In this document: in pieces, positions 1 through 64,000 of the stretch
Position numbering within the stretch: position 1 is the stretch's first letter
How the letters are laid out: each line of letters starts with the position of its first letter
DNA from: a virus
Direction: 5' to 3' (one strand)
DNA: 64,000 bases
IMG/VR virus record: IMGVR_UViG_3300017989_005036
Coordinates: 1-64,000 of that record
Notes under the pieces: model-generated
Databases searched by the model: none
Seen by the model: the letters and a program-made list of their open reading frames with translations, nothing else
Told to the model about the DNA's origin: nothing
Made by a program: the position numbers and the translations under genes

Positions 1-59
1 CTTTGATTCCAGCAGCAGCGATGGTTTACTGGATGTTTCACCTTTTCCCGGATGACTGA
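1..59 (+). CDS. C-terminal end of an unknown protein (cut by window edge)
   Basis: Only the last 18 codons are visible, in the frame that starts at base 3 and ends with TGA at 57-59. They encode a hydrophobic, aromatic tail that ends in FPDD. The stop overlaps the ATG of the next gene (TGATG), the usual tight coupling in this genome, and this is the main reason to believe the frame is coding. Nothing can be said about function. Confidence 0.5.
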   Translation, partial: LIPAAAMVYWMFHLFPDD

Positions 60-289
60 TGTCAAAAGAAAATTGCGGCGGTCGAATCGTCAAAGAATAC
101 AATGGGTTCTTTCTCCGAGATGACTCGGACATACGAGAGAACGCAAGGATCGAACCAGTCGAAGCTTACAGCCTCTTTCGAGAAGACCCTTATGGTCGAG
201 TTGAGGTTTTCACAGGCTCCGAAGACTGGGCAATTCAACAAGCAGACAAACTTTTTTGGAATTTTGCAAAAATTAGTCTTGCAAAATAA
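59..289 (+). CDS. Hypothetical protein, 76 aa
   Basis: A small charged protein that starts at ATG 59, overlapping the stop of the preceding gene. It reads as one coherent acidic/aromatic frame (key pieces GFFLRDD, EAYSLF and VEVFTGSEDWAI). I do not recognise a family. No signal peptide or membrane segment is visible. It is the last gene before the terminator at 454-487, so it probably ends the transcription unit that enters from the left. Confidence 0.6.
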   Translation: MSKENCGGRIVKEYNGFFLRDDSDIRENARIEPVEAYSLFREDPYGRVEVFTGSEDWAIQQADKLFWNFAKISLAK

Positions 290-362
290 AATGCAGGTAG
301 ATACTATAACATGCTGATCGGAATTTTTCCGGCAGCAAAAGGAAACACACAAATGACTTTTT

Positions 363-430
363 CGTTTAGTTCATCATTACTGTACTTGTATTCCCTTTCA
401 AGGGAACACGATACCGTTATGGACTAAACG
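363..430. other. Non-coding stretch with a closed stem, tRNA-sized
   Basis: The roughly 200 bases between the 76-aa gene and the terminator contain an 8-bp closing stem (363-370 with 423-430) around a 6-bp hairpin (391-396 with 401-406). The enclosed length, 68 nt, is tRNA-like, but there is no T-loop consensus and no anticodon arm. It could be a decayed tRNA or an unrelated RNA structure. A weak open frame (ATG 311 to TAA 427, 38 aa, no ribosome site) runs through it and is not called. Confidence 0.3.
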
Positions 431-453
431 AGCACAGCACCTTACACCGCAAA

Positions 454-487
454 GCTCAGTTGCCATAACGGCAACTGAGCTTTTTTT
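454..487 (+). terminator. Rho-independent terminator
   Basis: A perfect 11-bp stem (454-464 with 470-480), a 5-base loop and a run of seven T. It ends the leftmost transcription unit. Confidence 0.85.
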
Positions 488-495
488 ATTGGTGT

Positions 496-747
496 ATGGA
501 GTTTGCATTGAGAGGGTTAAGACAACACAGAGACATAAGAAAACGCCGAAAAGGTATTCGAAACAAAGGAATTCTTTGGGAATACAACGGTGACGGACGC
601 TGGCCTGAACATTGGGACGGCAAAGATAAAAGACGTTGGAAACGTTGGCGTCGAAGACAACTGAAAAACGATTTGATGGAGAGAATTGATGACAGAGAGG
701 GAAGTGGAACTGGTTGCAACATTAATCAAAATCCACTTGAAGATTGA
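496..747 (+). CDS. Small strongly basic hypothetical protein, 83 aa
   Basis: An open frame from ATG 496 that encodes a protein very rich in Arg, Lys and Trp in its middle part (KRRWKRWRRR), which suggests nucleic acid or membrane binding. No Shine-Dalgarno sequence is visible before the ATG, and the frame overlaps the next gene by 59 bases. The real start may therefore differ, or the frame may not be expressed. Family unknown. Confidence 0.4.
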   Translation: MEFALRGLRQHRDIRKRRKGIRNKGILWEYNGDGRWPEHWDGKDKRRWKRWRRRQLKNDLMERIDDREGSGTGCNINQNPLED

Positions 748-874
748 CTCACTACATGAAGAATCGGCTGTGTCCGAAGAAACAGTAATGAGGTACATTG
801 AGAGCAAGCTGAGTTTTGCTCTGACAGATGAAGACAAAGAACAAATTTTGGATTACATCAAAAAACATGGATGA
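689..874 (+). CDS. Hypothetical helical protein, about 61 aa
   Basis: It starts at ATG 689 (a TTG lies just in front) behind a GGAG-type ribosome site. The product is an acidic, probably all-helical small protein. Its C-terminal half (ALTDEDKEQILDYIKKHG) resembles an amphipathic helix pair. No known family recognised. It sits just before the first tRNA. Confidence 0.55.
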   Translation: MTEREVELVATLIKIHLKIDSLHEESAVSEETVMRYIESKLSFALTDEDKEQILDYIKKHG

Positions 875-915
875 TGAATTTAGAATTGTAACACTTGCTT
901 TATTTTGAATTAAAT

Positions 916-996
916 GGGAGTACTGGGCATTGGCGAGCCCAAGTAGCTGTAACCTACCCGTAGTATGCTGTGGCGGTTCGACTCCGTCTGCTCCCA
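916..996 (+). tRNA. tRNA-Tyr (GTA)
   Basis: The acceptor stem pairs 916-922 with 989-995. The anticodon loop reads CTGTAAC (anticodon GTA), followed by a class II variable arm of about 13 nt and a T arm with TTCGACT. The discriminator is A, and no CCA is encoded. This is one of two Tyr(GTA) genes placed side by side. Confidence 0.85.
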
Positions 997-1026
997 CTTT
1001 GGTCTTTTACAATTTAATGATAATTT

Positions 1027-1108
1027 GGCGGCACTGGGGTGTGGGAACCCACCGAAGCTGTAACCTTCGTGCTCATAGAGATAGGCGGTTCGATTCCGTA
1101 TGTCGCCA
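1027..1108 (+). tRNA. tRNA-Tyr (GTA), second copy
   Basis: The acceptor stem pairs 1027-1033 with 1101-1107, and the anticodon stem CGAAG/CTTCG encloses loop CTGTAAC (GTA). It has a long variable arm, T loop TTCGATT and discriminator A. Its sequence differs clearly from the first copy outside the loop, so this is not a recent duplication. One T-stem pair (49-65) appears mismatched. Confidence 0.8.
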
Positions 1109-1115
1109 CTCAACA

Positions 1116-1163
1116 GACAACCAAAAAAGGTTGTTTGTTGAAAGACAGCCTTTTTTGGTTGTC
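1116..1163. repeat. 15-bp inverted repeat between tRNA genes
   Basis: The arms 1116-1130 and 1149-1163 are perfectly complementary and enclose an 18-nt loop. No T-run follows the second arm, so this is not a standard terminator. It lies between two tRNA genes and may act as a processing or stabilising hairpin in the polycistronic tRNA transcript. Confidence 0.6.
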
Positions 1164-1168
1164 TAAAT

Positions 1169-1315
1169 GGGGGAGTGGTGAAACTCACTACTGCTTTACA
1201 ACCTTGGACAGGCAACTGTCCCATTCATGAAAAGCATACAAACGGCAAACACGACATCCTTGTAAAGATGTTGCCCGAAAGGGCATTGTAGGTTCAAATC
1301 CTACCTCCCCCACCA
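1169..1315 (+). tRNA. tRNA gene interrupted by a 59-nt insertion in the D loop
   Basis: The acceptor strands GGGGGAG (1169-1175) and CTCCCCC (1305-1311) pair perfectly and are followed by encoded ACCA. The T arm (1288-1304, TTCAAAT), a strong variable arm (GCCC-GAAA-GGGC) and an anticodon arm (ACATC/GATGT) are all present. The D arm becomes normal (GTG-AAAC-GGCAAA-CAC, like the neighbouring tRNAs) only if about 59 nt (1185-1243) are removed. The insertion is flanked by AAAC on both sides and contains a 6-bp hairpin with a GCAA loop. The anticodon loop appears to have 8 nt (CTTGTAAA), so identity is uncertain; GTA (Tyr) is the best guess. It may be a pseudogene, a tRNA with an unusual intron, or another tRNA-like RNA. 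Confidence 0.5.
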
Positions 1316-1316
1316 T

Positions 1317-1391
1317 GGAGAGTGAGCTAGTGTGGTCATTCAGCGTCTGTTTGAAGCACAGAAGAAATCGGTTCGATTCCGGTACTCTCCA
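1317..1391 (+). tRNA. tRNA-Phe (GAA)
   Basis: The acceptor arms (1317-1323 and 1384-1390) are perfectly paired. Anticodon stem TCTGT/ACAGA encloses loop TTGAAGC (GAA). The variable loop is short, the T loop is TTCGATT and the discriminator is A. It lies 25 bases upstream of the EF-Tu start codon. Confidence 0.9.
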
Positions 1392-1415
1392 CTACTCACA
1401 GAAAGGAAAGGAACG

Positions 1416-2615
1416 ATGAGTACTCAAGAAAAATTCGATTGTAGTAAGCCACATGTGAATGTGGGAACCATTGGTCATATTGACCATGGCAAAACAACCC
1501 TAACCGCAGCAATACTTGCTGTTCAAGCTGAAAAAGGTTTGGCAACAAGTAAGTCTTACAAAGACATTGCCAAAGGTGGAACATTTCGTGATGAAAGTAA
1601 AACCGTTACGATCATCACTTCACATGTGAATTACGAAACGAACGACAGGCACTATGCACACATCGATTGTCCCGGTCATGCTGACTATGTCAAAAACATG
1701 ATTACTGGGGCAGCACAAATGGACGGAGCTGTTTTGCTGGTATCGGCAGCAGATGGCCCGATGCCTCAAACACGTGAGCATATTTTGTTGGCTCGACAGG
1801 TCGAAGTTCCAGCACTCGTTGTTTTTCTGAATAAGTGCGATCTGGCCGATGAAGAAATGATCGAACTTGTGGAAATGGAGACCCGTGAACTCTTGACTAA
1901 ATACGGGTTTGATGGAGAAAATGTTCCGGTGATTTATGGAAACGCCAAAGGAGCACTGGAAAACCCCAGTGACCCGGAAGCAGCAAAGTGTATCACCGAA
2001 TTGATGGATGCTTTGGACTCCTACATTGGTATTCCTGAGCGTGAAACAGAAAAGCCATTCCTTCTTTCGATTGAAGATGTTCACACCATCGAAGGTCGGG
2101 GAACTGTGGCAACAGGAAAAATTGAGCAAGGTCGTGTTCGTGTTGGCGATGATGTCCAAATCGTTGGCTTGAAAGATGACACCCTCGACACAGTTTGTAC
2201 TGGTGTTGAAATGTTCCATCGTCCTCTGGACGAAGGGCTTGCTGGTCATAATGTTGGAATTTTGCTGAGAGGTGTTAAGAAAGAGGATATTCAGAAAGGC
2301 CAAGTTGTGGCTGCTCCGAAATCCATTCAACCTCACACAAAGTTTCGAGGACGGGTTTATGTGTTGGCGAAAGTTGAAGGTGGAAGACATACACCATTTT
2401 TTGATGGTTATCGACCACAATTCTTTTTCCGCACAACTGATGTAACGGGTTGTGCCAACATGGTTGGCGATGTCGAAATGGCAATGCCCGGTGAGCACGT
2501 TGATCTAGATATCGAACTTGGTAAGCCAGTTGCCATTGAAACTGGCAGCCGATTCGCTATTCGAGAAGGCAGCAAGACCGTTGGTTCTGGTATTGTTGTT
2601 GAAGTGCAGGAATGA
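1416..2615 (+). CDS. tuf: Elongation factor Tu
   Basis: Full-length translational GTPase (399 aa, close to the 393 aa of E. coli EF-Tu) that delivers aminoacyl-tRNA to the ribosome. Visible motifs are the P loop GHIDHGKT (residues 20-27), DCPGH (84-88), NKCD (139-142) and conserved domain II/III stretches ([23 protein letters not shown]). Switch I is unusual: the near-universal RGITI is KTVTI here (62-66), keeping the Mg-binding Thr but losing the Gly-Ile bond. The G5 region has NAK where SAL is usual. The start is ATG 1416 behind GGAAAGGAA; longer in-frame extensions run into tRNA-Phe. It lies inside the tRNA cluster, probably co-transcribed with it, and ends just before a large palindrome. 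Confidence 0.96.
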
Positions 2616-2621
2616 ACTAAA

Positions 2622-2657
2622 TGAAAGTGCAACTTTCAATTGAAAGTTGCACTTTCA
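2622..2657. repeat. 36-bp perfect palindrome after tuf
   Basis: The two 18-base halves (2622-2639, 2640-2657) are exact reverse complements, and each half is itself a small inverted repeat around GCA/TGC. As RNA it would fold into a long hairpin. It sits between the EF-Tu stop and tRNA-Leu(CAG), and no T-run follows, so it may be a processing or stability element or a protein binding site. Confidence 0.75.
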
Positions 2658-2661
2658 ATAT

Positions 2662-2738
2662 GGCACAGTACGCAAACGGCAAAGCGACTTGATTCAGAAT
2701 CAAGTGATTGTTTGTGGGTTCGACTCCCACCTGTGCTA
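2662..2738 (+). tRNA. tRNA-Leu (CAG), short variable loop
   Basis: The acceptor stem pairs 2662-2668 with 2731-2737, including G1-U72. Anticodon stem CTTGA/TCAAG encloses loop TTCAGAA (CAG). The T arm is GTGGG-TTCGACT-CCCAC and the discriminator is A. The variable region is only about 9 nt, without the long arm expected for bacterial Leu tRNAs. The D arm (CGC-AAACGGCAAA-GCG) matches Leu(TAG) at 8153. Confidence 0.8.
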
Positions 2739-2775
2739 TTTTGTTACTTTGTTCAAGTAAAAGAAGGTAATCAAA

Positions 2776-2994
2776 ATGAAAAAATGGTTCTGTAAATTTA
2801 TTTGTGATTATTGCGGGAAGGAAGAAATAACAAATGGATTAAAAACTCCTGAGAATTAGAAAACAGCAAATGAATCTTTTGTAGAACATCACAGTGATCT
2901 TGTTGAAAACCAAGAACATCATTCCTGTGATAATTCTGATTGTTTAAAAAGATTCAAAGAACATGTAGAATCGAATAGTCTACAACTTAACTAA
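2776..2994 (+). pseudogene. Zinc-finger-like small gene with an in-frame TAG
   Basis: ATG 2776 opens a frame interrupted by TAG at 2857-2859 (after 27 codons). The same frame then continues without further stops to TAA 2992-2994. The two parts together look like one small zinc-binding protein (CDYC in the first part, HHSCDNSDC in the second). Either it is a decayed gene with an amber mutation or the TAG is read through. No tRNA with anticodon CTA is visible in the window, and TAG is used as a normal stop elsewhere. Confidence 0.45.
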
Positions 2995-3000
2995 AAATAT

Positions 3001-3073
3001 GGCGGCGTAGCCCAACGGCAGAGGCAACGATTTTAAGAGTCGTCCAGTGTGGGTTCGAATCCCACCGTCGCTA
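3001..3073 (+). tRNA. tRNA-Leu (TAA), short variable loop
   Basis: The acceptor stem pairs 3001-3007 with 3066-3072 (G1-U72 again). Anticodon stem ACGAT/GTCGT encloses loop TTTAAGA (TAA). The variable loop is 5 nt, the T arm is GTGGG-TTCGAAT-CCCAC and the discriminator is A. The body is class I although the anticodon reads the Leu codon UUA. Confidence 0.8.
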
Positions 3074-3090
3074 CTTTAAGGCAGGAAAAC

Positions 3091-3216
3091 ATGTCACAAG
3101 AAAAGAAAATTGACGAAAAGGAATTAGAAAAACGCTGTTCTGAAAATGTCGCAGCTCTAAGACGACGTTTGCATAAGAGAATACGACAAATGAGAATAGC
3201 TACAAGAAGAAATTAA
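3091..3216 (+). CDS. Hypothetical basic peptide, 41 aa
   Basis: A short frame from ATG 3091, preceded by GGCAGG, to TAA 3214-3216, lying exactly between two tRNA genes. The N-terminal half is Glu/Lys-rich and the C-terminal half is Arg-rich (LRRRLHKRIRQMR), so it could bind nucleic acid. No family recognised. Its fit between the tRNAs supports a real gene. Confidence 0.45.
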   Translation: MSQEKKIDEKELEKRCSENVAALRRRLHKRIRQMRIATRRN

Positions 3217-3220
3217 ACAT

Positions 3221-3304
3221 GTCCGAGTGCTGGAACTGGTAGACAGGTGCGGTTGAGGGCCGCATGCCTTAAATGGCGTAGGGGTTCGACTCCCCTCTCG
3301 GATA
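3221..3304 (+). tRNA. tRNA-Leu (GAG)
   Basis: The acceptor stem pairs 3221-3227 with 3297-3303 (G1-U72). Anticodon stem TGCGG/CCGCA encloses loop TTGAGGG (GAG). It has a genuine class II variable arm, T loop TTCGACT and discriminator A. Confidence 0.88.
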
Positions 3305-3349
3305 CTTAATTGGATCAGTTGTTTCTCGGTTGAGAAATTGGAGCAAAAG

Positions 3350-3511
3350 ATGCGTGAAAATGGTTTGTATTGGGTTGAAATACATAAAGAATGGACGATA
3401 GGTGATTTTGATTCCAATATGAACAGTTGGCTTATCGTTGGAAGTGATGAGTCATTTAAAGACGAAGATTTTGATACAATAGGGAAACAGATCAAACAGG
3501 ATGTTGAATGA
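3350..3511 (+). CDS. Hypothetical protein, 53 aa
   Basis: A small gene from ATG 3350 with a GGAG ribosome site 5-8 bases upstream, ending at TGA 3509-3511. The product is acidic with several Trp residues (LYWVEIHKEW, SWLIVGSDE). It looks like a soluble small domain, but I do not recognise it. Confidence 0.55.
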   Translation: MRENGLYWVEIHKEWTIGDFDSNMNSWLIVGSDESFKDEDFDTIGKQIKQDVE

Positions 3512-3535
3512 TCCAAATTATTTATGGAGGTTGAT

Positions 3536-3802
3536 GTGACTGTAAATTACTACAAACAATGCACACTGAGGAAAACATTAAATCCAACCACAACAAGAAC
3601 TCAAGTTGCTTGGATTCCTGAAAAGTATGCATCTGAAGGCAAAGTAATCAAAATCAGAAATGAAGATGATCAATGGGATGATGGTTGGGTTGTGCTTAGC
3701 AACGGTGACACAAAAAGAAGTGAAAAACAACTTCCAGACTATCATGCGATGATTAAAGGTCACAGGAAAAAGACCGGAGATGCATTGCCAAAGAATCAAT
3801 AA
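3536..3802 (+). CDS. Hypothetical protein, about 88 aa
   Basis: The frame begins at ATG 3524, but GTG 3536 follows a GGAGG sequence at good spacing and is the preferred start. The product has a basic N-terminus with Thr repeats, then a WIPEKYA segment and WDDGWVVLSNGD. This compact beta-rich piece resembles small SH3-like regions found in phage proteins. Function unknown. It is followed by AAGGAG and the zinc-ribbon gene, so the two are probably co-translated. Confidence 0.6.
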   Translation: MTVNYYKQCTLRKTLNPTTTRTQVAWIPEKYASEGKVIKIRNEDDQWDDGWVVLSNGDTKRSEKQLPDYHAMIKGHRKKTGDALPKNQ

Positions 3803-3814
3803 AGGAGTAAAACA

Positions 3815-4027
3815 ATGTTTGGAATGCATGTTCCAGACCCAATAGAACGAGGTGAAATACGGGCCGAAAGTTGGTATTTCGACAATGTAAAAAACGGGGT
3901 TGCTACATGTGTTTGTGGCAAGCAATTCAAACTTGATGAGGGAGACTTTGTTTCCCCAGACCCATACGCACCCCCTGTTTGTCCTGATTGTTTTCAAGAA
4001 TGGTTTGACTCAATTCAAAAGGAATGA
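3815..4027 (+). CDS. Small zinc-ribbon protein, 70 aa
   Basis: It starts at ATG 3815 behind AAAGGAG. It contains two Cys pairs (CVCG at about 32-35 and CPDC at about 56-59) in the arrangement of a zinc ribbon. The partner is unknown; such proteins in phages often bind nucleic acid or modify transcription. The stop (TGA 4025-4027) is immediately followed by the next gene. Confidence 0.65.
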   Translation: MFGMHVPDPIERGEIRAESWYFDNVKNGVATCVCGKQFKLDEGDFVSPDPYAPPVCPDCFQEWFDSIQKE

Positions 4028-4028
4028 C

Positions 4029-4313
4029 ATGTCTGTTCAATGTAAGTACGAATTAACTTTGAGGGCAAAAACAAGAGATATCACCGAAGAGGCTGGTGAA
4101 ATCGAAGACAACATCAACTCTTTCATGAAGAACATGGGATTTCAGGAAGAAATTACAATTGCCACAGACATCCCTTTGATGATGACAACCGACAGATTAT
4201 TGACAGAAAAAGAGCAACAAGAAGTCATTAACATGATGAACAAAACTCTTGTTGATCAAGGAAAAGAAAAGATGGAATGCTGCAACATTCGTTTGATGGA
4301 AGCAGCGAGATAA
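4029..4313 (+). CDS. Hypothetical protein, 94 aa
   Basis: ATG 4029 lies one base after the preceding stop. The protein is acidic in the first half, with a Met-rich middle (MMTTDRLLTEKEQQ), and ends with ECCNIRLMEAAR. It probably forms a helical ferredoxin-like small domain; no family recognised. Its stop TAA overlaps the next start (TAATG), so these genes form one operon. Confidence 0.6.
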   Translation: MSVQCKYELTLRAKTRDITEEAGEIEDNINSFMKNMGFQEEITIATDIPLMMTTDRLLTEKEQQEVINMMNKTLVDQGKEKMECCNIRLMEAAR

Positions 4314-4558
4314 TGAGCATTATGCCAGAACACCATAGAAGGTACGCTGTTGCTTGGAGTTTATACAAAGACGATTCACTAAGCGAACAGTCAAAATTAC
4401 TTCTTGAGCGTGAAATGGATGATGCACAAAACTATTTTAACTGGGACGAGTTTCAAGAATTCAAATTAACACTTCCGGGTTTTATGGAACATTGGGATGG
4501 AATGAAAGAGGAAGTATTATCTGAATTAGAAAAGCGTTTTGGTGATTTGGCGGTGTAA
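4313..4558 (+). CDS. Hypothetical protein, 81 aa, ends inside tRNA-Leu
   Basis: ATG 4313 overlaps the previous stop. The product is helical and acidic (LSEQSKLLLEREMDDAQ, LSELEKRFGDLAV). Its last codons and its TAA (4556-4558) lie inside the 5' part of tRNA-Leu(CAA), so tRNA processing would cut the mRNA at the stop codon. Function unknown. Confidence 0.6.
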   Translation: MSIMPEHHRRYAVAWSLYKDDSLSEQSKLLLEREMDDAQNYFNWDEFQEFKLTLPGFMEHWDGMKEEVLSELEKRFGDLAV

Positions 4559-4654
4559 GTGGAATTGGCATACCTGACTGGCTCAAGCCCAGTTGATGCG
4601 ATTAAATCTGAAACATGGTTTTGGTCGTTGCGGTTTCGAAAGCCGTCATCGCCA
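4549..4654 (+). tRNA. tRNA-Leu (CAA) with an exceptionally long variable arm
   Basis: The acceptor stem pairs 4549-4555 with 4647-4653. Anticodon stem ACTGG/CCAGT encloses loop CTCAAGC (CAA). The T loop is TTCGAAA and the discriminator is A. The region between anticodon and T arms is about 36 nt and can form a long stem with several G-U pairs; ordinary class II arms have 10-24 nt. This is one of two Leu(CAA) genes (the other is at 7565). Total length is 106 nt. Confidence 0.7.
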
Positions 4655-4677
4655 CTTTTAAAGGGTTTTTAAAACCA

Positions 4678-4824
4678 ATGAACAACACAAACAACATAGC
4701 GGCATGGATTGTCGGCATAGTGGTATTTGGGGGATTTTTCTTGGTGATTCTATTTTCCCATATTGCTGATATGAAAGAAGAACGAAGAAAAAGAGAGAAA
4801 GAACAAAAACTTATTGAACATTGA
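4678..4824 (+). CDS. Small single-span membrane protein, 48 aa
   Basis: It starts at ATG 4678 just after tRNA-Leu. After a short polar N-terminus comes a hydrophobic helix (about residues 8-28), then a strongly charged tail (KEERRKREKEQK). It is probably an inner-membrane peptide with a cytoplasmic coiled tail. Function unknown. Confidence 0.5.
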   Translation: MNNTNNIAAWIVGIVVFGGFFLVILFSHIADMKEERRKREKEQKLIEH

Positions 4825-4835
4825 CATTTGATGAT

Positions 4836-4908
4836 CTGGCGGGGTGGGAAGACACCCGGTTAGTTGGCCTGATCAACTGTAAATCTAACGTTGTCGAAAC
4901 GAACGCCA
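4836..4908 (+). other. tRNA-like remnant
   Basis: The segment is closed by TGGCG (4837-4841 region) with CGCCA (4904-4908). It contains a D-arm-like hairpin (GGGT/ACCC), a hairpin AGTTG/CAACT and a second possible anticodon stem GTTAG/CTAAC, but the acceptor and T arms are incomplete. I could not fit a regular tRNA. It may be a decayed Tyr-like gene or an RNA with another role. Confidence 0.3.
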
Positions 4909-4948
4909 TTTGGCGAAGAGGATTAGAGGTGGTCATCAAATGTCTTTT

Positions 4949-5033
4949 GGAAATGATCCGGCTGGATGAGGAGCCTGTTTTGAACACAGGTGGGCTGAAA
5001 TACGCCTTTTGGGTTCGAGTCCCAACGTTTCCG
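4949..5033 (+). tRNA. tRNA-Ser (TGA)
   Basis: The acceptor stem pairs 4949-4955 with 5026-5032. Anticodon stem CCTGT/ACAGG encloses loop TTTGAAC (TGA). It has a class II variable arm, T arm TTGGG-TTCGAGT-CCCAA and discriminator G, as expected for Ser. Confidence 0.88.
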
Positions 5034-5043
5034 CTTGAATTAC

Positions 5044-5132
5044 GGAAGAGCAAGCCGATTGGCGACGGCACCCGCCTCGAAAGCGGGCGAGCATGGTGAC
5101 ATGCCTTGGGGATTCAACTTCCTTCTCTTCCG
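5044..5132 (+). tRNA. tRNA-Ser (CGA)
   Basis: The acceptor stem pairs 5044-5050 with 5125-5131. Anticodon stem CCCGC/GCGGG encloses loop CTCGAAA (CGA). It has a long variable arm, T loop TTCAACT and discriminator G. Confidence 0.88.
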
Positions 5133-5134
5133 CT

Positions 5135-5207
5135 AGGTGGTCCCTTCGGGGTGGACCGAACGAGAGGTTACCGGGTCAGGTCGGAAACGAAGCAGCCCAG
5201 CCTCTTT
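5135..5207 (+). ncRNA. ffs: Signal recognition particle RNA (4.5S-type, short)
   Basis: The segment at about 5172-5198 carries the SRP domain IV signature: GGTCAGGT on the 5' side, a C-G-closed GAAA tetraloop and AAGCAGCC on the 3' side, matching the symmetric and asymmetric loops that bind Ffh. An outer stem (AGAGG with CCTCT) extends it. A separate 5' hairpin built on CCC-TTCG-GGG precedes it. The RNA lies between tRNA-Ser(CGA) and tRNA-Ser(GGA), so its ends are probably made by tRNA processing. At about 73 nt it is shorter than E. coli 4.5S RNA (114 nt). The exact ends are inferred. Confidence 0.85.
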
Positions 5208-5212
5208 ATTAC

Positions 5213-5297
5213 AGAGGGTAAGCGAATTGGTTAGCAGCCTCGTTGGAACCGAGGTGCCCTGAAATACGGGTTGCGGGTTCAAGCCCCGTGCCCTCTG
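5213..5297 (+). tRNA. tRNA-Ser (GGA)
   Basis: The acceptor stem pairs 5213-5219 with 5290-5296. Anticodon stem CCTCG/CGAGG encloses loop TTGGAAC (GGA). It has a long variable arm, T arm GCGGG-TTCAAGC-CCCGT and discriminator G. Confidence 0.88.
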
Positions 5298-5299
5298 CT

Positions 5300-5506
5300 A
5301 TGAAAAAATTGAAATCAATTTTATTAACAGAACAAGATGTTGAAAATTACAAACCAGTTATTGGGTCACAAATCGATGTAATTCTCGTACCTGAATCGTG
5401 TCGAGATACATTTTTTAAATCCAAAGCGTTCATGGCATTGTGGCCATGTGTTTGTAATTCTCCTGATAAACATGTTTTGTTCTATCAAAACTTCCAGAAA
5501 CAGTGA
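5300..5506 (+). CDS. Hypothetical protein, 68 aa
   Basis: ATG 5300 begins three bases after tRNA-Ser(GGA). The product has a basic start, a hydrophobic strand (SQIDVILVPES) and a C-terminal part with CVC and aromatic residues. It looks like a small alpha/beta domain; no family recognised. No clear ribosome site is visible since the tRNA occupies the upstream region. Confidence 0.5.
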   Translation: MKKLKSILLTEQDVENYKPVIGSQIDVILVPESCRDTFFKSKAFMALWPCVCNSPDKHVLFYQNFQKQ

Positions 5507-5565
5507 AAAAACATCGATCTGACTCGTATCAAGGACGAGCATCAACTTTTTTCAAGGAGAAAGAC

Positions 5566-6000
5566 ATGAAAGTGCGAGTTTGGAATGGTGATCAAAGTGA
5601 ATGTCTTGGAATTGGCGATTATGATGAAGATGTAGCTGTGTATTTTATTCACATGCCTGATGGCAGTCTTCGCTCTATATCAAATGCAGAGCAAGAGCCT
5701 ACACCAGACATGATTCCTGAAGGTGCACAGGTCATCAAATCAGACGACAATCCAAAGATTGTTTTGGAAAACGGCGAGGTTGTTTATGGTTGCCAGACTT
5801 GGTGGCATCCTCTCGAAAGAGAAGCTGAAATCATAAATAAACTTGCAGAAGTTGTTAATGAACAAACCATTCCAGAATGGCTTGAAAAGCCGAATGAATC
5901 TTTCAGTGGAAGAAAGCCTCAAGAGCTTCTTGAAAAAGGTGAATTCAGTCCATTTCTGGCAATGATTTATCAACTGAGAAGCGGAGAGCCCAGTTCGTAA
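5566..6000 (+). CDS. Hypothetical protein, 144 aa
   Basis: ATG 5566 follows AAGGAGAAAGAC, a strong ribosome site; an in-frame GTG at 5503 would add 21 residues but has none. The product has a beta-rich N-terminal half (MKVRVWNGDQ, VAVYFIHMPDGSLRSI) and a helical acidic C-terminal half with two Trp pairs. Family unknown. It is followed closely by a tiny leader frame and the next gene. Confidence 0.6.
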   Translation: MKVRVWNGDQSECLGIGDYDEDVAVYFIHMPDGSLRSISNAEQEPTPDMIPEGAQVIKSDDNPKIVLENGEVVYGCQTWWHPLEREAEIINKLAEVVNEQTIPEWLEKPNESFSGRKPQELLEKGEFSPFLAMIYQLRSGEPSS

Positions 6001-6014
6001 AAGGAGAAAACAAC

Positions 6015-6050
6015 ATGATTAAGTTCAATTTGGAGGATGGTTTCACTTAA
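6015..6050 (+). promoter_or_regulatory. Possible 11-codon leader with hairpin before the next gene
   Basis: A good ribosome site (AAGGAG) precedes ATG 6015, which opens an 11-codon frame. Its stop overlaps a hairpin (6047-6052 with 6059-6064) lying directly upstream of the ribosome site of the 6075 gene. The arrangement resembles a small attenuator or translational coupling device; no specific amino acid is enriched in the leader. Confidence 0.3.
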
Positions 6051-6074
6051 GGCTAAAACCTTAAGGAGAAACCA

Positions 6075-6470
6075 GTGCAAAAACGTTACATTCATCATGG
6101 TCTTCGTCACATGAAGACCACACAGGAACGTCGTGCAAACGGCAAAAGACATTTTTTAGAAATCGACGATTACAAAATCAAGATTCGACCAAAACGAAAC
6201 GCAACTAATCTCCCTGAAGCATGGGATGATTACTGGATCGATGTGCCGAAGTCTTGGAAAAAACACAGAAGAACACAGTACAAACAAAACAAGCATTCAG
6301 TTTTCTTCAATATGGTTGGTTATGGTGATCAATTCAAAATTGGTGATCGAACTTATCTAAAGAAGAAAAGTTGGTCAGGCGTGCCTTATATGGATGCGAT
6401 TGAAATTGAAACAGGAAAAGAAATCAATGTTGATTGGTACGCTTTTGTAGAGTGGCCAATTAGAAAGTGA
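6075..6470 (+). CDS. Hypothetical basic protein, 131 aa
   Basis: It starts at GTG 6075 after AAGGAG (an ATG at 6111 is a shorter alternative). The N-terminal 60 residues are rich in Lys, Arg and His. The rest is a compact beta-rich domain with GDQFKIGDRTYLKKKSW and a Trp-rich end (VDWYAFVEWPIRK). I do not recognise a family; charge suggests nucleic acid binding. Confidence 0.55.
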   Translation: MQKRYIHHGLRHMKTTQERRANGKRHFLEIDDYKIKIRPKRNATNLPEAWDDYWIDVPKSWKKHRRTQYKQNKHSVFFNMVGYGDQFKIGDRTYLKKKSWSGVPYMDAIEIETGKEINVDWYAFVEWPIRK

Positions 6471-6473
6471 ATT

Positions 6474-6653
6474 ATGACCACTGATTACAATGGTTATAGT
6501 TGGATCAAAGTTAAACGTTATAAGATGGACGAATCGCTTTCGTGGGAAGAGCGATACAAACAACTTGAACAACATCATGTTGAGGAAACAACTTTTCTGA
6601 TCAATGAAGTCAGAAAATTGGCTTCTCAACAAAATGGATCGGATAGAGCCTAG
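6474..6653 (+). CDS. Hypothetical protein, 59 aa, ends inside tRNA-Ser(GCT)
   Basis: ATG 6474 is four bases after the previous stop. The product is charged and helical (WEERYKQLEQHHVEE). Its TAG stop (6651-6653) overlaps the acceptor stem of tRNA-Ser(GCT), the same layout as the 4313-4558 gene with tRNA-Leu. Function unknown. Confidence 0.5.
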   Translation: MTTDYNGYSWIKVKRYKMDESLSWEERYKQLEQHHVEETTFLINEVRKLASQQNGSDRA

Positions 6654-6733
6654 GCAAATATTGGTTCGTTGCGACAGACTGCTAATCTGTTCCGGTGAAA
6701 TACCCGGTGCGAGTTCGATTCTCGTGGGCTCTG
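6645..6733 (+). tRNA. tRNA-Ser (GCT)
   Basis: The acceptor stem pairs 6645-6651 with 6726-6732. Anticodon stem ACAGA/TCTGT encloses loop CTGCTAA (GCT). It has a long variable arm, T arm GCGAG-TTCGATT-CTCGT and discriminator G. It completes a full Ser set with TGA, CGA and GGA. Confidence 0.88.
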
Positions 6734-6749
6734 CTTAGAAAGGAATGAC

Positions 6750-7466
6750 ATGATAATCAAAGGCAAACCATCTGGTGACGGCGAATGCTTCTGTTTTGAG
6801 GTTACAGAAGAGGAGTATCGTCGAGTTTGTGGTGACGAGTCATGGAAGCTCGAACTGGAAACTTTTGCCATCGACGACGAAGATGCCAGAGAATGTGGCC
6901 GTGAGCCAATTCTTCCATCTGAAAGATGTTGGCGAATTTACCCATCTGAAATCATGAAGGCTTTGAAGGTTGAACGAAACAAAGAAGTAGCTTTAGAAAT
7001 CAAAGTTCACAAAGAGAAATACCAACCAGATGAAGCTTTGGTTGCCAATGTTCGAGAATGGCTGGGAGAAGAAGGAATCAATCAGTTCCGAAAATGGAAA
7101 GAAGAACATGGAACTGTTTCTCCTGTGATTGGGGGTTTGATTCCTCATCCAGTTCATTTCCGGGAAGGAATGCATGTCAGGAACAAACTTAGAGAATTGA
7201 CCAATAATTCATGGACATCGCATGAATACGATGACCGTTGGACTTCTGTCATTGAAGAAGCGATCAGAACAGAGGCAGTTGAAATTGAAATCGAAAAGCT
7301 GAAGGAAGCTATTGACTATATTTCTAAAGTCAATAACCCTAAGCTCAAAGACCTTCGATGGATTGATGAGAATGGAGAAGAAGTTGAAGTAAGCAAAGAA
7401 CGAATGGAAGAATGGCGATTTATAGGACTTTCAAACACTATATTCGCTGAACACTATTTATTTTAA
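6750..7466 (+). CDS. Hypothetical protein, 238 aa
   Basis: ATG 6750 follows AGAAAGGAATGAC. The first 90 residues look like a beta-rich domain (FCFEVTEEEYRRV, RCWRIYPSEIMKALKV), and the rest is helical and acidic (IEIEKLKEAIDYISKV). Neither half is recognised. It is followed by a 26-codon frame and a tRNA, so it probably belongs to the tRNA-cluster transcript. Confidence 0.65.
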   Translation: MIIKGKPSGDGECFCFEVTEEEYRRVCGDESWKLELETFAIDDEDARECGREPILPSERCWRIYPSEIMKALKVERNKEVALEIKVHKEKYQPDEALVANVREWLGEEGINQFRKWKEEHGTVSPVIGGLIPHPVHFREGMHVRNKLRELTNNSWTSHEYDDRWTSVIEEAIRTEAVEIEIEKLKEAIDYISKVNNPKLKDLRWIDENGEEVEVSKERMEEWRFIGLSNTIFAEHYLF

Positions 7467-7476
7467 GGATTGGCTT

Positions 7477-7557
7477 ATGACGGAATTCAGGCGTCGATAT
7501 ACTGCACACATGGAGGCAAAAAGATTTGACAGAATTATAGAAGATATACTTGAATAA
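7477..7557 (+). CDS. Possible 26-aa peptide
   Basis: A short frame from ATG 7477 with AAGGAT upstream, ending at TAA 7555-7557 just before tRNA-Leu(CAA). It is basic at the start and acidic at the end. Too short to judge; listed since it has a ribosome site and fits between neighbours. Confidence 0.3.
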   Translation: MTEFRRRYTAHMEAKRFDRIIEDILE

Positions 7558-7564
7558 CAACCAC

Positions 7565-7648
7565 GCCGGAGTGGTGGAATCGGCAGACACGCCAGATTCA
7601 AGATCTGGTGCTCATTAGAGCGTGAGGGTTCAAATCCCTCCTCCGGTA
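7565..7648 (+). tRNA. tRNA-Leu (CAA)
   Basis: The acceptor stem pairs 7565-7571 with 7641-7647 (G1-U72). Anticodon stem CCAGA/TCTGG encloses loop TTCAAGA (CAA). It has a class II variable arm, T arm GAGGG-TTCAAAT-CCCTC and discriminator A. Confidence 0.9.
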
Positions 7649-7794
7649 TTGAACCATGTTGAACTCAGGGTTAGATACCTTGGTTCAAATCGATCATTAC
7701 ATCACGAATAAGTAATGGTTGATTTACAGCTCTTCGTGAGAGACTGATTTATGGTTCTTTAAATCATCCTCATTTATAATGAAAAATAAAATTT
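7649..7794. other. Non-coding structured gap
   Basis: The 146 bases have no plausible gene. They contain several complementary pairs: TTGAACCA (7649-7656) with TGGTTCAA (7681-7688), CATTAC with GTAATG, and CACGAA with TTCGTG. No tRNA could be fitted. It may be the leader of the 7795 gene or a decayed RNA gene. Confidence 0.3.
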
Positions 7795-8022
7795 ATGAAT
7801 CAAAAAACAAAAGCTATTGCTGAAGAATTAAATGAAGCATTTAAGAATGCCAATTTAACTAAAAATCAAACTACTATTGTCGGCATGGCCGATAATAGTA
7901 TTATTGTTTATGTTGAAAGAGGCGACAAATACACTGTTGAGCAAATCATCCAAAAGAACACTTCTTGGAATGAAGCAAAAATAGAGATCAAGGTTTTAGA
8001 TGGCAAAATTAAACCTCTTTAA
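7795..8022 (+). CDS. Hypothetical protein, 75 aa
   Basis: It starts at ATG 7795; no strong ribosome site is present. The product is a small alpha/beta protein (IVGMADNSIIVYVERGDKY, IEIKVLDGK) and reads like a complete domain. No family recognised. A second small frame overlaps its 3' end. Confidence 0.5.
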   Translation: MNQKTKAIAEELNEAFKNANLTKNQTTIVGMADNSIIVYVERGDKYTVEQIIQKNTSWNEAKIEIKVLDGKIKPL

Positions 8023-8152
8023 AGAAAGCATCAGGAAATATTTTGAACCGCTGACGAAATGATGGTTCTGGACATATGTCTTTCCTGCGATTGTAATTGT
8101 CTCGATGGTCTTAGTATACATCGAGGTATACAATCCCGAATTGATAAAATAA
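8000..8152 (+). pseudogene. Small membrane protein frame with an in-frame TGA
   Basis: ATG 8000 opens a frame with TGA at 8060-8062 after 20 codons. The frame then continues through a clear hydrophobic segment (FPAIVIVSMVLVYIEV) to TAA 8150-8152, directly before tRNA-Leu(TAG). If TGA were read as Trp the whole would be a 50-aa single-span membrane protein. TGA is a normal stop in many genes here, so decay by mutation is the simpler explanation. Confidence 0.35.
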
Positions 8153-8225
8153 GGCCCGGTACGCAAACGGCAAAGCGGTCTGATTTAGGTTCAGATGTCT
8201 GTCGGTTCGAATCCGACTCGGGCTA
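8153..8225 (+). tRNA. tRNA-Leu (TAG), short variable loop
   Basis: The acceptor stem pairs 8153-8159 with 8218-8224 (G1-U72). Anticodon stem TCTGA/TCAGA encloses loop TTTAGGT (TAG). The variable loop is 5 nt, the T arm is GTCGG-TTCGAAT-CCGAC and the discriminator is A. Confidence 0.82.
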
Positions 8226-8254
8226 TTTTTAGGAGCAATAGACTACTATATTAC

Positions 8255-8593
8255 ATGAAGAAAATCTTCGTTTCAATATTCATGTTTTTAGCTTTAATGA
8301 TTGCCAGTTACTCGGCTTTTGGCCCTTGGGATACATATCGGAGTTATGGCGAAGGAGATGGTCTTTCTCAAACCGTGCACGTTGGCAATGTTCCAGTTTG
8401 GTTTGGGGAAATGATGGGTTGGGAAACCCAATTAGAAAGCGATAATAAATATCTCGCACATCTGAATACCAAAATTAAATTTTATGAGCAGGAAATAAGA
8501 AAAGGAAATTCGCAAAGATTTTCTGTTGCTTTAAGAGATGCCAGAGAAGAGAAAAAATCGATAATTCGCAGATTACGGCGAAATAACAACTAA
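8255..8593 (+). CDS. Exported or membrane-anchored hypothetical protein, 112 aa
   Basis: ATG 8255 opens a protein with an N-terminal signal-anchor helix (IFVSIFMFLALMIASYSAF, residues 4-22), a Gly/Trp-rich middle and a C-terminal basic coiled coil (EEKKSIIRRLRRNNN). It is probably membrane-associated. The nearest purine-rich ribosome site (AGGAG) is rather far upstream. Confidence 0.55.
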   Translation: MKKIFVSIFMFLALMIASYSAFGPWDTYRSYGEGDGLSQTVHVGNVPVWFGEMMGWETQLESDNKYLAHLNTKIKFYEQEIRKGNSQRFSVALRDAREEKKSIIRRLRRNNN

Positions 8594-8632
8594 ATCTCAT
8601 GAAAAACAGGGAAAGATTTCAAGGAAGGAATT

Positions 8633-8749
8633 ATGATTTTGTTGGCTAAAATCGCTGTAGGCGTTTCTCTCGTATCTTTGTATATTGTTGCATTGTACAA
8701 AGATTGGGGGGTTAAACCTAAACATGACGACGACACAGAAAATTCTTGA
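8633..8749 (+). CDS. Single-span membrane peptide, 38 aa
   Basis: AAGGAAGG precedes ATG 8633. The product is one hydrophobic helix (about residues 2-22) with a short charged tail (KPKHDDDTENS). The frame overlaps the start of the pyrE gene by 26 bases. Function unknown. Confidence 0.5.
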   Translation: MILLAKIAVGVSLVSLYIVALYKDWGVKPKHDDDTENS

Positions 8750-9368
8750 CGATTACTACGCAGGTCTCAAAAAGAGAGCCTCTGCTCGTTCCAAGCTTAT
8801 TGAAATCATCAAAAAAGATGCTTTAGAGTTTGGAGATTTCACTTTAAAATCGGGCGAAAAAACCAATTTCTATCTCGATTTAAGACGAGTTGCTTTGGAA
8901 TCAACAGGGCTTGATCTCATTGTCCAAACAATGCATGAAATCATGCATGTTGCAGAAGTTGGCCGAAGATTTGACGAACCTTTTGATGCCATCGGTGGTC
9001 CTTCTATTGGGGCAGATCCGATTGTCAGTGCGTTTTTGTACAATCAAGGTCGTGTAAAGCACCCTGTTCGTGGTTTCCTGATTCGAAAAGAATCCAAAGA
9101 ACATGGTCGTGGTGGCCCAATTGTTGGATCTGTTAAACCGGGCGACAAAGTCATTGTGGTTGATGATGTAGTGACAAGTGGAGGTAGTTTGTTACGAGCA
9201 TGTGAAATCATTACTGAATTTGGATGTGAAGTAACAAAAGTCGTCGCAATTGTTGATCGCTTAGCTGGAGCAAAACACAGATTTACTGATAAAAACTTGG
9301 ACTTTGTGTCGATACTTACCATTGACGACATTGCAACCAAGACATATCAAGCACAAAACTTACAATAA
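8724..9368 (+). CDS. pyrE: Orotate phosphoribosyltransferase
   Basis: 214 aa, the usual OPRT length. The enzyme joins orotate to PRPP to make OMP in de novo pyrimidine synthesis. The PRPP-binding signature VVDDVVTSGGS is present near residues 145-155, with FTLKSGEKTNFYLDLR near the N-terminus (orotate-site region) and IGGPSIGADPIV before the flexible loop, which carries RKESKEHGRGG. ATG 8724 is chosen as start since homology begins just after it. Together with aspartate carbamoyltransferase at 40126 it suggests that the phage boosts pyrimidine supply. Confidence 0.93.
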   Translation: MTTTQKILDDYYAGLKKRASARSKLIEIIKKDALEFGDFTLKSGEKTNFYLDLRRVALESTGLDLIVQTMHEIMHVAEVGRRFDEPFDAIGGPSIGADPIVSAFLYNQGRVKHPVRGFLIRKESKEHGRGGPIVGSVKPGDKVIVVDDVVTSGGSLLRACEIITEFGCEVTKVVAIVDRLAGAKHRFTDKNLDFVSILTIDDIATKTYQAQNLQ

Positions 9369-9399
9369 CAACTTTACATCATAGAATTTAAACCGTAGA

Positions 9400-9708
9400 A
9401 TGAATTGGGAGAAACATAGAAATGACCTCCAAAATGGCGAAACAGTTCAATTTCGCCCACGAGGCAATAGTATGTCGCCAAAAATTGAATCTGGTGACCT
9501 TGTAACAGTTGAACCTATAGGGTTTGAGCCATTAGAGAAAGGTGACATTGTCTTCTGTCGAGTTAAAGGAAACTATTACGTTCACTTAATTCAAGCTGTT
9601 CAACAAAAGATGGGTGGTTACCGATATCAAATCGGAAACAACAGAAACAGAACAAATGGGACAATCGGCATTGATAACATTTTTGGTTTGGTAACCGAAG
9701 TGGAGTAA
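9400..9708 (+). CDS. S24/S26-type peptidase-like protein, 102 aa
   Basis: The motif PRGNSMSPKIESGDLV (residues 20-35) matches the nucleophile Ser region of LexA/signal-peptidase-like (S24/S26) proteins. GDIVFCRVKGNYYVHLI follows where the general base is expected; a His stands where bacterial enzymes have Lys, as in archaeal and ER-type signal peptidases. There is no transmembrane helix and no DNA-binding domain, so this is a bare catalytic-fold domain. It may be a small phage regulator or processing enzyme. A TCATAGAATTT motif lies just upstream. Confidence 0.65.
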   Translation: MNWEKHRNDLQNGETVQFRPRGNSMSPKIESGDLVTVEPIGFEPLEKGDIVFCRVKGNYYVHLIQAVQQKMGGYRYQIGNNRNRTNGTIGIDNIFGLVTEVE

Positions 9709-9711
9709 ACC

Positions 9712-10512
9712 ATGCGTAAAGACATGAAAAAAGTAATTGTCACACCCGGACGTGTTGGTGGTGGTGGAAAATATCCTCGTCATCGTTACAGGTTCGAATT
9801 GGATGATGAAGATTACGAAATCATTCGTGAACGTGGAACTCCCAAAGGTCGTGGCATGAGGAAGCCACACGAACAGGGTTGGGATACTACCAAAGAACAA
9901 ACAGATCATCTTGGGCCTATCATCGGACTTCTCAAAAAGAATGTGGGCCGAAAATGGAACGATGTCTGGTCAGAAATTTGTGAATTCGCCGACACTCGTG
10001 ATTTGATGGGCGATCACCTTCGCCGACACGTTATGTGGTTTGTTGAAACTGCCACAGAAATCAATGACAAAGGCGAAGTTGTCAGCAAACCTCATGGTAG
10101 TCGTTTTTATTGGAGGAACGAATTCTACGTTCATCCTGAAACTGGCGTACTTTGCGAAGGCAAAAAGAAGATTCGAAAATATCAACGACCACAACGTGTT
10201 TTGATTGAAGTAGAAAATCAGCAGTACGTCCAACATGATGGATTGTGGTATCGTGTGAAAATGAAACCTGTTCCTGTTGTTGGCAAAAATGCTTGGGGCA
10301 ATCCTGAATACGATAATTCTGTTCGGGATGTTTTCGTTGGCAGCCAAATTGCACACAGTGTCTACAGCAACTATAATTACAACATTTATTGTCGTTATGG
10401 CAATGGCCCGGATGGCAACCTGCAATATTGCTGTCACAAAGAATCTGCAAACAGTAAAGAGATCAAAAAGATCAATGAACATCTCGCAAAGAAGTCCAAA
10501 AAGAGTGCTTGA
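9712..10512 (+). CDS. Hypothetical protein, 266 aa
   Basis: It starts at ATG 9712 behind GGAGTAAACC, three bases after the peptidase-like gene. The centre has the pattern HLGPIIGLLKKNVGRKWNDV, then WSEICEFADTR and DHLRRHVMWFVE. I recall similar blocks in uncharacterised proteins of Planctomycetes, but cannot verify this here. The N-terminus is Gly/Arg-rich and the C-terminus has a Tyr/Asn-rich stretch, two Cys and a Lys-rich tail. Function unknown. Confidence 0.6.
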   Translation: MRKDMKKVIVTPGRVGGGGKYPRHRYRFELDDEDYEIIRERGTPKGRGMRKPHEQGWDTTKEQTDHLGPIIGLLKKNVGRKWNDVWSEICEFADTRDLMGDHLRRHVMWFVETATEINDKGEVVSKPHGSRFYWRNEFYVHPETGVLCEGKKKIRKYQRPQRVLIEVENQQYVQHDGLWYRVKMKPVPVVGKNAWGNPEYDNSVRDVFVGSQIAHSVYSNYNYNIYCRYGNGPDGNLQYCCHKESANSKEIKKINEHLAKKSKKSA

Positions 10513-10759
10513 AGACTTAGCTGTTCAAGCACAATGCGAATTCGGTTTATCGTATGATCAATTTCATCATGCACAAAGCACCGGCAAACCTGTGCCGGAA
10601 TATTGTTTACCCGGACGCATGTTGATGAAGCAATCACCAGAAGTTCGAGAAAAGCTGAAATCACTCACTTCTGATGACATTGCCAACTCTATTCCTTTTG
10701 ATGTGTTTATGACTGAAAGATCGAAAAGACAGAGAAAGAGATTTGTCTCCCTGTCTTGA
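10475..10759 (+). CDS. Hypothetical protein, up to 94 aa
   Basis: The frame overlaps the end of the previous gene by 38 bases if started at ATG 10475; GTG 10505 would reduce the overlap. The product is helical (VLEDLAVQAQCEFGLSYDQF, VREKLKSLTSDDIANSI). It might act with the preceding protein. No family recognised. Confidence 0.45.
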   Translation: MNISQRSPKRVLEDLAVQAQCEFGLSYDQFHHAQSTGKPVPEYCLPGRMLMKQSPEVREKLKSLTSDDIANSIPFDVFMTERSKRQRKRFVSLS

Positions 10760-10873
10760 CCCACTTTACTGGCTGAATTAAAATGAAGCTTCAACTTCCG
10801 AAAAGTTGGTACGAGTCCAAAATGGAACTCGATGAATTTGATTGCACGGCAGGATTGCGAAAGGATGCTCAAA

Positions 10874-11335
10874 ATGCCAAAGACGGTTTACACGAAAGCC
10901 CCAGAAGTTCAGGAGATAGCCGAGAGGTACATCGAGAAATACCACAGTCATTTGATTGATATGGATGTACGTGTTGATTATGTCTTTGTTTCAAAGACGC
11001 CAAAACGTAATGGTAAAGATGTTTGGGGTACATGCAAAAAGGTAGCAAACCTAAACGCTCTTCTGGCTGGTCAGGAAACACCTTTCTTTGTTATTACAAT
11101 CGCTGAACCGATTTGGGGACAGCTTCCACAGAACGGCAAAGAAGCATTAGTGGACCATTTACTTTGCCACGCAGAATCAAAATACAATCAAAAAGAAGAC
11201 GAAGACCCAGAAGATGATGTGATCAAACTTTCAATTCGACCTTATGATGTCGAAGAGTTTGCTCAAATTATTCGAAGACATGGGTTGTGGCGAGACGACG
11301 TAAAAGACTTTGTGAAGTCAGTCCCAGCAGACTAA
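10874..11335 (+). CDS. Putative phage metallopeptidase-like protein, 153 aa
   Basis: AAAGGAT stands 8 bases before ATG 10874, which is preferred over ATG 10832 and 10868. The pattern VDYVFVSKTP, WGTCKKV and then LVDHLLCHAE resembles the putative phage metallopeptidase family, in which a DHxxCH-type motif replaces HExxH. The acidic segment EDEDPEDDV follows. The substrate is unknown. It ends its transcription unit at the terminator 11336-11369. Confidence 0.6.
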   Translation: MPKTVYTKAPEVQEIAERYIEKYHSHLIDMDVRVDYVFVSKTPKRNGKDVWGTCKKVANLNALLAGQETPFFVITIAEPIWGQLPQNGKEALVDHLLCHAESKYNQKEDEDPEDDVIKLSIRPYDVEEFAQIIRRHGLWRDDVKDFVKSVPAD

Positions 11336-11369
11336 CAAAAAAGAGATGGCCAAAAGCCATCTCTTTTTT
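11336..11369. terminator. Bidirectional rho-independent terminator
   Basis: A stem AAGAGATGGC/GCCATCTCTT with an A-run before and a T-run after works on both strands. It separates the plus-strand metallopeptidase-like gene from the minus-strand membrane-protein operon. Confidence 0.88.
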
Positions 11370-11373
11370 CATG

Positions 11374-11562
11374 TTACAACAGCACAAAAAGAATCACTAA
11401 GCCGATAATCATCAAAGCTGCTCCGGGGAACATCCAGCACAAAATCAAAGTGCTACCGAGAACGACAAAGTTTTTATTTTCTTCTGCCTGTTTTTTCAGA
11501 TAGAAGTATCGTCCAAGAAACATAACTCCAAGAACGAGAAATAAGGTTGCGAGTAAAGACAT
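11374..11562 (-). CDS. Two-span membrane protein, 62 aa
   Basis: AAGGAGG precedes the ATG at 11562. There are two hydrophobic segments (about 3-20 and 36-60) joined by a short charged loop (YLKKQAEENK). It is the last gene of a four-gene run of small membrane proteins (11374-12236). Function unknown; such phage proteins may alter the host envelope. Confidence 0.65.
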   Translation of the reverse strand: MSLLATLFLVLGVMFLGRYFYLKKQAEENKNFVVLGSTLILCWMFPGAALMIIGLVILFVLL

Positions 11563-11605
11563 ATAAACCTCCTTGGTTTTAATTATCTATTGATTGATAG
11601 TCCTT

Positions 11606-11926
11606 TCACATATGTTGTTGATAAGGATAGCCGAACTTCTTGTAACGTTCTTCTCGCTCTTTGCGAAGTTTTTCTATTTTTCTTTTATCAATCTCTTCCT
11701 GAGAAAGTGGCTTTGGGATAATCGGTTTTTCTTTTTGGCAATCAGGTTTCTCTTCATGCTTTTGGAAAAAACGTTGATCCATTTCTTGATAGCGTTCGTT
11801 ATATCTTTGGTAGTCGTTGTACATTTTCATGTGTGGAACAACAAATTGGCAATACGCCAAGAAGCCGCTGAATAAAATGAGCCAACCAATCAAAGATACA
11901 ACAACAAAGATTGTAATCTTGTTCAA
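11606..11926 (-). CDS. Membrane protein with long charged tail, about 106 aa
   Basis: The best start is a TTG at 11926, five bases after AAGGAGG. There is one N-terminal hydrophobic helix (ITIFVVVSLIGWLILFSGFL), then a hydrophilic, Lys/Glu/Pro-rich tail (SQEEIDKRKIEKLRKEREER) that is probably coiled coil and cytoplasmic. Same operon as its neighbours. Confidence 0.6.
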   Translation of the reverse strand: MNKITIFVVVSLIGWLILFSGFLAYCQFVVPHMKMYNDYQRYNERYQEMDQRFFQKHEEKPDCQKEKPIIPKPLSQEEIDKRKIEKLRKEREERYKKFGYPYQQHM

Positions 11927-11943
11927 AAAATCCTCCTTGAGTT

Positions 11944-12072
11944 TCAGATGAGGCAGATGCCAAAAAATGTGCACATGATAATTCTGACAATCCACCAAAT
12001 GGCAACACCTAAAATTCCGAAGCCAAGAATCCAATTTTTGAATTTCAGCAATGTATCGATTATTTTTTGCAT
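11944..12072 (-). CDS. Single-span membrane peptide, 42 aa
   Basis: AAAGGACTGAAA precedes ATG 12072. After a short amphipathic start comes a hydrophobic helix (ILGFGILGVAIWWIVRIIM). It is two bases from the Pmp3-like gene. Function unknown. Confidence 0.55.
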   Translation of the reverse strand: MQKIIDTLLKFKNWILGFGILGVAIWWIVRIIMCTFFGICLI

Positions 12073-12074
12073 TT

Positions 12075-12236
12075 TCAGTCCTTTGAAAGGATCACATACA
12101 GAGCGTGGATCAATCCCGGAAAATACCCGAAAATGGTCAGCAATATATTGATCCAAAAATGTACACCCAAACCGACTTGCAAAAGCACGCCGAGGGGTGG
12201 TATAAAGATGGAAAGGATGATTCTCAAAACATCCAT
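12075..12236 (-). CDS. Pmp3/YqaE (UPF0057) family membrane protein, 53 aa
   Basis: A complete 53-residue protein with the family hallmark: IPPLGVLLQVG between two hydrophobic helices, then a second helix ending in GLIHALYVI. Pmp3-type proteolipids sit in the plasma membrane and affect membrane potential and salt tolerance in yeast and plants; bacterial members are stress-related. ATG 12236 follows GGGAGGACC. It is the first gene of the small-membrane-protein operon and might adjust host membrane potential during infection. Confidence 0.88.
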   Translation of the reverse strand: MDVLRIILSIFIPPLGVLLQVGLGVHFWINILLTIFGYFPGLIHALYVILSKD

Positions 12237-12287
12237 TTTTGGTCCTCCCAGTAAATCAATGTATATATTATTGATAGGAGCATTACA

Positions 12288-12503
12288 GTGCGTTATATCC
12301 TGATTCGATATTTTGCTTTTGCTTATCTTGCTATGGGCATTTTCATTGGTGCCATGTGGGGTAATTTTGCAGAGAAAAATAAAACATTTTGGTTCATTGC
12401 TTGGTTGTTTAGCCCAATTTCTATCATCATTGTTTTTCTGTATTCCGCTGGATACACCCTTGCTACGCTGTTAGGTCTGACAAAAGAAGATTCAGATCCC
12501 TAA
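12288..12503 (+). CDS. Two-span membrane protein, 71 aa
   Basis: It starts at GTG 12288 after AGGAG. The protein has two hydrophobic helices (YFAFAYLAMGIFIGAMWG and FWFIAWLFSPISIIIVFLY) and a short acidic C-terminal tail. It is divergent from the minus-strand Pmp3 operon across about 50 bases that must hold both promoters. Function unknown. Confidence 0.6.
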   Translation: MRYILIRYFAFAYLAMGIFIGAMWGNFAEKNKTFWFIAWLFSPISIIIVFLYSAGYTLATLLGLTKEDSDP

Positions 12504-12510
12504 ATAATGC

Positions 12511-13233
12511 ATGCTCAAATCGTTGAATAAATGGATTAACGAAAACAATCTTCGAGGTGAATACTGGATTGATGAAGGTGGTGGCACCTATTACGCCGAT
12601 GGTGATGTTGGTGATTACAACCATGAAGCTCACGTAATCAACATTGTTTCACAAAGCGTTGCTGAACAACTTGAAGATTACGATGGAACTTATGACGAGG
12701 TTGACCTTGATCACCTTCTCAATTTTATCGATGAAAATGAACTGGAAGATCAAATAGACCCAAATGAACTGGAAGTTTTATACGGTTCAGTTGATGCTCG
12801 TGAATATGCCATGAAGCATTGGGGCTGGAAAAGAGTTGTCAACCATGATGTTGAAACATGGAATGCCTCACCAGCAGATTTAAAAACAATAGGGTCTGGT
12901 TTAGGTGACATTATGTCTCAAGAAGGCATATTTGATGCACCTGAAAATGTCATAAATCAAATGGAATTTTATGTGTATTCCTACGCTACCGGGCAATCAA
13001 AAACATACACATTGTCTCAACTCGAAAACGGAGGCATGTCCCCGGATATGCCGACTATGCAATTACCTTCCCAAACAGCCATTGCAATGAAAAATCAGGG
13101 GCAAACCAATATTGCCCGCAACCAATTGAAAGACATAGATCTGCAAGGCATGCACCCATATTATCAGGGAAAAACTTTTCCATTTGGTGATCACGTCATT
13201 GGTTTCAAACATTTTATGCAGATGTTCGACTAA
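12511..13233 (+). CDS. Hypothetical protein with capsid-targeting-like N-terminus, 240 aa
   Basis: The N-terminus (SLNKWINEN) matches a pattern seen in several unrelated proteins of this window, aromatic/hydrophobic-x-x-W-[IL]-x-E, that resembles the T4 capsid-targeting sequence. The first 110 residues are very acidic (DGTYDEVDLDHLLNF, DENELEDQIDPNELEV). The C-terminal half is Gln/Met-rich. No enzyme motif recognised. It may be a packaged internal protein. Confidence 0.55.
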   Translation: MLKSLNKWINENNLRGEYWIDEGGGTYYADGDVGDYNHEAHVINIVSQSVAEQLEDYDGTYDEVDLDHLLNFIDENELEDQIDPNELEVLYGSVDAREYAMKHWGWKRVVNHDVETWNASPADLKTIGSGLGDIMSQEGIFDAPENVINQMEFYVYSYATGQSKTYTLSQLENGGMSPDMPTMQLPSQTAIAMKNQGQTNIARNQLKDIDLQGMHPYYQGKTFPFGDHVIGFKHFMQMFD

Positions 13234-13288
13234 TATAATGTCGCAACTCAATAACTAATAACAAGGTAACAGTTATTGGGGGAAAGAT

Positions 13289-13594
13289 ATGGCTTGGTGG
13301 AAATTCTGGAAGAGATTCCAGCATAAAGACACATTGCTTCCACACGAGCGTCTTCCTAGAAGGAGAAAAATGGACGCAGATGTAATTAGAACACGATTAG
13401 CTAACTTAGGATGGAACGTCAAGGAACTTCCTATTCGAGAAAAATTCGCTGGCAGTGGAGCACACAAAGTGATTATGTGGAAGCTTGTTGCAATTAAAGG
13501 TGACAGATCATTTGAAGTTGCAGGAAAAACTCTTCCTGAAGCTATGACAAATTTAGGACGCTCCCTTGGGGTAGTCCCACAAAATGCAAATTGA
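13289..13594 (+). CDS. Hypothetical protein, 101 aa
   Basis: GGGGGAAAG precedes the ATG at 13289. The N-terminus is basic and Trp-rich (AWWKFWKRFQHK), then DADVIRTRLANLGWNVKELP and a beta-rich region follow, ending in a short helix (LPEAMTNLGRSLG). The central part reads like a small globular domain; family unknown. Confidence 0.55.
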   Translation: MAWWKFWKRFQHKDTLLPHERLPRRRKMDADVIRTRLANLGWNVKELPIREKFAGSGAHKVIMWKLVAIKGDRSFEVAGKTLPEAMTNLGRSLGVVPQNAN

Positions 13595-13628
13595 TTCCAT
13601 AAATACTTCCACACAAAGGAGGTGTATA

Positions 13629-13796
13629 ATGGAAAAGAAAGAATTCATTTTTGGTTGGGGTGATCGCAAATTCACAGAAGATGAAATCAAGGTTTTACTT
13701 GATAAAATTGCGGCCTTCAATTGTGGGGCCATCGACCAATATTTGACAAATCACATACATCGTGCATTTGAAGAATGGAAACAAGAAATGGAATAA
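13629..13796 (+). CDS. Hypothetical protein, 55 aa
   Basis: A strong AAAGGAGG ribosome site precedes ATG 13629. The product is a small acidic protein with FIFGWGDRKF and a helix DEIKVLLDKIAAFN. It probably ends the transcription unit before the structured non-coding region. Confidence 0.6.
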   Translation: MEKKEFIFGWGDRKFTEDEIKVLLDKIAAFNCGAIDQYLTNHIHRAFEEWKQEME

Positions 13797-13828
13797 TACT
13801 CTTTACATTCATGTTTAATTTGAATATA

Positions 13829-13969
13829 TAGAGTTAGCCGAGTGTTGATGAACATTTCGTATAAATGAAGCCCCATAAAGGCCAGAGTTCAACTCTGTTA
13901 ACCACGGGGGAGGCGGCAGGAGAGATGTTTCTTAGCGCTGTAAAACGGTTCAATAAAACTGCCGTCTAT
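13829..13969 (+). other. Non-coding region with tRNA-like and long-range stems
   Basis: Bases 13797-13969 carry no convincing gene. One part (13832-13904) has an imperfect acceptor-like stem, a hairpin CATTT/AAATG, a variable-arm-like hairpin and CAGAG-TTCAA-CTCTG in the T-arm position, but the loops do not fit a working tRNA. The next part has an 8-bp stem GGCGGCAG/CTGCCGTC (about 13912-13919 with 13959-13966). It is probably one or two non-coding RNAs or decayed tRNA genes, closed by the terminator at 13970. Confidence 0.35.
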
Positions 13970-14010
13970 GAAGCCCTGTGAGATAATTCCTCACAGGGCT
14001 TCTCCTTTAT
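13970..14010 (+). terminator. Strong terminator hairpin
   Basis: A 13-bp perfect stem (13970-13982 with 13990-14002) with a 7-base loop, followed by TCCTTTAT. It separates the structured region from the carbamoyltransferase gene. Confidence 0.7.
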
Positions 14011-14013
14011 ACC

Positions 14014-15441
14014 ATGAACATCTGGGGCATTACAGCTACAACTCACGACGCATCTTTATCTGTCATCGAAGATGGTGAGATTCTTTTCGCAGCACACTCT
14101 GAGAGATACTCCAAAAAGAAGTTCGACCCAGAGCTGAATTTCGACATCATCATTGATGCGATGCAATATGGTAAACCCGACGTTGTTTGTTTCTATGAAA
14201 ATACATGGAAAAAGAAGTGGAGACAAATTCGATGCGGAAATTTCTCTTACGCTTTCAATCGACAGAAGCTTCCTCGAAACTACCTGAAGCAATTCGGTAT
14301 CAAAGCTCCCATAAAATACACAGATCACCACTTGTCGCACGCAGCAGCAGGTTACTACACATCGTCATTCGATGATTGCGTTGCCGTCGTAATCGATTCT
14401 GTTGGTGAGTTCCAAACAATGTCGATCTGGGATGTCAAAGATGGCCAGTTCTCCCTGAAACATGAAATGAACTTCCCTCACTCAATTGGCCTTCTGTATT
14501 CAGCGTTCACCAAGAGGTGCGGTCTCAAACCCAACAGCGAAGAATATATTCTCATGGGAATGGCTGCTTATGGACAACCAATGCATGTTGATGACATTGC
14601 CAATGATTTTCTTTGTGATTGGATGCCAAACAAAGATATTCATTGTGGAATTGGAGACTGGAAGCCCGAGGCCAAGAAAGAAGATTTGGCAGCAAGTATT
14701 CAGATCGTCTGCCAAAAACAAATTGAACAGGCGATGAACCTCGCCAGACGGTATTCCAAGAACTTGGTTTACATGGGCGGTGTGGCACTGAACTGTTTGG
14801 CGAATTCCACCATTGAGGACTTCGACAATATTTGGATTATGCCGAATCCCGGTGATGCAGGATCATCTTTGGGTGCAGCAGCTTATCACTACGGACAAAA
14901 GTTAAACTGGAAAGGGCCTTATCTGGGAACAGACATTCCGGGCAATTACAGTTGCGAAGAAGCCTGCGACAGACTTTTGAAAGGTGAAATCATAGGTGTT
15001 GCAAACGGCAGGGCAGAGTTTGGCCCTAGAGCTTTTGGAAACAGGTCATTGTTGGCTGATCCGAGATCACATGACATGAAAGATCAAGTCAATGTGATCA
15101 AGAGGAGACAAAAGTTCCGTCCGTTTGCTCCATCGGTGTTGGCTGAACATGCTGAGGATTGGTTTGAGATCAATCATCCTTCTCGATACATGCAGTTTGT
15201 ATCGAAGTGCAAGAGATCAGATGATGTCCCTGCGATTTGCCATGTTGATGGAACTTCTCGGGTTCAAACTGTGTCTCGAAATGACAACGCCAAATACCAC
15301 GAACTTTTGAGTTTATTTTTTGAGAAGACGGGTTGCCCAATGTTGCTGAACACGAGCCTGAACATTCGAGGGATGCCATTGGTCAACGATGAAAGAGATG
15401 CAAGGATGTTCTCTGAAAGATACAATGTTGTTGTGTTTTGA
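14014..15441 (+). CDS. NodU/CmcH-family carbamoyltransferase
   Basis: 475 aa. The enzyme family moves the carbamoyl group of carbamoyl phosphate, via a carbamoyl-adenylate, to hydroxyl groups of sugars or antibiotics. The N-terminal Kae1-like part shows GITATTHDASLSVIEDGEI and the metal-binding DHHLSHAAAGYY. MGGVALNCLANS and NPGDAGSSLGAA complete the nucleotide site. The C-terminal part begins with ANGRAEFGPRAFGNRSLLAD, diagnostic for the family, and ends with NTSLNIRGMPLV. The acceptor is unknown; phage members could modify DNA, lipopolysaccharide or capsular sugars. It starts at ATG 14014 right after a terminator and is followed by the RNase P RNA. Confidence 0.9.
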   Translation: MNIWGITATTHDASLSVIEDGEILFAAHSERYSKKKFDPELNFDIIIDAMQYGKPDVVCFYENTWKKKWRQIRCGNFSYAFNRQKLPRNYLKQFGIKAPIKYTDHHLSHAAAGYYTSSFDDCVAVVIDSVGEFQTMSIWDVKDGQFSLKHEMNFPHSIGLLYSAFTKRCGLKPNSEEYILMGMAAYGQPMHVDDIANDFLCDWMPNKDIHCGIGDWKPEAKKEDLAASIQIVCQKQIEQAMNLARRYSKNLVYMGGVALNCLANSTIEDFDNIWIMPNPGDAGSSLGAAAYHYGQKLNWKGPYLGTDIPGNYSCEEACDRLLKGEIIGVANGRAEFGPRAFGNRSLLADPRSHDMKDQVNVIKRRQKFRPFAPSVLAEHAEDWFEINHPSRYMQFVSKCKRSDDVPAICHVDGTSRVQTVSRNDNAKYHELLSLFFEKTGCPMLLNTSLNIRGMPLVNDERDARMFSERYNVVVF

Positions 15442-15464
15442 TTCGATTTTGATACAATGAAATG

Positions 15465-15698
15465 AATCCCCCATGTCATCGCAGCACTCCCAGAGGGTGT
15501 TGAGGAAGGTCAGGGCATCATTGCTTAAAGTGGGAGAGTTCGCTCGTCAATACCACTGAGGATGCAATCCCAAGCAGGCTGAGCAGGTGAGCAATGCTAT
15601 GAAAGCCGGGTGAGGAGCAGCGGCAAACCCGCAAGGGACCGCCAGTGAAAGCTGAGATAAATGATGGCACACGACAGAACCCTGCCTATCGGGGGATT
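15465..15698 (+). ncRNA. rnpB: RNase P RNA (compact bacterial type)
   Basis: Several universally conserved blocks appear in the right order: GAGGAAGGTC (15502-15511, CR-I), GGCAAACCCGCAAGGG (about 15622-15637, like the CAAACC region), AGATAAATGATGGC (about 15655-15668) and ACGACAGAACCCTGCCTATC (15671-15690, CR-V). The ends AATCCCCC (15465-15472) and GGGGGATT (15691-15698) pair as helix P1 and are followed by a T-run that may terminate transcription. The RNA would cleave tRNA 5' leaders with a protein subunit, presumably the host's. At about 234 nt it is far shorter than usual bacterial RNAs (350-400 nt), so peripheral helices are missing. Confidence 0.88.
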
Positions 15699-15858
15699 TT
15701 TTGACAAACAAGATTTGAAAGAAGCCATTGATAATCACATTCGTGTTCTAAGTGATTTTCGAAGCACATTGTTTTTAGACCCAAATTTTCTTGACCAAAT
15801 AATGAACGATCATCCCAAACGACCAATTGAAAAAATTGATTGGAAACAAGGCTTTTAA
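15661..15858 (+). CDS. Small hypothetical protein with WxQGF-type C-terminus
   Basis: The frame is open from ATG 15661, but this start lies inside the RNase P RNA, so translation may begin later (TTG 15715 is the only candidate). The C-terminal part (FLDPNFLDQIMNDHP, then IDWKQGF) looks genuinely coding. The last residues follow the W-x-x-[EDQ]-G-F pattern shared by five other small proteins here. Function unknown. Confidence 0.45.
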   Translation: MMAHDRTLPIGGFFDKQDLKEAIDNHIRVLSDFRSTLFLDPNFLDQIMNDHPKRPIEKIDWKQGF

Positions 15859-15922
15859 AATGGAAAACGAAGAACAATGATGTGCAAGCTAAAAATTAGA
15901 CCACCAATTATGGACAAGTAAC

Positions 15923-16276
15923 ATGAAGAAAATTGAACGCCAAGGAACAGAAACTTTAACTATACAAAACTGCCCTTGTTGCAATGGAGAGATTGAAGTC
16001 AGTGAATGTGGTTATTCAAGTTTCAATCCCGGAACAGCAAAGTGTGTTGGAAAATGCAAACGTAAATGGGATCTTGGTTATGTGAATAATGAATGGGATT
16101 GTGGCGAAAGGTGGAATGAACTTTCCCGAGAAATTAAGCGAAAACTAAAAGCTTTCAAATTACTGGAAGTCAATAATACACTCGCTTCTTCACGTGATTT
16201 TGAACGTGAAGCTTTAGCAGAAGAAGCTGAGCTACTTTTAAAAGAACTTGAAGAACAAATCATTGATGCTTCTTAA
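15923..16276 (+). CDS. Zinc-binding hypothetical protein, 117 aa
   Basis: ATG 15923. The N-terminal half contains CPCC (about 18-21), C at about 29, and CVGKC (about 41-45), arranged as a zinc finger, and WDLGYVNNEWDCGERW. The C-terminal half is a Glu/Leu-rich helix (FEREALAEEAELLLKELEEQ). It may bind nucleic acid. The gene converges with the minus-strand gene 16273-16662 (4-base overlap). Confidence 0.6.
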   Translation: MKKIERQGTETLTIQNCPCCNGEIEVSECGYSSFNPGTAKCVGKCKRKWDLGYVNNEWDCGERWNELSREIKRKLKAFKLLEVNNTLASSRDFEREALAEEAELLLKELEEQIIDAS

Positions 16277-16662
16277 CCAACTTTTTGCTTCCACATATCA
16301 GCATTCCAATGAATAGCAGGAACACTGGTTGTTCTCATTTTGTTATCAGACCCAATGATGTCTGCAACTTTTTGCCAATCTTCAAATGGCGGAAATTTAG
16401 GTTCTGGAGTTAATTCTTTCTCTCCTTGATAGAATCTCATGTTAAGTTTAGGGTTGGTACTGGGAGCATTGATCCAACCATTTTTAGTCAATAAGCTCAC
16501 GCCGGTAATTGATGGTTTTTTATCTGCGTAAGCTCCCCACAATTCTATTCTCAAGTCAATTATTTTGACCTCTTGCGGACCATTACCGATATCTATCGTA
16601 ACTGGTTCATCAAAATGGATATAACCATCTTCGTTCAATATTAGCCATTCCTTGAAGTTCAT
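16273..16662 (-). CDS. Hypothetical protein with capsid-targeting-like N-terminus, 129 aa
   Basis: The protein begins MNFKEWLILNED, which matches the shared W-[IL]-x-E N-terminal pattern of this window. The body is a beta-rich domain (VTIDIGNGPQEVKIIDLRIE) with many Pro and Trp. No enzyme motif recognised. It may be a head-internal or virion protein. The short 19-bp gap to the divergent 16682 gene holds both promoters or ribosome sites. Confidence 0.55.
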   Translation of the reverse strand: MNFKEWLILNEDGYIHFDEPVTIDIGNGPQEVKIIDLRIELWGAYADKKPSITGVSLLTKNGWINAPSTNPKLNMRFYQGEKELTPEPKFPPFEDWQKVADIIGSDNKMRTTSVPAIHWNADMWKQKVG

Positions 16663-16681
16663 AGGAATATATACATACGAT

Positions 16682-17080
16682 ATGTCCGAATTTGCTCCTC
16701 AACTTATACCGAAGACTTGGTATGTCTACGATTTTCCGTTGACAGCCACAAAACCGCATCCTTCTACAGCCACTTATGGTGGGTCTAGAACAGATGCTTT
16801 GATCAAAAGTGCTGCAACGATGCTCAGCATAGATCCAGAACGTGTTACGCTCCGATACGACAACAATAAACCTGATAGATCTGATCAAATTGATGTGACG
16901 TATGGTGGAAACCCTAAAGCATGTTCCGTAAAGCCAAAACATCCTGAATTGCCGGGGACAAATCCTATGGCAAAATATAACAAAAGAGCAAAGAGATCAA
17001 AAACGCTTAAGAAATTTCAAGACAACTCTCCAGCAAACATTGAATATTTTCAACCATTTAATCCTTGTGATGCTTTTTAA
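16682..17080 (+). CDS. Hypothetical protein, 132 aa
   Basis: ATG 16682 is preferred; an upstream in-frame ATG at 16652 would overlap the divergent gene. The first 90 residues look like a folded domain (TWYVYDFPLTATKPHP, GGSRTDALIKSAATML), followed by a basic low-complexity linker (KYNKRAKRSKTLKKFQ) and a Phe/Pro-rich end. Unknown function. Confidence 0.5.
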   Translation: MSEFAPQLIPKTWYVYDFPLTATKPHPSTATYGGSRTDALIKSAATMLSIDPERVTLRYDNNKPDRSDQIDVTYGGNPKACSVKPKHPELPGTNPMAKYNKRAKRSKTLKKFQDNSPANIEYFQPFNPCDAF

Positions 17081-17331
17081 TCTTGAATCATTTGATCATC
17101 AGTCGTATTTGACACAACATCAGCAATTATATTTGAAGACCGAACGTCGGAAGTGGGCTCTGATTTCTTTTTTTCGCTTGCCCATACCTGTGACAGCATC
17201 CAACCAATAGCAGTAAAATAAGCAGCGGTAATGATCCCAATCCACTCAAGATAGAGAAAACTATACCATCCCATTACGGCAGCCATGCCGATTATAACAA
17301 GTGTTTGAAAAAGCTTCCACAATGTTTTCAT
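17077..17331 (-). CDS. Two-span membrane protein, 84 aa
   Basis: ATG 17331 follows AAGGAGGATC and overlaps the stop of the upstream gene. It has two hydrophobic helices (LVIIGMAAVMGWYSFLYL and WIGIITAAYFTAIGWML) and a soluble acidic C-terminal tail of about 35 residues. Function unknown. It ends the minus-strand run 17077-18093. Confidence 0.6.
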   Translation of the reverse strand: MKTLWKLFQTLVIIGMAAVMGWYSFLYLEWIGIITAAYFTAIGWMLSQVWASEKKKSEPTSDVRSSNIIADVVSNTTDDQMIQD

Positions 17332-17468
17332 GATCCTCCTTGAACGGATGCGGAACCACTTATGTTAACTCCACCAGTTGCTTTTATTGAAACAACTGGT
17401 TTCTTTTTTCTTTTGAACCTACGAGAACGACCTCGTGATCCACCTCTACTTCTGCCGCACCCACACAT
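17328..17468 (-). CDS. Small Gly/Arg/Cys-rich protein, 46 aa
   Basis: ATG 17468 opens a basic protein beginning MCGCGRSRGGSRGRSRR and turning into a Gly/Ser/Val-rich end. Its stop overlaps the next ATG (TCATGA), which supports a translated gene. Its composition recalls small structural or nucleic-acid-binding peptides; a CxC at the start could bind metal or be lipidated. Confidence 0.5.
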   Translation of the reverse strand: MCGCGRSRGGSRGRSRRFKRKKKPVVSIKATGGVNISGSASVQGGS

Positions 17469-17487
17469 GAAAATATCTAGGTGTTAT

Positions 17488-17736
17488 TTAGAAGCCTTCC
17501 AAAAGCCAATTTTGGTTTGAAGGTTTCACAAAACAATTGCTCATTGCCCCTAAAATTTCACGCCAATTAGGCCCAAGATTTTTCTCTATACGAGAACTCC
17601 AAAAGTCATTTCTTTCATTGAGGGTCATTTCTTGAAATTCTTCTGGTTCAGGAAAGGTACCGGAAATTGCAAAAACCTTCAAAAACTCATCTGAGACTTC
17701 TCCTTTTTGGTGACGAGCCACAATTGAATTTGCCAT
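17488..17736 (-). CDS. Small protein with NWLLEGF C-terminus, about 82 aa
   Basis: The frame is open from ATG 17766, but ATG 17736 is the likelier start since AAGGAGGGG precedes it. The body is helical and acidic (FPEPEEFQEMTLNERNDFW, LGPNWREILGAMSNCF). The last residues NWLLEGF fit the C-terminal motif shared with neighbours. Function unknown. Confidence 0.55.
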   Translation of the reverse strand: MANSIVARHQKGEVSDEFLKVFAISGTFPEPEEFQEMTLNERNDFWSSRIEKNLGPNWREILGAMSNCFVKPSNQNWLLEGF

Positions 17737-17744
17737 TTTTGTGG

Positions 17745-17906
17745 TCAAAACCCCTCCTTCTTCCATGCTACATTTACAGGTTTTAATTCTAACGGAGTTC
17801 CTTCAATACAAGGAACAGAACCTTGTTCAATAAAAACATCCAAGATATCATTTATCCGTCTTAATTCTTCTTCATGCATTTCCAATATATAGGGATCAAA
17901 ACCCAT
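17745..17906 (-). CDS. Small protein with AWKKEGF C-terminus, 53 aa
   Basis: From ATG 17906, which overlaps the end of the upstream gene, to TGA 17745. It is acidic and helical (LEMHEEELRRINDILDVFIE), then has CIEGTPLELKPVNVAWKKEGF. It shares the C-terminal W-x-x-E-G-F pattern with adjacent genes. Confidence 0.5.
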   Translation of the reverse strand: MGFDPYILEMHEEELRRINDILDVFIEQGSVPCIEGTPLELKPVNVAWKKEGF

Positions 17907-18093
17907 CCTTCTGCCAATTTACTTTATTAACAGAGAAAGGCAGATGGGGGATTTGTACGACAATTCCAGAAACTTCTGGATTATCTGATGTTCGCCAACC
18001 ATATCTCAAAGATAGTGGCGTTGTTTCTTCCCGCCGACGATCAACAATGTCTTGACGGGTCAATTGGAGCGGATTTTGTCGATGATTAAACAC
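17896..18093 (-). CDS. Small protein with NWQKDGF C-terminus, 65 aa
   Basis: ATG 18093 lacks a strong ribosome site. The N-terminal half is basic (DIVDRRREETTPLSLRYGW), followed by VSGIVVQIPHLPF and the end NWQKDGF, which resembles those of the two genes downstream. Its end overlaps the next start. Function unknown. Confidence 0.5.
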   Translation of the reverse strand: MFNHRQNPLQLTRQDIVDRRREETTPLSLRYGWRTSDNPEVSGIVVQIPHLPFSVNKVNWQKDGF

Positions 18094-18106
18094 ATGTTAT
18101 GTAGAC

Positions 18107-18871
18107 TTAATGAGCCAATGTGTTTTTGATCAACTTTTCTGCATTGAAGAGACGACCACGCTGAAAATCAGGTCGTACAATTTTGTACCGATTTGTAATC
18201 CATTTGCCATTACAAACCTTTACATAGATGCCTTCACGAAGGCCAGTGCCGCCAAATGAAGCAGGTTTTTCTATTAAATCAATATATCCTGAAAAATCTT
18301 TATTTAAAGGTATTTCAGAGAGCTTAGGAGACGTACTAAAGCCAGATTCCTGAAGAGCCCTTCGAGCCATTCTTGGTGAATAAAAATCATTATTTGAATG
18401 AAGAAATAAATCAAAAGCAATTAACCACGATGGAAGCTCTGTGTATTCCATTCCATGTTGCATGACCATCCATTCGCCATAAACGCTACATGGTCCTACA
18501 AGCTCTTCCAGAGCCTCAAATTGGCTTTTATGATCGTAGACCCAGTTCCAGATACTGGCAAATTGTCGTTGTGAAGAAGCCTGAGAAGGATTTCGGCCTT
18601 TTCGGAGGATTTTATCTTTGATCCGAATTTTAGGATGCCCTTCGTGGAAGCACATTCCTACCATAGCACCATCAATTTTTTCCTCCACATTCACATACCC
18701 AATTGGATCACAAAGACGTTTTATCCCTAAAGCGGCGTGAAAACCCCTACCAATTCTAAAAAAGAATTGGCTGGTCATAAGCGAAGCGACCGAAGGGAGC
18801 AAGCATGACCAGCCCTTTAGGGTAGGGGATGAAACGCCGTGAGCTAGAAATGGTCTAAAAATGGGTTTCAC
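18107..18871 (-). CDS. RNA ligase (Rnl2/RNA_ligase family), 5' end rewritten by IS insertion
   Basis: An ATP-dependent nucleotidyltransferase that would seal RNA nicks, for example in cleaved tRNAs. Motif I is VEEKIDGAMVG (catalytic Lys about residue 63 of the open frame). VYGEWM, LIAFDLFLH, REGIYVKV and NRYKIVR match later ligase motifs. The family core starts about residue 50. The first 45 codons of the open frame come from the left end of an IS200/IS605 element, including its hairpins, so the original N-terminus was replaced. If the element (18742-20839) is removed in thought, ATG-CTT-CAC leads directly into the core, giving a plausible native start. The expressed start now is unclear; an in-element ATG could be used. 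Confidence 0.8.
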   Translation of the reverse strand: MKPIFRPFLAHGVSSPTLKGWSCLLPSVASLMTSQFFFRIGRGFHAALGIKRLCDPIGYVNVEEKIDGAMVGMCFHEGHPKIRIKDKILRKGRNPSQASSQRQFASIWNWVYDHKSQFEALEELVGPCSVYGEWMVMQHGMEYTELPSWLIAFDLFLHSNNDFYSPRMARRALQESGFSTSPKLSEIPLNKDFSGYIDLIEKPASFGGTGLREGIYVKVCNGKWITNRYKIVRPDFQRGRLFNAEKLIKNTLAH

Positions 18872-18878
18872 CTAACCG

Positions 18879-19145
18879 CTAATCAACTGATCTTACGGTT
18901 GGTTCACACTCGACAACATCCATTCCGTTAGAAGTTGCCTCAAAGTCTTTTCCTTCTTCCCTACCATACAACTTCCACAACGTATCCTGATATTGCTGCT
19001 CATCGCAGTCAGGGTTTGTCTCTTGGAAGTGCCGCTTCCCAATATGGCTTTCCATGTATTCTCTAAGACGAACCACTGCTTCACCTTCATCCTTGCCCAC
19101 AGGACCGTTCACGCCAGCAATGGTTGCTACAAATTTTACACTCAT
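18879..19145 (-). CDS. Accessory gene inside the IS element, 88 aa
   Basis: ATG 19145 lies 7 bases after GGAG (another ATG at 19151 is too close to it). The gene follows tnpA by 15 bases on the same strand, so the two are probably co-transcribed. The product starts MSVKFVATIAGVNGPVGKDE and continues helical, with two Cys. I do not recognise it as a usual IS605 component. It could be cargo, a regulator of transposition, or a phage gene flanking a shorter element. Confidence 0.55.
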   Translation of the reverse strand: MSVKFVATIAGVNGPVGKDEGEAVVRLREYMESHIGKRHFQETNPDCDEQQYQDTLWKLYGREEGKDFEATSNGMDVVECEPTVRSVD

Positions 19146-19160
19146 GTTCATACTCCTTAT

Positions 19161-19568
19161 TTAGCCTTGTTCTTCAATGTATTGTCTAATCGTATCGGTC
19201 GAGGCATCGCCTGTCGTGCAGACAAAGTATCCATCACTCCAAAACGTCTTCTCATTCCAGAAGTGCCGAGACAAGAATGTATCAAATTTCTTCCAGATAT
19301 GGAATGTTGATTGCGACTTCAACCGATTGACTATATCGAACGCAGACAAGGTTGGCGGTGCATCTACCAGAACGTGGATGTGATCTTTGTCCGTTTCGAG
19401 AACATCAATCGTAAAACCCGACTTCTCAGCGATCTCATAGAACAATCTCTTGATCTCATCATCAATTACCTTCGTCCAGAGCAATTTCTTACGATACTTC
19501 ACACAAAAGACGAAATGATATTTCATCAAGTATTTGCTGTGCGAGCCGTGATGATATTTTTTCTCCAT
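19161..19568 (-). CDS. tnpA: IS200/IS605 transposase TnpA (HUH Y1)
   Basis: 135 aa, typical for Y1 transposases that cut and rejoin single-stranded IS ends. The HUH metal site is visible as HIHVLVD (about 64-70), and the catalytic Tyr is in TIRQYIEEQ near the C-terminus (about 130). The N-terminal YHFVFCVKYRKKLL is conserved in the family. The enzyme looks complete and may be active. Confidence 0.95.
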   Translation of the reverse strand: MEKKYHHGSHSKYLMKYHFVFCVKYRKKLLWTKVIDDEIKRLFYEIAEKSGFTIDVLETDKDHIHVLVDAPPTLSAFDIVNRLKSQSTFHIWKKFDTFLSRHFWNEKTFWSDGYFVCTTGDASTDTIRQYIEEQG

Positions 19569-19648
19569 TTTGTCCTCAGAAATTTTGAGCCAACATACTA
19601 CATAATTATGCCCAAGAAGAATTATAGCATAATTGGTGGTAAAAAGGA

Positions 19649-20818
19649 ATGGCTCATTACACTTACAAGTTCAGACTCTATCCTAATAAAGAACAGCAAC
19701 GACGGTTCGCTGCTCACTTTGGTTGCGTCCGCTTTGTGTATAACCACTTCCTTGATGAACGTAAAACTGCTTATGAGCAAAATGGCGAGAGTCCAAACTA
19801 CTATGACCAAGCGGCAACGCTCACTAAGTTGAAGAAAGAAAAAACTTGGTTGAAGGAAACTAATAGTCAAGTATTGCAATTCTCGCTCAAATGTTTGCAG
19901 GCAGCATACAACAACTTCTTTGCGAAACGAGCGAAGTTTCCTCGTTTTCACGCCAAGAAAAACAAGCAATCGTTCACTATTCCACAACATGTCAAAGTTC
20001 AAGATGGCAAGTTGTATTTTCCGAAGTTTAGTGATGGAGTGAAAGTCAAGCTACATCGCCAGATTGATGGAGAAATCAAACATGCTACGGTCAGCAAGAA
20101 TTGTGCTGGTCAATACTTTGTCTGTATTCTTGTAGAACGAAACATCAAATCACTTCCCAAATTAAAGAGAGAAGTGGGAATTGATCTTGGTATTACTGCA
20201 TTGGCAACACCTTCTGTCGGCAAGGCGTATGAGAACATCCGACCTTACAAGACATTGCAACGAAAGTTGCGAAAGTTGGACAAGGACTTAGACCGCAAGG
20301 AACTTGGCAGCAAGAACCGAGAAAAAGCACGGCTCAAACTGGCTCGCCTACATAACAAGATAGCAAACATTCGTAATGACCACTTACACAAAGTTAGTCG
20401 CCAGATAGTTGATGAAAACCAAGTCATTTGTCTGGAAGACCTGAATGTGAAGGGCATGATGAAGAACCGTTGTCTTGCAAAATCAATCGCCGATGTATCG
20501 CTGTCGGAATTGGTTAGACAGATTGAATACAAGGCTGGCTGGTATGGTCGGCAAGTAATCAAAATAGATCGTTGGTTTCCGTCGAGTAAGATGTGTTCAT
20601 CTTGCGGATATGTGATGGAAACATTACCATTAGATGTTCGTTCGTGGTGTTGTCCTCGTTGTGAAAGTAAACATAACCGAGACAAGAATGCAGCGAAGAA
20701 TATCTTGGTTGAAGGAAAAAGAACCGTAGGAACTACGGAGTTAGCCTGTGGACTTGGCGTAAGACTTGAGAGCAATCGAAAGCGGCTAAGGGTGAAGCAG
20801 GAAGCCCCGACCCTTTAG
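19649..20818 (+). CDS. tnpB: TnpB RNA-guided nuclease
   Basis: 389 aa, full length for TnpB. The RuvC-like residues are visible in GIDLGITALA (Asp), ICLEDLNVKGM (Glu) and HNRDKNAAKNI (Asp). A zinc finger CSSCG...CPRC lies between the last two. The N-terminal FRLYPNKEQ and VYNHFLDERK are family hallmarks. TnpB uses an omega RNA made from the 3' end of its gene and the right end (here about 20700-20839) to cut the donor-joint target and favour IS retention. All catalytic residues are present. Confidence 0.95.
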   Translation: MAHYTYKFRLYPNKEQQRRFAAHFGCVRFVYNHFLDERKTAYEQNGESPNYYDQAATLTKLKKEKTWLKETNSQVLQFSLKCLQAAYNNFFAKRAKFPRFHAKKNKQSFTIPQHVKVQDGKLYFPKFSDGVKVKLHRQIDGEIKHATVSKNCAGQYFVCILVERNIKSLPKLKREVGIDLGITALATPSVGKAYENIRPYKTLQRKLRKLDKDLDRKELGSKNREKARLKLARLHNKIANIRNDHLHKVSRQIVDENQVICLEDLNVKGMMKNRCLAKSIADVSLSELVRQIEYKAGWYGRQVIKIDRWFPSSKMCSSCGYVMETLPLDVRSWCCPRCESKHNRDKNAAKNILVEGKRTVGTTELACGLGVRLESNRKRLRVKQEAPTL

Positions 20819-20940
20819 GGTCGTGGGTAGTTCACTGAAGCATCTCGTGAACAAAGTGTATCCCAGTTGATATCAGAATCGCAAGGTAGCTGAATAGCTT
20901 TAGGTAATTGAGGAAGAATGTATTGAATTGGGGTTTTCAT
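20815..20940 (-). pseudogene. Small gene truncated by the IS right end
   Basis: ATG 20940 overlaps the stop of the upstream membrane-protein gene. Thirty-five codons (MKTPIQYILPQLPKAIQ ... WDTLCSRDAS) run up to the IS junction, and the frame then reads into the IS and stops. Before the insertion it would have ended shortly inside the RNA ligase start region. It is thus a remnant of a roughly 45-codon gene. Confidence 0.5.
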
Positions 20941-21254
20941 CGTGGGCCTACAGAATTTGTCCAACCTGCTTTACGTTGGTTGACACCAAGAATCTTCTCT
21001 CCAAAATATAATGAGGCGTAAAAGAAAAATATCAAAATTCGAAAAAGAAACCATGACGGACTGGTTGCCCGCAGGACAAAAGCCGCAATAACAAAAAATA
21101 CTCTGTCAACAGTGTCAATTGGTTCTCTGAATTTGTCTATTTGATTTTGAGCTTCTTTACGCCCCCAAGTGAACATGCCAAGTACATAAAGGCTAATCCA
21201 TAACCATGGATTATTCACATTAACGGTCATTTGTGACAGTTCTTCCAAATTCAT
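20937..21254 (-). CDS. Membrane protein, 105 aa
   Basis: ATG 21254 overlaps the Thg1 stop (TAATG); a second ATG eight codons later is also possible. Hydrophobic segments lie at about 17-28, 52-63 and 69-86 (WFLFRILIFFFYASLYFG). It lies in the minus operon between Thg1 and the interrupted small gene/RNA ligase. Function unknown. Confidence 0.6.
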   Translation of the reverse strand: MNLEELSQMTVNVNNPWLWISLYVLGMFTWGRKEAQNQIDKFREPIDTVDRVFFVIAAFVLRATSPSWFLFRILIFFFYASLYFGEKILGVNQRKAGWTNSVGPR

Positions 21255-22000
21255 TAGAGAAATTTCCTTACGAATTCACTGTATTCCTCTTTCATCGGAA
21301 GTTCAAACTCTCGCTTGACCCGACGACGTTGAGCAACAACTTCTTCTTTAGAAACCGGATTAAATGCCTGTTTCTCATATTGCTCCCAATAAAGTCCAAC
21401 ACCACGCTTCTGCCAGTTTGGAACATTATTGAAATTGATGCCATTATGGTGCAACAATTCGTTCTTGCTACTCACCGATTTGTTCAGAAGAGTGTTAGAT
21501 GCTGCTCTGGCACTTAATTGTTTTCGGAGAGTCCAGTAACAGTAAGAATTCAACGCATTCCTAGCTGCGTCTTCGTTTCTCCATCGAAAATAATCAACTA
21601 CCAAATTGGTATTAGGCAATTGAGAGATACGACAATCAAATGTTGCCACTTCTCCCATTGCCAAAGAGAATCTGGCACTCGCTTCACCTGCCAACGTGGA
21701 ATTAAGTTTCCTGAGTTTTCTGTTAAACAGATTCTCTCTCAAGCCAAACAGAAGTGAAATTTCATCACTTTCGGTATAAGCGTACACAATCTCAAAGCCG
21801 CAATTCATGAGAGCTTCTGTTGTGTCTACCATCATGTCACGAAAACGAACATCGAAAGGAACTTCAAAGTTGCCAGTTTTAGTCAGCTTTGTGAAACCAC
21901 GTCCATCGAGACGAGCAACCATGTACATGCCCGGCAAGACACATGCATCTGCTGCTGTCTCGAAGACACGCATTTTGTTGTCAAGTTCTTTGAACTTCAT
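21254..22000 (-). CDS. thg1: tRNA-His guanylyltransferase-like protein (Thg1)
   Basis: 248 aa. Thg1 adds nucleotides to the 5' end of tRNAs in the 3'-5' direction; bacterial/archaeal members (TLPs) repair truncated tRNA 5' ends. RLDGRGFTKLTK (about 29-40) and AYTESDEISLLF (about 74-85) are the two metal-binding carboxylate motifs. FNRKLRKLNSTLAGEAS and the C-terminal GIN...KRGVGLYW are also typical. The full-length layout with the Thg1 C-terminal part is preserved. No tRNA-His gene occurs in this window; together with RNA ligase and Pnkp, a role in tRNA end repair is plausible. Confidence 0.93.
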   Translation of the reverse strand: MKFKELDNKMRVFETAADACVLPGMYMVARLDGRGFTKLTKTGNFEVPFDVRFRDMMVDTTEALMNCGFEIVYAYTESDEISLLFGLRENLFNRKLRKLNSTLAGEASARFSLAMGEVATFDCRISQLPNTNLVVDYFRWRNEDAARNALNSYCYWTLRKQLSARAASNTLLNKSVSSKNELLHHNGINFNNVPNWQKRGVGLYWEQYEKQAFNPVSKEEVVAQRRRVKREFELPMKEEYSEFVRKFL

Positions 22001-23270
22001 CTTTTCTCTCTGTGACGCTTACAAATCCGCCAGTCTTTTGACTGAGATCAAAGTTTTCATCAATGAAGTTAATGACCTCATCAGGAGAGACACTGCGATT
22101 GAACACAATGTTCGGTCCATGTTCCTCTAAATAGACAGCCCAGAGATTCCCAAACTGTTTGAGCCCTTTGCTCGTGTTCTCCCCGCATTGGTGGCTGCCG
22201 CACTCAAATTCTCTCTGAGAGACAGTTGGAACTTGAGAATCTTCTTTCAGGGGGCAATGAAAATGCACGATGCAATCAAGGTCTGGGTGATCCTCAAACA
22301 CAATTCGTTGTGACTGACCACCCACACTCGGTTTTGCGCCATAAGCGAGAACAGTGTCTGGTCCATCGGTTACAATTTTCACCAGACCAATATCTTTCAG
22401 GTCATTGAAATTCGTCCGACGCTGACTGGTTAAGAAAGTAGTGTCAGACAGTTTGCAAGCAAAATGACCAACTGTTGCACCGTTGAAGGGTTTGTATGCA
22501 CCACTCATAATGCAATGATCCACAACTGCACGAAGTGAATCAGGAACCTGATTAGAATTCCAAGAAACAGGCTCGCCTTCAACAACAGTCGAACGTGTGA
22601 AGGTCAGATGGGATCTGAGCTTAGCCATTTCAACCAAATTAGTCAGTGCTTCATCACGATTTGTTGTCACATGATATCGAGCTTCTTCAGGAGTAATAAT
22701 CATGTTGAGACGAGACTTTGTGTCATTGGCAAACACAAGGTTACAACTAGCTTTTTTACACAAGCCCAAACCAGCAATGTATTGTTCATCTTCAGTGGCT
22801 CCGCATGTTTGTTTGAAACCAACGAGGAAGATGTCTTTTCGTTTTTCACGAACCTTTCTGATGACTTTGTCAGCAGGCGTTAAATCAATGCTATAACTCT
22901 TGCTAGAAGAGAGTCTGGCACCATACTTACCAGCTTCCAAAGTCTCATCTGGGTTTTCTTGCGTGTAAACTTTGCCATCAAAATCCACCATCGCCGCTGA
23001 GAAGAACACAATCTTTGTGACATCATCGTTGATGATGCGATCAATCAGCTTGGCGACATCTTCATTGGTTTCTAAACGAAAGTCTGTCCAATTTGAACCG
23101 CCCGCCATTCGTGTCAGATAGAGTTTCGAATCCATTTCTGGAATTGTCGATTCACAAATTTGCTTGATAGCTCGTGCAGTGCTTCCGTAAGCAGGAGCTG
23201 TCAAAGCTAAATGAGAACTGATCCAAGAAACAGTTCCGCCACCAATAATTGCAATTTGTTTTTTGTCCAT
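21981..23270 (-). CDS. CoaB-like / class II aldolase-like fusion protein
   Basis: 429 aa from ATG 23270, which follows AAAAGGAGATAGAC; its end overlaps thg1 by 20 bases. The first about 200 residues resemble the phosphopantothenoylcysteine synthetase domain (IIGGGTVSWISSHLALTAPAYG, then IVFFSAAMVDF and FLVGFKQT). The second half resembles class II aldolase/adducin (GHFACKLSDTTFL, VHFHCPLKE with the HxH metal pair, later CGSHQCGENT). CoaB makes the coenzyme A precursor; the aldolase-like part has no obvious partner reaction. I know of no standard enzyme with this fusion, so specificity is open. Confidence 0.7.
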   Translation of the reverse strand: MDKKQIAIIGGGTVSWISSHLALTAPAYGSTARAIKQICESTIPEMDSKLYLTRMAGGSNWTDFRLETNEDVAKLIDRIINDDVTKIVFFSAAMVDFDGKVYTQENPDETLEAGKYGARLSSSKSYSIDLTPADKVIRKVREKRKDIFLVGFKQTCGATEDEQYIAGLGLCKKASCNLVFANDTKSRLNMIITPEEARYHVTTNRDEALTNLVEMAKLRSHLTFTRSTVVEGEPVSWNSNQVPDSLRAVVDHCIMSGAYKPFNGATVGHFACKLSDTTFLTSQRRTNFNDLKDIGLVKIVTDGPDTVLAYGAKPSVGGQSQRIVFEDHPDLDCIVHFHCPLKEDSQVPTVSQREFECGSHQCGENTSKGLKQFGNLWAVYLEEHGPNIVFNRSVSPDEVINFIDENFDLSQKTGGFVSVTERKDEVQRT

Positions 23271-23272
23271 GT

Positions 23273-23401
23273 CTATCTCCTTTTGAACCAACCGGGGCGG
23301 CTCCCAACACACCTGCACATCCCCGTGACCCTTTCCCGCTTCAAATCATCAGTCACCAGTATGTCGGCAGTTCGATGCTGTGCTCGTCAGGATTGGTTCA
23401 T
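23273..23401 (-). pseudogene. Small frame with an in-frame TGA between ARH and CoaB-like genes
   Basis: ATG 23401 overlaps the ARH stop. Codon 5 is TGA (23387-23389), after which the same frame stays open for 37 codons (with MCRCVGSRPGWFKRR at the end) to TAG 23273, two bases before the CoaB-like ATG. Either a decayed gene or a frame started at an internal GTG (about 23355). It fills a gap of about 130 bases otherwise without a gene. Confidence 0.25.
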
Positions 23402-24450
23402 TTGATTCCGAACTTGTCTGAAAATTGGTCGGCCAGTTGAATGAGTTCTTCAACATCCTCAAGGCCGTGGAGTAAGTGTTTGTTTTCACTTGTTTCAAAA
23501 AACTCAAGACCATGCAAAGCACCAAGCATTTCACCAACAAGCTTAGCGTTTGTATCAGTATCACCACCCGCCATCACAACATTGTAGAGAGAATCTATGG
23601 TGTAGGGGTTTTTCAAGAAGAAATAATAAGCAAAAGGCATGCTGTGGACAACGTAACTTTTGCCATTTCCAAATTGTTTTCGAACATCATCAAAAGTCCA
23701 AGAGTCAATCAAATGAAGCAGCGACAGATTGACCATCAGATTTTCCCAAGAGTTATCTGGGTTATTCAGATGACCTACACAATAATGCAATTTGTGCTTG
23801 CTATCTCGTTTATATTTTCGGCCATCCATTCCACGATGAATAGCCATAAAGGTCTGAGACTTGTGATATGAGATTGGAGTTTGCAACAGAAGGTTGCCAA
23901 TTACTCCAGTGTGGACTACACCCGAAAGAGCCGCAGCAGCGGTGTAATGGGTCATAGCAGAAAACTGTACAACTTTATCTGCAAAGCGAGGCCAAGGAAG
24001 TTTGTTTTTAACAGCATGCCATGCACCAATGGGTGATATTCGCATCAAAACTCCATTGCCAACGCCAAGTCCCTTTTTATCGGTTTTACCGGATTCAGAC
24101 CACCTGACGCCTTCTGAGAGTTTCTTGATGGACTCTCGTAAAGAGCCTCCCCAACCTTCTGTGGACTCTTTAAATGCTTTGACGTGATATGATGCCTGAG
24201 TCCCCATTCCGAACCCGTTGGCTCGAATCAGAGCTTTGACAACAGCAAGGCCAAGCTGAGTATCATCAGTAATGACGCCGGTTTTATCGTCCTTGAACCA
24301 TTTGTTGTTTTTTGGGGCAACATATGTGGTGACGCCATCAGGGTGATTCTTAAGAATATCTTCGTAAGACATACACTCTACAGGACGACCAAGAGCATCA
24401 CCAATGGCCCCACCGACAAGCATTCCTCTAATTTTGCTGCGAGTTAGCAT
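23398..24450 (-). CDS. ADP-ribosylglycohydrolase (ARH/DraG family)
   Basis: 350 aa. ARH enzymes remove ADP-ribose from proteins, nucleic acids or small molecules. The two Mg-binding motifs are clear: GGAIGDALGRPVE near the N-terminus with ITDDTQLGLAV (about 60-70), and AGGDTDTNAKLVGEMLGA near residue 293. AGGAGAAAAC precedes ATG 24450. It is the first gene of the minus operon ARH - CoaB-like - Thg1 - RNA ligase. It could reverse ADP-ribosylation by host defence or by the phage's own ART-like protein (49069-49590). Confidence 0.93.
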   Translation of the reverse strand: MLTRSKIRGMLVGGAIGDALGRPVECMSYEDILKNHPDGVTTYVAPKNNKWFKDDKTGVITDDTQLGLAVVKALIRANGFGMGTQASYHVKAFKESTEGWGGSLRESIKKLSEGVRWSESGKTDKKGLGVGNGVLMRISPIGAWHAVKNKLPWPRFADKVVQFSAMTHYTAAAALSGVVHTGVIGNLLLQTPISYHKSQTFMAIHRGMDGRKYKRDSKHKLHYCVGHLNNPDNSWENLMVNLSLLHLIDSWTFDDVRKQFGNGKSYVVHSMPFAYYFFLKNPYTIDSLYNVVMAGGDTDTNAKLVGEMLGALHGLEFFETSENKHLLHGLEDVEELIQLADQFSDKFGIK

Positions 24451-24499
24451 GTTTTCTCCTTCTCACAGCATTTTACGTCAATTTATCGAAAGTGTAAAG

Positions 24500-26401
24500 T
24501 TACGCACTGGAATCGGAATCGGAATCCACATACACATAAAGATGCCCATGGTATTCATCCGCATTTTTGAAATAGACATTACCAAATTTTCTGACATTGT
24601 ATGTTCTGCCACACCAAGAAACTTTGTCCTCAATGCCAACAGCTTGCATTCTTCTTCTTTCAGAAGAAGGTACTTCTAAAACTTCTTCCCCTTTTTTACT
24701 TTTCTTTTTGTGTGCACTGGCAAATGCGAACACGCCTTGTTTTGCCATCAAATATCTTTGAATTGCGTGATATAACCCCGTGTGATGAGTAAAGTGTTTT
24801 GGTTCACGTCCAAGGATATCACGTCGAAAAACACAAACATTGTTTTCTTCAGGAAGGAATTTACTTTCAAATTCATGAACAAATTTAGACTTTTTAGCGT
24901 TATCGTGATTGTTCCATTCTTTGATAAACTTCATGTACTCATCAAAGACCACTTCCTCATCAGAGATCTTTGAAAGATCTTCATGACCATTGCAATGATC
25001 ACCATAAGGAAGATCAAAATAGGCCGCTTCATCTTCAGCTTCAATTTCACGATCAATTACATGTTTTTCTGGTGTTAATTTGTGACAAATCGGTTTACGG
25101 TTTTTGTCTTCTCCCAAATAACGACATTGATCATGACCACAGTTTATTTTGCAAACATGAACAACATGCATAGGAGTGTTGTCAACTTCAGCAACTGTCT
25201 CATTGGGCACATCAAAAGTTGAATTCGCCTTAATCAACCATTCGTTTTCTTTAAGGAAAGCCCAAATTTCCCTCAGAGGATTTTCATGTCCTCTAAGCAA
25301 ATCGATGTGGAATTTGAAATTTTGACTTGGAAGTTCAAGCTCTACTTTGGTCCCATCATTAATCGTTTTGAATGATCCCCATTTTTTGTCGTTACGTGTT
25401 ATCCATCCTTCGCCAAGAGTAGATGCTCCATCAAGATCATATGATTCCTTGAATCCTGAATAACCTACAGGAAGATCAATGTTGTTTAGGGAATTCGAAA
25501 CAAAACTACAAGCACCCGCTCTGGCTTTATCTAGGTCGTCATAAACCCTCAAAAGACCACTTCTTGTTACATTAGCAGCACGGTAACAAATAAGACGATA
25601 TGTGGTCCAATTTTTGGTAATTGAATCTTTGGCTGAATTTCTACCTTCAACAAATTCAACTTTGTGATCCACTTTGACAATTGCACCCCAACATTGACGA
25701 TTTTGAGAGCCCAGCTCCAAATAGCTTATCTCTGTTCTGTCGCCTGTTTTGTCAAAGAACACACGTGCATTGGGGATAGCGTTGGAGTGTTTAAACTCCA
25801 TGTCGAAATCATGTCTAAATTTTTCATTCTCTTCTTTTAGCTTATCTCTCTCCGCTGTTAGCGTTTCGATTTCTGAACACTGTTTTTCTTGTACTTTTTC
25901 GTTTAGAGACTTCAACCTCGATTCGAACGTATCTCTGTCCAAAAGAGCAGCATAAAGTTCTTGTTTGCGATGAGAAAGTTCTTCTTGAGTTTCTTTGAGA
26001 AGTTCTCTGAGTTGTTCTTTTTCAGCATCAGATAGCTCAATTCGCTTTGAAGATTCAACAAGATCATTTTTGAGCACGCTAATGGCGTGATTAGCTTCAT
26101 TTAATTGGCATTGAAGTACGCCATTGCTTTCTTTTGCAGTGTTGAATCTTCGCTCCAAGCGATGAAGTTTCATTTGAAGGCAACCTGCTCTTTCTTTGTC
26201 ATAAGCTCCTTCTGTTTTTTGATCTTCAAGGTTTTTCTGCAATCGGCGAAGTTTTGCCTGAAGATTGCTTACTCTTTCTTTTTCATAAGCTTCTTCTGTT
26301 TTTTGATCTTCAATGTTTTTCTTTCTGCGTAGGAAAACATTGTGCACTGAAACTGCAATGCTGCCGCCAAGGAAAACTGCAATTAAATTAATCCAATTCA
26401 T
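24500..26401 (-). CDS. Membrane-anchored coiled-coil protein, 633 aa
   Basis: There is one N-terminal hydrophobic helix (WINLIAVFLGGSIAVSVHNVF minus its ends, residues 3-23), then about 190 residues of coiled coil. The coil starts with a tandem duplication (IEDQKTEEAYEKERVSNLQ / LEDQKTEGAYDKERAGCLQ). The C-terminal 400 residues are globular, with a Cys/His cluster (CKINCGHDQCRYL), a GDHCNGHEDLS segment and a Ser/Asp tail. I do not recognise the globular part. It probably acts at the inner membrane facing the cytoplasm and belongs to the envelope-type module that continues to 37405. Confidence 0.65.
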   Translation of the reverse strand: MNWINLIAVFLGGSIAVSVHNVFLRRKKNIEDQKTEEAYEKERVSNLQAKLRRLQKNLEDQKTEGAYDKERAGCLQMKLHRLERRFNTAKESNGVLQCQLNEANHAISVLKNDLVESSKRIELSDAEKEQLRELLKETQEELSHRKQELYAALLDRDTFESRLKSLNEKVQEKQCSEIETLTAERDKLKEENEKFRHDFDMEFKHSNAIPNARVFFDKTGDRTEISYLELGSQNRQCWGAIVKVDHKVEFVEGRNSAKDSITKNWTTYRLICYRAANVTRSGLLRVYDDLDKARAGACSFVSNSLNNIDLPVGYSGFKESYDLDGASTLGEGWITRNDKKWGSFKTINDGTKVELELPSQNFKFHIDLLRGHENPLREIWAFLKENEWLIKANSTFDVPNETVAEVDNTPMHVVHVCKINCGHDQCRYLGEDKNRKPICHKLTPEKHVIDREIEAEDEAAYFDLPYGDHCNGHEDLSKISDEEVVFDEYMKFIKEWNNHDNAKKSKFVHEFESKFLPEENNVCVFRRDILGREPKHFTHHTGLYHAIQRYLMAKQGVFAFASAHKKKSKKGEEVLEVPSSERRRMQAVGIEDKVSWCGRTYNVRKFGNVYFKNADEYHGHLYVYVDSDSDSSA

Positions 26402-26403
26402 GA

Positions 26404-26700
26404 TTACGCTTCCTGCGAATTGTAGTGAAAACGAAGATTTACAATATCTCCATTTTCATGAAGCCACAAAAGATAACGTCTGCACTTTTCTTCGTGGCTC
26501 AAATTGAAAAAAACGAAAGGAGTTCTGTTGAATTCCCGTTCAATTCCAGCAGTGATTTGAACTAGGAAATGGTCTTGGTTTGCCGAAAAGTAATATTCGT
26601 CCCTGTCGGGGTAAAGGTTGATAAACCATTCCATCAGGGCCATGTGTGCAGAATTTGTATTGCACTCGAAATTACTTTTCGTCGTGTAAGAAATCTTCAC
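26404..26700 (-). CDS. Hypothetical protein, 98 aa
   Basis: GTG 26700 follows GGAAGGATTATT. The product is an aromatic-rich alpha/beta protein (MEWFINLYPDRDEYYF, RYLLWLHENGDIVNLRFHY). It lies two bases upstream of the coiled-coil gene. No family recognised. Confidence 0.55.
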   Translation of the reverse strand: MKISYTTKSNFECNTNSAHMALMEWFINLYPDRDEYYFSANQDHFLVQITAGIEREFNRTPFVFFNLSHEEKCRRYLLWLHENGDIVNLRFHYNSQEA

Positions 26701-26712
26701 AATAATCCTTCC

Positions 26713-27468
26713 TCATATGACGGTGACATGGTTGGGATGAACAGGCACCCCTCTCAACAATGTAAAATATTGAGTTTCTTGGTCTTTTTCGATCCAAAGA
26801 AGCTCAGTGTCTTCTTCCCCATCATCCTGCACGATGATGCGACTGAAGTCCCAATACATTGTATCACTGTGTGACAGCTCATCATCTTCAATGGTGCCAC
26901 TGCCATCGTCATCAAGAAGGCTGGTTACTCTGGCCTCATAAGGCTCAACAGCACCGTCAACACGCCAATATCGCCATGGCTCATCCATTTCATTATCATC
27001 GTCATCGTAATTGACCTTGAAGGTGACTTCACCTTCTTCGTCCCAATTGGGATCATTGCAACCATTGTTCATACAATAGGAATAAAACTCTTCATCCCAA
27101 ACAAATTCAGCATAAGCTTTAAGTAGCTGAAATTCATGACCCAATGGATTGTTTGAATCTTCATCGGGAGTCAGACGCATCCTGATGCGTCTTGGTTTAT
27201 CCCAATCTCTGGCATTTCCTTTGCAGCAATAATCAGTATGGTAAATGTCCCTACCACGTAATGTGGTTTTATAAACATGAATCCCTTCAATAACAAAATT
27301 GACACCTGCGTATTCTGGGATTGTAGAAAACTGTACTGTACAGCCGACTTTTGCTTCAAGCGGATTGTGATATTGAAGTTCAAGTGGCGTTAAATCTTTT
27401 TTGTTTTTACCAGTGAGTATTTCCCAGATGGTTCTTCCACGACCATCTGCTGATGGGTGTATATCCAT
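26713..27468 (-). CDS. Acidic protein with an EF-hand-like loop, 251 aa
   Basis: The region around residue 185 reads DDDGSGTIEDDE, which has all ligands of a canonical 12-residue EF-hand calcium loop. The N-terminal domain begins with an amphipathic part and KVGCTVQFSTIPE, followed by beta-rich segments and a Cys-containing stretch (SYCMNNGCND). TELLWIEKDQETQYFTLL near the end recalls DUF4178-like proteins that occur next to PspA genes, but I am not sure. It sits in the envelope-type minus-strand block. Confidence 0.55.
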   Translation of the reverse strand: MDIHPSADGRGRTIWEILTGKNKKDLTPLELQYHNPLEAKVGCTVQFSTIPEYAGVNFVIEGIHVYKTTLRGRDIYHTDYCCKGNARDWDKPRRIRMRLTPDEDSNNPLGHEFQLLKAYAEFVWDEEFYSYCMNNGCNDPNWDEEGEVTFKVNYDDDDNEMDEPWRYWRVDGAVEPYEARVTSLLDDDGSGTIEDDELSHSDTMYWDFSRIIVQDDGEEDTELLWIEKDQETQYFTLLRGVPVHPNHVTVI

Positions 27469-27495
27469 TTTTACATTCCTTTATAGACAAATAAA

Positions 27496-27522
27496 GCCGG
27501 GGGCGGATGGACCGCCCCCGGC
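27496..27522 (-). terminator. Strong GC hairpin, probable terminator
   Basis: An 11-bp perfect GC-rich stem (27496-27506 with 27512-27522) with a 5-base loop stands between two minus-strand genes. On the minus strand it is followed by TTTATTTG, a weak T-tract. Confidence 0.7.
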
Positions 27523-27548
27523 AGGTTCTTGTTGCCGAGGATCATTGC

Positions 27549-28199
27549 TTAAGCATGATCGTGCATAATCGGCTTATCAAACTTGTTGCCCTGAATTCGT
27601 CGGAAGAACGTGACCATGCTTGTCAAAACGATTCCAGTGCTGGCAAAGAGCAATCCGTATGTTGCCTGAATTGGCAACACTGGATTATCTTCTTTGATTT
27701 GAAGCGGTGTGATTCCTGTTGGCTCATAAGAAACCAGCTCAACATCGCTTTCGTAGAGTTCTGTCGGAGTAGGTGCAACGGAAGCAGTGGATTCTTCTCT
27801 GAGAAGACTCCAAACAAACTTTCGTTCTTCGTCCGACATGTTACTCCAAGATGAACGTTGTTCATCTGTATTCACGCTGATCGGGTAGATGACCTTTGAC
27901 TCTTTGTCGAGACGAGCGACAACACCATCAAATTTCACAAGTTCCCGATCCACATCAATGCCATTAGCATCGACTTCTCGGATGGTCTCGCCACGTGAAG
28001 CAAGATCACCAATTCCTGTTCCCACACCACCCAAACCGAGGATGGCCATGAGAGACGCTGCGATCATTCCGTAGCCGAACTTCTGTCCAGCTTTCATGCC
28101 GACTGAAGCGACATTTTTAAATGTCTTCCAGCCAACGACCAGTGCGGCACCTGCTGCGAGGTACATAATCGGAATCTCTGTGTTGAAGAGATTTTCCAT
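27549..28199 (-). CDS. Membrane protein, 216 aa
   Basis: An N-terminal hydrophobic helix (IMYLAAGAALVVGW), a Gly-rich second one (YGMIAASLMAILGLGGVGTG), a soluble acidic domain of about 100 residues and a C-terminal helix (YGLLFASTGIVLTSMVTFF). The soluble part may face the periplasm or cytoplasm depending on topology. No family recognised. It is co-directional with the secreted Ser/Pro-rich protein upstream, and ACTCC/GGAG ribosome spacing is present. Confidence 0.6.
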   Translation of the reverse strand: MENLFNTEIPIMYLAAGAALVVGWKTFKNVASVGMKAGQKFGYGMIAASLMAILGLGGVGTGIGDLASRGETIREVDANGIDVDRELVKFDGVVARLDKESKVIYPISVNTDEQRSSWSNMSDEERKFVWSLLREESTASVAPTPTELYESDVELVSYEPTGITPLQIKEDNPVLPIQATYGLLFASTGIVLTSMVTFFRRIQGNKFDKPIMHDHA

Positions 28200-28214
28200 G
28201 AAACAACTCCTTAA

Positions 28215-29321
28215 TTACTTTCCAAGACGAACACGTGTTAAGATAAGATATCCGCCGACCAAAATCAAGGTCAACAGAAAGACCCACATGAGAAACTTAC
28301 CAACCCCTGAGCCAGTTGAAGCGGGAGCAACCGTTGGGTTGTAAGCAGCTTCAATGTACTCTTGGCTGTACATATCACTTGGATTCTCTGCAAATTCCGG
28401 GTCTATGTAATCAGCGTTTCGTTGCAGATTCTGGGCTTCCATTTGTTTGATTTGGGCAGCCACCTGTGCATCTTGCAAACCACGCTGGTAAGCTGAAGAC
28501 TCAATATTGTGTTGATTGTGATAAAGCCAACGAGCACGTCTTTCTGCGCTCCACTCCATCATCATCCACCAAAAAGCCGAACTGTATCCACCGCCTACAT
28601 GGTAATATGGTTGACCATAGTAGTAACTGTAAGGATGGCTGTAGCCATGATTGTGAAAATGAACGTCCATACGGCTTTCTCTTGCCGCAGGAGTGTGATA
28701 ATCGGATGACTTTGAACGAATGGACTCAACAGTTTTTGAATCTTTACGGACATTAACTGTCTTACCATCTTTAGTTGTGTAAGAAGATTTTGGCGGTTTT
28801 GTTGCTTTTTGTTGAGCAACATATTTTTTCTGGCTTGCTTGCTGTCGATTTAAACGTGCCTTATCCGAACTGCTTGACGATGGCTTCTTGCTGGTACTTG
28901 GCTTCCGACTCGTTGGTGGCGGTTGAGTTGTTTGGTTCCCTGTGCCGAATTTAGGCTTTTGTCCGTTTCCACTTCCAAAACGTGGCTTTGGAGTATTGTT
29001 AGAATTTGGAGCAGTTGATTTTGGCTTTGATGGAGAACTGGAACCAAAACGTGGTTTTGAACCAGTGGTTGGACCTTTAGGTTTTGTTTTGTTGCTGGAA
29101 CCAAATCTTGGCTTTGAACCCGAAGATGGCTTAGACGGAGTACGAGCTTTTGGCTTGCTGTACGAAGGTTTGCGAGAAGTAGAGGGACGGCTGCTTCGTG
29201 AAGCACTGCTGCGACTGCTACTACTTCTTGATTTGCTTTTTGCTTCTACGGCTGTTTCACCAATTGTGGTGAGCACAAAACCCAAGCAAACAAGAATGAT
29301 AAATCTACGGCCAAATTTCAT
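28215..29321 (-). CDS. Secreted or membrane Ser/Pro/Lys-rich protein, 368 aa
   Basis: An N-terminal signal peptide (FIILVCLGFVLTTIGETAVEA) is followed by about 150 residues of low-complexity Ser/Lys/Pro with repeated KPRFGS units (five or six copies). Next come a His/Tyr/Gly-rich segment (HNHGYSHPYSYYYGQPYYH), a Trp/Met cluster (FWWMMMEW) and a C-terminal transmembrane helix (FLMWVFLLTLILVGGYLIL). It looks like an exported surface-type protein anchored at its end. Such a protein is unusual in a phage and supports an envelope-remodelling module. Confidence 0.65.
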   Translation of the reverse strand: MKFGRRFIILVCLGFVLTTIGETAVEAKSKSRSSSSRSSASRSSRPSTSRKPSYSKPKARTPSKPSSGSKPRFGSSNKTKPKGPTTGSKPRFGSSSPSKPKSTAPNSNNTPKPRFGSGNGQKPKFGTGNQTTQPPPTSRKPSTSKKPSSSSSDKARLNRQQASQKKYVAQQKATKPPKSSYTTKDGKTVNVRKDSKTVESIRSKSSDYHTPAARESRMDVHFHNHGYSHPYSYYYGQPYYHVGGGYSSAFWWMMMEWSAERRARWLYHNQHNIESSAYQRGLQDAQVAAQIKQMEAQNLQRNADYIDPEFAENPSDMYSQEYIEAAYNPTVAPASTGSGVGKFLMWVFLLTLILVGGYLILTRVRLGK

Positions 29322-29467
29322 TTACATAACTCCATCAAAAACCAGCAATCCATTCCAAGGAAATTATCAAAGGGACAAAGTGAATGCAACCCCTTTTTGT
29401 AGAAAAACTCATGTTTTTAGTTTCATGAGTTTTCGCTAGAATACTCCGTTATTCCAAGGAAGGATAA

Positions 29468-30895
29468 ATGGCAAACGTAATACGAGTACAAAATGTTTAC
29501 AGTTGGCTTCTCTCTACAGATCGTGATCTGAAATCGAAGCTACACAAGTCTCTGAGGTTTAGGGACAAAAACTACTACCACAACGCTGCCTACAAAAAAG
29601 GCAAGTGGGATGGGTTCACAGAGTTTTTCACTGAAAACAACGGGAAGTTTCTCACTGGTCTTCTTCCAGAAGTGGAAGCTGCCCTTAAAAAACAACACAA
29701 GCAATATCAAATTGTCGATGAACGCAATAACAACATACAGTGGGAACACTCATCAATAAATGAACATTTCTTGGACCCATGGATTCCAGATGGGCATCCA
29801 GCCATCACGCTTCATGATTACCAGCCGGATTTGGTAAATCGAGCTATTGCAAACAACCGAGGACTTGTTCAGGCTCCTACGGCTGCTGGCAAAACATTCA
29901 TTATGATCTCACTTTTGAAGTGTCTTCCACCAAAGACTCCTGTTTTGTTTTTGACCAAAAACAAAGCATTGGTCCATCAGAACTACGAAGACATGATTGC
30001 TTGGGGAGTTCCAAATATTGGGCGATGGTACGGCAACTACAAATCACCCAATTTCATCACTTGTGCAAATTCAAACGTTCACACATTGAAAGGTCTCGAT
30101 AATTTACTGCCGAAAATCAAAGTCTTAATTGTCGATGAAATTCATGAATGCATGTCCAAAGTTCCAATTGGAGCATACAAAAAAATGAAAAAAGCGTGCA
30201 TTCGATTTGGAATTTCCGCTACTCCATTCAAAGACAAACGTGTTCATAAATTCACAGTCAAAGGACACTTTGGCCCTGTCTTCAAAACATCAACGACCAA
30301 AAGTGGATTTTTGACCACTAAAGAACTGCAAAAAAGAGGAATTCTTTCTGCCAGCAACTGTACGTTTTACAGAATCGAAGAGCCATCGATCCCTTACGAG
30401 CCATACATCGATGCTGTCACTTTGGGGATCGCCGAAAACTACTCCTTTCACAACATTGTTCGAAGATTAGCCCGTTCGCTAAAAGGTCGATCATTGATAC
30501 TGGTGGAAAGAAGAGATCAGGGTGAATACCTCAAACAACTCATGCCTGAAGCTCATTGGGTAAATGGTGACGACAGTCTTGATGTTCGCAAACCTGTCAT
30601 TGAAGCTTTGAAAAGCGACGAAAATGTAACAGCAATTGTTATGCGTCAAATCATCACAGCGGGCATCAATGTAAAAGTCCACAACCTAATTAACGCTGCT
30701 GGTGGTGACGCCAGTTACAACGTCATACAACAAATAGGTCGTGGACTCAGGTGTGCTGAAGATAAAGACATCTTGCAGTACTATGATTTCATTTTTGAAA
30801 TCAATGAGTATCTTTACAAACACTCGAAGAATCGAATGAAAACATTAGAAGAAGAAGGTCACACAGTAAAGGTTAAACCTGAACTGGACTTTTGA
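29468..30895 (+). CDS. uvsW: UvsW-like SF2 DNA helicase
   Basis: 475 aa. T4 UvsW unwinds branched DNA and drives the switch from origin- to recombination-dependent replication. APTAAGKTFIM (motif I, about 137-147), VDEIHECMS (motif II, about 221), GISATPFKD (motif III) and QQIGRGLRC (motif VI, about 428-436) are clear. An N-terminal domain of about 100 residues precedes the helicase core, as in T4. It starts at ATG 29468 after AAGGAAGGATAA. It is the only plus-strand gene between 24.5 and 41 kb and ends by overlapping the convergent gene at 30873. Confidence 0.93.
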   Translation: MANVIRVQNVYSWLLSTDRDLKSKLHKSLRFRDKNYYHNAAYKKGKWDGFTEFFTENNGKFLTGLLPEVEAALKKQHKQYQIVDERNNNIQWEHSSINEHFLDPWIPDGHPAITLHDYQPDLVNRAIANNRGLVQAPTAAGKTFIMISLLKCLPPKTPVLFLTKNKALVHQNYEDMIAWGVPNIGRWYGNYKSPNFITCANSNVHTLKGLDNLLPKIKVLIVDEIHECMSKVPIGAYKKMKKACIRFGISATPFKDKRVHKFTVKGHFGPVFKTSTTKSGFLTTKELQKRGILSASNCTFYRIEEPSIPYEPYIDAVTLGIAENYSFHNIVRRLARSLKGRSLILVERRDQGEYLKQLMPEAHWVNGDDSLDVRKPVIEALKSDENVTAIVMRQIITAGINVKVHNLINAAGGDASYNVIQQIGRGLRCAEDKDILQYYDFIFEINEYLYKHSKNRMKTLEEEGHTVKVKPELDF

Positions 30896-31121
30896 GCATT
30901 TCTTCAATGGGTGTGGCTTTTGGTTTTGGAAGTTCGCCAAAATCATCATCGAAAATGTCATTGTCCAAAATTGGCTTGGGAGTGTCTTTGGTCACACCAC
31001 AATCACAGTCAATTTCGCCACATTCAAAACATGTGCCCGAGAAAATATCTTTCCCGGTTTCATATCTCCATGTGTACAAAATGACTCTTTGCTCACTGAT
31101 TCTTTCCGATAGCTTAACCAA
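30873..31121 (-). CDS. Small Cys-rich hypothetical protein, 82 aa
   Basis: TTG 31121, preceded by GGAAAGGAAG, is the best start; an ATG further up would overlap the AAA gene by 92 bases. CFECGEIDCDCG is a likely metal-binding cluster. The C-terminal part is acidic and Pro/Lys-rich. Its 3' end overlaps the convergent uvsW gene by 23 bases. Function unknown. Confidence 0.5.
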   Translation of the reverse strand: MVKLSERISEQRVILYTWRYETGKDIFSGTCFECGEIDCDCGVTKDTPKPILDNDIFDDDFGELPKPKATPIEEMLKSPVQV

Positions 31122-32826
31122 CGTTCTTCCTTTCCAACTCAGCAATTCTTCTTCTCCATTCAGATCGGAGTCGAAAAATATCATCTCTGCTTTTTGGTTC
31201 ATCAAAAAGTAAAGATTGCCGAGTGCAGTTAATCTTTGCCTGAAGTGTTTGATACTCCCTAGTTTCTCCTATGTCAGGGGGTATCAGGTCATTCACTACT
31301 TCCATGACTTCATCTATCGTTGTGCAATTTGCAGATTTAATTTGACTTCTAAGAGAAGCAAATGCTGCTGCTGAATAACCTTCTGTTATCTCAATCAGCA
31401 TTTCGAAAACCTGATTGTCAATGTCATCTCTGTTTTCATCAAGAGGAGCATCAATGTTGTTTAGCATGTCTCCAAAAACCCATGTGATGAATTCATGAAC
31501 ATCATCACCTTCTGGGTCAAGCACAGGGATAATCAAATCCCCAACTCTGCCCGGACGACGAATGTCTGGAGACAAATTGTTGATTCGTGCTGTCATTAAA
31601 AGCCAAACAACTCGACCTCTCAATTGAGGATCGCTCATCATGGCTTGAATTTTTCCAGTTAAACGACGTTCTGTATCATGGGTTCCTTCTGAAACGCCTC
31701 CAAATTGAGTGTCTGCCTCATCAACAAATATGACCACTTTGTCGAGCGCAGAAATTGCTCTTTGCAATCGTTCTAAAATAACATCTGTTTGTCCAAACCA
31801 CATAGATCGCAGGTTTTTGAGAACTAAAACTGGAACTCCCAATTCAGATGCTACTGCTTCGAAAATAAATGTTTTCCCGCCGCCAATTGGACCGCCAATT
31901 GCGGCTCCCGGTAAAGAACCATCATCATCACGTGTGATGCGTGGCATCATTTCTTTTCTGAGGAAGCTCTTTAATCGCCTAAACCCCACAACGTCATCAA
32001 GATTGTGTGTAGGCTTTTTGAATTCTACAGCATCGCCTAACTGAGATGTGATGTATTCTTCAACTTTACTGATCACATCTGATTGCGTTATTTCTCCACG
32101 ACATAAAAGCTGCCTCAAAGCATGAATGGACAAACTGGCTGTATTTTTAATGAAGTCCGGTGGCAGTTTGGCTTCTGGACCCCAATTTACAAAGTGTTTT
32201 CTTTGTTCAAAGTTCGGAGAAGGAACATCTACAGCAAGAACCTGTGGCAATCTGGAAACATGAGAATGAATCGCACTTTGCGATTCTGAAATCAGAATGA
32301 CCGAATCTCCTCCATGAATAAAATCTGGTTCTGAAAACCAGTCATGGATGATTCCTACACGTCTTCTATCTGCAAGAGACATTCTGGAAAATTGATCTTC
32401 TGGAAGAAGCATGTCTGCTGCTTCGACAATCACCAATAGATCGTTTGTGCTTTCTCCTTTCTTAAATGCTTGTCGAGAACAGTAGGTTAATTGACGCAAA
32501 AACTCCAAAGCCCCCGTTGGGTTACCAACGGCATTCATGCAAATCTCTTCAAACTTCTTCTCTGTTCTTGGTCCATATTTCTTCCAAGCAGCTTCAAGTT
32601 CTGTTCTGTCTCCTATTGTTTTGACAGGATTGTTAACTTCGTAAATAATCTGAGTGATTCCATTACGCTTATCGTTTGGCTCCACTTTGTACGAAGAAGA
32701 CAAAAAGTCAATCAGAGGAACATAACCGCTTCCATCAAAGAAAAGATCATACACATTACCCGTCAATATCACGGATCGTGCCTGATTTGTATTGATGATT
32801 CTTGAAAGTTTGGGAATAAAAGTCAT
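31114..32826 (-). CDS. Classical AAA+ ATPase, about 570 aa
   Basis: The ATPase core lies in the second half: GGPIGGGKTFIFEAVA (Walker A, near 335), VVIFVDEADTQFGG (Walker B), LLMTARINNLSPDIRRPGRV (sensor 1 and arginine-finger region). The N-terminal half has its own fold (VILTGNVYDLFFDGSGYVPL, LLVIVEAADMLLP), possibly a second, degenerate AAA domain. ATG 32826 overlaps the stop of the preceding short frame. AAA ATPases of this kind occur with PspA-type proteins, and a PspA-like gene lies 3 kb upstream in the same orientation. Confidence 0.82.
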   Translation of the reverse strand: MTFIPKLSRIINTNQARSVILTGNVYDLFFDGSGYVPLIDFLSSSYKVEPNDKRNGITQIIYEVNNPVKTIGDRTELEAAWKKYGPRTEKKFEEICMNAVGNPTGALEFLRQLTYCSRQAFKKGESTNDLLVIVEAADMLLPEDQFSRMSLADRRRVGIIHDWFSEPDFIHGGDSVILISESQSAIHSHVSRLPQVLAVDVPSPNFEQRKHFVNWGPEAKLPPDFIKNTASLSIHALRQLLCRGEITQSDVISKVEEYITSQLGDAVEFKKPTHNLDDVVGFRRLKSFLRKEMMPRITRDDDGSLPGAAIGGPIGGGKTFIFEAVASELGVPVLVLKNLRSMWFGQTDVILERLQRAISALDKVVIFVDEADTQFGGVSEGTHDTERRLTGKIQAMMSDPQLRGRVVWLLMTARINNLSPDIRRPGRVGDLIIPVLDPEGDDVHEFITWVFGDMLNNIDAPLDENRDDIDNQVFEMLIEITEGYSAAAFASLRSQIKSANCTTIDEVMEVVNDLIPPDIGETREYQTLQAKINCTRQSLLFDEPKSRDDIFRLRSEWRRRIAELERKNVG

Positions 32827-32966
32827 CGTTTTAACCATTCCACAGGCACAGATGTGCAACTCTTAAAGTTGCGTTTTTGACAAATGCAACATTCTAAGGC
32901 ATTCGGCCAATAATTGATGTCCCTTGGAGTAATAGCAAGAACCGATTTACATTTTTCACAAGTCAG
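32823..32966 (-). CDS. Possible zinc-ribbon protein with non-standard start
   Basis: Between the Pnkp stop and the AAA start the frame is open for 53 codons and encodes CEKC and CCIC pairs at zinc-ribbon spacing (TCEKCKSVL, LECCICQKRN). Its TGA overlaps the AAA ATG, typical of real genes here. No ATG, GTG or TTG exists in the frame; CTG 32966 is the first candidate. It might also be translated by coupling with Pnkp. Confidence 0.4.
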   Translation of the reverse strand: MTCEKCKSVLAITPRDINYWPNALECCICQKRNFKSCTSVPVEWLKR

Positions 32967-32984
32967 AGTTGTTTTCGAGCACTC

Positions 32985-33920
32985 TCATGAGAAGAAATCC
33001 TTTTGGTCTGCGTATTGAAACCCACAACGTCCAGCAAATGTTTTATCTGAAGTCTGATCGCCTACCATAATACACTGGCTTGGATCAAGGTGGTACTTCC
33101 ATATAAAATATGCACCGCTGCCGGGATGTGGTTTGCGGCAATAACATTTCACTGGCGGAACGGAATGGGGACAATACTTATACTCAATATCAAAACCCAA
33201 CAGTTCATTGGTCTTTTCAAAGCAATCAATAGCTACATCTTCATCAAGACCCTTAGAAATTGCTGACTGATTACTGACCCCCAATAGGAGGTAGCCATCA
33301 TCTTCATACTTGGCCAACACTTTTTTTCGGTTAGGTAAGATTTCGACATGAGAAGGATCTTCTGGCCATTTTTTAGGACCAGTGGATCGACGCAGAGTGT
33401 CGTCATAATCCAACAGCAAAGCTTTGTTGGTCCAATGAGATGGATTCTTTCGCACAAATTTAACCACTTCGATTTCAGAAAAACCTTCTGTTTTTGCAGG
33501 TTTCTCAAACCGATTCTTGTAAGCAAAGATCACAGCAGGTGGAAATAAATTAGGGTCATTGATTTTTGATAACTCTGCTGCGTCTGCGATGCGACCAATA
33601 CGATCCATCATTCGAAGACACGCATTCATTTGAGAATCTGCAAGAGATGTATTTAAATAAACACAACGGACAGGAATACTAAGTCGTTTTCCAACAGCAA
33701 TGACTTCGGCACGTTGTTCGACAGTGCCATAAGTGTTGTCGAGTACAACTTTGTTTTCGCCATTCTTGAGAGCAATTTCAGCTTGTTTAACTACTCCTGA
33801 TAGGTTGCCACCAATTTTATCACGATTGAATCTTATGTAGCCCTCATTAACGAATCCTTCTGTAATGGTGGTTTTGCCCGCTGCCGGGTACCCCATGACA
33901 ATGACGATTTCCTTTGTCAT
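32985..33920 (-). CDS. T4-type polynucleotide 5'-kinase / 3'-phosphatase
   Basis: 311 aa with the same domain order and length as T4 Pnk (301 aa): N-terminal kinase with P loop GYPAAGKTT (about 10-18), C-terminal HAD phosphatase with LLDYDDTLRR (about 168-177), GVSNQS and VGDQTSDKTFA. It heals RNA or DNA ends, adding 5'-phosphate and removing 3'-phosphate, so that a ligase can seal them. With the RNA ligase at 18107 it forms the classic tRNA-repair pair that lets phages survive anticodon nucleases. It starts at ATG 33920, three bases after pncC. Confidence 0.95.
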   Translation of the reverse strand: MTKEIVIVMGYPAAGKTTITEGFVNEGYIRFNRDKIGGNLSGVVKQAEIALKNGENKVVLDNTYGTVEQRAEVIAVGKRLSIPVRCVYLNTSLADSQMNACLRMMDRIGRIADAAELSKINDPNLFPPAVIFAYKNRFEKPAKTEGFSEIEVVKFVRKNPSHWTNKALLLDYDDTLRRSTGPKKWPEDPSHVEILPNRKKVLAKYEDDGYLLLGVSNQSAISKGLDEDVAIDCFEKTNELLGFDIEYKYCPHSVPPVKCYCRKPHPGSGAYFIWKYHLDPSQCIMVGDQTSDKTFAGRCGFQYADQKDFFS

Positions 33921-33923
33921 ATT

Positions 33924-34418
33924 TCAATCCAATATGTTGATTGTGAAAAGAATAACCTTCCATACGGCTTCTTCCATACGGCTTTTACGACCTTCTGTGT
34001 TCAGTTGTATTTTTCTTGTATCAATTTTGTCTCCTGATCGAACTGAACACCAGATCACACCATCTTTGTCTTCAGGTGCATTTGGCCCAAGATGCCCAAC
34101 TACAGAAACATAGACATCAGCTTCTGGAGAAAGTTCGGAGATGCTGCCAGAAACCATTGCCTCTGCCATCTCTGGACTTTCTGTTGTGTATTTGTCAATT
34201 GTTTCCTGTTTGACGTTAAGCACCGACTTCTTTTGGCTGGCACGATAAACAACAAAAGACCCACATAAATTTGACGATATGCCCGGAATTTTGCCCATCG
34301 TTGCAGCTACAAGGCCCGCCGTGCAGCTTTCGGCGAAAACAATTTTCTTGTCTAATTCAACAAGAAGTGCAGCAAGAGTTCCTGAATCATATTCTAACTG
34401 CATTTTTTTCACCTTCAT
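33924..34418 (-). CDS. pncC: Nicotinamide-nucleotide amidohydrolase (PncC/CinA C-terminal family)
   Basis: 164 aa, the size of the stand-alone PncC domain. The hallmark FAESCTAGLVAATM is at about 27-40, with GSFVVYRASQKKSVL following. PncC converts NMN to nicotinate mononucleotide in NAD recycling; NMN is released by DNA ligase. An uncommon substitution is VVYRASQK where bacterial members often have VxYSNxxK. It sits directly upstream of Pnkp. Together with the ARH enzyme it hints at handling of NAD-derived metabolites. Confidence 0.9.
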   Translation of the reverse strand: MKVKKMQLEYDSGTLAALLVELDKKIVFAESCTAGLVAATMGKIPGISSNLCGSFVVYRASQKKSVLNVKQETIDKYTTESPEMAEAMVSGSISELSPEADVYVSVVGHLGPNAPEDKDGVIWCSVRSGDKIDTRKIQLNTEGRKSRMEEAVWKVILFTINILD

Positions 34419-34424
34419 TAAAAA

Positions 34425-34462
34425 CGCCCCGTTTGGAAAACCTTAGCTTTCCAAACGGGGCG
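34425..34462 (-). terminator. Rho-independent terminator of the lipoprotein gene
   Basis: A 15-bp perfect stem (34425-34439 with 34448-34462) with an 8-base loop, followed on the minus strand by TTTTTAAT. It separates the substrate-binding lipoprotein gene from pncC. Confidence 0.9.
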
Positions 34463-34488
34463 AATCCATTCATCCCCGAACACAGTCT

Positions 34489-35451
34489 TTATTCTTCAAC
34501 TTCACCTGTGTCAAACACTTGGTATTCTGTTGAAAAGTTTAGACTTTTTGTTGAATCGTTGTAACCAACATCAATTGGTTTTTTGATGATTCCAACTTTA
34601 ACTGCTGTATCAACAACAGTAGTTGACATCAATTTTTGCCAGTCTGAATCATCAAATAGAGCGTGTATTTGGGATGTTTTACTCAACCTGTCAAACAAGC
34701 AATTGATACACAAAGCAGCTTGTTTTCCACCCTCTTTCTCAAGAGAGTCATTGCTCCAAACAATGCAATCAACAATTTCATTTGGAACAATCGTGTTGTC
34801 AAATTTCAAGTCTGCTTTTGTTTGTGACAAAAATGGTTGTCGTAAACTTGTTGATTGGACCTTAGATGTTTTATTGCTTGACTGAATAGCCATTGAAGCG
34901 GCATCAGCCTCCATGTGAACAAAATCAACATCAGATTCCAATTTACCTAAATCACAAGCACGTTGAACAAGATATTCTGAAACGCAATTTTCTGGACCAT
35001 AAATCACATTACTCTCAAAATCATCAATCGAGGCAATGCCATCAATACATGCTTCATTTGAGGCACGTATGACCGTGCACGGTCTGTTGTTGGCAAGGTT
35101 CAAAGCATCAACATTTGTGTAGCACACTGCATCACAAGTATTGCCGGAGAAATCAACTCCGCTTTGAATGTAATCCCTTCGCCTTAAAACAATATCCACA
35201 CCATGTTCAATTTCAAGCGAACCATGTTCTCCACCTGATTTTGGATTTATGAGACCTTCAAGATTGTCAGCATTAAGAGCTGGCCAACTTGTTGACTCAG
35301 ACCAAACCAAAATAAAGGAAGGAAAAGATTTACTTGATGATTCAACTTGGTCTGGTTGTTTAGTTTCAACAGACTTAGCTGATTCCTTATCTCCACCGCA
35401 ACCAACGGCTAAGGAGATTAAGATCAATCCAAAAATTGCATTTTTCATCAA
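34489..35451 (-). CDS. Substrate-binding lipoprotein (NMT1/NrtA-like periplasmic binding protein)
   Basis: 320 aa. The signal peptide ends with a lipobox (LAVGC, Cys about 18), so it is predicted to be a lipid-anchored exported protein. The mature part has the two-lobe binding-protein look: ILVWSESTSWPALNA near the start, DAVCYTNVDALNLANNRPC and then NVIYGPENCVSEYLV, similar to ABC-transporter binding proteins of the nitrate/taurine/thiamine-precursor type. No permease or ABC ATPase gene is near, so uptake is unlikely to be its only role. It precedes its own terminator and sits beside a second lipoprotein. Confidence 0.65.
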   Translation of the reverse strand: MMKNAIFGLILISLAVGCGGDKESAKSVETKQPDQVESSSKSFPSFILVWSESTSWPALNADNLEGLINPKSGGEHGSLEIEHGVDIVLRRRDYIQSGVDFSGNTCDAVCYTNVDALNLANNRPCTVIRASNEACIDGIASIDDFESNVIYGPENCVSEYLVQRACDLGKLESDVDFVHMEADAASMAIQSSNKTSKVQSTSLRQPFLSQTKADLKFDNTIVPNEIVDCIVWSNDSLEKEGGKQAALCINCLFDRLSKTSQIHALFDDSDWQKLMSTTVVDTAVKVGIIKKPIDVGYNDSTKSLNFSTEYQVFDTGEVEE

Positions 35452-35457
35452 AAACCT

Positions 35458-35724
35458 TTATTCAGTTGTTGCAGCTTCTTCAGTTGCAGCTTCTTCAGTT
35501 GCAGCTTCTTCAGTTGCAGCTTCTTCAGTTGCAGCTTCTTCAGTTGCAGCTTCTTCAGTTGCAGCTTCTTCAGTTGCAGCTTCTTCAGTTGCAACTTCTT
35601 CAGTTGCAACTTCTTCAGTTGCAGGCTCCACAGTACCCGGTGTTTCTGGTCCTGTCACAGGACGTGAACAGCCCACAAATACCACAACTGCAAAAATCAC
35701 CAAAAAACTCACGAACTTCTTCAT
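35458..35724 (-). CDS. Short lipoprotein with ATEEA repeats, about 88 aa
   Basis: ATG 35724 starts a lipoprotein signal (FVSFLVIFAVVVFVGC, lipobox Cys about 20). After a Pro/Thr-rich linker the rest is eleven five-residue units of the type ATEEA/ATEEV up to the stop. The repeat part would be an extended acidic tether. The gene lies 6 bases upstream of the substrate-binding lipoprotein, so the two are probably made together. Confidence 0.65.
   Translation of the reverse strand: MKKFVSFLVIFAVVVFVGCSRPVTGPETPGTVEPATEEVATEEVATEEAATEEAATEEAATEEAATEEAATEEAATEEAATEEAATTE
35463..35626. repeat. 15-bp tandem repeat array
   Basis: About eleven nearly perfect copies of a 15-bp unit (GCTTCTTCAGTTGCA on the plus strand). 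It encodes the ATEEA repeats of the lipoprotein; the unit length keeps the frame, so copy number can change without breaking the gene. Confidence 0.9.
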
Positions 35725-35795
35725 CAAACAATTCTCCATCTAACTTGCGGAATGTGTCCCACTTTAAACATTTTCAAGCAACAACTACACCGCTG

Positions 35796-36599
35796 TTACT
35801 CAGGCAACTGAGAAGATTCTCTTTCAGTTGTTTTATCTGTTGCATCTTCGTCCCAATCCATGAGAGAGTCAAACTCAGATGCAGCTTCTTCATTAGAAGC
35901 AAATTCAAGAAAGGCATCAGTGGCAACTTTGTTGTCTGTGCCTGCCAATTCCTGAGTGGCTTTGGCTCGACCAGCGACATTTCGTCGTGCTTTTCTGATT
36001 TCTGCCAAATCGTTATCAACATTATCATTGGCAATTCCAGCCAATGCTGAACTAGCTTCTTCAAGAGCCTTATTGCTTTCAAGATCTGCAATATGCTCAT
36101 TTTCTTCTTCATGAAGCCTCTGAAGATCAGACTGCAAAGTCTGAAGTTGTACCTGATGATCAGCAATTAGTGATTGTGAGTCATCAATATCCTGTTCAAG
36201 AGAGGCAATTCTGGCTCTTTTCTCTTTGAGAGTAGATTCAGCATCACGATGGCCAGTTGCACATTTAATAAATTCAGGATCTGCTTGAATTTGTTCTTTT
36301 GAAAGACCCTGTTTGACAAGTTCATCTTTTCTTTTCCTTGCCATTCCTTCAGCACCACGTTTGGCTTTTTCAAGCGTAGCACATTCTTCTTCAAGGTCTT
36401 TGATTTGTCGAAGTTTGGCTTCTCGATTAGCAATCAATTTACCAACAGCATTTTTGAGTGTAATGACTCGATTTTTGCCTTTCGCTTGAGCACGGTCAAA
36501 CGTGGCACGAACAACATGTTCGTTTTCATTGAGCTTTTCATTCTTTTTGAGAAACACACCAGTGAGAGCCGCAAAAACTTTACGCAACCATTCAAACAT
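35796..36599 (-). CDS. PspA/IM30-like coiled-coil protein, 267 aa
   Basis: AAAGGAGATA precedes ATG 36599. The protein is almost entirely helical, with long coiled-coil segments (LRQIKDLEEECATLEKAKRG, LEQDIDDSQSLIADHQVQ), and ends with an Ala/Asn/Glu-rich part followed by a disordered acidic tail. The start (MFEWLRKVFAALTGVFLKKN) is an amphipathic helix as used by PspA/Vipp1 to bind membranes. PspA proteins polymerise on and protect damaged inner membranes; similarity is judged from architecture and context, not a search. A hairpin (GAGAGGC/GCCTCTC) stands upstream of its ribosome site. Confidence 0.6.
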   Translation of the reverse strand: MFEWLRKVFAALTGVFLKKNEKLNENEHVVRATFDRAQAKGKNRVITLKNAVGKLIANREAKLRQIKDLEEECATLEKAKRGAEGMARKRKDELVKQGLSKEQIQADPEFIKCATGHRDAESTLKEKRARIASLEQDIDDSQSLIADHQVQLQTLQSDLQRLHEEENEHIADLESNKALEEASSALAGIANDNVDNDLAEIRKARRNVAGRAKATQELAGTDNKVATDAFLEFASNEEAASEFDSLMDWDEDATDKTTERESSQLPE

Positions 36600-36655
36600 C
36601 ATTATCTCCTTTTTGAGAGGCAGGGATTGTAGCCTCTCGATTTTGTTTGTAAAGC

Positions 36656-37405
36656 CTAATCGTTGGCTTTGGATTGAAAATCAACAAACTCGCTCAAATG
36701 AGTATGTTCACCCAAATTACGCATTTCACGTTGAGTGTTTTGAGCAACCTCAAGTCGTTTGGCAAGCAACTGCTGCATTTGAGTCGCCTCTTCTTTTCGA
36801 TCCTGTAACTTCAATGCCCTGATGCCATTGACCGTTTCAGTAAAGCTGATGACGCTTTTCTCTACGCTGGCAAGAATGTCTTCTCTGTCTTTGAGAACAC
36901 TTTCTTTTATTGAACTGGTTAAGCTTTTAGAAGAAGTCAAAAGATCAAAAGAAAACTCGATTAATTTAACGCATTGACTAAACATTGCGTTGATATCAGA
37001 AATCATTTGAGATGTAACAAATGCCCCCAAATTGTCCTCTTCGACATCCTTGGTGAAAGCATCATGTACAGATCTCAATGAACGAAGGTACTCTTCGTCT
37101 CGGGAGTCGCCGTCTTTAGAAAGTTTTTCATCCAATTCATCAAGACGATGGTGTTCTTCGACCATTTTCTGTAACTGAATATACTTAGAAGCACGTTCAG
37201 TGACTTCAGCCATATTGAATCGAAACCTCCAAGCAGCACCTACGATTGTGACCAAAAATCCACAAAGGCCCAAAAGAACAAGCGTGCTGGATTTCACAGC
37301 AAACCCAAGAGTAAAGGCAGCTAAGCCTGTCAGACCGGGGATAACTGTAATTGGTGCTACGAACAAATCTGACATGATTTGCGATTGAAGGCCACGGTCG
37401 CTCAC
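36656..37405 (-). CDS. Membrane protein with coiled-coil tail, about 249 aa
   Basis: GTG 37405 follows GAGGAATTACA and overlaps the stop of the kinase gene (GTGA). There are two adjacent hydrophobic helices (about 13-35 and 38-58, VLLGLCGFLVTIVGAAW). The rest is a long charged helical region (SKYIQLQKMVEEHHRLDELD ... MQQLLAKRLEVAQ). It may tether or recruit the neighbouring PspA-like protein at the membrane. No family recognised. Confidence 0.6.
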   Translation of the reverse strand: MSDRGLQSQIMSDLFVAPITVIPGLTGLAAFTLGFAVKSSTLVLLGLCGFLVTIVGAAWRFRFNMAEVTERASKYIQLQKMVEEHHRLDELDEKLSKDGDSRDEEYLRSLRSVHDAFTKDVEEDNLGAFVTSQMISDINAMFSQCVKLIEFSFDLLTSSKSLTSSIKESVLKDREDILASVEKSVISFTETVNGIRALKLQDRKEEATQMQQLLAKRLEVAQNTQREMRNLGEHTHLSEFVDFQSKAND

Positions 37406-37935
37406 TGTAATTCCTCTATCTTTCTTTGAATTTCTTCTGCTGATTCCCAACGCCACATTTTTCGTTCAATTGCCCAGTAAGGAACATCGTGAAGGCCCTT
37501 GGAACATTCTTCCAAGTCTTTTGCCCATCGTTTCAATTCTCTTTTGAACCTTCTGGTATCTTTGAGGTAAGGAGAATTTTCCAACCAAGTTTCTGAAGTG
37601 GGTTCTTGAAGAATTACCTCGTAATCTTGTGGCAATGAATATTCAACATAAGGTCTAAATTCATCAAAACACACATTTGTGTTGTCAATGAGAATTGGCG
37701 TTTGTCCTGCTTCAATGGCTCGAAATGCACGTTGTTGATTCCAGTCATGTGCTATTCCAACGTACCTTGGGATGTAATTGTAAGTATCAGGTTGATCTGG
37801 TTTGACGACTTCATACCAGTAATCATCTGTGCTGAAAATGACCCCTTCAGGATTTTTCTCAATGATTTCTTTTGCAGTATAGCTTTTGCCACAACAAGGC
37901 AAGCCACGCATTATCACAAGTTGTTTGGAGGTCAC
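37402..37935 (-). CDS. P-loop polynucleotide kinase-like protein (N4BP2-type), 177 aa
   Basis: GTG 37935 follows AAAGGAAAAGAA. The P loop is MRGLPCCGKSYTAKEII (Walker A about 9-17). STDDYWYE and PILIDNTNVCFDEFRPYV are typical of the AAA_33/N4BP2-like kinase group, related to the kinase domain of T4 Pnk. It would phosphorylate a nucleic acid 5' end or a small molecule. This is the second such kinase in the window (the first is in Pnkp at 32985). Confidence 0.8.
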   Translation of the reverse strand: MTSKQLVIMRGLPCCGKSYTAKEIIEKNPEGVIFSTDDYWYEVVKPDQPDTYNYIPRYVGIAHDWNQQRAFRAIEAGQTPILIDNTNVCFDEFRPYVEYSLPQDYEVILQEPTSETWLENSPYLKDTRRFKRELKRWAKDLEECSKGLHDVPYWAIERKMWRWESAEEIQRKIEELQ

Positions 37936-37962
37936 TTCTTTTCCTTTGGCGGAAATGCTTCA

Positions 37963-38160
37963 TCAAGCATACTTCGAATTGTATCTGCGTCCCTTTGATT
38001 CAAAGGGACGCTTCAGCAAATTCTCTGAACTACCGTTGTATTTTGGTCCTGCAAGGCGATATCCACCACTTTCTGGAACACAGATATTCACTTGCAAATT
38101 ACCGGTCCATCCATCTTTATCAACTCGAATTTCACAAATGACAGCATCTTCATCAATCAT
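37963..38160 (-). CDS. Hypothetical protein, 65 aa
   Basis: ATG 38160 overlaps the upstream stop. It is a beta-rich small domain (AVICEIRVDKDGWTGNLQVNI) with a basic tail. The end of the gene contains a 25-bp near-perfect palindrome (37987-38011, arms GCGTCCCTTTGA/TCAAAGGGACGC), which may form a hairpin in the mRNA. Function unknown. Confidence 0.5.
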   Translation of the reverse strand: MIDEDAVICEIRVDKDGWTGNLQVNICVPESGGYRLAGPKYNGSSENLLKRPFESKGRRYNSKYA

Positions 38161-38417
38161 GTTGAAACCTTTTTCTCTGTTCTGTCACGAAAAATATAAT
38201 ACCCAACAGGGACTAAAGGCCAAAGAATTAAACAAAAACAAAACATGAATATTTTTTCATCGAGTTCTCGCTTTGTCTCACCTACTCCCGAAAGGAAACA
38301 ACAATATCCTGAATATAAATAAACTGCTACAGAGGAGATATTTCCAATCAAGAAACCAAAGAAAGACCATGCCAAAAAACAGCATATAATGAAAGCGAAA
38401 ATAATAAGAATTCTCAT
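38157..38417 (-). CDS. Membrane protein, 86 aa
   Basis: Three hydrophobic helices are visible (ILIIFAFIICCFLAWSFFGF, VYLYSGYCCFLSGVG, FMFCFCLILWPLVPVGYYI), with many Cys and Phe. ATG 38417 overlaps the previous stop; the gene stop overlaps the next ATG. Function unknown; part of a chain of overlapping small genes (37963-38674). Confidence 0.6.
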   Translation of the reverse strand: MRILIIFAFIICCFLAWSFFGFLIGNISSVAVYLYSGYCCFLSGVGETKRELDEKIFMFCFCLILWPLVPVGYYIFRDRTEKKVST

Positions 38418-38674
38418 TTCAGGGTTCTGTCCTTTACATCCTCGATGATTTCCAATACCTGACCAACATGATCAGGATTCGATGGAGCGATATATCCTAT
38501 TGGGCTTATGATGTACCGACTGCCTTTGTAGTCAAATTCACGCCATCCCATGCCAATATCTGTAACGTTTTTTGATCCCGGTGGGATCAAAATTGAACGT
38601 GACAATATCAACACCAGCGCCAAAGTCGCCAAAGCAAACAAGACAGTGGCCAAAAAATCCCTGACGAATTTCAT
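38414..38674 (-). CDS. Membrane-anchored hypothetical protein, 86 aa
   Basis: AAGGAT precedes ATG 38674. There is one N-terminal hydrophobic helix (LATVLFALATLALVLIL), then a soluble part with GMGWREFDYKGSRYIISPIG and an acidic helix. It is probably exported or anchored with the soluble part in the periplasm. No family recognised. Confidence 0.55.
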   Translation of the reverse strand: MKFVRDFLATVLFALATLALVLILSRSILIPPGSKNVTDIGMGWREFDYKGSRYIISPIGYIAPSNPDHVGQVLEIIEDVKDRTLK

Positions 38675-38746
38675 GCCAAAAATCCTTTCTGTGCATTCTA
38701 CGGAAGAATTTTTGGATTGTAAAGAAAAATGCAATCCAAAAATTGG

Positions 38747-39535
38747 TTAAAGCTTCAAAGTCAGGCATTTACAAGCTCCACCTGACTTGATGTATTCACT
38801 CATCTCGAATTCATGAGGAGTGTAACCATTTTTACGCAATTTGTCGATAGTTTGAGGACATCCAGACGGAATCATCACATCTTCTTCATTGATCAATACT
38901 GCGTTACAAGCAAATCGTCTTGCTTCATATTTTGGAACTTTAATGACATTCAATTCATGTTCAGGTTCATATCGATGACCAATGCCGAAAGCATCTTCAT
39001 ACCACAAAGCATCACGATCTCTCAAAGGACAAAAACATGTATCGAGGTGATAGAAATATGGATCACAAAGCGGAGACCAAACTGGACGGGTATTTGAAAT
39101 GATTTCAAGAATTTCAATGTAGGCATGTTTTGTCGTTCTTTGACCATACCCAACATACAAATCATTTTCAATTTTAAAGCAATCACCTGCTCCCTCAAAT
39201 GGTTTTTGTATTTTGTGGACATCAAATCCATCTTCCTTAAACCACTTTTCAAACAAAGGTTCTTCTTTCTTTCGTTCCTCATGAAGAAAATTGGAAAGAA
39301 TGACCTGTTTTTCACCAAAAACAAATCCAGCATTCGCTGTAAAAACCATATCTGGGAGATGAGGCTGCGGATCGATAAGTTCAACAGATGACAAAGACGA
39401 TATTTTGTTGTAAAGATTGTCCCATTGTTTAACGGCTTTGTCATGATCAACATTGTTTTTAGAATCCATCCAAGGGTTGATTTCATAAATCACCCCAAAA
39501 TGATCAGGAGGACACATCAAAAACCGTTCATTCAT
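38747..39535 (-). CDS. DDAH/amidinotransferase-like guanidino hydrolase
   Basis: 262 aa, the size of dimethylarginine dimethylaminohydrolases. The catalytic triad positions are visible: Glu in EGAGDCF (about 113), His in FYHLDTCFCPL (about 164) and Cys in SGGACKCLTL (about 256, near the C-terminus). The entrance motif DMVFTANAGFV is typical. The family hydrolyses or transfers guanidino groups (arginine, methylarginines), giving citrulline and an amine. The substrate in a phage is unknown; it could alter arginine or polyamine metabolism. Confidence 0.9.
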   Translation of the reverse strand: MNERFLMCPPDHFGVIYEINPWMDSKNNVDHDKAVKQWDNLYNKISSLSSVELIDPQPHLPDMVFTANAGFVFGEKQVILSNFLHEERKKEEPLFEKWFKEDGFDVHKIQKPFEGAGDCFKIENDLYVGYGQRTTKHAYIEILEIISNTRPVWSPLCDPYFYHLDTCFCPLRDRDALWYEDAFGIGHRYEPEHELNVIKVPKYEARRFACNAVLINEEDVMIPSGCPQTIDKLRKNGYTPHEFEMSEYIKSGGACKCLTLKL

Positions 39536-39547
39536 ATAATCACCGTA

Positions 39548-40102
39548 TCAAGTTCTTAAACCTGCTGAATTTGCATTGATTCCTTGACCTATTGGTTCTT
39601 GTGAAATTTGTTGTTGATTTGGAGGCTGAAAAGGTGTTGGAGGACTTTGTGGATGCGGATTCTCTTGTTCAGGAGATTCAACTGCATCTTGTCCAGCATC
39701 TGGAACAGGCTCATTTATATCTGTAGTTGGAGGAGTATCTCCAGTTACAGATTGGTAAATTTCTGAACCAAAAAGTTTATTGAGCAAATGGCCAACTGTT
39801 GAATTTACCTGATGACCTTCAGGTGATTTTTGGCTAATTCTTTGCAGCCAATTGATCGTATCATTCACTTGAGATCCAAAGCCCATTTGTTGTAGATTTT
39901 GAAAAATGCTGCTGAGAGCATTTTTCGCAGCCATTGGACCTTTTGGCGAACCGCCATCTTTATTGCCGCTCTCAATTTTACTCAAAGGTAAACTGAGATT
40001 AGGATTGTGCCCAACAAGTTCCTGCATAGCACTTCGGAACATTTGTTCTAGTTTTTGTTGGGTTAATTGTTGATCTGATTCAAGCCAAGTTCGAAAATTC
40101 AT
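39548..40102 (-). CDS. Gln/Pro-rich protein with capsid-targeting-like N-terminus, 184 aa
   Basis: It starts MNFRTWLESDQQ, one of the clearest matches to the shared N-terminal W-L-E pattern. The first 120 residues are helical (EQMFRSAMQELVGHN, FQNLQQMGFGSQVNDTINWL). The remainder is disordered, rich in Pro, Gln and Asn. It is possibly a packaged internal head protein or scaffold-like protein. No enzyme motif. Confidence 0.55.
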   Translation of the reverse strand: MNFRTWLESDQQLTQQKLEQMFRSAMQELVGHNPNLSLPLSKIESGNKDGGSPKGPMAAKNALSSIFQNLQQMGFGSQVNDTINWLQRISQKSPEGHQVNSTVGHLLNKLFGSEIYQSVTGDTPPTTDINEPVPDAGQDAVESPEQENPHPQSPPTPFQPPNQQQISQEPIGQGINANSAGLRT

Positions 40103-40125
40103 AACATTCTATATAGAGCTTTGAA

Positions 40126-41010
40126 TCAGTAAAAAATCCAATCAAGAATCGCCATTCTTACTGGCACTCCATTTTTACTTTGCTGAAAGTATATGCAACG
40201 AGGATCTTCGTCAAACTTAGGATGAAGTTCTGATGTTCTTGGCATCGGGTGCATAATCAATGAATCTTCTGATAAGAGATTCATGTGTTTTTCTGACAAC
40301 TGAAATTTGGGTGGAATTTTACCATCACGTTCAGTTTGAGTCCTTGTCAGGTAAAGGATGTCAATTTTTGGCAAAATATCAAACAAGTCATCTTCAGATT
40401 GAAGTTTAATTGTTTCTGCATATCTTGAATATCGCTCCGGTAAATCATTTCCATAAAGAAAAAATCTATTATTAAAATTCCTTCTCGAAACTTCTATCAA
40501 AGAATGAACAGTTCTTCCTTTCTCCAAATCACCAACAATAGCAATATCCAAATTGGAAATTCTTCCAAATTCTTTTTCGATAGTATAAACATCTATCAAA
40601 GCTTGTGTAGGATGTTCAGCATCACCATCCCCTCCGTTAATAACACGGCAACCCCATTGATGCGTGCTTCCCCATGATTCAACATGCGAAGGTGTTCTTG
40701 TAACTAAAACATCAACATATTGAGACATTGTTTTAATTGTATCAAGAAAACTTTCGCCCTTTAAAGAAGAGTTGTGATCTGGAATTCGAACAACTTTCCC
40801 GCCCATTCTCATCATTGCAGTTTCAAAACTCACTTGAGTTCTGGTTGATGGTTCTAAAAACAAAGTTCCCATAATCCTATCTTCCATGAAGTTAATGGGG
40901 ATATTGTGACCTTTTTCTCTAAGATTCAAAATGTTATCCATGTCAGAAACTTTAGACAAAATTGATCTAAGCTGCCCGGCAATCTCACTGGACCTAAGTA
41001 AGTTTCTCAT
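40126..41010 (-). CDS. pyrB: Aspartate carbamoyltransferase, catalytic chain
   Basis: 294 aa, matching stand-alone catalytic chains. Carbamoyl phosphate motif FLEPSTRTQVSFE (about 51-63), SSLKGESFLDT (the Lys-containing loop), INGGDGDAEHPTQALID (about 125-141), LYLTRTQTERDG and HPMPRTSELHP in the aspartate domain. It makes carbamoyl aspartate in pyrimidine synthesis. With pyrE at 8724 and the carbamoyltransferase at 14014, three genes in the window use or lie downstream of carbamoyl phosphate. No regulatory chain gene is present. Confidence 0.93.
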   Translation of the reverse strand: MRNLLRSSEIAGQLRSILSKVSDMDNILNLREKGHNIPINFMEDRIMGTLFLEPSTRTQVSFETAMMRMGGKVVRIPDHNSSLKGESFLDTIKTMSQYVDVLVTRTPSHVESWGSTHQWGCRVINGGDGDAEHPTQALIDVYTIEKEFGRISNLDIAIVGDLEKGRTVHSLIEVSRRNFNNRFFLYGNDLPERYSRYAETIKLQSEDDLFDILPKIDILYLTRTQTERDGKIPPKFQLSEKHMNLLSEDSLIMHPMPRTSELHPKFDEDPRCIYFQQSKNGVPVRMAILDWIFY

Positions 41011-41024
41011 TTTTTCAGCCTTCC

Positions 41025-41834
41025 ATGGTAAATAAAGAAATGAATGATCTGAATTTCAAAACATGGTTTGAAGCAACTGACATTTTTGGTTTTGATCCCG
41101 AAATACGGGATGAAGCTATAAGTGACAATATGCTTGCACGTCCAATTTCACAGTTTAACATTGAGCTGATGATGGAGTTTCTCAACAACAAACGAGTTGG
41201 ACTTCATACAGCTAATTGTCCTTTTGTGAATGAAATTCAATGGGGGACTGAACCGGGTTCAGCAATCAAACTGGAAGTTGATACAGGATACAGTTTTCAT
41301 CTTAAGAAATTAGTCGTGGATCTCCAAGGTCAAAAAAGATGGATCACGAAAAAACTGTTTCAGTTAAATCGACACGGCTATGGTGGACATGAAGACTCTG
41401 TCGCAAGTGAAGTTCATGAGCACATTCAAAAAGCAATGGAGTCTCCTATGGAATCTCCTGTCGAAGAATATGGAGATGGAGAGCTGCAAAAATTAGTGGT
41501 TCATTTGGCTGGTAGAATTCGCAGGGTTGCCAAAGAAGTATTCTTGTACCAAGGCGTGAAAAAAGTAGATGAAAACAATTACCTGATTATGTTTGAGTGC
41601 CGTGGTGGTGGAGTTGAAGCTCCAGATCAAAGAAGGGTAGAGAAAAACTTAACTCAAGTCACTTACGACAAAGAAGGCGGCACAATACGAATTCAAAACT
41701 ACAATGTTGAAAGCCCGGTAGGGGGGCCTCATGAATGGGCTATTTCGCCGCAAGACATTGATTTGTATTTTCTCCCAACACAGCCAAGAGATGAAATTGC
41801 AGAAGTTGTTGGTGTTCATTTCAAGTATTATTGA
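41025..41834 (+). CDS. Hypothetical protein with capsid-targeting-like N-terminus, 269 aa
   Basis: It starts at ATG 41025 or ATG 41040. Near the start, LNFKTWFEATD matches the shared N-terminal motif. The body has a beta-rich first part (GTEPGSAIKLEVDTGYSFHL) and an acidic linker, then a second beta-rich part (KKVDENNYLIMFECRGGGV) and a conserved-looking end (AEVVGVHFKYY). Function unknown; possibly virion-associated. It diverges from pyrB over a 14-base gap. Confidence 0.55.
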   Translation: MVNKEMNDLNFKTWFEATDIFGFDPEIRDEAISDNMLARPISQFNIELMMEFLNNKRVGLHTANCPFVNEIQWGTEPGSAIKLEVDTGYSFHLKKLVVDLQGQKRWITKKLFQLNRHGYGGHEDSVASEVHEHIQKAMESPMESPVEEYGDGELQKLVVHLAGRIRRVAKEVFLYQGVKKVDENNYLIMFECRGGGVEAPDQRRVEKNLTQVTYDKEGGTIRIQNYNVESPVGGPHEWAISPQDIDLYFLPTQPRDEIAEVVGVHFKYY

Positions 41835-41970
41835 TTCTGTTTGAAAAACGACCATACCATGCGTATGTCATATTTTCCATTCTTTCCTGAATCAGGTCTT
41901 GTGCCCAATCAAACCACGTGTCTGCGAGTAGAATGCCTGCTATGATAAATATAATGGTAAGTAACTTCAT
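41821..41970 (-). CDS. Small membrane peptide, 49 aa
   Basis: GGAGAATTACC precedes ATG 41970. One N-terminal hydrophobic helix (LLTIIFIIAGILLADTW) is followed by a short amphipathic part. Its 3' end overlaps the convergent gene by 14 bases. Function unknown. Confidence 0.5.
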   Translation of the reverse strand: MKLLTIIFIIAGILLADTWFDWAQDLIQERMENMTYAWYGRFSNRINNT

Positions 41971-42021
41971 GGTAATTCTCCAGTAATTCAATTTCATTAT
42001 CGAAACCAGAGACATTAAACT

Positions 42022-42507
42022 TTAGAAGCCTTCTATTGCCCATTCTATTTTTCCTTCTAAATCCATTTCATATGGATTATCCCTTAACTCGATAGCCAAA
42101 AAGATATCATCTGGATGATTCCAGTGTCCAGCAGGATGACCTGTGTCAATGCAATCTTCACAAGTAATGTATAATCTTCTTTCGCCTCGATATTCTCTTC
42201 GAAAACTATAGTTTCGACAAACAGGACATTCTATGTTCGGAATAGGGTTTTCTGAATGGTAATTGTTGATTCCCCAACGCCATAGATTGGGAGTAGTACA
42301 ATAATCACGAAAAACAGGTGGCATCCATTCATTTATACGTTTTTGTTCGATTCTAAAATTCACCCATCCACCGTTTAATGTCATTTGATGATATTGAATT
42401 GAACTGTTTAAAGGAGAACACAATAAGTTCATTAACCCTTCAACAGTTTGGGCCATGCGTTCAGGTGTAGTTTGAAAAACTTCTTCTCCAACAGGATAAA
42501 CAACCAT
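42022..42507 (-). CDS. Zinc-ribbon protein with EWAIEGF C-terminus, 161 aa
   Basis: ATG 42507 overlaps the preceding stop (TGATG). CPVC (about 93-96) and CEDC (about 115-118) form a zinc ribbon in the middle. The N-terminal half contains QTVEGLMNLLCSP and a Trp-rich stretch. The last residues IEWAIEGF match the C-terminal motif found in five other small proteins of the window. Function unknown. Confidence 0.6.
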   Translation of the reverse strand: MVVYPVGEEVFQTTPERMAQTVEGLMNLLCSPLNSSIQYHQMTLNGGWVNFRIEQKRINEWMPPVFRDYCTTPNLWRWGINNYHSENPIPNIECPVCRNYSFRREYRGERRLYITCEDCIDTGHPAGHWNHPDDIFLAIELRDNPYEMDLEGKIEWAIEGF

Positions 42508-42863
42508 CAGAACCCCTCAGTGGCCCAATCAACTATTTTCAAAGCTCGTGCCCATAATGGTTTTCTCGTAAAAAACACACATTCAGAGTCATCAAAGCAT
42601 ACAACTTTGAAATGCACCTCTGTTGGCAACCAATCATTATATTCAACACGCCTGACAACATTTTCGGCAGAATAGAAAAGCCATTCCAGCCCATCTTCTA
42701 AAAGACATCGCTTTCCTTCGTCTTCTCCTGCTCTAAGAAGAACTTCTCTATTTATAACCAAAGGAGTCAATTGAAAACCTGTTTTCCAGCTTTGTTTGTT
42801 GTTGAAGGTTATTCCAGAGATCCAAAAAACATCGAAATATTTGATATTCTTTGCCATCTTCAT
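42507..42863 (-). CDS. Hypothetical protein with DWATEGF C-terminus, up to 118 aa
   Basis: The frame is open from ATG 42863, but its first about 35 codons overlap another open frame (42748-42999), so the true start or a frameshift is uncertain. The C-terminal two thirds (LEDGLEWLFYSAENVVRR, FDDSECVFFTRKPLWARAL) look coding. It ends IVDWATEGF, paralleling the end of the next gene. Both may belong to one family. Confidence 0.55.
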   Translation of the reverse strand: MKMAKNIKYFDVFWISGITFNNKQSWKTGFQLTPLVINREVLLRAGEDEGKRCLLEDGLEWLFYSAENVVRRVEYNDWLPTEVHFKVVCFDDSECVFFTRKPLWARALKIVDWATEGF

Positions 42864-42999
42864 CAGTTGTTAAAAAGTAAACATATCTTCCATCGTCACT
42901 TAAACAATAAAGAACTGTTGTTGAGTTTGTAAGAAAGTGATCTAAAAGATCATATGATGTAATAACAATACTTCGTTGTCTTTTAACAACCGTCTTCAA
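42748..42999 (-). CDS. Overlapping hypothetical frame, about 83 aa
   Basis: This frame links the 42983 gene with the 42507 gene and contains a convincing beta-rich stretch (VLYCLSDDGRYVYFLTTDE DGKEYQIF in two parts). No good start codon is visible (TTG 42999 is a candidate). It overlaps the 42507 gene by 116 bases. A run of six A (plus strand 42824-42829) lies in the overlap, so the two frames could be one gene joined by frameshifting or split by a sequencing error. Confidence 0.35.
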   Translation of the reverse strand: MKTVVKRQRSIVITSYDLLDHFLTNSTTVLYCLSDDGRYVYFLTTDEDGKEYQIFRCFLDLWNNLQQQTKLENRFSIDSFGYK

Positions 43000-43687
43000 A
43001 TTCGCAGCCAAATTCGTATTCAAAAAAACGTACTGTGTCATCTGTGACATCTTTCTTGTACAAAGTAGGATCAAATTCACATTCTTTAGACAAGCGTTCT
43101 ATGTATGGTTTCACAAAAGGTGAAAGCATGACATAAATCATTGAAATTTTACCCTGCATGATCCAGAGTTTGAAATAACCATTGTCTATGAATTCTGCAA
43201 TTTTGCTTTCTGTGGGTTGTCCTTCACACCTTTCATAAACAAATTTTTTCGTCCTTAAAAGTTCACGATTAAGTTTAGTGTCAATCACTGGAGGAGGTTC
43301 TTTGTGATTGACTTGAGCCATCTTTTTATCGTAAAGTCTCTTCCAGATTTTCCAACGAATCCATGCTTTGTCACCACACAAAGTGTTGATTTCCATGTAA
43401 CCTTTGTATGCCTTTAAAACAGTCAGGTTTGCTGTAATATACAGCGGCATTTCTTCTGCTGTGAGCAGACCTCTGGTTTCTCGTCGAAGTTTCCAGCAGT
43501 AGCGGAAAAGATGAGAGGTTCTTGGATCTCTTTTCTTTGGAAGCTTGTTCCTTCTTCGCCATTCTGCGGTCTTTAGGTTATTTGGAGTGTGTTTTTCGAC
43601 TTCTTTCTCCCAAAGAAGGGCAATTTTGTACGTCTCCGCTTCAGGAGTCGTCATGTTCCATTGGAAGATTGGGTCGTATTGAGACAA
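42983..43687 (-). CDS. Hypothetical protein, 234 aa
   Basis: TTG 43687 is supported by AAAGGAGTAAATT; an ATG 11 codons later is an alternative. The protein is basic and Trp/Tyr-rich, with helices such as RYCWKLRRETRGLLTAEEM and WIRWKIWKRLYDKKM. It ends with ECEFDPTLYKKD and an acidic tail with DGC. No family recognised. It starts the minus-strand run 41821-43687. Confidence 0.6.
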   Translation of the reverse strand: MSQYDPIFQWNMTTPEAETYKIALLWEKEVEKHTPNNLKTAEWRRRNKLPKKRDPRTSHLFRYCWKLRRETRGLLTAEEMPLYITANLTVLKAYKGYMEINTLCGDKAWIRWKIWKRLYDKKMAQVNHKEPPPVIDTKLNRELLRTKKFVYERCEGQPTESKIAEFIDNGYFKLWIMQGKISMIYVMLSPFVKPYIERLSKECEFDPTLYKKDVTDDTVRFFEYEFGCEFEDGC

Positions 43688-43800
43688 AATTTACTCCTTT
43701 GGCGGCAATCATAGCAACGAAAAAGATAGGATGCAACAGAATTATCTATCGATATTAGTGTTGCAGAACTTAACTGATTTTACTATGATGTTCGTTGAAT

Positions 43801-44200
43801 TACTGTGAAGTTACGTTACTCCGATGAGAAGGCTTTGATAGTCGCTGGACTTGGAGAGAAAACCATAGGGAGGCGGGTGGTTCTTACCGTGCAACAGCAG
43901 ACTTTACAAGAGTCTAAGGCTTACTCCCTGTACCGAGGTAATCCTTATGAGACGCCCTCAGTAGCGTTGTCTAACTTAGAACTTTAAGTTGGGTTAGAGG
44001 GCACCTTTAGACGAACTCATAAGGTTAGCAGGGCAAACAACTATCTTCGAAAACTCGCCATTGTTGTGAGCAAGGTGCGGTACGCCATGAAATTATCATG
44101 AGTGAACCGTTTGGGATCGAGGTACGCACTGTACCTTCTCTATTTGTCCCCGGAAACAAGGAACTTATATTAGTTCTTTATTTTCTTTTACTTTGTTCAT
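43801..44200 (+). ncRNA. Large structured non-coding RNA candidate, about 400 nt
   Basis: The about 550 bases between two divergent genes are more GC-rich than their surroundings and packed with complementary segments. These include CCTTATGAG/CTCATAAGG (about 43943-43951 with 44026-44034), enclosing GCCCTC/GAGGGC, TCTAAC/GTTAGA and AACTT/AAGTT. Upstream, AACCA/TGGTT, AGACT/AGTCT and TAGGGAG/CTCCCTG partly interlock like a pseudoknot. Downstream are CATGA/TCATG and GGTAC/GTACC. A weak terminator-like hairpin with T-runs follows (about 44157-44195). It is not RNase P, SRP, tmRNA or a tRNA by eye. A 60-codon open frame inside it is judged accidental. Confidence 0.55.
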
Positions 44201-44341
44201 TAACAACGCTACTTGGTATGCGCAGAGAAAACTTAAGTAGCTGAATTGACTTTGAAAAACTCCTCTTCCAAGATCTTTTCGATCTTGTTATCTTGTTGCT
44301 TCAATCGAAGGAGGGTTTTGGGATATTGGTGGAATTTTTTG

Positions 44342-45658
44342 ATGAGCAAACTCTATGAAGCAGCATGGCACTTGGGAGACTTGCTGGAAAATTCCACCAG
44401 AGCTTATCTGCGGGTGGAACCTGAATTTTTGGATTATTCCATTCATAAACCCGGCAAGATCATCATTGAAGGCAAGGGCCGAGTTGAAATCGAATTGAAT
44501 CGCAATAATGTTGCTCAGGTTGCTGGCATGTTGGAAGCGACGATTTTTGACAAAGAACAGCTTCCGGTTTTGTTGTGTTACAACATCAAACCACTTTTTA
44601 GTTATTTTCGTTTTTATCTCCAAAGAGAGATTATCCCGTCCACGGCTATCGTAGACCTCAATGTCATCGAAAGCTTCCTGAACCTTAATAAAAAACGGCC
44701 AGAAAATTTAGTAGAAGCGATAAATAGATCAGAGGTGGCATCCAAATACAAAAGTTGGATCAATGTGTACAAACAAGTTCATCTCCCCTTCATTTTACGG
44801 GTCATGCCGTCCATTGAAACGAACCCGTTGCTCGATACGGCAGACAAAACACCAAGATACCCATACTATGAAATTGAAGGGCAAGTCAGTGGTCGTTTGA
44901 ATTGTCTCAAGAAATTCAACAAAGGTTATTTGCCACACAATCTAAGTCTTGAACAAAAACAAAAATTGAAACCCAGAGGAGATGCGAGAATATTTTTCTC
45001 AGCAGACTACCGTCACTGTGAGGTTACAGTTCTTCAATGGTTGTCTAAGGACGAAGTCCTGAAAGGAATCATAGAATCAGGTGAAGATTTACACTCTGAA
45101 ATTTTTCGGATCATTTTAGGGGAAAAATGCGATACTCCTAAGAAAAGAAAAATATCCAAGAGAATGTTTCTTCCAGTCATGTATGGATTGGGAGGAAAAG
45201 GTTTGTCCAAGATGCTGGAAGTCTCAGAAGAAGTGGGATTCGAGATAGTAGACAGAATACATCGAAAATTTGTTACTGCATCAAGGTGGATGCAGGCCCA
45301 ACAGGATAAAGCCAAAGAAAAAGGCATGACCATTGACTGTTTGGGAAGACCCCGTAAGTATGCGGAAAATGAATGGTACAAAGCACGCAACCATGCAGTC
45401 CAAGGTCCAGCCGCCTCAGTTTGTGCTGAGAAAGCAATTCAACTACATAATGATCTTATCCCTACTGGGGGTAGAATTTGTTATACAGTTCATGATGGAT
45501 ATGCTTTAACATGTCCTGTTCAAGAAGCAAAAACAATGCCTGAGATCATTTGTGGGGCTTTGGAGTCCGAGTCTAAATTATGTCCGGGCTTGAACATGGG
45601 AGTGGAAATATGTTATGGTAAGAGCCTTGACCAAATGAAGGTCTTGAAGGGAGGGTAA
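44342..45658 (+). CDS. Family A DNA polymerase (palm/fingers region), about 438 aa
   Basis: Motif A is FFSADYRHCEVTVLQ (catalytic Asp about residue 221), motif B KRMFLPVMYGLGGKGLS and motif C CYTVHDGYALT (catalytic Asp; the usual Glu after it is Gly). GRLNCLKKFNKGYLPHN precedes motif A as in PolI. The N-terminal about 180 residues are degenerate; VDLNVIESFLNL may be a remnant of the 3'-5' exonuclease, and no 5' nuclease domain exists. ATG 44342 is chosen; longer reading extends into the structured-RNA region. Its stop overlaps the next gene (TAATG). Confidence 0.88.
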   Translation: MSKLYEAAWHLGDLLENSTRAYLRVEPEFLDYSIHKPGKIIIEGKGRVEIELNRNNVAQVAGMLEATIFDKEQLPVLLCYNIKPLFSYFRFYLQREIIPSTAIVDLNVIESFLNLNKKRPENLVEAINRSEVASKYKSWINVYKQVHLPFILRVMPSIETNPLLDTADKTPRYPYYEIEGQVSGRLNCLKKFNKGYLPHNLSLEQKQKLKPRGDARIFFSADYRHCEVTVLQWLSKDEVLKGIIESGEDLHSEIFRIILGEKCDTPKKRKISKRMFLPVMYGLGGKGLSKMLEVSEEVGFEIVDRIHRKFVTASRWMQAQQDKAKEKGMTIDCLGRPRKYAENEWYKARNHAVQGPAASVCAEKAIQLHNDLIPTGGRICYTVHDGYALTCPVQEAKTMPEIICGALESESKLCPGLNMGVEICYGKSLDQMKVLKGG

Positions 45659-46215
45659 TGAAATCGATACAAAAATCGTTTCCAGTAACAGAGGAAGAGT
45701 ACGAACTGTTACATAAAAAGTTTGGTAAATATTGTTACTACATTGCTTGGCAACTGAAGAGAAATAATACCAAGAATAATTCTACGGATGACTTTGACGA
45801 CATAACGCAGCAACTTCAAATTGCGTTGATCAGAGCAGCTTCATACTACAAGCGGCAGTGTTACATAGAAGCCAGCCTTGAAAGCTTAAAACCAAGAATC
45901 AAAGATGAGTTCAACAAAAAGATTCTTCAATCACTTGAGAAACTTTGGAACAATCGAACTCGTCATGGAGCAAACCGGCAGAAATTTGGTGAGTTTCAGG
46001 AAATGATTTTGGATGGTCTTCTTAAGAAGTACGTTCCTAAAAAGTTTCGACCTGATAAAGAAGCTCAGTTGGTAATGGACTCTAAGTTTGCGACCTATTG
46101 CAAGCAGATTGCTTGGAATGAGCAGCGGTCGATGGGCAAGAAAATTACCAGAGAGAAATCTTGGAGAACTGGTCTCGTTTCGTTATCAGAATTTGACTAT
46201 TTAGGGTCTCATTAA
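45658..46215 (+). CDS. Sigma factor-like protein, 185 aa
   Basis: Two segments recall sigma-70 region 2: DDITQQLQIALIRAASYYKR (like the region 2.1/2.2 core-binding helix) and FATYCKQIAWNEQRSMGKK (like region 2.3/2.4). T4 gp55 is a similarly small late sigma factor. No region 4 is visible. ATG 45658 overlaps the polymerase stop. If correct, it would direct host RNA polymerase to phage promoters. A terminator follows. The call is from pattern only. Confidence 0.5.
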   Translation: MKSIQKSFPVTEEEYELLHKKFGKYCYYIAWQLKRNNTKNNSTDDFDDITQQLQIALIRAASYYKRQCYIEASLESLKPRIKDEFNKKILQSLEKLWNNRTRHGANRQKFGEFQEMILDGLLKKYVPKKFRPDKEAQLVMDSKFATYCKQIAWNEQRSMGKKITREKSWRTGLVSLSEFDYLGSH

Positions 46216-46248
46216 TTTAGCAACAATTGAACTGTTGAAAGACATTTA

Positions 46249-46277
46249 ACCCGATCATTTTTGTGATCGGGTTTTTT
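46249..46277 (+). terminator. Rho-independent terminator
   Basis: An 8-bp stem CCCGATCA/TGATCGGG followed by six T. It ends the polymerase/sigma-like unit. Confidence 0.9.
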
Positions 46278-46360
46278 GTTTGAAAAATTGAGTAGAGGTG
46301 TCATAGAATTTCTGTTATGCTTCTATGATGTAAGAATTGATGTTAGATTGAGGAGGTGTT

Positions 46361-47905
46361 ATGACAGACCAAGCACACATTGAAGACTTAGTGGACCCTG
46401 ATGCAGAGGGAGATGCTCGCTATTCTTGGGATGAAGATTTTCAAAGACATATTATTTCTATGCTGCTTTCAGATAAGCAGTTTTTGTTGCAGGGCATGAA
46501 CCTTGTTAAGCCTTCGTATTTTACAAATAAAGCACATTCAAAAGTTTGTGAGATCCTCTTCTCATATTTCGAGAAGCATAAAGGTCAGCCAACTCGTATT
46601 ATCCTCACTCAGGAATTGAAAGATGATTTCAAAGGCAATAAAGCGTTGCCATATTATCTTGGCGAATTAAATGCTGTTTATGATTATTACCAACCCGGTC
46701 TTGATGCCAGAGATTACCTAACTGACAAGATCGCTTACTTTGCAAAAATTCAAGCTCTAAAATCGGCTTTTAAAAAGTCGATGGATGAAATTAATGCTAA
46801 TCCCGAACAGGCTGAAACTTGGGATAAGGTTTACGAGATGTTGCAGAAAGCAATGATCGTAGACAGGACATTTGAAATTGGTACAAGCTATTTAAAAGAA
46901 GCTCGTGATCGATATGATCGAATGGCAGAAGTAGAAGATACAGGCGATGTTTTTCCTATTGGTCTCCACAGTGTGGATTCCAGTCTCAAAGGAAACGGAT
47001 TCCGAAGAGGGCAATCTATTGGAGTCATGGCTGACTCTGGTGTTGGTAAGTCGGTTATGCTGGCCTGTATTGGTGCTTATAATGCCTTACGTGGTCATAA
47101 AGTTCTTTATTTGTCATGTGAAAACTATGAGGATGAAATTGCTGAAAGACTGGACTCTATTCTCACAGGGGCTCCTATTCGGTCTCTTTGGGATCACCGA
47201 GAAGATGTATTTGAAAAGCTCGAAGGTAAAGTTTCAGTAGGGCAAAGAGATGATGGTGAGCCTGTTTATTTTAATCCTGAAGAAGATTTGATTATCATTA
47301 AGAAATTTGCACAGAAAACAGCAACTCCAAATACAATATTAGCTTATTTAACTCAGTTGAAATATAGGGGTTGGACGCCAGACGTAGTTATTTTAGACTA
47401 TATTGGTGAAATGAAAGACTATCCTAACATGAAAACCTATGAAAGTCGTGAGCGTATGGCTGGCGAACTTCAAGGTCTTGCCGATGAGTGGAAGTTCTTT
47501 TTAGCAACAGCCGTTCAGCCAAACAGATCAGGCAAAGAAGCTCAAGAGAGTGGTCACCTGTCTCAGGCTCATATGGCAGATGCTTTTGGTCAAATGCGGC
47601 CATTGTATTGTTGTATTACATTGAACCAAAATGACAGAGAGTCGGCTGTATTTTGTGGTCGTGGATGGGTTGAAAAACAAAGAAACGGTCCCAAACATTA
47701 TCAGTTCTATTTGGACTTTAACCCTAAGACTTTGAAAATCACTGAAATATCGAAAGAGACATATCGAGATCGAATGCAGGGTCAACAAAGCCAAGTAGTT
47801 AGTGAAGTTGAGACAGATACGATTAAGTCAATTGAGAGTAGTGTCGAAGATGCTGCTGTAGATAATGCAAAGAAAAATTTTCAACCACCTGATGAAGAGG
47901 AATAA
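46361..47905 (+). CDS. Replicative DNA helicase (DnaB/T4 gp41-like)
   Basis: 514 aa. The N-terminal DnaB-type helical domain (FQRHIISMLLSDKQFLLQ) is followed by the RecA-like motor: Walker A GVMADSGVGKSVML (about 222-235), VVILDYIGEMKDYP (Walker B), ATAVQPNRSG and a downstream arginine-finger region. An acidic tail ends the protein (QPPDEEE). It encircles the lagging strand and drives fork movement. AGGAGGTGTT precedes ATG 46361. A TCATAGAATTT motif about 50 bases upstream recurs at two other units. Confidence 0.93.
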   Translation: MTDQAHIEDLVDPDAEGDARYSWDEDFQRHIISMLLSDKQFLLQGMNLVKPSYFTNKAHSKVCEILFSYFEKHKGQPTRIILTQELKDDFKGNKALPYYLGELNAVYDYYQPGLDARDYLTDKIAYFAKIQALKSAFKKSMDEINANPEQAETWDKVYEMLQKAMIVDRTFEIGTSYLKEARDRYDRMAEVEDTGDVFPIGLHSVDSSLKGNGFRRGQSIGVMADSGVGKSVMLACIGAYNALRGHKVLYLSCENYEDEIAERLDSILTGAPIRSLWDHREDVFEKLEGKVSVGQRDDGEPVYFNPEEDLIIIKKFAQKTATPNTILAYLTQLKYRGWTPDVVILDYIGEMKDYPNMKTYESRERMAGELQGLADEWKFFLATAVQPNRSGKEAQESGHLSQAHMADAFGQMRPLYCCITLNQNDRESAVFCGRGWVEKQRNGPKHYQFYLDFNPKTLKITEISKETYRDRMQGQQSQVVSEVETDTIKSIESSVEDAAVDNAKKNFQPPDEEE

Positions 47906-47915
47906 GAGGAATAAG

Positions 47916-48173
47916 ATGAGTAATATGATAAAAAGAAGATTAGTTACATTACGTGTTATGATTGATTCGCTCATTATGTTAACGGCTTTGTATTCATTTT
48001 CACAAAATGCAGTAATGAAGGATGGAGTATTGAAAGGTTGCTTCATGCTTCTGTTCATAATTGCCAGTCATAGCTGCACTGATCACTTCGGCAAATATTT
48101 ACCACCCAAAGAAGATAAACAAGGGATAGGTAAGTTGGATAAAAACACATTGGGGATAAAAAATGATCGATAA
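47916..48173 (+). CDS. Membrane protein, 85 aa
   Basis: GAGGAATAAG precedes ATG 47916. Two hydrophobic stretches (about 13-25 and 35-50, FMLLFIIASH) and a polar C-terminal third. Its end overlaps the next gene by 11 bases. It sits inside the replication operon; role unknown. Confidence 0.55.
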   Translation: MSNMIKRRLVTLRVMIDSLIMLTALYSFSQNAVMKDGVLKGCFMLLFIIASHSCTDHFGKYLPPKEDKQGIGKLDKNTLGIKNDR

Positions 48174-48732
48174 AGAAACAATCAAAATCGCTGATCGAGA
48201 AGTAACGATTGATCCAACAATTCTGAAATTTGATGAGTCAACTCTCACGAATTATATTCAAACAGAAGGTGGGTATTATGACAATTACGGAGCGTATTTG
48301 GCATTGGCAGAGAAAGCGTTACATTTATGTGAGATGCAATACGACCAGATTTACACTGAGCGATTTGCTGAAGCAAAAGACAATGGCGGAAGCGACAAAT
48401 TGGCTGAAGCAAAAGCTAAATCTGATCCCGAAGTAGTCAATGCTCGGGAATATGTCATTGAAGCAAAATACAAAGTAAAGAGACTTCAGCAGCACTTGAG
48501 AGCATGGGACAAAAACCATGATAACGCTCAAAGTCTTGGCCATATGATTCGAAAAGAGATGGATAAATTAAACGCTGATATTATGGGTCGTGCCAGCGGT
48601 CTTGATATTGAAAGGTTTAAAGAAGAACGTCGTTTGGAGCAAGGTGTTGCTCCAATTGAGGAACAAATCGAGGAATCTAAAGGTATTGAAGATGGTCTCG
48701 ATATGGACGATCTTCGGTCTTTGGTGGGTTAA
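48163..48732 (+). CDS. UvsY-like recombination mediator candidate, 189 aa
   Basis: A highly helical, acidic protein. The order ILKFDESTLTNYIQTEGGYY, then long helices and SLGHMIRKEMDKLN, is reminiscent of UvsY-type proteins, which load UvsX on ssDNA coated by gp32. It lies just after the helicase and the window encodes UvsX and gp32-like proteins, which makes the role plausible. The family assignment is tentative. Confidence 0.45.
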   Translation: MIDKETIKIADREVTIDPTILKFDESTLTNYIQTEGGYYDNYGAYLALAEKALHLCEMQYDQIYTERFAEAKDNGGSDKLAEAKAKSDPEVVNAREYVIEAKYKVKRLQQHLRAWDKNHDNAQSLGHMIRKEMDKLNADIMGRASGLDIERFKEERRLEQGVAPIEEQIEESKGIEDGLDMDDLRSLVG

Positions 48733-49032
48733 ATGGACATTGGCGGAATTGACATTTGGTTCAATTATGCAGATCACAAGAAGTTCATAACAGCAGCTTA
48801 TGAAGCATCACGTGAGATTTGGCCTAAATTGTTTCTTGAACACATGGATGCTTCAGAAGTTTTTATCTTCAAAGACAGGACTTCTTTTGAAGCTTGGGGC
48901 TCAGGGCCTTATGAGGATTTTCATAATACGATGATTCACGTTGTTTGCAATAAGGGTTGTACTGTTGTTGTGGATGACAAAGATCACCCAGATAATCAGC
49001 ATGTTCTCACCGCTTTGGAAACTTTGTTGTGA
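48733..49032 (+). CDS. Hypothetical protein, 99 aa
   Basis: ATG 48733 directly follows the previous stop. An alpha/beta protein with a helix FITAAYEASREIWPKLFLEH and beta segments (MIHVVCNKGCTVVVDDKD). It looks like a compact single domain; no family recognised. Confidence 0.55.
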   Translation: MDIGGIDIWFNYADHKKFITAAYEASREIWPKLFLEHMDASEVFIFKDRTSFEAWGSGPYEDFHNTMIHVVCNKGCTVVVDDKDHPDNQHVLTALETLL

Positions 49033-49068
49033 TGATTTTGGCAGTTTGCTTCACTACAATACAAAGTT

Positions 49069-49590
49069 ATGAAGTTTAGTGAATTCATTCAGGAAAACAT
49101 CTTTGATGACGATTTTGACATTAGTCAATGGCGTGAAAAAATAAAACGTCGAGGGAAAGAAGTTCAAAGAAAAAGAATCACACAACCTGATGTATTGGTC
49201 GTTTATCATGGTTTCAATGTAGACCCTGCGAGTATTGATTACACTTTTGACCCAAGTAAATCAGAGCAAGGATTATTGTGGTTCACACACAAATACGTTC
49301 GAGGTCATGATTATCGAGATTACGCAAAAGGGAAAGGTGGATATGTTCTCCAATACCCATTGCAAATTCAAAGGCACACTGATATTGTGACCTATGAAAA
49401 TGGTTCGCAGGAAAATAAAATTCCAGAAGATCTTTTTAATCAAATTGATTCAACTTCTAATGGAAGATTCATGGGTGATTTTGACAATGTCATGGAATTG
49501 CCCCAAGGTTGGTTTTTCACGTACAAATATGAAAAATTCATTGGAACAAATCAGGTTTTAAAGGTTAAACCAGAACAAATCACTTCATAG
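49069..49590 (+). CDS. ADP-ribosyltransferase-like protein with capsid-targeting-like N-terminus, 173 aa
   Basis: It begins MKFSEFIQEN, very close to the T4 capsid-targeting sequence (MKTYQEFIAEA) with an I-x-E cleavage-type site. The body has DVLVVYHGFNVDPAS, then QGLLWFTHKYVRGHDYRDYA, the H-G ... W-F-T pattern of ART-PolyVal-type ADP-ribosyltransferases. A Glu near LPQGWFF or elsewhere would be needed for catalysis and is not certain. T4 Alt is an ADP-ribosyltransferase with the same kind of tag, packaged and injected to modify host RNA polymerase, so an analogous role is suggested. Confidence 0.55.
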   Translation: MKFSEFIQENIFDDDFDISQWREKIKRRGKEVQRKRITQPDVLVVYHGFNVDPASIDYTFDPSKSEQGLLWFTHKYVRGHDYRDYAKGKGGYVLQYPLQIQRHTDIVTYENGSQENKIPEDLFNQIDSTSNGRFMGDFDNVMELPQGWFFTYKYEKFIGTNQVLKVKPEQITS

Positions 49591-49610
49591 TTTTTTGCAA
49601 GGAAGCAAAA

Positions 49611-50192
49611 ATGATCGACCCGGTTAGGTTCACTAATTACAATTTGGATGATCAAGGTTTACAGGAATACATACTTTTCGCCATTTCGGCAGCAGGAAAA
49701 AACGCAACAACGGCAGCCAGAATCTTAGATGAATTTTTAAATCATGCCAAAGAGACAACAGGTGGAAAAGATCATTTTGATTGCGTGCTAAAAATTGCCA
49801 AAGATAAATCATTGCCATCTGTTTTAAAAAGCTTTGGGTTTGGTTGTTTTAATTTGAAGGGCCAAGGATTTCTTGAGATTGCCCAAAGTGGGTTGGATTT
49901 AAAAAGTTGTTCTGTTGTTGATCTTGAAAAGATCAAAGGCATTGGAATGAAAACCAGCAGGTTTTTTGTGATGCATACACGACGCAACGCAGGTGTAGCT
50001 TGTCTTGATGTTCATATTCTTCGTTGGATGAAGAAACGAGGCTTTAAGAACATTCCCCAGCAGACACCAACAGGTAAGCGTTATTTGGAAATCGAGAAGA
50101 AGTTTTTGGATGTAGCGAAACGTCTCAATAAAGAAGTTGCAACTTTAGATTTGGCAATTTGGAATGATGAACGAGGAAGTTTTGATTCTTAA
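49611..50192 (+). CDS. HhH-GPD superfamily DNA glycosylase, 193 aa
   Basis: The helix-hairpin-helix LEKIKGIGMKTSRFFV (about 107-122) is followed by CLDVHILRWMKK with the catalytic Asp, as in endonuclease III/OGG-type enzymes. No Fe-S cluster Cys set is seen at the end. It would remove damaged bases, initiating base excision repair. It converges with the UvrD-like gene (overlap 4 bases). Confidence 0.8.
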   Translation: MIDPVRFTNYNLDDQGLQEYILFAISAAGKNATTAARILDEFLNHAKETTGGKDHFDCVLKIAKDKSLPSVLKSFGFGCFNLKGQGFLEIAQSGLDLKSCSVVDLEKIKGIGMKTSRFFVMHTRRNAGVACLDVHILRWMKKRGFKNIPQQTPTGKRYLEIEKKFLDVAKRLNKEVATLDLAIWNDERGSFDS

Positions 50193-52933
50193 TCTTCGTC
50201 GTCAATGATGTGATAATCACTCCTAGGTCTTGTGTGACCTACATACCAAGCATTATCTTCCTGATCTAAGTCAGCCGGAAGTTTTGCTTTTGGATGAGGG
50301 TATAAACTTGGGGTGATTTCAAAGACTCTGTCAAACTCTAATCCTTTAGATTTGTGAGCAGTTGTTAGAATAACTGGATTAAGTTTTCTGAGTTTTTCTT
50401 TGTATTCCATTTTTTCTTTCTTGCTCTTGAATTTTTCTTTCATTCCACCAAGTCTTTGTCTTAGCCAATCTTTAAGTTCTTTGACTGTGATATCGTGTTT
50501 GTCTTTGTTTTCGATATCTCCGATCATATCGATGGCTGATGAAATAGCTTTGTGACCTTCGATCATGTCTTTAAGGTCGCCTTGTTTTTTGACTTGATTA
50601 CCCCATTTATTTCTTTTCTCATCAACAAAATCATTCATGATGTCTTGGAAATCTGCAATGTTGATGTCTTCCCAAACACCTTTTTGCCAGTTCAATACAC
50701 GATTTATCAAATTGATGACTTCGTTAGACAAATCCCATCCCATGATTTCAAATGGGATGCCTGCTTTCATAAGTTCCATTGCAGTTTTTGCTAATGGTTC
50801 GTTGGTACGTGCCAGAACAGCAGTTTGTTTTTGAAGTTCTCCTAAGTGTTCCATTTCATTTCCCAATAAATCCATCATGCCAGAAACATCCATTTCACGA
50901 TTTGTATAGATTTCTGGGTCAAATGGATCATCTTCTAAACCAGCTTCGATGTCGTTTACAACAGTTCCTTGGTTTGCTCTGTTGATCAATCCCGGTTTTG
51001 ATCTGAAGTTTTTGGTAAGTTGTTTAGAGACAGCATTAGGATTTTCTGAATTCGATTTAAGCATATCAGCAATGTCTTGAAACGAAGTTTCTGATGCTCC
51101 ACGAAATCGATATAAAGATTGTCTTGGATCGCCTACGGCAACAATTTTAGCACCTGACTCCAAGAGCTTTTCGAGAATCTTTTTCTGAGCAATATTGAAA
51201 TCCTGAACTTCATCAGCCAATACGAAATCGTATTTCTTTGGTTTTGTCCAATCAATTTCATCAGCGTGCATAGCAGCAAACCATAGGTCATCGTCAAAGT
51301 CACGCATGCCACGTAAGTTTTGGGGAATTGGTTGATCTAATCTGGTTGGCATTCCACCATTTCTGGACTTTTCATGTGTCTGGTGAAACTCCTGATCGAT
51401 GCCATGTGGTATGGATTTTTGCATGATCCATGAAGCGACTTGAATCATTTCTTCAACAAAATCATGTCCTAGAAAATCATCTATTCCCATAACCTGAGAC
51501 AGATTATCATTATGGAAATCTTTGTTAGGGTCTTTTTCTAATTGTTCTTTTGTTTGCTCTAAGGAGCTGTTGATTTCATATTCGCCAATAACTTTTCTTA
51601 AATCTTCTTCGTATGTGTTACTGGAGGGATTTAAGTTAAATGATTTTAAAAGACCTACTATTTTTTCAACTTCTTTGTTGAATTCTCTCCATATTTTCTT
51701 GACCCATTTCTTGGCATATTTTTCATCTTGAGAGCCTCCCATGTCATCAACATGAAGTATGTTGGCTCCTTTTGTTACAGCACGGTATTGTGGGCCATCC
51801 ATGATCATTCCCAGTTTGTTTCCTTTTTTAAGGTTGGGAATGTAATCATAAATCCTTTCTGTAGGATTAATGTTATTTGCATCTAAGACTTTGCCAGCAT
51901 AGCTGTGCGTGGTCATAATGTCAGACTTCATGAATTCCGGGAAAGATTCACGTGCTTCTTCTCCATTTTTTGTTCCAAAGACGAGGTAGATCCAATTTTG
52001 TCTTTTTCCTCCGAATTCCTGAGCTAAGTGTTTCAACATTGTTGTTTTGCCGGTTCCAGCTCTAGCCCCAATCATCATGTGAGAATCTTCGCCATTGTGG
52101 ATTCTTTCAAACTGATCATGGATTTCTTGTTGCTGAGCGGTTAATTCAAAATTCTTGGACTCTTCTTTGGGGTGATAAAGGTCAATTCCTTCACTTGGTT
52201 TTTTGGCTCTTTGTAAAGAGCCATCAGCTTCTTCACGAGTAAAGATTCTTCCAACTTCTGATGTTGGAACTTCTCCAAAATTATGTATTTTTCCTTTGTA
52301 ATATGATGCAAAGATCCAACTGTTATTGGTTGGATGTTTTTTCAACATCGCCAATTGATCTTTTCTCAGTTTTAATTCTTCATTGTCTACTTGAGATTTT
52401 GCCAATATCCAAGGTTGTTCTTGTTGTTGTGGCTGTTGTTGGCTAATCCCTTGTTGTGGTCGCTGTTGCTGTGGAATTTGAGGTTTATCTGGCTGTCCAA
52501 CCATTGAGTCAGGAATGATGTCCTTGGTTTCAGGATGCCACCAGCCTGATTGTCCTGCATATGGTCCGAATTGAATATTGCCTAATCTTCTGTAGCCTTT
52601 TTGAGAAGGATCTTCTGATAACAAAAAGTACGAAGTGTCATTTTTCATCCATTCACGAAAAGACAATGTTTTTTGAACCATTTTTTTAGGTTCAACTGGT
52701 CCTGTGACTGGTTTACTCATTTTTACTTTTCTTCTTTTTTCGGCATGATCTTTGATGTCATTCAATACTTTTCCGGGTCTCCACTGAGACATACGTTGCC
52801 ATCTTTCGAAGTTTACAGGATCAACTTCAAATCGGTAGTTTTTACCTTTTATGTTTACGCCGACAGTTCCATTGCCAAAACCATCATTTGACCAAAGAGT
52901 AAATACAATGTTATTATTAGCTTCAACCCACAT
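50189..52933 (-). CDS. UvrD/Rep-type helicase with long N-terminal extension, about 914 aa
   Basis: The helicase core occupies about residues 270-914: Walker A GARAGTGKTTMLKHL, VLADEVQDFN, VGDPRQSLYRFRGAS, LTKNFRSKP and TTAHKSKGLEFDRV. The N-terminal 270 residues are unusual: a small beta domain, then LSFREWMKNDTSYFLLSED (like the capsid-targeting-type motif but internal), GYRRLGNIQFGPYAGQSGWW and a Gln/Pro-rich linker. ATG 52933 is chosen. It may be a Dda-like accessory helicase with an added targeting or substrate-binding module. Confidence 0.88.
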   Translation of the reverse strand: MWVEANNNIVFTLWSNDGFGNGTVGVNIKGKNYRFEVDPVNFERWQRMSQWRPGKVLNDIKDHAEKRRKVKMSKPVTGPVEPKKMVQKTLSFREWMKNDTSYFLLSEDPSQKGYRRLGNIQFGPYAGQSGWWHPETKDIIPDSMVGQPDKPQIPQQQRPQQGISQQQPQQQEQPWILAKSQVDNEELKLRKDQLAMLKKHPTNNSWIFASYYKGKIHNFGEVPTSEVGRIFTREEADGSLQRAKKPSEGIDLYHPKEESKNFELTAQQQEIHDQFERIHNGEDSHMMIGARAGTGKTTMLKHLAQEFGGKRQNWIYLVFGTKNGEEARESFPEFMKSDIMTTHSYAGKVLDANNINPTERIYDYIPNLKKGNKLGMIMDGPQYRAVTKGANILHVDDMGGSQDEKYAKKWVKKIWREFNKEVEKIVGLLKSFNLNPSSNTYEEDLRKVIGEYEINSSLEQTKEQLEKDPNKDFHNDNLSQVMGIDDFLGHDFVEEMIQVASWIMQKSIPHGIDQEFHQTHEKSRNGGMPTRLDQPIPQNLRGMRDFDDDLWFAAMHADEIDWTKPKKYDFVLADEVQDFNIAQKKILEKLLESGAKIVAVGDPRQSLYRFRGASETSFQDIADMLKSNSENPNAVSKQLTKNFRSKPGLINRANQGTVVNDIEAGLEDDPFDPEIYTNREMDVSGMMDLLGNEMEHLGELQKQTAVLARTNEPLAKTAMELMKAGIPFEIMGWDLSNEVINLINRVLNWQKGVWEDINIADFQDIMNDFVDEKRNKWGNQVKKQGDLKDMIEGHKAISSAIDMIGDIENKDKHDITVKELKDWLRQRLGGMKEKFKSKKEKMEYKEKLRKLNPVILTTAHKSKGLEFDRVFEITPSLYPHPKAKLPADLDQEDNAWYVGHTRPRSDYHIIDDED

Positions 52934-53013
52934 GTTCTTATATATTAGCTGGGGGAGCAAAAGTGATTGATACTTAATTAGACTACCTAAATAGGTTGCA
53001 AAGGAGTTTGATT

Positions 53014-53430
53014 ATGAAAAACCAATGGCTTTTAAGAAACAAACAAAGAGCATCCAAGTGGATGTTTTCAGTTAGTGAAAATGCCACGTGGAAATTAAAA
53101 CCCAGAATTGTTGGGGTTCCCAATAAACCTAGTTGTCAATTTGTTCTTGGCGAACAAATGAGTGTTGTTTTCCCGGATGTTGTCAATGACATTGAACTCA
53201 TTACATTTCTGGCTGATTGCCATTTATCTTTTAACAAAAAGACAAGATTCACTGGTTATTTGAAGCTTTTGGATGCTTCGGTTCAATCGCTGGAAACATG
53301 GATGTTCACAAAAATCACACCTGTGTCTATCAATTATGCTGATCCAACCGGAATTTATAATGGTGATATTGAGTTAACTTTTCATTTTGATACGAAAGAA
53401 TATCGAGACTTTAGAGACAGTTCTTCATAG
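53014..53430 (+). CDS. Possible tail-tube-like virion protein, 138 aa
   Basis: AAAGGAGTTTGATT precedes ATG 53014. The C-terminal end (FTKITPVSINYADPTGIYNG, then IELTFHFDTKEY) resembles the end of gp19-type tail tube and related phage structural proteins, where a polar 'P-x-S-I' stretch is followed by an alternating beta strand. The N-terminus is basic and Trp-rich. The assignment is tentative; no other tail genes lie next to it. Confidence 0.4.
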   Translation: MKNQWLLRNKQRASKWMFSVSENATWKLKPRIVGVPNKPSCQFVLGEQMSVVFPDVVNDIELITFLADCHLSFNKKTRFTGYLKLLDASVQSLETWMFTKITPVSINYADPTGIYNGDIELTFHFDTKEYRDFRDSSS

Positions 53431-53588
53431 ATAAGATTAGTCCGTCTGGTTGTAGCGATGGATAGTTACATCTGTCCGCATGTATGTTGTATCTTGACGC
53501 TATAACGAGGTTGTTGTTTATGCGGGTTTTGGATCATTCTTAGTGAGTGACAGAACATACGATGCCTCAAAGGCAACAAAAGCCATTA

Positions 53589-53624
53589 GGAGCCAAAATT
53601 GTGTTGATTTTGGTTCCTTTTTTA
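53589..53624 (+). terminator. Rho-independent terminator
   Basis: An 11-bp stem (53589-53599 with 53607-53617, one G-U pair) followed by six T. The preceding 150 bases (53431-53588) contain no convincing gene; an open frame from GTG 53543 runs through the terminator and is not used as start. Confidence 0.8.
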
Positions 53625-53647
53625 TTGGCAAAAGACTATCATGTGGT

Positions 53648-53923
53648 ATGATGGTAAATCATTGGATAAAAACCCGATCAAAAAGAGAGCAGCTAAAAGT
53701 TGGCGATTGGGTTTATTGGAAAAGAGAAATCTTTACAGACACTGAATGGACCACCATACTTCTTCAATATGGTGTTGAGCCAATGCGTGTTGTGCAATTC
53801 TATTATGACACTAATTTTAGACAAGTTAGATTAGAAGTCATTGATTGTAACGGAAATAGCATTATAGGCGTTCGTGCAGATCGTCTTAGGAAAGTAGATA
53901 AGGATTTTGAGGCAAGGCTATGA
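53648..53923 (+). CDS. Hypothetical protein, 91 aa
   Basis: ATG 53648 or 53651 is taken since the longer frame would be encoded by a terminator hairpin. The protein has an SH3-like pattern: LKVGDWVYWKREIF, RVVQFYYDTNFRQVRLEVID and IIGVRADRLRKV. It may be a small adaptor. Its TGA overlaps the ATG of the oxygenase gene (4-base overlap). Confidence 0.55.
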   Translation: MMVNHWIKTRSKREQLKVGDWVYWKREIFTDTEWTTILLQYGVEPMRVVQFYYDTNFRQVRLEVIDCNGNSIIGVRADRLRKVDKDFEARL

Positions 53924-54579
53924 TTGAGGAAATTGATCCTTTTGAACGATTTATTTACAAGATAGCAAATGAGCCTCTGAGGACATATCCATACCCACAT
54001 TTGATAGTACCATATTCAATTGAAGGTCCAGAGTATTATCGCATGATGGGTGACCTGCCTGAAAAATTTGGTGTTCGTCGAGATGAAGTTTATGGAACAT
54101 CAATAGCAGAAGAGTTGCCTGACAGGTGGCAACGTTGGTTGGATTTTTTGGAGTCTGATCGTGTGGCGAATTTGTTTTTGAAAAAGTTTGGTTTGTTGTT
54201 AGATAGCCATTCAACAAGATTTCGATTCCATAGGGATCGGCCCGGATATGAGGTTTCGCCTCATTTAGATGTTTCTACAAAAGCAATCAGTATTTTGATT
54301 TATCTTCCCAAGGGAGGTGAACCTGATAGGAAAAAATGGGGAACTTCTATTTGCACGCCTAAATGTAACAAAGAATTTGACAGAGGTCACCATAATTGGA
54401 GTGATTTCAATGTTGTTGAAAGGGTTCCTTTTGAACCGTCTATGTTGTTTGCTTTTGCTCCCGGTGAAGATACTTATCACGGAATTAAGGTTAAAGGTGG
54501 GATATTGGCACCTGATCGTATGGCTTTGAAAGGTTTTATTTTCAGGGAAACAAAGGATCAAAATCCTATTCTAATGTGA
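53920..54579 (+). CDS. 2-oxoglutarate/Fe(II)-dependent oxygenase-like protein, 219 aa
   Basis: The facial triad is visible: HLDVS (His and Asp, about 112-114) and TYHGIKV (second His, about 187), followed by an Arg in PDRMALKGF that would bind 2-oxoglutarate. The strand AISILIYLPKGG and PSMLFAFAPGEDTYHG are typical of the prolyl-4-hydroxylase-like branch. The substrate is unknown; phage members hydroxylate proteins or modify bases. A terminator follows about 90 bases downstream. Confidence 0.82.
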   Translation: MIEEIDPFERFIYKIANEPLRTYPYPHLIVPYSIEGPEYYRMMGDLPEKFGVRRDEVYGTSIAEELPDRWQRWLDFLESDRVANLFLKKFGLLLDSHSTRFRFHRDRPGYEVSPHLDVSTKAISILIYLPKGGEPDRKKWGTSICTPKCNKEFDRGHHNWSDFNVVERVPFEPSMLFAFAPGEDTYHGIKVKGGILAPDRMALKGFIFRETKDQNPILM

Positions 54580-54668
54580 GAATTTGTTTGAAAGTACTAT
54601 TTTATGAAGACAAGATGGTGTGTAAATGCGGCTAACATAGGGACATGGAATGTTCCTCAACACCATGA

Positions 54669-54705
54669 GGAGTGTTCGATTTTTCGGGCACTCCTTTATT
54701 TTTTG
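54669..54705 (+). terminator. Rho-independent terminator
   Basis: A 10-bp stem (54669-54678 with 54685-54694, two G-U pairs), loop ATTTTT and a T-rich tail. The 177 bases between the oxygenase and the 54757 gene otherwise hold only tiny frames. Confidence 0.8.
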
Positions 54706-54756
54706 CCTTAAACTAATAACTATGATTAAGGTAATAGAATTTTTAGGGGGTAAAAG

Positions 54757-55641
54757 ATGGGGTTTGAAGTCACATACCACTATCATGAACGTCAGCAAGA
54801 CGGAAAATATAACATGGAGGAAACTAAGGAGTTAAAGAAGCGTATTGGCAAAGCTTTTGAAGAACTCCCGATGGAAAAATTAGCCGCAGTCATTATGGGT
54901 GAGTTGGCTCGTAGAGACATTTGGATTGTCGATGTAGAAGTCGAAGAATTCATCAAGAAAAAACTGAAGTTCAAAGAATCAAGTGATGGTAAAGGAATCA
55001 TCATCAAAGGTAAGAAGTTTTCTTTTGGACAATCTGCTGAATTGATTGCTCAAGATGTTCAGGTAACCGATGCAGATTATGATCCCAGTATGGCACCGGC
55101 ACCACAGCAATCACAACAGATTCAACAGCCGGGAACTGTACCAAAATCACAAAACAAGATTCCTTTGAAGTGGATGATTTTTGATCCACTTCCAGAACTT
55201 CAACATGAAGTACAGGCTAAACAGCTTGCATTTACAACTGGCAAGAAATACCCAGTATTTGATACACAGGATATGCCAATTGGTTCAAAGGACGGTACAC
55301 CTGTTTATGGAGAAGTTCTTTCGACCAGAGACGACAAACATGCTACTGTAGTGGTTTCTGAGAAATACTTTGTACCAGTTCAAAAACTGGTTGGTGATGA
55401 TGAAGTGGAAGGTGGTTTTGGAGCCCAGTCAGCTCAATCAGGAGGACCACGGTTGAGTTATTCTAATGAATTGAAAATTGATGCTCCTCAATCAGTTCAA
55501 GGTGGCGGGGATATGGGAGGGATGCCAAATATTAGATCAAGTGCATCTTTGCCAGAAGCTTATAAAGACATACCAATTGATACAGGAGACATACCAGCCG
55601 AATATGCTGCTATGCCTGATTTAGGAAGGAACGTTCAATGA
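54757..55641 (+). CDS. Hypothetical protein, 294 aa
   Basis: TAGGGGGTAAAAG precedes ATG 54757. The N-terminal 110 residues are helical (LKKRIGKAFEELPMEKLAAV, EEFIKKKLKFKES). Then comes a Gln/Pro-rich linker, a beta domain (MIFDPLPELQHEVQAKQLAF, VYGEVLSTRDDKHATVVVSE) and a Gly/Ser-rich acidic tail. It belongs to an operon with a coiled-coil gene, upstream of the ssDNA-binding protein gene. Role unknown. Confidence 0.6.
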   Translation: MGFEVTYHYHERQQDGKYNMEETKELKKRIGKAFEELPMEKLAAVIMGELARRDIWIVDVEVEEFIKKKLKFKESSDGKGIIIKGKKFSFGQSAELIAQDVQVTDADYDPSMAPAPQQSQQIQQPGTVPKSQNKIPLKWMIFDPLPELQHEVQAKQLAFTTGKKYPVFDTQDMPIGSKDGTPVYGEVLSTRDDKHATVVVSEKYFVPVQKLVGDDEVEGGFGAQSAQSGGPRLSYSNELKIDAPQSVQGGGDMGGMPNIRSSASLPEAYKDIPIDTGDIPAEYAAMPDLGRNVQ

Positions 55642-56117
55642 ACAGTGAACAACGAAAGCAACAGAAAAAGAAAAAGCGTGAGGAGAAAGTGAAAGCTGCT
55701 CTAAGACGCCGTCGTGAAAAGACACGTCAGGAAGTCAAAGAAGATCGTCAACAGGCATTAGCTGATCGTGAGTTCAGAAAAGAACAAAAACAAATTGAGA
55801 AGTTGGAAATGTTGGCAGATGAGATCTATGAAAAGTTACCAGCAGAAGTTCAGTCTCAAATTGAGCACAATGTAAAGATTCTCAAGGCTCTTGAAGAAGA
55901 GTATGAAAAAGAATTGAGTGAAAAAGAAAAACTTAATCAGGAACTTGAAGAGCAGGGGCATATTACTCCTGAAGACAAAATGAATGCTTTGAGAGAAATG
56001 CATTTGGGTGAAACAGAAGGCACCGCAGATGTGGAGCTTTTAAAGTCAAAAGCGGATGATCCTAAGAAAATTGGCATGGGCGGGAGTGCAGATTGCACGT
56101 TTTCGGTCAATGATTAG
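55638..56117 (+). CDS. Coiled-coil protein, 159 aa
   Basis: ATG 55638 overlaps the previous stop. The first 55 residues are extremely basic (QQKKKKREEKVKAALRRRRE), then a long acidic coiled coil (LKALEEEYEKELSEKEKLNQ), ending with a Gly/Cys-containing tail. The charge split suggests a nucleic acid-binding head and a protein-binding coil, perhaps in replication or virion assembly. Confidence 0.55.
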   Translation: MNSEQRKQQKKKKREEKVKAALRRRREKTRQEVKEDRQQALADREFRKEQKQIEKLEMLADEIYEKLPAEVQSQIEHNVKILKALEEEYEKELSEKEKLNQELEEQGHITPEDKMNALREMHLGETEGTADVELLKSKADDPKKIGMGGSADCTFSVND

Positions 56118-56246
56118 TGTTCTAATACAGAATCATAGAATTTTCTACTAAAGTCTATTGACCCTTCTTTCGAAAACAGATATAAGCTCACACATCACAT
56201 CAATGTTGATGAGAGCGATGTTAAATTTGTTTTACGGAGGACTACT

Positions 56247-57245
56247 ATGTCAGAATTTGGAACGTTAGACCTTGAAGGTGTACAGGAAGAAGAAAAGCGT
56301 CTTAAGACAAAGGGCCAAGGTTCATTCTTGGATCAATTTGTCCCGATGCCGGAAATTAAGCCCGGTGAAGTCGGAACAGTTGAAGTAAGAATTTTGCCTC
56401 CCGTCAAAGGTGGAAAGCTTTTCCAGTACAACCGAGTTCACTCAATCAATGGCCGAAAGGTGAATTGCCCACGACCACTGGTTAATGGTAAATGGGACAG
56501 AAACACACCTTGTCCTATCTGTGATTACTACAATTCTCTCTGGCGTCAGATTGACAAGCTGGAAGATGAAGGTGACACAGATGAAGCAGAACGCCTCAGA
56601 AAAGAGGCAAGATCAATCAAGCCTATTGAACGTTATTACTACAACGCCATTGTCAGAAAGATGACTGTTGATGGTGAACAGCAGCTTAACGTTGGACCAA
56701 GAATTCTGTCTGTTGGTAAGACAGTTCACCAGATGATCATCCGAGCGATTGTTTCAGATCGACCGGAAGAAAAGCTGGGCGACATTACCAATATCAAGAG
56801 TGGCTTTGATTTCATTATCAAGAAAGAGCTTCGTAGTGGGTATCCCAATTACGACCGCTCTGTGTTTGCCAGAGAAGCAAGCCCACTGGGCGATCAGGAA
56901 CTTGTTGATCGAATCGTTGAAAACATGCACGATCTGACCAAGTTCAGAAATCTCAAGCCCATTGAAGAGTTGAAGAAGGAATTGGCTATTCATCGTGGGT
57001 TGATTCCTGATGATGCTGATACATTCAATGTCGATGAATTCGATGCTGAATATCAGGGTTCTGACAGCGTCACTAAGACTACTGTCAGCGTGCCGGAAAC
57101 TGTTGTTGAAGCAACTTCTACCGAAACAACCGTTTCGGAAGCACCAGCCCCAACAACAGAAGATGTCGCCACAGAAGACATCTCAGTGGAAAGTGCAGAG
57201 TTTCTCGAAACTCTGACTGAAATGGAGAAAGAACTCGAAGCATAA
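56247..57245 (+). CDS. Single-stranded DNA-binding protein (T4 gp32-like)
   Basis: 332 aa (T4 gp32 has 301). The N-terminal part is basic/amphipathic, then an OB-type core with VEVRILPPVKGGKLFQYN and the Cys motif CPICDYYNSLWRQ, as in the zinc-containing core of gp32. The C-terminal 80 residues are Thr/Glu-rich and acidic (TEDVATEDISVESAEFLE), the usual tail that recruits partners. ACGGAGGACTACT precedes ATG 56247. A TCATAGAATTTT motif lies about 110 bases upstream. It is followed by a strong terminator. Confidence 0.88.
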   Translation: MSEFGTLDLEGVQEEEKRLKTKGQGSFLDQFVPMPEIKPGEVGTVEVRILPPVKGGKLFQYNRVHSINGRKVNCPRPLVNGKWDRNTPCPICDYYNSLWRQIDKLEDEGDTDEAERLRKEARSIKPIERYYYNAIVRKMTVDGEQQLNVGPRILSVGKTVHQMIIRAIVSDRPEEKLGDITNIKSGFDFIIKKELRSGYPNYDRSVFAREASPLGDQELVDRIVENMHDLTKFRNLKPIEELKKELAIHRGLIPDDADTFNVDEFDAEYQGSDSVTKTTVSVPETVVEATSTETTVSEAPAPTTEDVATEDISVESAEFLETLTEMEKELEA

Positions 57246-57277
57246 GCTTTGAGTAAACCTCCTGTTGAAGGTCTGAA

Positions 57278-57307
57278 GAGGGCCGGGTTAGCCCGGTCCT
57301 CTTTTTT
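57278..57307 (+). terminator. Rho-independent terminator
   Basis: A 10-bp stem (57278-57287 with 57292-57301) with loop TTAG and six T. It terminates the gp32-like unit. Confidence 0.93.
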
Positions 57308-57318
57308 CATTGGTGATC

Positions 57319-58326
57319 ATGAAATTTGAACAAATAAAATCAAAACCAAATTATACCAATCTTGTTAAAAGCGGATTAGCTGCATGTGATATTTGTGGTG
57401 ATTTCACAAGATGGATTGATATAGAGCTAAATAAAGCCGTTTGCAGTGAAGCCTGTTGTGAAGCAGCATGGAGAGAATACCTTTCAGGAAATCAATTTCA
57501 AACCCTTCAACAAAGATTGAGATTTTACCAAACTGAAATCAACGCCGAGAATGATCTCATAGAAAAATACAGAGATCGTGTTTATCGACCTTCTATTGAT
57601 ATAAACATTGTTGTCCATAATGAATTGGACTATCTCAAGCAATGCATTGAATCCATTGAAATGCATACTGAAAATTACCAGCTATACATTTGGGACAATG
57701 GATCTAACGAAGAGACAGAAGATTATCTGAATTCATTATATGCTCGTGTGATACGCTCTGAAGAAAATGTTGGATTCATTACATCCAATAACATTTTGGC
57801 TGCTGAAGGTTCTGGTGACTACATTGTTTTGCTGAATTCAGATACTGAGGTTTCCCCGAATTGGGATGTTGCTCTTTGGTCAAGATTGCATGAATTTTCA
57901 AATGTATCTCAGGTCGGATATTTGGGTGGGTTGCTGGAAGAAAATGGAACAGGTGGTTATACGAATTTTGGAAGTGATATAGATTACGTTTTAGGTTGGG
58001 GCTTTTGTATACCTCGTGGCATTTATCAAACTTATGGTTTGTTTGATTCAGGGTATCAGTTTGCATATTTTGAAGATGCCGATCTTAGTCTAAGATTGAA
58101 AGACACAGGGTCAGAAATTTATGCTTTGTATACACCTTTGGTTCATCATTATGGCAATAAGACTGCAAGCAATGTTGAACTTGACTTAAAGAGTCATATT
58201 ATGTTTAATCATGCACGGTTCAAGGAGATTTGGAAACATTACTTAGACGCACAGCGTGTATCAGCTCCTCGTGGTCCTAAGATTTGGGGATCACCCGGAT
58301 TTTCCAAAAAACCAACTCAAGCTTAA
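57319..58326 (+). CDS. Family 2 glycosyltransferase with N-terminal Cys cluster, about 335 aa
   Basis: A GT-A glycosyltransferase: INIVVHNELDYLKQCIESI, YIWDNGSNEETEDYL, ENVGFITSNNILAA and IVLLNSDTEVSPNWD (the DxD-type metal site), then FEDADLSLRLKDTG for the acceptor side. The first 60 residues carry CDICG and CSEACCEAAW, a likely zinc finger that is uncommon for this family. It could glycosylate phage DNA, a virion protein or the host surface. ATG 57319 lies immediately after the terminator tail. Confidence 0.85.
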   Translation: MKFEQIKSKPNYTNLVKSGLAACDICGDFTRWIDIELNKAVCSEACCEAAWREYLSGNQFQTLQQRLRFYQTEINAENDLIEKYRDRVYRPSIDINIVVHNELDYLKQCIESIEMHTENYQLYIWDNGSNEETEDYLNSLYARVIRSEENVGFITSNNILAAEGSGDYIVLLNSDTEVSPNWDVALWSRLHEFSNVSQVGYLGGLLEENGTGGYTNFGSDIDYVLGWGFCIPRGIYQTYGLFDSGYQFAYFEDADLSLRLKDTGSEIYALYTPLVHHYGNKTASNVELDLKSHIMFNHARFKEIWKHYLDAQRVSAPRGPKIWGSPGFSKKPTQA

Positions 58327-58376
58327 AGACACAGGCATCGAATATAAGGCGTCATAATTATACAGGGAGAAAAAAT

Positions 58377-59594
58377 ATGGCCAAAAAGAAAACGGTTTCA
58401 GAGGAAGATTTGTTTGCGGAAATTGCGTCTAATACAAACGGCGAGGTTCTTGATCACATAAAGTCAGTAGACTATTATGTCGATACAGGGAATCTCGCCT
58501 TTAATTATGTTTGTTCAGGAAAGTTTATTACCGGAGGAGTTCCGGGCACGAAGCTTGTCGAGATTTACGGGCCATCATCTTCAGGGAAATCATTGGTTGC
58601 AAACAATGTTTTGCACGGCTGTCAGGCAATCAATGGGTGGGCAATTATCCTTGACTGTGAAAATGCAACCAACAAAGAGTTTATGCAGAGAGCTTCTCAC
58701 GTGGACCCCAAGAAACTTCTGCGTTACGAGCCACGTACTTTGGAAGAAGCTTTTTTGAAGATTCACAATGTTTGTAGGTGGATTCGAGATTTTGAAGAGA
58801 AGAAGAAAATTGAAAAACGGCCAATTGTTATTGTCTACGACTCTTTGGCATCTTCTCCATGTGCACGTGAGTTGAGAGAAACTGATCTTCCCGAAGATTA
58901 TAAACCTTCAGATTGGAAGAAGGTTGTAGGCCGTCAGGAGCAACCGGGTGAACGTGCTCGTGTAATCAGCAATGAACTTCGCAAGTTGAACGCTGTTGTT
59001 GGTGAATACGAAGCAACAGTATTGTTCATTAATCAGACTCGTGAAAAAATTGGCGTGATGTATGGAAGCCCTGAAACCCGACCGGGCGGTAAGGCTTTGG
59101 AGTTTTACGCAACCTGCATTCTTCGCACACAACAGAAGAAGAAGATCGAAAACAAGCGATTGGAAACTTATGCTGGTGTGAACATGCATTGCAAAAACAC
59201 AAAGAATCGTACATTTAATCCATTTGTAGAAGCTGAAGACATAAAGGTTTACTTCAAGACAGGGATTGATCCTGTCAGCGGTTTACTGAAGTGCCTCATT
59301 CAGGATGAGCGAATTAACATGTATTCAGCAGGCCGATTTGAAGTTCTTCCTGATTATCTTCCTGAAGGCGTTAAAGAATACAAGTTTCAAGCCAAGAAGA
59401 CCGACAACATTATGAAGGTTGATCCGATCTTGGATTGTCCGAAACTGGTGGACGCTGAAACCCGAGAGGAAGTGGAAGCGTATTTGGCTCAATTTTCATC
59501 GGCTATGGTAAATGCGAGCAGCGATGACTTTGAAGAAACCGCTGTCACTTATGATGCTGATGGAAATGTTGTTGATGTCGAAGAAGAAGTTTGA
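58377..59594 (+). CDS. uvsX: UvsX/RecA recombinase
   Basis: 405 aa. Walker A is EIYGPSSSGKSLVANN (about 62-77), then AIILDCENATNKEF, Walker B IVIVYDSLASS, and NQTREKIGVMYGSPETRPGG, which is the L2 DNA-binding loop region. The C-terminus is acidic (DADGNVVDVEEEV). It forms filaments on ssDNA and drives strand exchange in recombination-dependent replication. GGGAGAAAAAAT precedes ATG 58377. The preceding glycosyltransferase gene is only 50 bases away. Confidence 0.94.
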   Translation: MAKKKTVSEEDLFAEIASNTNGEVLDHIKSVDYYVDTGNLAFNYVCSGKFITGGVPGTKLVEIYGPSSSGKSLVANNVLHGCQAINGWAIILDCENATNKEFMQRASHVDPKKLLRYEPRTLEEAFLKIHNVCRWIRDFEEKKKIEKRPIVIVYDSLASSPCARELRETDLPEDYKPSDWKKVVGRQEQPGERARVISNELRKLNAVVGEYEATVLFINQTREKIGVMYGSPETRPGGKALEFYATCILRTQQKKKIENKRLETYAGVNMHCKNTKNRTFNPFVEAEDIKVYFKTGIDPVSGLLKCLIQDERINMYSAGRFEVLPDYLPEGVKEYKFQAKKTDNIMKVDPILDCPKLVDAETREEVEAYLAQFSSAMVNASSDDFEETAVTYDADGNVVDVEEEV

Positions 59595-59602
59595 TTTGAC
59601 TT

Positions 59603-59637
59603 AAAACAGGGGAGATTGCTCCCCTGTTTTATTTTTT
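59603..59637. terminator. Bidirectional rho-independent terminator
   Basis: A 12-bp stem AAAACAGGGGAG/CTCCCCTGTTTT with loop ATTG, followed by ATTTTTTC. It serves the converging uvsX and 59629-60096 genes. Confidence 0.93.
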
Positions 59638-60096
59638 CAAACAATAAGAGCCTGCACCCTTTTTGACGATAGAGTGCCCATCTTTTGTAAGCTCTTTTCT
59701 AACAACTGCTAAATGATTGCAAAGACAAGCGTCAGTGACAGCAAGTGCTTCTTTGAATCTTTCTTTGAGTTCTTTAAGAGACACTGTTTTTCCGTTGAGA
59801 AATTGATTTTTAATGTATTTTTTGATCTTTGCTGCATCTTTAATGATGTTTGATCGAGTCCGCTTTGGGAGCACACGAGAAATCATTTCATATTCAGGAT
59901 TCTGATTGAAACTTGAATCACAAAAAGCTGGTGCTAATTTTTTCAACGGCAATATTTTTTGCTTTTCTTCAAGCAATCTTACCAAAAGAACTTCTGCTTT
60001 AAATGTTTCTGAAAATTCTTCCAACATAGGAAGATTATCCTCTTCTGTCAGAAACTTTCTTTTATCTTTGGTTTTTACTAATAAGCAGGTTTTCAT
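59629..60096 (-). CDS. Putative winged-helix protein, 155 aa
   Basis: AAGGAACATATT precedes ATG 60096. The N-terminal part (CLLVKTKDKRKFLTEEDNLP, EVLLVRLLEEK, LAPAFCD) is a small alpha/beta unit. The C-terminal 65 residues (VSLKELKERFKEALAVTDAC, then VRKELTKDGHSIVKKGAGSY) look like a winged helix. Similar N-terminal units are, from memory, frequent in Planctomycetes; this cannot be checked here. Possible transcription regulator. Confidence 0.5.
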   Translation of the reverse strand: MKTCLLVKTKDKRKFLTEEDNLPMLEEFSETFKAEVLLVRLLEEKQKILPLKKLAPAFCDSSFNQNPEYEMISRVLPKRTRSNIIKDAAKIKKYIKNQFLNGKTVSLKELKERFKEALAVTDACLCNHLAVVRKELTKDGHSIVKKGAGSYCLKK

Positions 60097-60232
60097 AATA
60101 TGTTCCTTGGCTAAAATGAGGTTGACAAGTTCTTGTATTTTAACACACAGACAATTCTGTGTACAGGTCTGTATGATATTCAATATTGTTACTCATACAT
60201 ACAGTACTCTTAAACACCACAAGGAGGATTAA

Positions 60233-60535
60233 ATGAGGAACATTTTGATAGCAATTGCATGTGTGGCTGCTTTTGGATTTACGGCATCATCAGCATCTGC
60301 CGATGTGCTTTCTATTGATGTTGGGCCACGTCATCGTCACCACCATCATCACTATTACCGTCACCATGATTATCGACGTGATTATCACCATCATCATTAT
60401 CACAGGTATAATCGACCTTGGTATCGTCGATCTTGGAGACCGGATTGCGATAGACGTGATCGATACCGAAATCGCCATCATCACCATTACTACCATAATC
60501 GCAGACCCGGTTTACGTTTCCATTTTAGCTTCTAA
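60233..60535 (+). CDS. Secreted His/Arg/Tyr-rich protein, 100 aa
   Basis: AAGGAGG precedes ATG 60233. A clean signal peptide (ILIAIACVAAFGFTASSASA, cleavage about residue 23) is followed by a short spacer and about 70 residues made mostly of His, Arg, Tyr and Asp (HHHHYYRHHDYRRDYHHHH). Such a composition binds metals (Zn, Ni, Cu) or polyanions. An exported protein of this kind is unusual for a phage. A terminator (60569-60605) follows. Confidence 0.75.
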   Translation: MRNILIAIACVAAFGFTASSASADVLSIDVGPRHRHHHHHYYRHHDYRRDYHHHHYHRYNRPWYRRSWRPDCDRRDRYRNRHHHHYYHNRRPGLRFHFSF

Positions 60536-60568
60536 GAAAATGGATATTTGGTAGAATAGAATTCATAG

Positions 60569-60605
60569 AAGCCCGTGGATGAAAGTCTGTGGGCTTTTGT
60601 TTTTA
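60569..60605 (+). terminator. Probable rho-independent terminator
   Basis: Stem AAGCCC/GGGCTT (60569-60574 with 60591-60596) extended by weaker pairs, followed by TTGTTTTT. Confidence 0.65.
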
Positions 60606-60623
60606 AATCACTAAATAAGTGTG

Positions 60624-61073
60624 ATGAAAATGAACAACAATGTTTTAAGACAACATGTCAGAGAAATGAAAAGTATGGCAAGTATTTTAATGCCACATAC
60701 ATTTCCTTTAGTTGATTTTGAGGAAGAGCACGATACTCTCTTTTTGAAACAGCGTACAATTACTGTAGATGGTTATGAATTAGAAGTAATTCTTAGCAAA
60801 GCTGACTACAAAAAACATCATATGATTACGCTGAATATTAAGTCTGCTCAATCTCCATTTCTTCCATTTAATCTTGTCTGTAAAGTAGCCCAAGCGTTTC
60901 TTGGAAAACGCCATCTGGCATATGCGGAATTTTTGAAAGACAACAAAAAAATCTATTGTTGGACGTTAAAAACCACTTCTCAAGGAAGGGTTGTTCCAAC
61001 AAGTAAAGACTTAGAAACAAGCAGTTACGAGGGTTTTGAATACAATGTCTTAAATCAAAAAAGTGTTGGGTAA
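60624..61073 (+). CDS. Hypothetical protein, 149 aa
   Basis: It starts at ATG 60624 (a GTG stands just before). An alpha/beta protein with FLKQRTITVDGYELEVILSK, then beta strands and KIYCWTLKTTSQGRVVP. It overlaps the start of the next frame. No family recognised. Confidence 0.55.
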   Translation: MKMNNNVLRQHVREMKSMASILMPHTFPLVDFEEEHDTLFLKQRTITVDGYELEVILSKADYKKHHMITLNIKSAQSPFLPFNLVCKVAQAFLGKRHLAYAEFLKDNKKIYCWTLKTTSQGRVVPTSKDLETSSYEGFEYNVLNQKSVG

Positions 61074-61132
61074 TGTCTTGCTTATTCATTGTAAATACGT
61101 TTGGTTATCTTTCACAAAAGGGGAAGCGAACA

Positions 61133-61438
61133 ATGAACGACGTAAAGCTCAGAAAGCTTCAATATTTGCTTATCAACCATCTGCTGGACCACGGTACAGT
61201 AGAGCTTCTATTGCCAGACGGAATGACCGTTGAAATTGGCATTGTGCAAGAAACAGATGGAGGAAATGTAAAATCTGACGATTATTGCTATGTGGTGGCA
61301 TCAAAAGACTGCAAAGCCGCTCTTATCGACTCTTATAATTTGGGGTTGAAATTTGAGAAAGAAGATGACACTATTCTCTACGAAGATGAAATCTTAGATG
61401 ATGACGGAAGAGTCATCAGTCGATTTGATGTAGTCTAA
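61133..61438 (+). CDS. Hypothetical protein, 101 aa
   Basis: AAAAGGGGAAGCGAAC precedes ATG 61133 (the frame is open from ATG 61073). The protein starts with a helix (LRKLQYLLINHLLDHG), then beta strands (VELLLPDGMTVEIGIVQ) and an acidic end. It reads like a complete small domain. It converges with the minus gene 61435-61767. Confidence 0.55.
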   Translation: MNDVKLRKLQYLLINHLLDHGTVELLLPDGMTVEIGIVQETDGGNVKSDDYCYVVASKDCKAALIDSYNLGLKFEKEDDTILYEDEILDDDGRVISRFDVV

Positions 61439-61767
61439 GATTTAGGCAGAAAAAACGTTCCAAAGCTCTCCTCAAGGGAAAGTTCACCATTTAATGTCAT
61501 AGAAAAAGTGTGTGTTCCTATGACCACACCTTCTTCTTTTGGCACTGTGAATTCTGCCCAAACAGAGAATTTGTTGCCTTCGGGACGAAATCTGGTAATC
61601 ATTATCTTGGTGTTTCTTGGAGCGATTTCCTCTTGTGTGATACAGGGGAATTCGTTAGAACGTGCGTGTTCAAGGACAATTCTCATTAATTGGGTTGTAT
61701 CTAATACACTGGCCCAATTGGCTAAGAGAAGTTCTTCAAATTTTTCGTTAATCAGTATTCTTTTCAT
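61435..61767 (-). CDS. Hypothetical protein, 110 aa
   Basis: ATG 61767 is used (another ATG three codons earlier). A helical N-terminal part (FEELLLANWASVLDTTQLM) precedes a beta-rich part (KIMITRFRPEGNKFSVWAEF, GTHTFSMTLNGEL). Only 11 bases separate it from the divergent 61779 gene. Unknown function. Confidence 0.55.
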   Translation of the reverse strand: MKRILINEKFEELLLANWASVLDTTQLMRIVLEHARSNEFPCITQEEIAPRNTKIMITRFRPEGNKFSVWAEFTVPKEEGVVIGTHTFSMTLNGELSLEESFGTFFLPKS

Positions 61768-61778
61768 AGGATGCACTA

Positions 61779-62054
61779 ATGAGTAAGACTGTTATAAAAG
61801 AGTTTCTTAATCGAAGCTCTGATGATGAAATTCGATTTTTGGGCATGAGATTGGTAGAACGTCTGCAAGACGACCTTGCCGAGGTATTCAACTACGTCAG
61901 CAAAGGCAATAGTCGAAATATAGGTTTGGACGATCTTTTTAAGTCCACCACAACAGCAAACGAACTGTATCAATACTGTGATGATCTTCAGCAGGAGATT
62001 GAAAAAGAGGCGAGCAAAAGAAATGTCTCTTTGAGTCGTGGCAAGCCTTCCTGA
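61779..62054 (+). CDS. Small helical protein, 91 aa
   Basis: ATG 61779. An all-helical acidic protein (IKEFLNRSSDDEIRFLGMRL, YCDDLQQEIEKEASKRN) with a basic Ser-rich end. No family recognised. Confidence 0.5.
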   Translation: MSKTVIKEFLNRSSDDEIRFLGMRLVERLQDDLAEVFNYVSKGNSRNIGLDDLFKSTTTANELYQYCDDLQQEIEKEASKRNVSLSRGKPS

Positions 62055-62104
62055 TCCTACTATTACATGTTGTGGGCAATAACGCCCGGAACAGAGAGGA
62101 TCAC

Positions 62105-62392
62105 ATGAATGCACAGGAAGTGTGCGATAAGTACACAAACGGACTTTTCGGCCAAAAATATTTGGGCGGAATCACAGAATTTGTTACTGAGTTCGAAAAT
62201 AAGGTCATAGAACCTATTCAAGCACCGAACTACAAGGACAAAAATGCGGAAACCTACAAAGATAAAGTAGAGAATTTCCGCAACTTTGTTCTGGATGCTG
62301 TTAATCTTTCTTGGATTCGCAATAATGGCCCTTTGGAATGGGATTCTGTTCCTGAAGTCAAAGAGGCTATCGAAAAATACTTAGAAAAATAA
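62105..62392 (+). CDS. Hypothetical protein, 95 aa
   Basis: AGAGAGGATCAC precedes ATG 62105. A helical protein (EVCDKYTNGLFGQKYLGGIT, DKVENFRNFVLDAVNLSW) ending EAIEKYLEK. It reads as one domain; function unknown. The next gene starts 34 bases on. Confidence 0.55.
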   Translation: MNAQEVCDKYTNGLFGQKYLGGITEFVTEFENKVIEPIQAPNYKDKNAETYKDKVENFRNFVLDAVNLSWIRNNGPLEWDSVPEVKEAIEKYLEK

Positions 62393-62425
62393 CAGATAAG
62401 GTGCTTCTGTTGTTAGGAGAGTTTA

Positions 62426-64000
62426 ATGCCAGAAGTCATTAAAGTAAGTGACACTGAAGACCTTGTGCCTACAAAAAAGTACAAGTATGCCACTTGGCCT
62501 TTTGAAAATTTCAATCCAGTTCAAAGTACTGTTTTTCAGCACTTCAAAGGAAATAGCAATATTGCTATTGCGGCTGCCACTTCAGCCGGGAAAACCGTTT
62601 GTTCTGAAATTTACATGGCTTATGAAGTTCGGAAGCGAAAAGGTAAGGCAATCTATGTTGGCCCTCTTAAAGCATTAGCAAAAGAGAAAGAAGAAGATTG
62701 GAAAAGTGATGAACATCATTTCAACGATCTGAATGTTTCTATTTGCACAGGTGATTACAAGTTAACACAAAAGCGAGTCCAAGAATTGGACGACGCTGAT
62801 GTGATTGTGATGACGCCTGAAATGCTGGCAAGCCGTTGTCGAAACCATGAATCTGAGAAAAGTCATTTTCTTCAGAATGTGGGAACAATTGTCTTTGATG
62901 AAAGCCATCTGTTAACTGTTCCCAATCGTGGAGATCACATTGAAGTCGCTTTGATGCAGATGGTTGACATTAACCCAAATGTCAGAATTGTTTTGCTTTC
63001 AGCGACGATGCCCAATGTAGATGAAATTTGCGGTTGGCTATGTGAGTTGACAGGACGAGATACATATTATCTTGAGTCTGATTACAGGCCATGTCCTTTG
63101 AATATCCATTACCAAATTTACTATGATGCTGAAAATTCCTATGATAAAGTTGAAGCTCAAAAAGTAGGAACCGCATTGGGGATCATTGAATATTATCCTG
63201 ATGATAAGTTCTTGGTTTTTGTACACACCAAACGAACCGGCAAAATGATGCTGGAACATTTGAAGCGGCATAAAATTGAAGCTGAGTTTCATAATGCTAA
63301 TCTGGGTTTGGCAGATCGCATGAAACTCGAAAACAAGTTCAAGAATGACCCAAATTTCAAAGTGATTGTTTCCACATCAACTTTGGCATGGGGTCTTAAC
63401 TTACCAGCAAGACGTGTAATTGTCACAGGCGTCCACAGAGGACTTACAGAGGTTGAAAACTACGATATTCGACAAATGGTAGGACGAGCAGGAAGACCTG
63501 CTTACGACCCTCGTGGGGATGCTTATGTTTTGATTCCTGAGAGGACAGCAAAAGAAACTTTACAGAAGCTGAAAAGAGAGCCAAAGATTGAATCACAACT
63601 TCTGAGTTTTGTGGGCACTGTAGATAAACCTCATTACAAAGTTTTGGCTTTCCATTTGGTCGCTGAAATTTATCAAGGAAACATTACCACAAAGAAAGGT
63701 CTTCAGGAATGGTTCAGTAATAGTTTGGCTCACTATCAGGACCATGATTTTGATGATGGTTTAATTGATACAGTGATGGATCAATTGACAAAATGCTACG
63801 CTGTTAAAGTTGAGAATGGGGAATATTCTGCTACAAACATTGGCAAAGTAGCTTCCATTTTTTACTTCAGTCCTTTTGATGTATCTGATCTTAGAAGGAA
63901 TTTCAAACGACTGTTTGAAGAGGGAACAGAAGGAGATGACCACTCTGTTGCAATGGCTCTTGCTAACATCGACACATGGCGATGGGGAATTACCAGTCGT
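62426..64000 (+). CDS. Ski2/Hel308-type SF2 helicase (cut by window edge)
   Basis: ATG 62426 follows TAGGAGAGTTTA; 525 codons are visible and the gene continues beyond the right edge. Motif I AAATSAGKTV (about 54-63), motif II IVFDESHLL, motif III LLSATMPN, motif V STLAWGLNLPARRV and motif VI QMVGRAGRPAYD are all clear. After the motor domains the winged-helix region begins (NLGKVASIFYFSPFD-type end, seen as NIGKVASIFYFSPFD). Enzymes of this group unwind RNA or forked DNA. It is the third SF1/SF2 helicase of the window. Confidence 0.9.
   Translation, partial: MPEVIKVSDTEDLVPTKKYKYATWPFENFNPVQSTVFQHFKGNSNIAIAAATSAGKTVCSEIYMAYEVRKRKGKAIYVGPLKALAKEKEEDWKSDEHHFNDLNVSICTGDYKLTQKRVQELDDADVIVMTPEMLASRCRNHESEKSHFLQNVGTIVFDESHLLTVPNRGDHIEVALMQMVDINPNVRIVLLSATMPNVDEICGWLCELTGRDTYYLESDYRPCPLNIHYQIYYDAENSYDKVEAQKVGTALGIIEYYPDDKFLVFVHTKRTGKMMLEHLKRHKIEAEFHNANLGLADRMKLENKFKNDPNFKVIVSTSTLAWGLNLPARRVIVTGVHRGLTEVENYDIRQMVGRAGRPAYDPRGDAYVLIPERTAKETLQKLKREPKIESQLLSFVGTVDKPHYKVLAFHLVAEIYQGNITTKKGLQEWFSNSLAHYQDHDFDDGLIDTVMDQLTKCYAVKVENGEYSATNIGKVASIFYFSPFDVSDLRRNFKRLFEEGTEGDDHSVAMALANIDTWRWGITSR

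What the first reader, a model, noticed from the sequence alone, without database searches (positions are those of the whole stretch)
5135..5207. Signal recognition particle RNA encoded between phage tRNAs
The domain IV core (GGTCAGGT, GAAA tetraloop, AAGCAGCC) that binds Ffh is intact, embedded in a tRNA-Ser array so that tRNA processing would release it. A phage SRP RNA could redirect host Ffh toward phage membrane proteins, which are numerous here (Pmp3-like, lipoproteins, TM proteins), or compensate for host RNA decay.
Basis: partly seen in the sequence, partly recalled or inferred. Interest (0 to 1): 0.85.

Follow-up and report, generated by a model that had tools for sequence, protein, structure and literature searches.

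The report
Phage-encoded mini signal recognition particle RNA
A T4-like virus of bacteria carries, wedged between its tRNA genes, a shortened gene for the RNA heart of the cell's membrane-protein delivery particle, and about a dozen other tRNA-rich phages carry one too, so these viruses probably supply their own delivery RNA during infection.

Summary
Window 5162-5207 (+) is a 46-nt hairpin with the complete domain IV of SRP RNA (Rfam RF00169, 33.7 bits; E 2.1e-5 against all Rfam, 7.5e-7 in its own record; below the 40-bit gathering score because the rest of the rod is absent). It lies in a 79-nt gap between two tRNA-Ser genes of a phage contig with UvsX, gp32 and EF-Tu. Pattern scans of viral contigs found SRP cores in about a dozen other uncultivated tRNA-rich records (7-66 tRNAs each, up to 497 kb). 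Their flanking helices differ in sequence yet still pair: own flanks pair better than swapped flanks (0 of 20,000 permutations). None of the 15 records searched encodes Ffh, so the partner must be the host's. Two architectures occur: longer rods (290-497 kb phages) and mini forms (this window and relatives), where domain IV alone follows a separate 5' hairpin and often ends 5-16 nt before a tRNA. Deposited phage genomes gave no convincing copy, and the held papers do not report one. Likely role: a phage-supplied SRP RNA that docks on host Ffh. Transcription and function are untested.

The parts
5162..5207 (+). mini SRP RNA hairpin: domain IV plus an 8-bp outer helix
   Evidence: RF00169 33.7 bits, model positions 23-68 of 97; fold and z-score
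5174..5197 (+). conserved Ffh-binding core with GAAA tetraloop
   Evidence: exact core motif; zero expected by chance
5138..5158 (+). separate 5' hairpin, 3 nt before the SRP hairpin; counterparts of different sequence in L007, L009, L014, L081
   Evidence: the 79-nt gap between the tRNAs folds as two hairpins
5044..5133 (+). tRNA-Ser(CGA), upstream neighbour
   Evidence: ARAGORN
5213..5298 (+). tRNA-Ser(GGA), downstream neighbour; RNase P cleavage at its 5' end would form the SRP 3' end (inferred)
   Evidence: ARAGORN
1413..2615 (+). phage EF-Tu in the same tRNA cluster (context)
   Evidence: Pfam GTP_EFTU, D2 and D3

Best explanation
The hairpin is a functional, shortened SRP RNA gene. It is transcribed with the surrounding tRNA array and cut free when host RNases excise the tRNAs (RNase P at the 5' end of tRNA-Ser(GGA), 3' processing of tRNA-Ser(CGA)), leaving an RNA of at most about 79 nt: a 5' hairpin plus domain IV. 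Its internal loop binds the M domain of host Ffh, and the GAAA tetraloop helps dock FtsY. This adds to or replaces the host SRP RNA and keeps co-translational membrane insertion running for phage proteins. It is one item of a phage-supplied set of stable translation RNAs and factors (large tRNA sets, EF-Tu here, tmRNA in L014). Shown: sequence, structure, genomic setting, recurrence, conserved pairing. Inferred: transcription, processing, Ffh binding, benefit to the phage.
For: RF00169 hit. Cores in about a dozen other tRNA-rich viral records. Own flanks pair better than swapped ones, 0 of 20,000 permutations. GNRA loop kept in nearly all tRNA-linked hits even when the loop was unconstrained in the scan. 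A tRNA starts 5-16 nt after the core in seven loci. No SRP54-family gene in 15 records, 14 of 14 controls positive. Longer, near full-length rods in 290-497 kb phages argue for working SRP RNAs. Company of EF-Tu and tmRNA (L063).
Against: No transcript or binding data. The mini form lacks the distal site at which the Ffh-FtsY pair triggers GTP hydrolysis in E. coli (PMC5454536). L015 shows no outer helix, L018 has a broken inner pair, and L081 has lost the GNRA loop. No recognisable promoter.
Confidence: 0.6

Rival explanations
1. Decoy or inhibitor: the mini RNA binds host Ffh, and perhaps promotes a stalled Ffh-FtsY complex, but lacking the distal docking site cannot complete the cycle. It would titrate host SRP and slow insertion of host membrane proteins.
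For: The mini forms lack the rod that cellular relatives with the same tip have, and the distal region is needed for GTPase activation in E. coli (PMC5454536). L081 has lost the GNRA tetraloop but kept the Ffh-binding loop.
Against: A pure decoy would not need the GNRA tetraloop that nearly all keep. Other tRNA-rich phages carry longer rods. The genes beside it support rather than block translation.
Confidence: 0.2
2. Replacement of cut RNA: the host destroys stable RNAs as a defence or they decay after host shut-off, and the phage supplies SRP RNA together with tRNAs to restore them. Mechanistically a special case of the best explanation.
For: RNA-repair genes occur in these phages: polynucleotide kinase-phosphatase-like and Thg1 in the window, RtcB near the arrays of L012 and L010, Ro60 in L122, RNA ligase in L015.
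Against: No defence nuclease that cuts SRP RNA is known to me; SRP RNA is otherwise stable. RNA-repair genes are common in large phages.
Confidence: 0.12
3. Non-functional remnant or chance: a fragment of a host SRP gene picked up with tRNAs, or a tRNA spacer hairpin that resembles SRP.
For: Truncated; below the Rfam gathering score; L015 and L018 look imperfect.
Against: Chance expectation is zero. Helices change sequence yet keep pairing across several phage groups. Well-formed cores cluster with tRNAs (hand tally: 17 of 30 against 3 of 58, Fisher p about 1e-7).
Confidence: 0.05

Closest known systems
Bacterial small SRP RNA (4.5S type, Rfam RF00169)
   Same: Domain IV core, GNRA loop, ACC bulge (asymmetric loop), internal loop. 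The 29-nt tip is identical to SRP RNAs of some Planctomycetaceae and Akkermansiaceae.
   Different: 46 nt instead of a rod of about 95-115 nt; no distal helix; lies between tRNAs; preceded by a separate 5' hairpin; encoded by a phage without Ffh.
Bacterial large SRP RNA (Rfam RF01854)
   Same: Shares domain IV; its Alu domain (own knowledge) also has 5' hairpins, superficially like the one here.
   Different: No helix 5 joins the 5' hairpin to domain IV here; the match retained for the window was the small model.
Phage-encoded tRNA arrays and tmRNA of huge phages (Al-Shayeb 2020, PMC7162821)
   Same: Stable translation RNAs and elongation factors supplied by large phages; tmRNA and SRP RNA occur together in L014.
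   Different: That paper reports tRNAs, tmRNA and EF-Tu; its main text does not mention SRP.

Membership tests
SRP RNA (domain IV, the part present in all kingdoms; PMC5807370) | Conserved internal loop GGUCAGG/AGCAGCC of domain IV | tested here: met
   exact at 5174-5197
SRP RNA (domain IV, the part present in all kingdoms; PMC5807370) | Hairpin with a short stem and GNRA tetraloop | tested here: met
   UCG-GAAA-CGA
SRP RNA (domain IV, the part present in all kingdoms; PMC5807370) | Helices maintained by compensatory change across homologues | tested here: met
   flank-swap permutation 0 of 20,000; a formal per-pair covariation count was not run
SRP RNA (domain IV, the part present in all kingdoms; PMC5807370) | Binds Ffh/SRP54 | not testable with these tools
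   needs a binding assay
Rfam RF00169 Bacteria_small_SRP | Curated gathering score of 40 bits | tested here: not met
   33.7 bits; some control genomes also stay below it (11 ring, 9 over the cut-off)
Rfam RF00169 Bacteria_small_SRP | Extended rod beyond domain IV with distal docking site | tested here: not met
   only model positions 23-68 of 97 match; the 5' hairpin is separate
Rfam RF00169 Bacteria_small_SRP | Expressed as a stable small RNA | not testable with these tools
   no transcriptome data available

The most novel reading that the evidence does not exclude
Large tRNA-rich phages evolved a distinct class of mini SRP RNA: domain IV preceded by a separate 5' hairpin that may stack end-to-end on it to rebuild the distal arm, made by tRNA processing, and used to take over host Ffh so that membrane targeting is retuned to phage proteins.
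Probability: 0.3. Interest if true: 0.88.

Novelty: new variant of a known kind. Interest (0 to 1): 0.77.

Why it matters
SRP is a core cellular machine, and I found no report of a phage encoding its RNA. Finding it repeatedly in tRNA-rich phages, without Ffh and often in a stripped form, suggests these phages extend their take-over from codon reading to membrane targeting. It offers a natural minimal SRP RNA that can test whether the rod and distal site are really needed, with a simple genetic assay (4.5S depletion in a laboratory strain).

Tried and rejected
Chance match: rejected. Bacterial contamination of the window: rejected by T4-like genes; an 8.8-kb identical stretch in a second IMG/VR record agrees (L008), though the two could share a source. 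Among scan hits, L003, L005, L006, L011, L016, L020 (full-length, no tRNA in the locus) and the large-SRP hits L027, L034, L037 were set aside as probable bacterial DNA or prophage edges; L026, L031, L035, L038, L084 were not counted. Most other relaxed hits lack stem pairing and are chance. In the deposited phages, 'Acinetobacter phage MD-2021a' carries recA and lpxA, so it is bacterial DNA; short unannotated Listeria, Enterococcus, Escherichia and 'Bacteriophage sp.' records are probably similar but were not examined. Folding the whole tRNA-SRP-tRNA stretch is uninformative (z -0.7), as is the 79-nt gap alone (z -1.15). Promoter/terminator scan: no more than chance. A formal per-pair covariation count was not run because junction lengths shift the helix register between phages. 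Folds of L122 and L081 came back empty through a script fault; L081 was repeated.

Full report
WHAT IS THERE. At 5162-5207 (+) the window holds a 46-nt hairpin with the conserved elements of SRP RNA domain IV: helix GGGU/GCCC, internal loop CAGG/AGCA, 3-bp stem, GAAA tetraloop, and an ACC bulge before an 8-bp outer helix. Infernal scores it 33.7 bits for Bacteria_small_SRP, E 2.1e-5 against the whole of Rfam and 7.5e-7 within its 75,420-base record. It fails the 40-bit gathering score; only model positions 23-68 of 97 are present. The core never appears in shuffled sequence. It lies between tRNA-Ser(CGA) and tRNA-Ser(GGA). The 79-nt gap folds as two hairpins, 5138-5158 and 5162-5206.

WHERE IT IS. 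The record is an IMG/VR virus fragment with UvsX, gp32, a UvsW-type helicase, a DnaB-like helicase and a phage DNA polymerase. A second record (L008) is identical over 8.8 kb. The cluster holds Leu (five anticodons), Ser (CGA, GGA, GCU, and a UGA read by eye at 4949-5032), two Tyr and one Phe tRNA plus EF-Tu.

IT RECURS. Four pattern scans of 2.9 million viral contigs found well-paired SRP cores in the records behind L007 (158 kb), L009 (90 kb), L012 (203 kb), L013/L019 (73/107 kb), L014 (46 kb), L015, L017, L025/L028 (497/372 kb), L029 (290 kb), L116 (350 kb), L122, L010 and L004; L081 (120 kb) has the core with an aberrant loop. Fourteen records, the window's included, hold 7 to 66 tRNAs each. 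No SRP54-family gene was found in the 15 records searched, while 14 of 14 control genomes have one. That set did not include L025, L028, L029, L116, L122 or L081, and most records are fragments. Viral hallmarks beyond the window: Gp23 capsid in the L007, L009 and L081 records; terminase in L007, L017 and L025/L028 and L015; UvsX in L009, L013/L019 and L025/L028. The others rest on IMG/VR's classification and their tRNA load. Records are not all independent: protein-level matches link window, L007 and L009; L012, L014, L019 and L081 (partly through tRNA matches); L015 and L122. I count roughly five to eight groups.

SELECTION. The protein-binding loop was fixed by the search patterns, so its invariance is not itself a test. 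The flanks are: in 14 loci the 13 nt on either side of the core pair at -8.7 kcal/mol on average, against -3.2 for flanks swapped between loci; none of 20,000 permutations matched this, and the same held for nine mini forms alone. Window, L007, L009, L014, L019, L081, L116 and L004 each rank their own partner first; L015 does not pair. In the scan with an unconstrained loop, nearly all tRNA-linked hits turned out to have GNRA loops; L081 is the exception.

TWO ARCHITECTURES. L025, L029, L010 and L004 match the full length of the small SRP model. The mini forms have domain IV on a short outer helix. In window, L007, L009, L014 and L081 a separate 5' hairpin ends 0-3 nt before it; in window, L007 and L014 the whole unit is confined to 73-90 nt between two tRNAs. 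L019 is a 21-bp mini rod and L012 a bare hairpin. In window, L007, L009, L012, L014, L015 and L122 a tRNA begins 5-16 nt after the core. Cellular SRP RNAs with the same 29-nt tip occur in 8 genomes among 84,980 species, all Planctomycetaceae-type or Akkermansiaceae, and are full rods with no tRNA in the fetched stretch. This hints at a Planctomycetota/Verrucomicrobiota host, weakly, since one short sequence could converge.

MECHANISM. In E. [quoted passage not shown] The mini form keeps the first site and lacks the second, unless the 5' hairpin stacks on it to rebuild an arm (inference). I favour supply of a working or semi-working SRP RNA to host Ffh, released by tRNA processing, because longer forms exist in other phages, the GNRA loop is kept, and the company is tRNAs, tmRNA (L014) and EF-Tu. 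A decoy is the main rival. RNA-repair genes in several of these phages leave room for replacement of cut RNA.

NOVELTY. BLAST of the window, L025 and L009 sequences and of consensus cores against 50,697 deposited phages found no convincing phage copy; this is a weak search for so short a motif. Eight literature searches found no report of a phage SRP RNA in the held open-access library, and the main huge-phage paper does not mention SRP in its main text, nor do two papers on huge phages and viral tRNA clusters. Subscription papers and preprints were not searched. I class it as a new variant of a known kind: an SRP RNA by its universal domain, not a full RF00169 member.

Noticed in passing
window 916-8225; L061 6294-14213; L062 5717-14676: The tRNA clusters of the window and two related phages are nearly restricted to tRNAs with a long variable arm (Leu, Ser, Tyr) plus Phe; window and L009 carry all five Leu and four Ser anticodons. 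Why this subset is grouped is unexplained.
   Followed up: partly
L081 12140-12185: SRP-like hairpin with an 8-bp outer helix and intact Ffh-binding loop but TTAACC in place of a GNRA tetraloop: a candidate form that cannot dock FtsY.
   Followed up: partly
window 1169-1312: tRNA-like match (36 bits) with a 65-nt insertion in the D-arm region, missed by ARAGORN.
   Followed up: no
window 21254-22000 and 32985-33920: tRNA-His guanylyltransferase (Thg1) and a polynucleotide kinase-phosphatase-like protein (AAA_33 plus HAD): RNA repair or editing genes in the same phage.
   Followed up: partly
window 19161-20818: IS200/IS605-type element: TnpB (OrfB) at 19649-20818 with a small transposase-like ORF on the other strand (19161-19568, by eye).
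   Followed up: no
L122 1042-2682; L060 14147-15490; L138 3402-4574: Ro60/TROVE protein and RtcB RNA ligases in or near the tRNA arrays of SRP-bearing phages.
   Followed up: no
L063 6382-6751: tmRNA gene in the same tRNA array as an SRP RNA, so one phage carries tRNAs, tmRNA and SRP RNA.
   Followed up: no
L070 (CAKLQF020000006.1): Deposited 'Acinetobacter phage MD-2021a' contig carries recA, lpxA, lpxD and fabZ: bacterial chromosome labelled as phage.
   Followed up: yes
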